Shown: positions 1 to 6,631 of the stretch, piece after piece | Layout: each line of letters opens with the position of its first letter | Numbering within the stretch: position 1 is the stretch's first letter | Source: Dehalococcoidia bacterium | GTDB lineage: Bacteria; Chloroflexota; Dehalococcoidia; UBA1151; UBA1328 | Assembly: GCA_030745955.1 (NCBI GenBank) | Contig: JASLNQ010000123.1 | Coordinates: 1 to 6,631 of the forward strand | Reading direction: 5' to 3' | DNA: 6,631 bases | The notes under the pieces: model-generated | What the model saw: the letters and a program-made list of their open reading frames with translations, nothing else | The model's database searches: none | Told to the model about the DNA's origin: nothing | Position numbers and translations under genes: made by a program

Positions 1-525
1 TGGGCCGTTGAAGCCGCGAAGATGCTGAAGGACCATGACGTGACGTGGTTCGAGGAGCCACTCCGTGCCGATGATATCGAGGGCTACAAGCGACTCACCG
101 AGGTATCGCCGGTGCGGATCGCTACGGGTGAGGTGATCAGGGGGCGGCTGGCCTTCGAGCCCTTCATCGCGGGAAGGGCGTGTGACATCCTGCAGCCGGA
201 CCAGACAATATGCGGCGGGTTGTCTGAGTCACGCAGGATCTGGCAGGCTGCGTACGACAATAACATCCAGGTCGTAATGCACGGCTGGAACACGGCTGTT
301 GGCGCGGCAGCCGACCTGCAGCTTTCGGCCTCGATGCCAAACGGCCGGTATCTCGAATACTGGCACCCGGCCCCGTATGTGAGCGGGATACTGGCTGAGC
401 CGATGCTCCTCGACGACGATGGCATGCTGCCGATTCCCGACGGTCCCGGCCTTGGTATCGAGATCGACGAAGACGCGGTCCGGGCCCACGGTGACGGGGC
501 CGACGACTATGGAGCGCTCCAGTAA
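1..525 (+). CDS. Enolase-superfamily (mandelate racemase/muconate lactonizing type) protein, C-terminal part; probable acid-sugar dehydratase
   Basis: The frame is open from base 1, so the start lies outside the window and 174 residues of the C-terminal barrel are visible. The superfamily landmarks appear in order: VTWFEEPL with metal-ligand glutamate near visible residue 18-19, IATGE with the next metal ligand at E44, DILQPD at 62-67 giving the aspartate of a His-Asp dyad, and VVMHGWN with the likely catalytic His at 94, then LEYW with E119. Members abstract a proton alpha to a carboxylate with Mg2+ and either dehydrate or epimerise acid sugars. The His-Asp dyad and LEYW tail favour the mandelate racemase subgroup, whose largest class is sugar-acid dehydratases; the substrate cannot be read from this part. 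The protein ends with a short acidic tail at a TAA. A creatininase-family gene follows 88 bp downstream on the same strand. The family call is firm; the exact reaction is inferred. Confidence 0.9.
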   Translation, partial: WAVEAAKMLKDHDVTWFEEPLRADDIEGYKRLTEVSPVRIATGEVIRGRLAFEPFIAGRACDILQPDQTICGGLSESRRIWQAAYDNNIQVVMHGWNTAVGAAADLQLSASMPNGRYLEYWHPAPYVSGILAEPMLLDDDGMLPIPDGPGLGIEIDEDAVRAHGDGADDYGALQ

Positions 526-563
526 CCTGGCGGCGACCCCATCCCGCGAGAACTAGAATTCAA

Positions 564-579
564 GGTCACACGGTTGACC
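564..579 (+). promoter_or_regulatory. Weak promoter or operator candidate upstream of the creatininase-family gene
   Basis: The 88-bp gap after the enolase-family gene holds a short inverted repeat, GGTCA-6 nt-TGACC (564-579). Its right half contains TTGACC (574-579), five of six matches to a sigma-70 -35 box. No convincing -10 box lies at 16-18 bp; the best is AATACT at 15 bp spacing. The gap also has no clear terminator, so the two + strand genes may instead be one transcript. Weak evidence. Confidence 0.2.
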
Positions 580-613
580 ACCGAAACAACCACGAATACT
601 TACGGAGATATTG

Positions 614-1465
614 ATGGCGATTAACGGCAAATGGCGATACGAGGACCTTACCTGGCAGGAAATGAACCAGGCCGTTGAGGCAGGGTTGATCCCCGTGCTC
701 CCGGTCGGGACGATGGAACAGCACGGTCCACACCTGCCGGTGAAGATGGACCGCTGGACGGCGACCGAGGTGGCCCGGACGGCGTGTGAGCAACACCCCG
801 ACCGCCTGCTGTTCATGCCGCCGGTCGCATATGGCTACACGACTCACGTGATGGACTTCCCCGGCTCGGTGACTGTCCACTACGAGACGTTCATCCGGTA
901 CATCGTCGACATCCTGAAGTCGCTGGCCTACCACGGGTTCAGCCGGATCATCGTCATCAACGGTCATGGGTCGAATATGCCGCCACTCGACCTGGCATGC
1001 CGGCGGGCAAACATTGAGACGGATGCGAATGTCGCCCTGACTTCATGGTGGAACCTGACCGCGACCGACCCGGAGTTCATGAAGACCTGGCGTGAGTCTG
1101 GATACCCCGGCGGGTGTGCGCACTCGGGCGAGGCCGAGACTTCGATGGCGCTTCACATGAACGCCGACCTGATCCAGATGGACAAGGCGGTGAACGAGCA
1201 GATCAAGTTCCACGAGCACAAGTCGCCTTACCAGTGGGTCGACCTCTGGGCGGCGGGGCCGGTGTCCGTTACCTCGTGGACCAGCGAGTACACCGAGTCG
1301 GGAGTCTGTGGCGATGCGTTACTGGCCACGCCGGAGAAGGGCAAGCAGCTGTTCGACGAAGCGGTGAGGAACCTGATCGGCTGGTCGGATGAGTTCTACT
1401 CACGGGAAGTGATGATGCGCAAGGACCACCACGTCGCCCAACCGCTTTCCGACCTTCCGGGGTAG
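614..1465 (+). CDS. Creatininase-family amidohydrolase
   Basis: This 283-residue protein has the length and motif order of the creatininase (creatinine amidohydrolase) family, which hydrolyses cyclic or linear amides at a metal centre in the cytoplasm. Visible motifs are PVGTMEQHGPHLP with metal ligands E35 and H37, D46 just after, INGHGSN with H118, and AHSGEAETS with H170, E173 and E175. True creatininase has an NGHYEN motif whose Glu binds metal; here Ser120 takes that place and E173 of HSGE is the likely replacement, as in other branches of the family. So creatinine is probably not the substrate. The ATG at 614 is chosen because GGAG at 604-607 lies 6 nt upstream; an in-frame TTG at 611 would leave only 3 nt. 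The gene lies downstream of an enolase-superfamily gene and upstream of a large inverted repeat that may end the transcript. Family assignment is firm, substrate unknown. Confidence 0.92.
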   Translation: MAINGKWRYEDLTWQEMNQAVEAGLIPVLPVGTMEQHGPHLPVKMDRWTATEVARTACEQHPDRLLFMPPVAYGYTTHVMDFPGSVTVHYETFIRYIVDILKSLAYHGFSRIIVINGHGSNMPPLDLACRRANIETDANVALTSWWNLTATDPEFMKTWRESGYPGGCAHSGEAETSMALHMNADLIQMDKAVNEQIKFHEHKSPYQWVDLWAAGPVSVTSWTSEYTESGVCGDALLATPEKGKQLFDEAVRNLIGWSDEFYSREVMMRKDHHVAQPLSDLPG

Positions 1466-1630
1466 GTGGGGGCGCAGGTGACGTGAGTGAGGTCGTGCCT
1501 TGGGTGCGGTTCCGACTGCCGGAGTGTGGCTTCTCAGCCGCCTGTGCTCAGTGTTTCGATCACCTACACTCGATTTCCTATCGCCTATACATGATTTCCC
1601 GACCGGAGCGGAGGGACCCGGGGTGGGGTC

Positions 1631-1657
1631 GCGCGGAGCGAATTGAGCGCTCCGCGC
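1631..1657. repeat. Nested perfect hairpin inside the long inverted repeat
   Basis: GCGCGGAGCG (1631-1640) pairs perfectly with CGCTCCGCGC (1648-1657) around a 7-nt AATTGAG loop. The left half overlaps the last 3 bases of the left long arm, so the small hairpin and the long stem would compete slightly at that edge. No T-run follows closely on either strand, so a classical intrinsic terminator is not supported. Confidence 0.8.
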
Positions 1658-1720
1658 TGGTGCGGAATCTCGGGCAAACTCGGGTACCTTTTCGCCTGCT
1701 ATCGAGCCTGTTCTTTTTGA

Positions 1721-1750
1721 GGTCCGTCCACTCTGGTGAGAAAATCGGGT
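1721..1750. repeat. Diverged direct copy of arm sequence inside the element
   Basis: Bases 1721-1750 match 1800-1829, most of which is the right arm, at 24 of 30 positions in the same orientation, offset by 79 bp. Both copies end in AAATCGGGT. The sequence is therefore also an imperfect inverted copy of the left arm. This suggests the element grew by repeated duplication of a palindromic unit, rather than being one simple stem-loop. Confidence 0.65.
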
Positions 1751-1848
1751 GCTGGCGGGGGACGTGTTTGCCGTTTGAGGGCGACGCGATCCCACCCCGG
1801 GTCCCTCCGCTCCGGTCGGGAAATCGGGTATTTGCGGTCGGGAACTCA

Positions 1849-2838
1849 CTAGTCGAAGGTCAGGCCGATTTTCACGGCTCCATCTACGCGCTCAGAGGCG
1901 ATTTCGAATGCCCGGCTGATTTCTGAAATGCCGATGCGATGCGAGATGATCGGCTCAACGTTTAACTCACCTGAACTGATCAGGTTGACGGCCTCGGTGT
2001 AGCTCGTCAGCCCCGGTTCGTCCTGGGAGCCGAGGACGGTGAAAACGTCGGCACGGCTCTTGAACATCTGGGAGTAATCGAACGGCACCGGGTCCTCGGA
2101 CTCCGGCAAGCCGAACAGCACGACACGTCCTTCGTTGCGGACGAGATGGAACGCCTGCGAGAGAGTCGACGTCGATCCCACCGCCTCGATTACAAGATCG
2201 GCCCCGGCACCGCCGGTCAGGTCCATCAGCGCCTGCGTGGCGGCCTCGCCGGTGCCAGCGATCGTCTCGTCGACCCCGTACTGCAGGCCGAGTTCCCGCC
2301 GCCACGACAGCGGCTCGATCGAGATGATCTTTTCGGCACCGAGCCGGGCCAGGATTAAGTCCCAGAAAAGCCCCGCACTGCCTTGCCCGACCACCAGGCA
2401 TGTCTGTCCGTCGAGTGACCGGGGGAGGCGCTTCGCTGCGAAAACGACCGTACCCAGCTGTTGGGCGAGCGTCACCGTATCGATGTCGACACCGGGGTCC
2501 AGCTTCAGGACGTGGGCATCGTCGACAACCTGGTAATCGGCGAAGCACCGCGAGTTCCAGATGTGGGGGACTGTCAACACGAGTTCGCCTTCGGAAAAAT
2601 GCTCCGAGCGGGACTCGATCACCTCGCCGACGGCCTCGTGGCCCGGATGACCGCTCATCGCCGGAAAAGCGGGTATCGCCCATCCGGTGTTCACCATGTG
2701 GAGGTCGGAACCGCAGATCGAAGCAGCCCGCGTCCGCACCAACACGTCGCCCGGTCCGGGCCGTGGGACCTCAACTTCGTCGCAGCGAACTACTCCGCGT
2801 TCAACGGCAACAGCGGCACGCATGGTGCGAGAAATCAC
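1849..2838 (-). CDS. Zinc-type medium-chain alcohol/polyol dehydrogenase (MDR family)
   Basis: This 329-residue protein is an NAD(P)-dependent medium-chain dehydrogenase. The N-terminal GroES-like domain shows CGSDLH with catalytic zinc ligand C42 and GHPGHEAVGEV with H67 and E68. The Rossmann domain shows VVGQGSAG (149-156) and an acidic residue at the end of the second strand (E175 in SIEP), which usually favours NAD. The four-cysteine loop that binds structural zinc is missing: after GELVLTV the chain goes directly to PHIWNSRCF. Likely substrates are a sugar, polyol or sugar acid; which one is unknown. The GTG start at 2838 overlaps the TGA of the upstream nuclease-like gene as GTGA and has GGAG 8 nt before it. 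The ATG at 2823 (MRAAVAVERG) is where many relatives begin but lacks a well-placed Shine-Dalgarno, so it may be the ancestral start. The gene ends just beside the long inverted repeat. Confidence 0.9.
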   Translation of the reverse strand: MISRTMRAAVAVERGVVRCDEVEVPRPGPGDVLVRTRAASICGSDLHMVNTGWAIPAFPAMSGHPGHEAVGEVIESRSEHFSEGELVLTVPHIWNSRCFADYQVVDDAHVLKLDPGVDIDTVTLAQQLGTVVFAAKRLPRSLDGQTCLVVGQGSAGLFWDLILARLGAEKIISIEPLSWRRELGLQYGVDETIAGTGEAATQALMDLTGGAGADLVIEAVGSTSTLSQAFHLVRNEGRVVLFGLPESEDPVPFDYSQMFKSRADVFTVLGSQDEPGLTSYTEAVNLISSGELNVEPIISHRIGISEISRAFEIASERVDGAVKIGLTFD

Positions 2839-3629
2839 CCTTTGGTCTCCAGTAATTGCAGGAATTCGTCTACGACACTAGACGCGTCGTTGAAACACCG
2901 CCCAGAATCAAAAGACTGAACCGTGATGACCCCTCCGAACTCGAGCCATCTGGCTCTTTTCTGTTCTTCGACATTTCGCTCAGGCGGGTGAAATGGTTCT
3001 CCATGTACCTCCAGAACACCCCATTGTCCCTTGTGACAGATGAGGAAATCCGGTTCCAATTTCGTGATCCCGCGAACGGCAGCAGGCAACGGAAAGTAAA
3101 GAACTTTTCTCGACGATAGTTCTCGTGAAACGGCTATTTCACTTTGTGAGCGAAATCGCAGTCCATTCCACGAAAAATTGCCGTGATGTGGTCCGAGCGT
3201 ACCCTGATTCAGCGGCTCGGTATCACCTTTAATCCCCGCTTCGAGCGTTGACCGCCAACCCTCAAACTGTTCCGAGAGTGCGGCGCGAATCTGGATCGAG
3301 AACGCATTAATATGCTCGAATGACGACGATGCAGACTGAATTGCGTCCTTGTAGGCCTGTTCAATGTTGCTGGACCGCTGTTCGGTCAGCATGCCTGTCG
3401 CTGTGTCGAAGTGCTCTGCAGGCACCGAAATGACCAACAAGTAGTCGTAGATGTTGAACTCACCTTCGCCGCCGCTGATCGGGAAAACGACATCCCAAGA
3501 TGGGATCGAAAGTTCCGTCATGGATCGAAGCAAGAACATGGCTTCGAATTCGTGACCTCTCGAGATAAGCAATTCGATTGCAGTCTTGGAGACTCGTTCC
3601 TGCTGTTGTACAGCATCGCTTTCGATCAT
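2835..3629 (-). CDS. PD-(D/E)XK nuclease-like protein (DUF559/Vsr-like C-terminal domain)
   Basis: The protein has 264 residues. The first ~150, largely helical with short strands, match nothing I recognise. The C-terminal half looks like a small endonuclease-fold domain: WNGLRFRSQSEIAVSREL (E164, E170), EPDFLICHKGQWGVLEVHGEPFHPP (D194, E207, H209), then a basic helix with K224 and a final strand-helix. In relatives I recall, the last core motif reads LEVDGEPFH; here the Asp is His209, so activity may be altered. Five sampled 60-base stretches ran from 43 to 57 percent GC, against 65-73 percent in two stretches sampled from the flanking genes, which suggests later acquisition. The ATG at 3629 has GAGG 7 nt upstream. 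The gene starts 47 bp after the GH4 stop with no terminator between, and its stop overlaps the next start, so it is likely co-transcribed with both. No methylase or helicase partner is nearby, so a restriction role is unsupported. Confidence 0.72.
   Translation of the reverse strand: MIESDAVQQQERVSKTAIELLISRGHEFEAMFLLRSMTELSIPSWDVVFPISGGEGEFNIYDYLLVISVPAEHFDTATGMLTEQRSSNIEQAYKDAIQSASSSFEHINAFSIQIRAALSEQFEGWRSTLEAGIKGDTEPLNQGTLGPHHGNFSWNGLRFRSQSEIAVSRELSSRKVLYFPLPAAVRGITKLEPDFLICHKGQWGVLEVHGEPFHPPERNVEEQKRARWLEFGGVITVQSFDSGRCFNDASSVVDEFLQLLETKG
2847..2850 (-). promoter_or_regulatory. Ribosome binding site that favours the GTG start of the dehydrogenase
   Basis: GGAG on the - strand lies inside the last codons of the nuclease-like gene, 8 nt before GTG at 2838. 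It supports translational coupling of the two genes through the 4-bp GTGA overlap, rather than initiation at ATG 2823. Confidence 0.6.
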
Positions 3630-3676
3630 CGCTCTACCTCAGTGAATCAACCTGCACGCGCACTTCGTCCCAGGCA

Positions 3677-4963
3677 TCAGGAGTAGGTTGCCAGCTCTGT
3701 CCCGTGGGCGGTCCATATCTCGTCGAACATGTCTCGAATTTCCGAGAGCGACAGGACGGCTGATGTGAGCGGGTCGAGTGCCACGGCATGGAAGGCGGCC
3801 TCGCGGTCGCCATCGAGAATTGCCTGGGTCGCCAGTTGCTGCACAGCCTGGTTCGACCGGCTGAGCGCGGCAAGCTGGCCGGGAAGCTCGCCAACGGCCA
3901 TCGGGTGGAACCCGAGCTTGTCGATGAGTACGGGCACCTCGACACAACTCTGGTCCAGCAGGTTGTCGATGAGGCCGGTGTTCGGGACGTTTGCGTTTAT
4001 CACCGTTGGGCGGTCGGTCTCCATCGCCTCGATAATTCGGCACGCATACTCCTCGGACCGCTCTGCAGTTAGCTTCCTGTCGGAATTGGTGTCCTCAAGG
4101 AGCTGCGTGTAGTGGTCGTCGATCCGTGTGACGCGGCGCTGCAGGTCCTGCCGGATCTGGTTGAGGTTGAACTCCTCGATCACGTCTTCGTTGTACCGGA
4201 AGTACGGCGTGTACTCCGACATGTGCCGCGTCGATTCGGTGACGAAATACCCGAACTGGCGCATCACCTCGAACCGGACGGTGTCGCGCGAGTAGATTTC
4301 GGGATTATCCATGGCGTCGAACAGCTTAGGATAGGCATCGACGCCGTCCTGCTCGAACCGCAGGAACCATGCCAGGTGGTTGATTCCGGCGACCCAGATG
4401 TTGACTGAATCACGTGGGGCGCCGATGTAGTCGGCAAGGTCGGCCGTGGTGTGCTGGACGCTGTGGCAGAGGCCGAGGGTGGGGACATCGGTGGCGTCGG
4501 CGATCGCCCAGCAGGTGATTGCCATCGGATTTGTGTAGTTCAACAACATGGCGTCGGGGGCAACGTCCTCAATGTCCTCGCAGATGTCCAGTAAAACGGG
4601 GGCGGTCCGGAGCGCCTTGAACACGCCGCCGGGACCTACAGTGTCGCCAACCGACTGGTCGACGCCGTATTTCAGTGGGATGGCAATGTCGCGCTCGAAG
4701 CTGTCACCTACGCGGATGGTTGTCAAAACATAGTCGGAGTCGGCAAGCGCTTCCCGCCGGTCGCCTGTCACCTCGACCTTGATGCGCGTGCCGGTATCGG
4801 CTGCCAGTTTTTTAGCAAACCGCCCCATGAGCTCGAGTCGCTCGGGGTCGGTGTCCATCAGGGCAACCGTGGAGTCCCCTAGTTCGGGCACGCACACGAT
4901 GTCCTGGAGCAGCCGCCGTGCGAACACGACACTACCCGCTCCAATCAGTGAAATCTTGGCCAA
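3677..4963 (-). CDS. Glycoside hydrolase family 4 (alpha-galactosidase/alpha-glucosidase-like, NAD- and Mn-dependent)
   Basis: The 428 residues match the usual GH4 length. The N-terminus is a Rossmann fold starting KISLIGAGS (G8, G10, S11) with D37 after the second strand. Family motifs follow: DTVGPGG (107-113), LNYTNPM (141-147), GLCHSVQ with probable metal ligand C166, GINHLAWF with metal ligand H196, and HMSEYTPYFR (247-256). GH4 enzymes hydrolyse glycosides by transient oxidation at C3 with bound NAD and a divalent metal, then elimination. The CHS and MSEYTPYFR motifs resemble the MelA-like unphosphorylated alpha-glycosidases rather than the phospho-glycosidases; the sugar is uncertain. 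The start is TTG at 4963, preceded by AAGGA at 7 nt; upstream frame to 5170 lacks family similarity. The product has no signal peptide and acts in the cytoplasm, so a transporter outside the window would be expected. Confidence 0.93.
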   Translation of the reverse strand: MAKISLIGAGSVVFARRLLQDIVCVPELGDSTVALMDTDPERLELMGRFAKKLAADTGTRIKVEVTGDRREALADSDYVLTTIRVGDSFERDIAIPLKYGVDQSVGDTVGPGGVFKALRTAPVLLDICEDIEDVAPDAMLLNYTNPMAITCWAIADATDVPTLGLCHSVQHTTADLADYIGAPRDSVNIWVAGINHLAWFLRFEQDGVDAYPKLFDAMDNPEIYSRDTVRFEVMRQFGYFVTESTRHMSEYTPYFRYNEDVIEEFNLNQIRQDLQRRVTRIDDHYTQLLEDTNSDRKLTAERSEEYACRIIEAMETDRPTVINANVPNTGLIDNLLDQSCVEVPVLIDKLGFHPMAVGELPGQLAALSRSNQAVQQLATQAILDGDREAAFHAVALDPLTSAVLSLSEIRDMFDEIWTAHGTELATYS

Positions 4964-4970
4964 GTTCTTG

Positions 4971-4975
4971 TCCTT
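4971..4975 (-). promoter_or_regulatory. Shine-Dalgarno that fixes the TTG start of the GH4 gene
   Basis: AAGGA on the - strand is followed by a 7-nt spacer and TTG (4963-4961), which begins the conserved MAKISLIGAGS region. No ATG or GTG close by in frame would include the whole Rossmann glycine motif, so the weak TTG codon is well supported. Confidence 0.8.
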
Positions 4976-5003
4976 ACGTCGTTCAGTTCCTTCTTCCGGG
5001 GAC

Positions 5004-5034
5004 AGTGTAGTTGCAATCAAGAGCGTGTTGTCTA
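5004..5034 (-). promoter_or_regulatory. Possible sigma-70-like promoter for the GH4 gene
   Basis: On the - strand TAGACA (5034-5029, five of six to the -35 consensus) and TACACT (5009-5004, four of six to the -10 consensus) are separated by 19 bp, longer than ideal. They lie 41 bp or more upstream of the TTG start in the 133-bp gap after the ceramidase-like gene. If real, GH4 has its own promoter in addition to read-through. Confidence 0.25.
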
Positions 5035-5062
5035 CCGGAAGTCCGGTCCCTGGCCCAAGCGC

Positions 5063-5074
5063 CCTTCGCGAAGG
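5063..5074. repeat. 12-bp perfect palindrome downstream of the ceramidase-like gene
   Basis: CCTTCGCGAAGG is a perfect palindrome. A - strand transcript can alternatively pair CCCTTC with GAAGGG across it. It lies 22 bp after the ceramidase-like stop and before GH4. No T-run follows, so it could be a weak or factor-dependent termination structure, an mRNA-end stabiliser, or an operator. Confidence 0.45.
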
Positions 5075-5096
5075 AGAAGGGGTTCTGGCATCGTCT

Positions 5097-6179
5097 CTAC
5101 GTTGCGCCCAGTTCGGCCAGGACCGCTGTTCCGCGCTTGACCGCCCTGGCATCGAAAGTCGCTTTCGCATCGAACATGCCGCCTGCCAGGTTGGCGGTCA
5201 CGAAGACGTTCGAATGCGGGAGTTCGCGCCGGAACCGGCGTGCAAAGCGGTTCGGCTGGGTTTTGTCCGTTGCTACAAAAAAAGCATCGCCAATTCGCAT
5301 TACATGGATGCCGGCCACGTCGTCGTTTCGGACTGCGATCTCGACATTTCGTCGCTGGGTCGTATCGGCCGCGCCGTTGGCGGCCTGCGTCGCGAGCAAG
5401 AGGCCCATCGCCTGCACGTCCTGCGGCTGCCGGTCGGCGTGGGCGGGCTTTTCGTTGCCTTCCCACCAGTCGAACGGGCGGATGTCATGCGAAGGCGCCC
5501 CGGCGAAGAGCGATAGACCGCCACCGTTCTGTTCCAGCGCCCATGCGGCATAGCCGGGGTAGTCGGCGGTCCACCGGGTGGTCGGCCCGGTGATCGTTGC
5601 GGGGCAGGCGAAGTTGACGAGACGTGCGATGCCGCTGCCATCGGCACGGTTGATCGCGAGTACGAACAACGCCGGGTTGCCGGGGCGGCCCGGGCCATCG
5701 GTGAACGTCGACACATCGGGCAGCAGCACACCGGTCGATCCCATCGACGCCGGTTCCAGTGCGCCGATGGCGACTCTCACGGCCCCTGCGACGTGCTCAG
5801 GTAGATAGGCGGTGTAGTTGGCGTACTGCGGCTCCTCCCTCCACAGGGGCGGCGCAGTCCCGTTACCGGTGACGATAAGCCAGACCGAATTCGTTTCTAC
5901 ACCGGCAGCGCCACTGGCGGCTGTCTTGATCGAGTCGGAGAGTGCACCTGACATTCCCCAGAGATCGAGGCTGACGAGAACGGCCCGCGTACCGGCCGAT
6001 TCGAGGACGATCACCCGGGCCAACAGGTCATCGGTCACACCCGTGGATTCGCGGGGGCCGTGCTCGGGTCCGTCGATTACACAACCTACCGGGGGTGTGA
6101 TCACGGCCCGGCCGGTCCCTGCCCTGAACAGACCCGGAGCGGTCTTGCCGGCCATTTCCAGAACCATTCGCAATCCCAT
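5097..6179 (-). CDS. Neutral/alkaline ceramidase-like protein, probably catalytically inactive
   Basis: The 360 residues follow the N-terminal domain of neutral/alkaline ceramidases, a fold also seen in many bacterial proteins of unknown substrate: FRAGTGRAVITPPVGC (18-33), GVTDDLLARVIVLE (47-60), AVLVSLDLWGMS (66-77), NFAC...ADYPGYA (189-211), GGLSLFAGAPSHDI (220-233). The metal motifs are degenerate. The expected T/S-H-T-H-S reads TGNGT (104-108), the expected ACHP reads ACPA (191-194), the expected GEP reads KTQP (306-309), and the late tyrosine motif after LA-G (331-334) reads FDA. So zinc hydrolase activity is unlikely; a binding or structural role is possible. No signal peptide is evident. 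The start is uncertain: ATG 6179 has a weak GAAG upstream, ATG 6167 has GGGA at a usable distance, and the frame runs open to 6365 without family similarity. The gene precedes GH4 and diverges from the SMP-30 gene. Confidence 0.7.
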   Translation of the reverse strand: MGLRMVLEMAGKTAPGLFRAGTGRAVITPPVGCVIDGPEHGPRESTGVTDDLLARVIVLESAGTRAVLVSLDLWGMSGALSDSIKTAASGAAGVETNSVWLIVTGNGTAPPLWREEPQYANYTAYLPEHVAGAVRVAIGALEPASMGSTGVLLPDVSTFTDGPGRPGNPALFVLAINRADGSGIARLVNFACPATITGPTTRWTADYPGYAAWALEQNGGGLSLFAGAPSHDIRPFDWWEGNEKPAHADRQPQDVQAMGLLLATQAANGAADTTQRRNVEIAVRNDDVAGIHVMRIGDAFFVATDKTQPNRFARRFRRELPHSNVFVTANLAGGMFDAKATFDARAVKRGTAVLAELGAT

Positions 6180-6222
6180 CTTTTGCTTCAGTTGGGTCAA
6201 AAACCGATTTGTGTTGATTTCC

Positions 6223-6237
6223 ACTAACGATCTTAGT
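6223..6237. promoter_or_regulatory. Operator-like inverted repeat in the divergent intergenic region
   Basis: ACTAA-5 nt-TTAGT is a short symmetric site in the 210-bp gap between the divergent ceramidase-like and SMP-30 genes, in its most AT-rich part and 44 bp from the ceramidase-like start. On the - strand a TAAGAT sequence overlapping it resembles a -10 box. It could be the binding site of a dimeric regulator serving the divergent pair. The regulator is not in the window. Confidence 0.3.
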
Positions 6238-6389
6238 CGCCAGGACGACCCGGTTGAGTGCGAATCTCGCCTGCGGGTGATACGCTCCGCACCATTCTCG
6301 TACGTGGCTTTGCCCGATGTCGGCCCAAAACCTACTCTGGCCCGTTGCCGGAGGGTGTTGGGCATCGTGAACCCAGGAGTCGGTAACCC

Positions 6390-6631
6390 ATGACAGGTCC
6401 AGACCAGTTCGAAATATTCGATGATGATTTCCGGCAGATGCTCGGTCCCAGTCCGGGCCTGACGTTGCTGGCCGATGGCCTCACGTTTGCCGAGGGTGTC
6501 TGCTGGGTGCCCGGCCGGGAGATGGTCATCGTCAGCGATATCCCGAACAACCGCATAGTGAGATGGGAGGAGGGGCCGGAAGGTCCGTCGGTGAGCACAT
6601 TTCGGACGCCGAGCGGACGCTCAAACGGTCT
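6390..6631 (+). CDS. SMP-30/gluconolactonase family protein, N-terminal part
   Basis: The frame opens at ATG 6390 and runs off the window after 80 codons. AGGAG at 6375-6379 lies 10 nt upstream. The visible residues carry the start of the SMP-30/gluconolactonase beta-propeller: LTFAEGVCWVPG with E35 as the expected divalent-metal ligand, IVSDIPNNRIVRW (47-59), and the RSNG (77-80) that precedes the next metal-binding part. Family members open sugar lactones such as gluconolactone using a metal ion; members that lack a signal peptide, as here, act in the cytoplasm. The gene is divergent from the ceramidase-like/GH4 gene set. A lactonase next to a dehydrogenase, a glycosidase and an acid-sugar dehydratase is what an oxidative sugar pathway needs. 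The family call is good despite truncation; the lactone is unknown. Confidence 0.85.
   Translation, partial: MTGPDQFEIFDDDFRQMLGPSPGLTLLADGLTFAEGVCWVPGREMVIVSDIPNNRIVRWEEGPEGPSVSTFRTPSGRSNG

Follow-up and report, generated by a model that had tools for sequence, protein, structure and literature searches.

Here, we show that GIY-YIG nuclease genes are specifically associated with CGTC-type palindromes in four phyla. The long inverted repeat between two convergent genes in the 6,631-nt stretch of Dehalococcoidia DNA analysed here (the window, meaning the whole stretch) is best read as a divergent REP pair of CGTC type that is non-autonomous; we infer that an Slx1-like GIY-YIG nuclease probably mobilises it. 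The link to a GIY-YIG nuclease gene is not visible from the window alone; nuclease-bearing relatives with the same ends suggest a mover for a REP class that had none. The features of the window on which this reading is built are as follows.

614 to 1465, + strand: creatininase-family gene, left neighbour (PF02633, 214.6 bits).
1463 to 1851, no strand: insertion site including both stop codons, with 383 nt separating them (gene ends).
1574 to 1592, + strand: the left arm continued outward, imperfectly; at G001:C69, a similar sequence borders the left arm of the GIY-YIG element on its outer side (992-1033, 90%, query 18-59).
1593 to 1620, + strand: repeat unit A, 28 nt, GATTTCCC...GGGACCCG, head (GATT) outward, its core recurring at dispersed sites in the genomes G001 and G002 (inverted-repeat search, comparison).
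1604 to 1634, + strand: inner left arm, the end of unit A plus the extension GGGTGGGGTCGCG; 31 bp with 87% and 84% identity to the two arms of GIY-YIG element L085.
1631 to 1657, no strand: inner 10-bp hairpin in the spacer (predicted fold; coordinates read by eye).
1719 to 1746, - strand: decayed third copy of the unit, 21/28 (shuffle comparison).
1785 to 1797, - strand: inward extension on the right side, differing from the left at one position (arm comparison).
1798 to 1825, - strand: repeat unit B, inverted copy of unit A, head outward (inverted-repeat search).
1826 to 1844, - strand: the right arm continued outward, imperfectly, to a point 4 nt short of the dehydrogenase stop codon (inverted-repeat search).
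1849 to 2838, - strand: zinc-dependent dehydrogenase gene, right neighbour, convergent (PF00107/PF08240).

Recomputation agreed with the sequence-only reading, which had described 41-bp arms matching at 40 of 41 positions around 151 nt, the sole difference giving a G-U pair in + strand RNA. The arms lie at 1593-1633 and 1785-1825, and the difference is G at 1628 against A on the reverse strand. The imperfect outer arms that it traced to about 1575 and 1844 extend to 1574 and 1844 (60 nt, 87% complementary), its inner hairpin is present in the predicted fold, and the Pfam matches confirm its placement of the repeat between convergent creatininase and dehydrogenase genes. The 23-mer core TTTCCCGACCGGAGCGGAGGGAC occurs twice in the window, and two or more matches with at most 3 mismatches were found in 0/200 dinucleotide shuffles (mean 0.00), so the inverted repeat is not due to chance. 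The decayed third copy, which the sequence-only reading had not mentioned and which was also detected as a direct repeat, exceeds the best value among 200 mononucleotide shuffles (19/28). The two units are extragenic, start with TGAT and CGAT, and have 205 nt between their starts. As DNA, a solo unit can fold into a hairpin whose 4 + 3 bp stem is split by an internal loop of 2 and 1 nt and closed by a loop of 3 nt; it is no more stable than shuffles of the unit (z -0.74; 46/200 shuffles as good). We detected neither GIY-YIG similarity nor a GIY-YIG remnant in the window element and its spacer, which is why we call the element non-autonomous; a 20-mer from the arm had 0 occurrences in viral contigs.

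Elsewhere in the window, a 264-aa protein is encoded at 2835-3629 (-), between the dehydrogenase and glycosyl hydrolase family 4 genes, and has no significant Pfam and no NCBIfam match; the idea that it is a DUF559-like nuclease was dropped, as PF04480 gave no match up to E = 1. Reading frames at 5097-6365 (-; 422 aa) and 6390-6629 (+; 80 aa, cut by the window end) are likewise without Pfam or NCBIfam matches.

The window arm is a dispersed repeat. Its 23-mer core is found exactly in five stretches of two MAGs of the species-level collection, G001 (JADFLG01, Chloroflexi bacterium B50T3L14) and G002 (CAJWWK01, uncultured Dehalococcoidia). At E <= 0.01, the separate sites matched by a 301-bp query, counted by hand, numbered about 23 in G001 (where 40 of 56 candidates were scored) and about 13 in G002, and 5 of 61 family genomes, G001 included, had a match at E <= 0.001. 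Allowing at most 5 mismatches, the 24-nt core occurs at 20 places in 638 kb, chosen by contig number plus four G002:C4 stretches picked for known copies, vs 0 in one mononucleotide shuffle. Judged by eye, the copies are alike over their whole length, head (GATT) to tail, and diverge beyond it. Among 21 distinct copies in the two genomes, partners within 600 bp were arranged heads-outward in 8 cases and inward in 1, and 12 copies were unpaired. In the outward pairs of these genomes other than the nuclease-bearing ones described below, unit starts lie 65-209 nt apart. Sister copies in G001 carry a CGTC head and have the core CCGACCGGAGCGGAGG in common with the window unit, and sister types have parts of the core (GATTTCCCGACCCCTGTGGAGGGATCTC and CGTCATTCCGACCGGAGCGGAGGAATCTC). 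The suggestion made from the sequence alone, that the repeat belongs to a non-autonomous mobile element family whose arm should recur in relatives, is thus supported: in two relatives the copies are dispersed and keep their ends, and others have near-empty sites.

One unit pair in each of these MAGs encloses a single GIY-YIG gene (G001, L003 1007-1468; G002, L047 9587-10045). The G001 protein is a single-domain GIY-YIG protein (PF01541, 50 bits) whose nearest solved structure is 1zg2 (UPF0213, E = 1.2e-4), and the G002 protein is 74% identical to it over residues 32-122 and 63% over 15-122. The two nuclease-bearing elements show 66% identity over 386 nt, one arm included; of their four units, three agree at all 28 nt and the left one of G002 at 24, and their flanks (4 kb and 8 kb compared) have no similarity outside the element. 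Window positions 1604-1634 resemble both arms of the GIY-YIG element L085 (E 0.002 and 0.011), and this inner arm sequence, common to the window pair and the GIY-YIG element ends, suggests a common element. Of the six genomes that have window-type matches, five (G001, G002, G034, G042 and G048) gave GIY-YIG matches at E <= 1e-5, three of the four in G002 containing stop codons; G060, with one match to the element, had none at this threshold. Tyr44, Tyr54, Gly56, Arg64, His68 and Glu101 (G001 frame), which we take to be the catalytic positions of the superfamily, are conserved in 63-66 of 66 proteins. Three arms flanking GIY-YIG genes fold better than the window unit (L175, z -4.25; L097, z -2.35; L112, z -1.95), and the L068 arm stretch, whose boundaries were misplaced, has no hairpin and folds at chance level (z 0.26).

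We also noticed GIY-YIG elements with very long arms containing more than one unit each (L163, L155 and L170; inverted-repeat scores 88.4, 94.6 and 73.7), and, on a Planktothrix plasmid (L169 1-2676), a flanked GIY-YIG gene whose neighbours are a type IIL restriction enzyme gene on one side and the DISARM gene drmA on the other.

The generality of the association was assessed at 69 GIY-YIG loci, namely 30 from the family of G001, 26 from its class and 13 from plasmids (13/33 plasmid records). Family loci were taken as best matches per genome first; the 69 loci are not a random draw and include some near-duplicates or neighbours (L158/L159, L088/L112). The class sample comprised 27 new loci, of which L151, at a contig end, was left out. 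The plasmid loci come from Rhizobiaceae, Sphingomonadaceae, Azospirillum, Aeromonas, Photobacterium, Planktothrix and Spirosoma, adding three phyla to Chloroflexota. When scored by the best inverted repeat between 300-bp flanks, a test blind to head orientation, 24/30 GIY-YIG and 2/2 DUF559 loci lay beyond the 99% level of 400 random positions. Set against 2000 random positions, 23/39 GIY-YIG loci lay beyond the 99.9% level and 46/69 reached or exceeded the maximum (L107 and L144 tie with it). A stricter test, requiring a hairpin with the tag GTC on both sides, heads outward and within 250 bp, was positive at 32/69 GIY-YIG loci (10/30, 15/26 and 7/13, respectively), compared with 2/2000 at random positions and 14/1302 at positions within these loci. 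Inward hairpins were two-sided at 2/69 loci, and some inward hairpin occurred at 19/69 (hand count). By one or both of these tests, 51/69 GIY-YIG loci were positive and 18/69 had neither flank signal, vs 6/2000 random positions, 0/28 dehydrogenase or creatininase genes and 0/14 other plasmid genes. Among 46 arms chosen by inverted repetition, 39 contain GTC, and in 21 of these 39 an exact 5-bp stem follows it directly (shuffle mean 0.8, maximum 4). The first two stem pairs of the 21 arms are A-T in 19/21 and T-A in 18/21, and several stem variants among them retain pairing.

The flanks of other nuclease genes differ from these. DUF559 (PF04480) loci (L114, L115, L182-L210) form a second nuclease-palindrome partnership, with inverted repeats above every control in 27/31, mostly of the type CCCTCTCCC..GGGAGAGGGTTAGGGTGAGGG; two-sided CGTC hairpins occurred at 0/31 of them, and the tail word GGG[AT]GAGGG faced the gene on both sides at 7/31, vs 0/69 GIY-YIG loci. 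At Y1 transposase loci, inverted repeats exceeded the controls in 16/30, some with GTAG heads, and two-sided CGTC hairpins were found at 0/30. The flank patterns at GIY-YIG, Y1 and DUF559 loci therefore indicate that the three nuclease families have different palindromes.

A different enzyme, either a Y1/RAYT transposase or an unrelated recombinase, might move the repeats, with the GIY-YIG gene as a passenger or homing gene entering existing REP pairs; we consider this unlikely, though deserving of weight. Within the available text of the respective surveys, GTAG-class REPs are linked to RAYTs (PMC3733652) and GIY-YIG enzymes include homing endonucleases (PMC1564403). Strains of Sphingobium are also relevant, as the site between fnrL and a response-regulator gene is occupied by unit-GIY-unit in TomTYG46 and TYG73, by one two-headed palindrome in TYG64 and TYG74, and by a different repeat in TYG72, and is a 34-bp gap in TYG65. 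The single palindrome (CGTC..GACG in L176 and L178, where L164 and L181 have unit-GIY-unit) could be a homing target; the pattern fits either gene loss by exchange between units or homing into the palindrome. In Sinorhizobium, rearrangement is too extensive for exact junctions to be read. That G060 matches the element and has no GIY-YIG match is likewise compatible with another mover. Against this, the Y1 transposase (PF01797), which alone among transposase families was searched for, was found in 0/7 genomes (the six with window-type matches plus G014), all drafts and possibly incomplete; two-sided CGTC flanks are absent from the 30 Y1 loci; and the inner arm sequence shared by the window pair and the GIY-YIG element ends points to a common element.

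We regard it as rather likely that the window feature is a non-autonomous mobile element of two outward 28-nt REP-like units, with the nuclease of full-length relatives cutting the unit and host repair or replication moving it. Under this model, the element would consist of two heads-outward units with a short spacer between them and would have entered the gap separating the stop codons of two convergent genes, and its full-length relatives would carry the same arms around one small Slx1/UPF0213-like GIY-YIG nuclease gene. The nuclease may recognise the unit, perhaps when replication leaves it extruded or single-stranded in the form of an imperfect hairpin, and cut there; host repair or replication would then copy or move the segment between two outward units into new sites. 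Empty pairs like that of the window may have been moved in trans or may be deletion relics. Because Slx1-lineage enzymes are described as structure-selective in the available text of PMC9071465 and PMC1564403, and because the residues above are conserved, we infer that the nuclease cuts at the unit and that host repair is the next step; its recognition and movement of the unit are part of this proposed mechanism.

We are evenly divided over a broader proposition, in which single-domain Slx1-like GIY-YIG nucleases propagate the CGTC-type REPs, one of the two large classes of bacterial palindromic repeats and one to which no enzyme has so far been assigned. Mobile elements of this class would rely on a structure-specific nuclease where others have a transposase, a parallel DUF559 class would use a third palindrome family, and the window element would be an empty member. 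If true, many small 'GIY-YIG nuclease family' genes would thereby have a function, and it would suggest that nuclease-palindrome partnerships (Y1/GTAG, GIY-YIG/CGTC, DUF559/third type) arose more than once. What moves CGTC REPs was left open by the 2013 survey, as far as its available text goes (PMC3733652), and the link between palindromes and a tiny nuclease gene in four phyla brings this question within reach of an experiment with a single protein and a single oligonucleotide.

CGTC-tagged REPs include Neisseria dRS3 and Rickettsia RPE-4 and RPE-6 (Di Nocera et al. 2013, PMC3733652). In the available portion of that survey, they are defined by the tag CGTC (or TGTC, CCTC), a stem of 8-9 bp beginning with A-T, T-A and a loop of 4-5, and they are multicopy, dispersed and extragenic, with HH pairs, which we take as the outward arrangement, predominant among pairs. 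The repeats described here are alike in being short palindromic units, multicopy and dispersed in G001 and G002, and often paired, with outward pairs predominating; the window pair lies between convergent genes. They differ in that the window heads are TGAT and CGAT rather than CGTC, whereas sister units in G001 have CGTC; in that the window stem is 7 bp, interrupted by mismatches and closed by a 3-nt loop; and in that comparable repeats flank a GIY-YIG gene in our analysis. As the window subfamily departs from the survey in both tag and stem, we name it a divergent CGTC-like REP pair rather than a member of the CGTC-tagged REPs.

MITEs are short, gene-less elements with terminal inverted repeats, and the window element, which is short, non-coding and bounded by such repeats, resembles them; the copies in G001 and G002 that combine the same unit with a GIY-YIG gene would be its candidate autonomous partner. 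The enclosed gene product resembles Slx1/UPF0213 GIY-YIG proteins in its matches to 1zg2 and PF01541. The window pair encloses no intact GIY-YIG gene. REPINs and RAYT REPtrons (PMC3733652; see also PMC3116915) are similar in that pairs of hairpin units act as non-autonomous elements and full copies hold a nuclease gene between units; unlike the elements here, with GIY-YIG and another repeat family, they combine Y1/HUH with GTAG REPs, and Y1 was found in 0/7 of the related draft genomes searched.

A 2006 survey states that a DNA-repair role had been predicted for prokaryotic homologues of Slx1, asks whether further GIY-YIG members might be molecular parasites and, in its available text, does not mention flanking repeats (PMC1564403). 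The term GIY has 0 occurrences in the main text of PMC3733652 and in the available text of RepRanger 2025 (PMC12306157) and PMC6006769, and the parts at hand of PMC10928387 and PMC7017083 make no link to repeats. Among the matches listed from titles and abstract starts of the open-licence literature, none linked GIY-YIG or DUF559 with REPs or inverted repeats, which leaves absence from print unproven, and a search with the repeat letters listed no paper on such repeats by title. Within the searches made of these partial sources, the element type (REP pair, MITE-like) is already known and the GIY-YIG nuclease partnership was not found in print. To our knowledge, no activity of GIY-YIG nucleases on these repeats has been measured.

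The history of the site was followed at 20 loci fetched around gene matches (L116-L135), of which 10 have both the creatininase and dehydrogenase genes in convergent arrangement. Their gaps, measured between the last aligned codons, are 11 (L120), 22 (L117), 34 (L129), 73, 94, 171, 172, 202, 224 and 239 nt, compared with 386 in the window, and the short ones are too diverged from the window gap for exact ends or a target-site duplication to be read. Among 76 family genomes, the window dehydrogenase gene is closest to those of G001 and G002 (79 and 77% DNA identity), so the window probably belongs to their group. By eye, the gap of L126 holds another outward pair of related type, that of L125 a TGTCATTGCGAG.. 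pair, and those of L118, L119 and L123 one unit each of the palindrome type flanking DUF559 genes in L114/L115. Near-empty and differently filled gaps in relatives thus indicate that the window repeat pair is an insertion, and the variety of repeat types, with none in some relatives, suggests that the gap took up different elements repeatedly. With at least three repeat types across these five loci (by eye), the gap appears to be a hot spot for small repeats.

The sequence-only reading had also offered a shared terminator or mRNA 3'-end stabiliser, and a bidirectional element of this kind, selected at the gene pair, would suit both the position between convergent stop codons and the strong fold on each strand (z = -10.0 on +, -8.3 on -; 0/100 shuffles as good on either). 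We find it improbable as a conserved role, since gaps of 11-34 nt in three of ten syntenic relatives are too short for it, some others hold different elements, and the arm sequence recurs at many other sites; the one weak terminator-like site within 1400-1900 (1669-1684) is at chance level (1 vs shuffle mean 0.6). An incidental effect on transcripts is possible. The same + strand fold would also be expected of a structured non-coding RNA, which we judge very improbable, as Rfam gave no match at the gathering threshold, nor up to E = 1 for 1460-1860, and matches to the window query in G001 and G002 fall in the arms and near flanks, those to the spacer being limited to two exact 15-17 bp matches and one of 25 bp at 88%, all E >= 0.18. 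Finally, although the window site is known from a single assembly, a fold-back artefact of assembly or amplification is scarcely credible, as the two arms diverge beyond the 41 bp, the spacer is not palindromic, and the 28-nt unit occurs in inverted pairs in two other MAGs.
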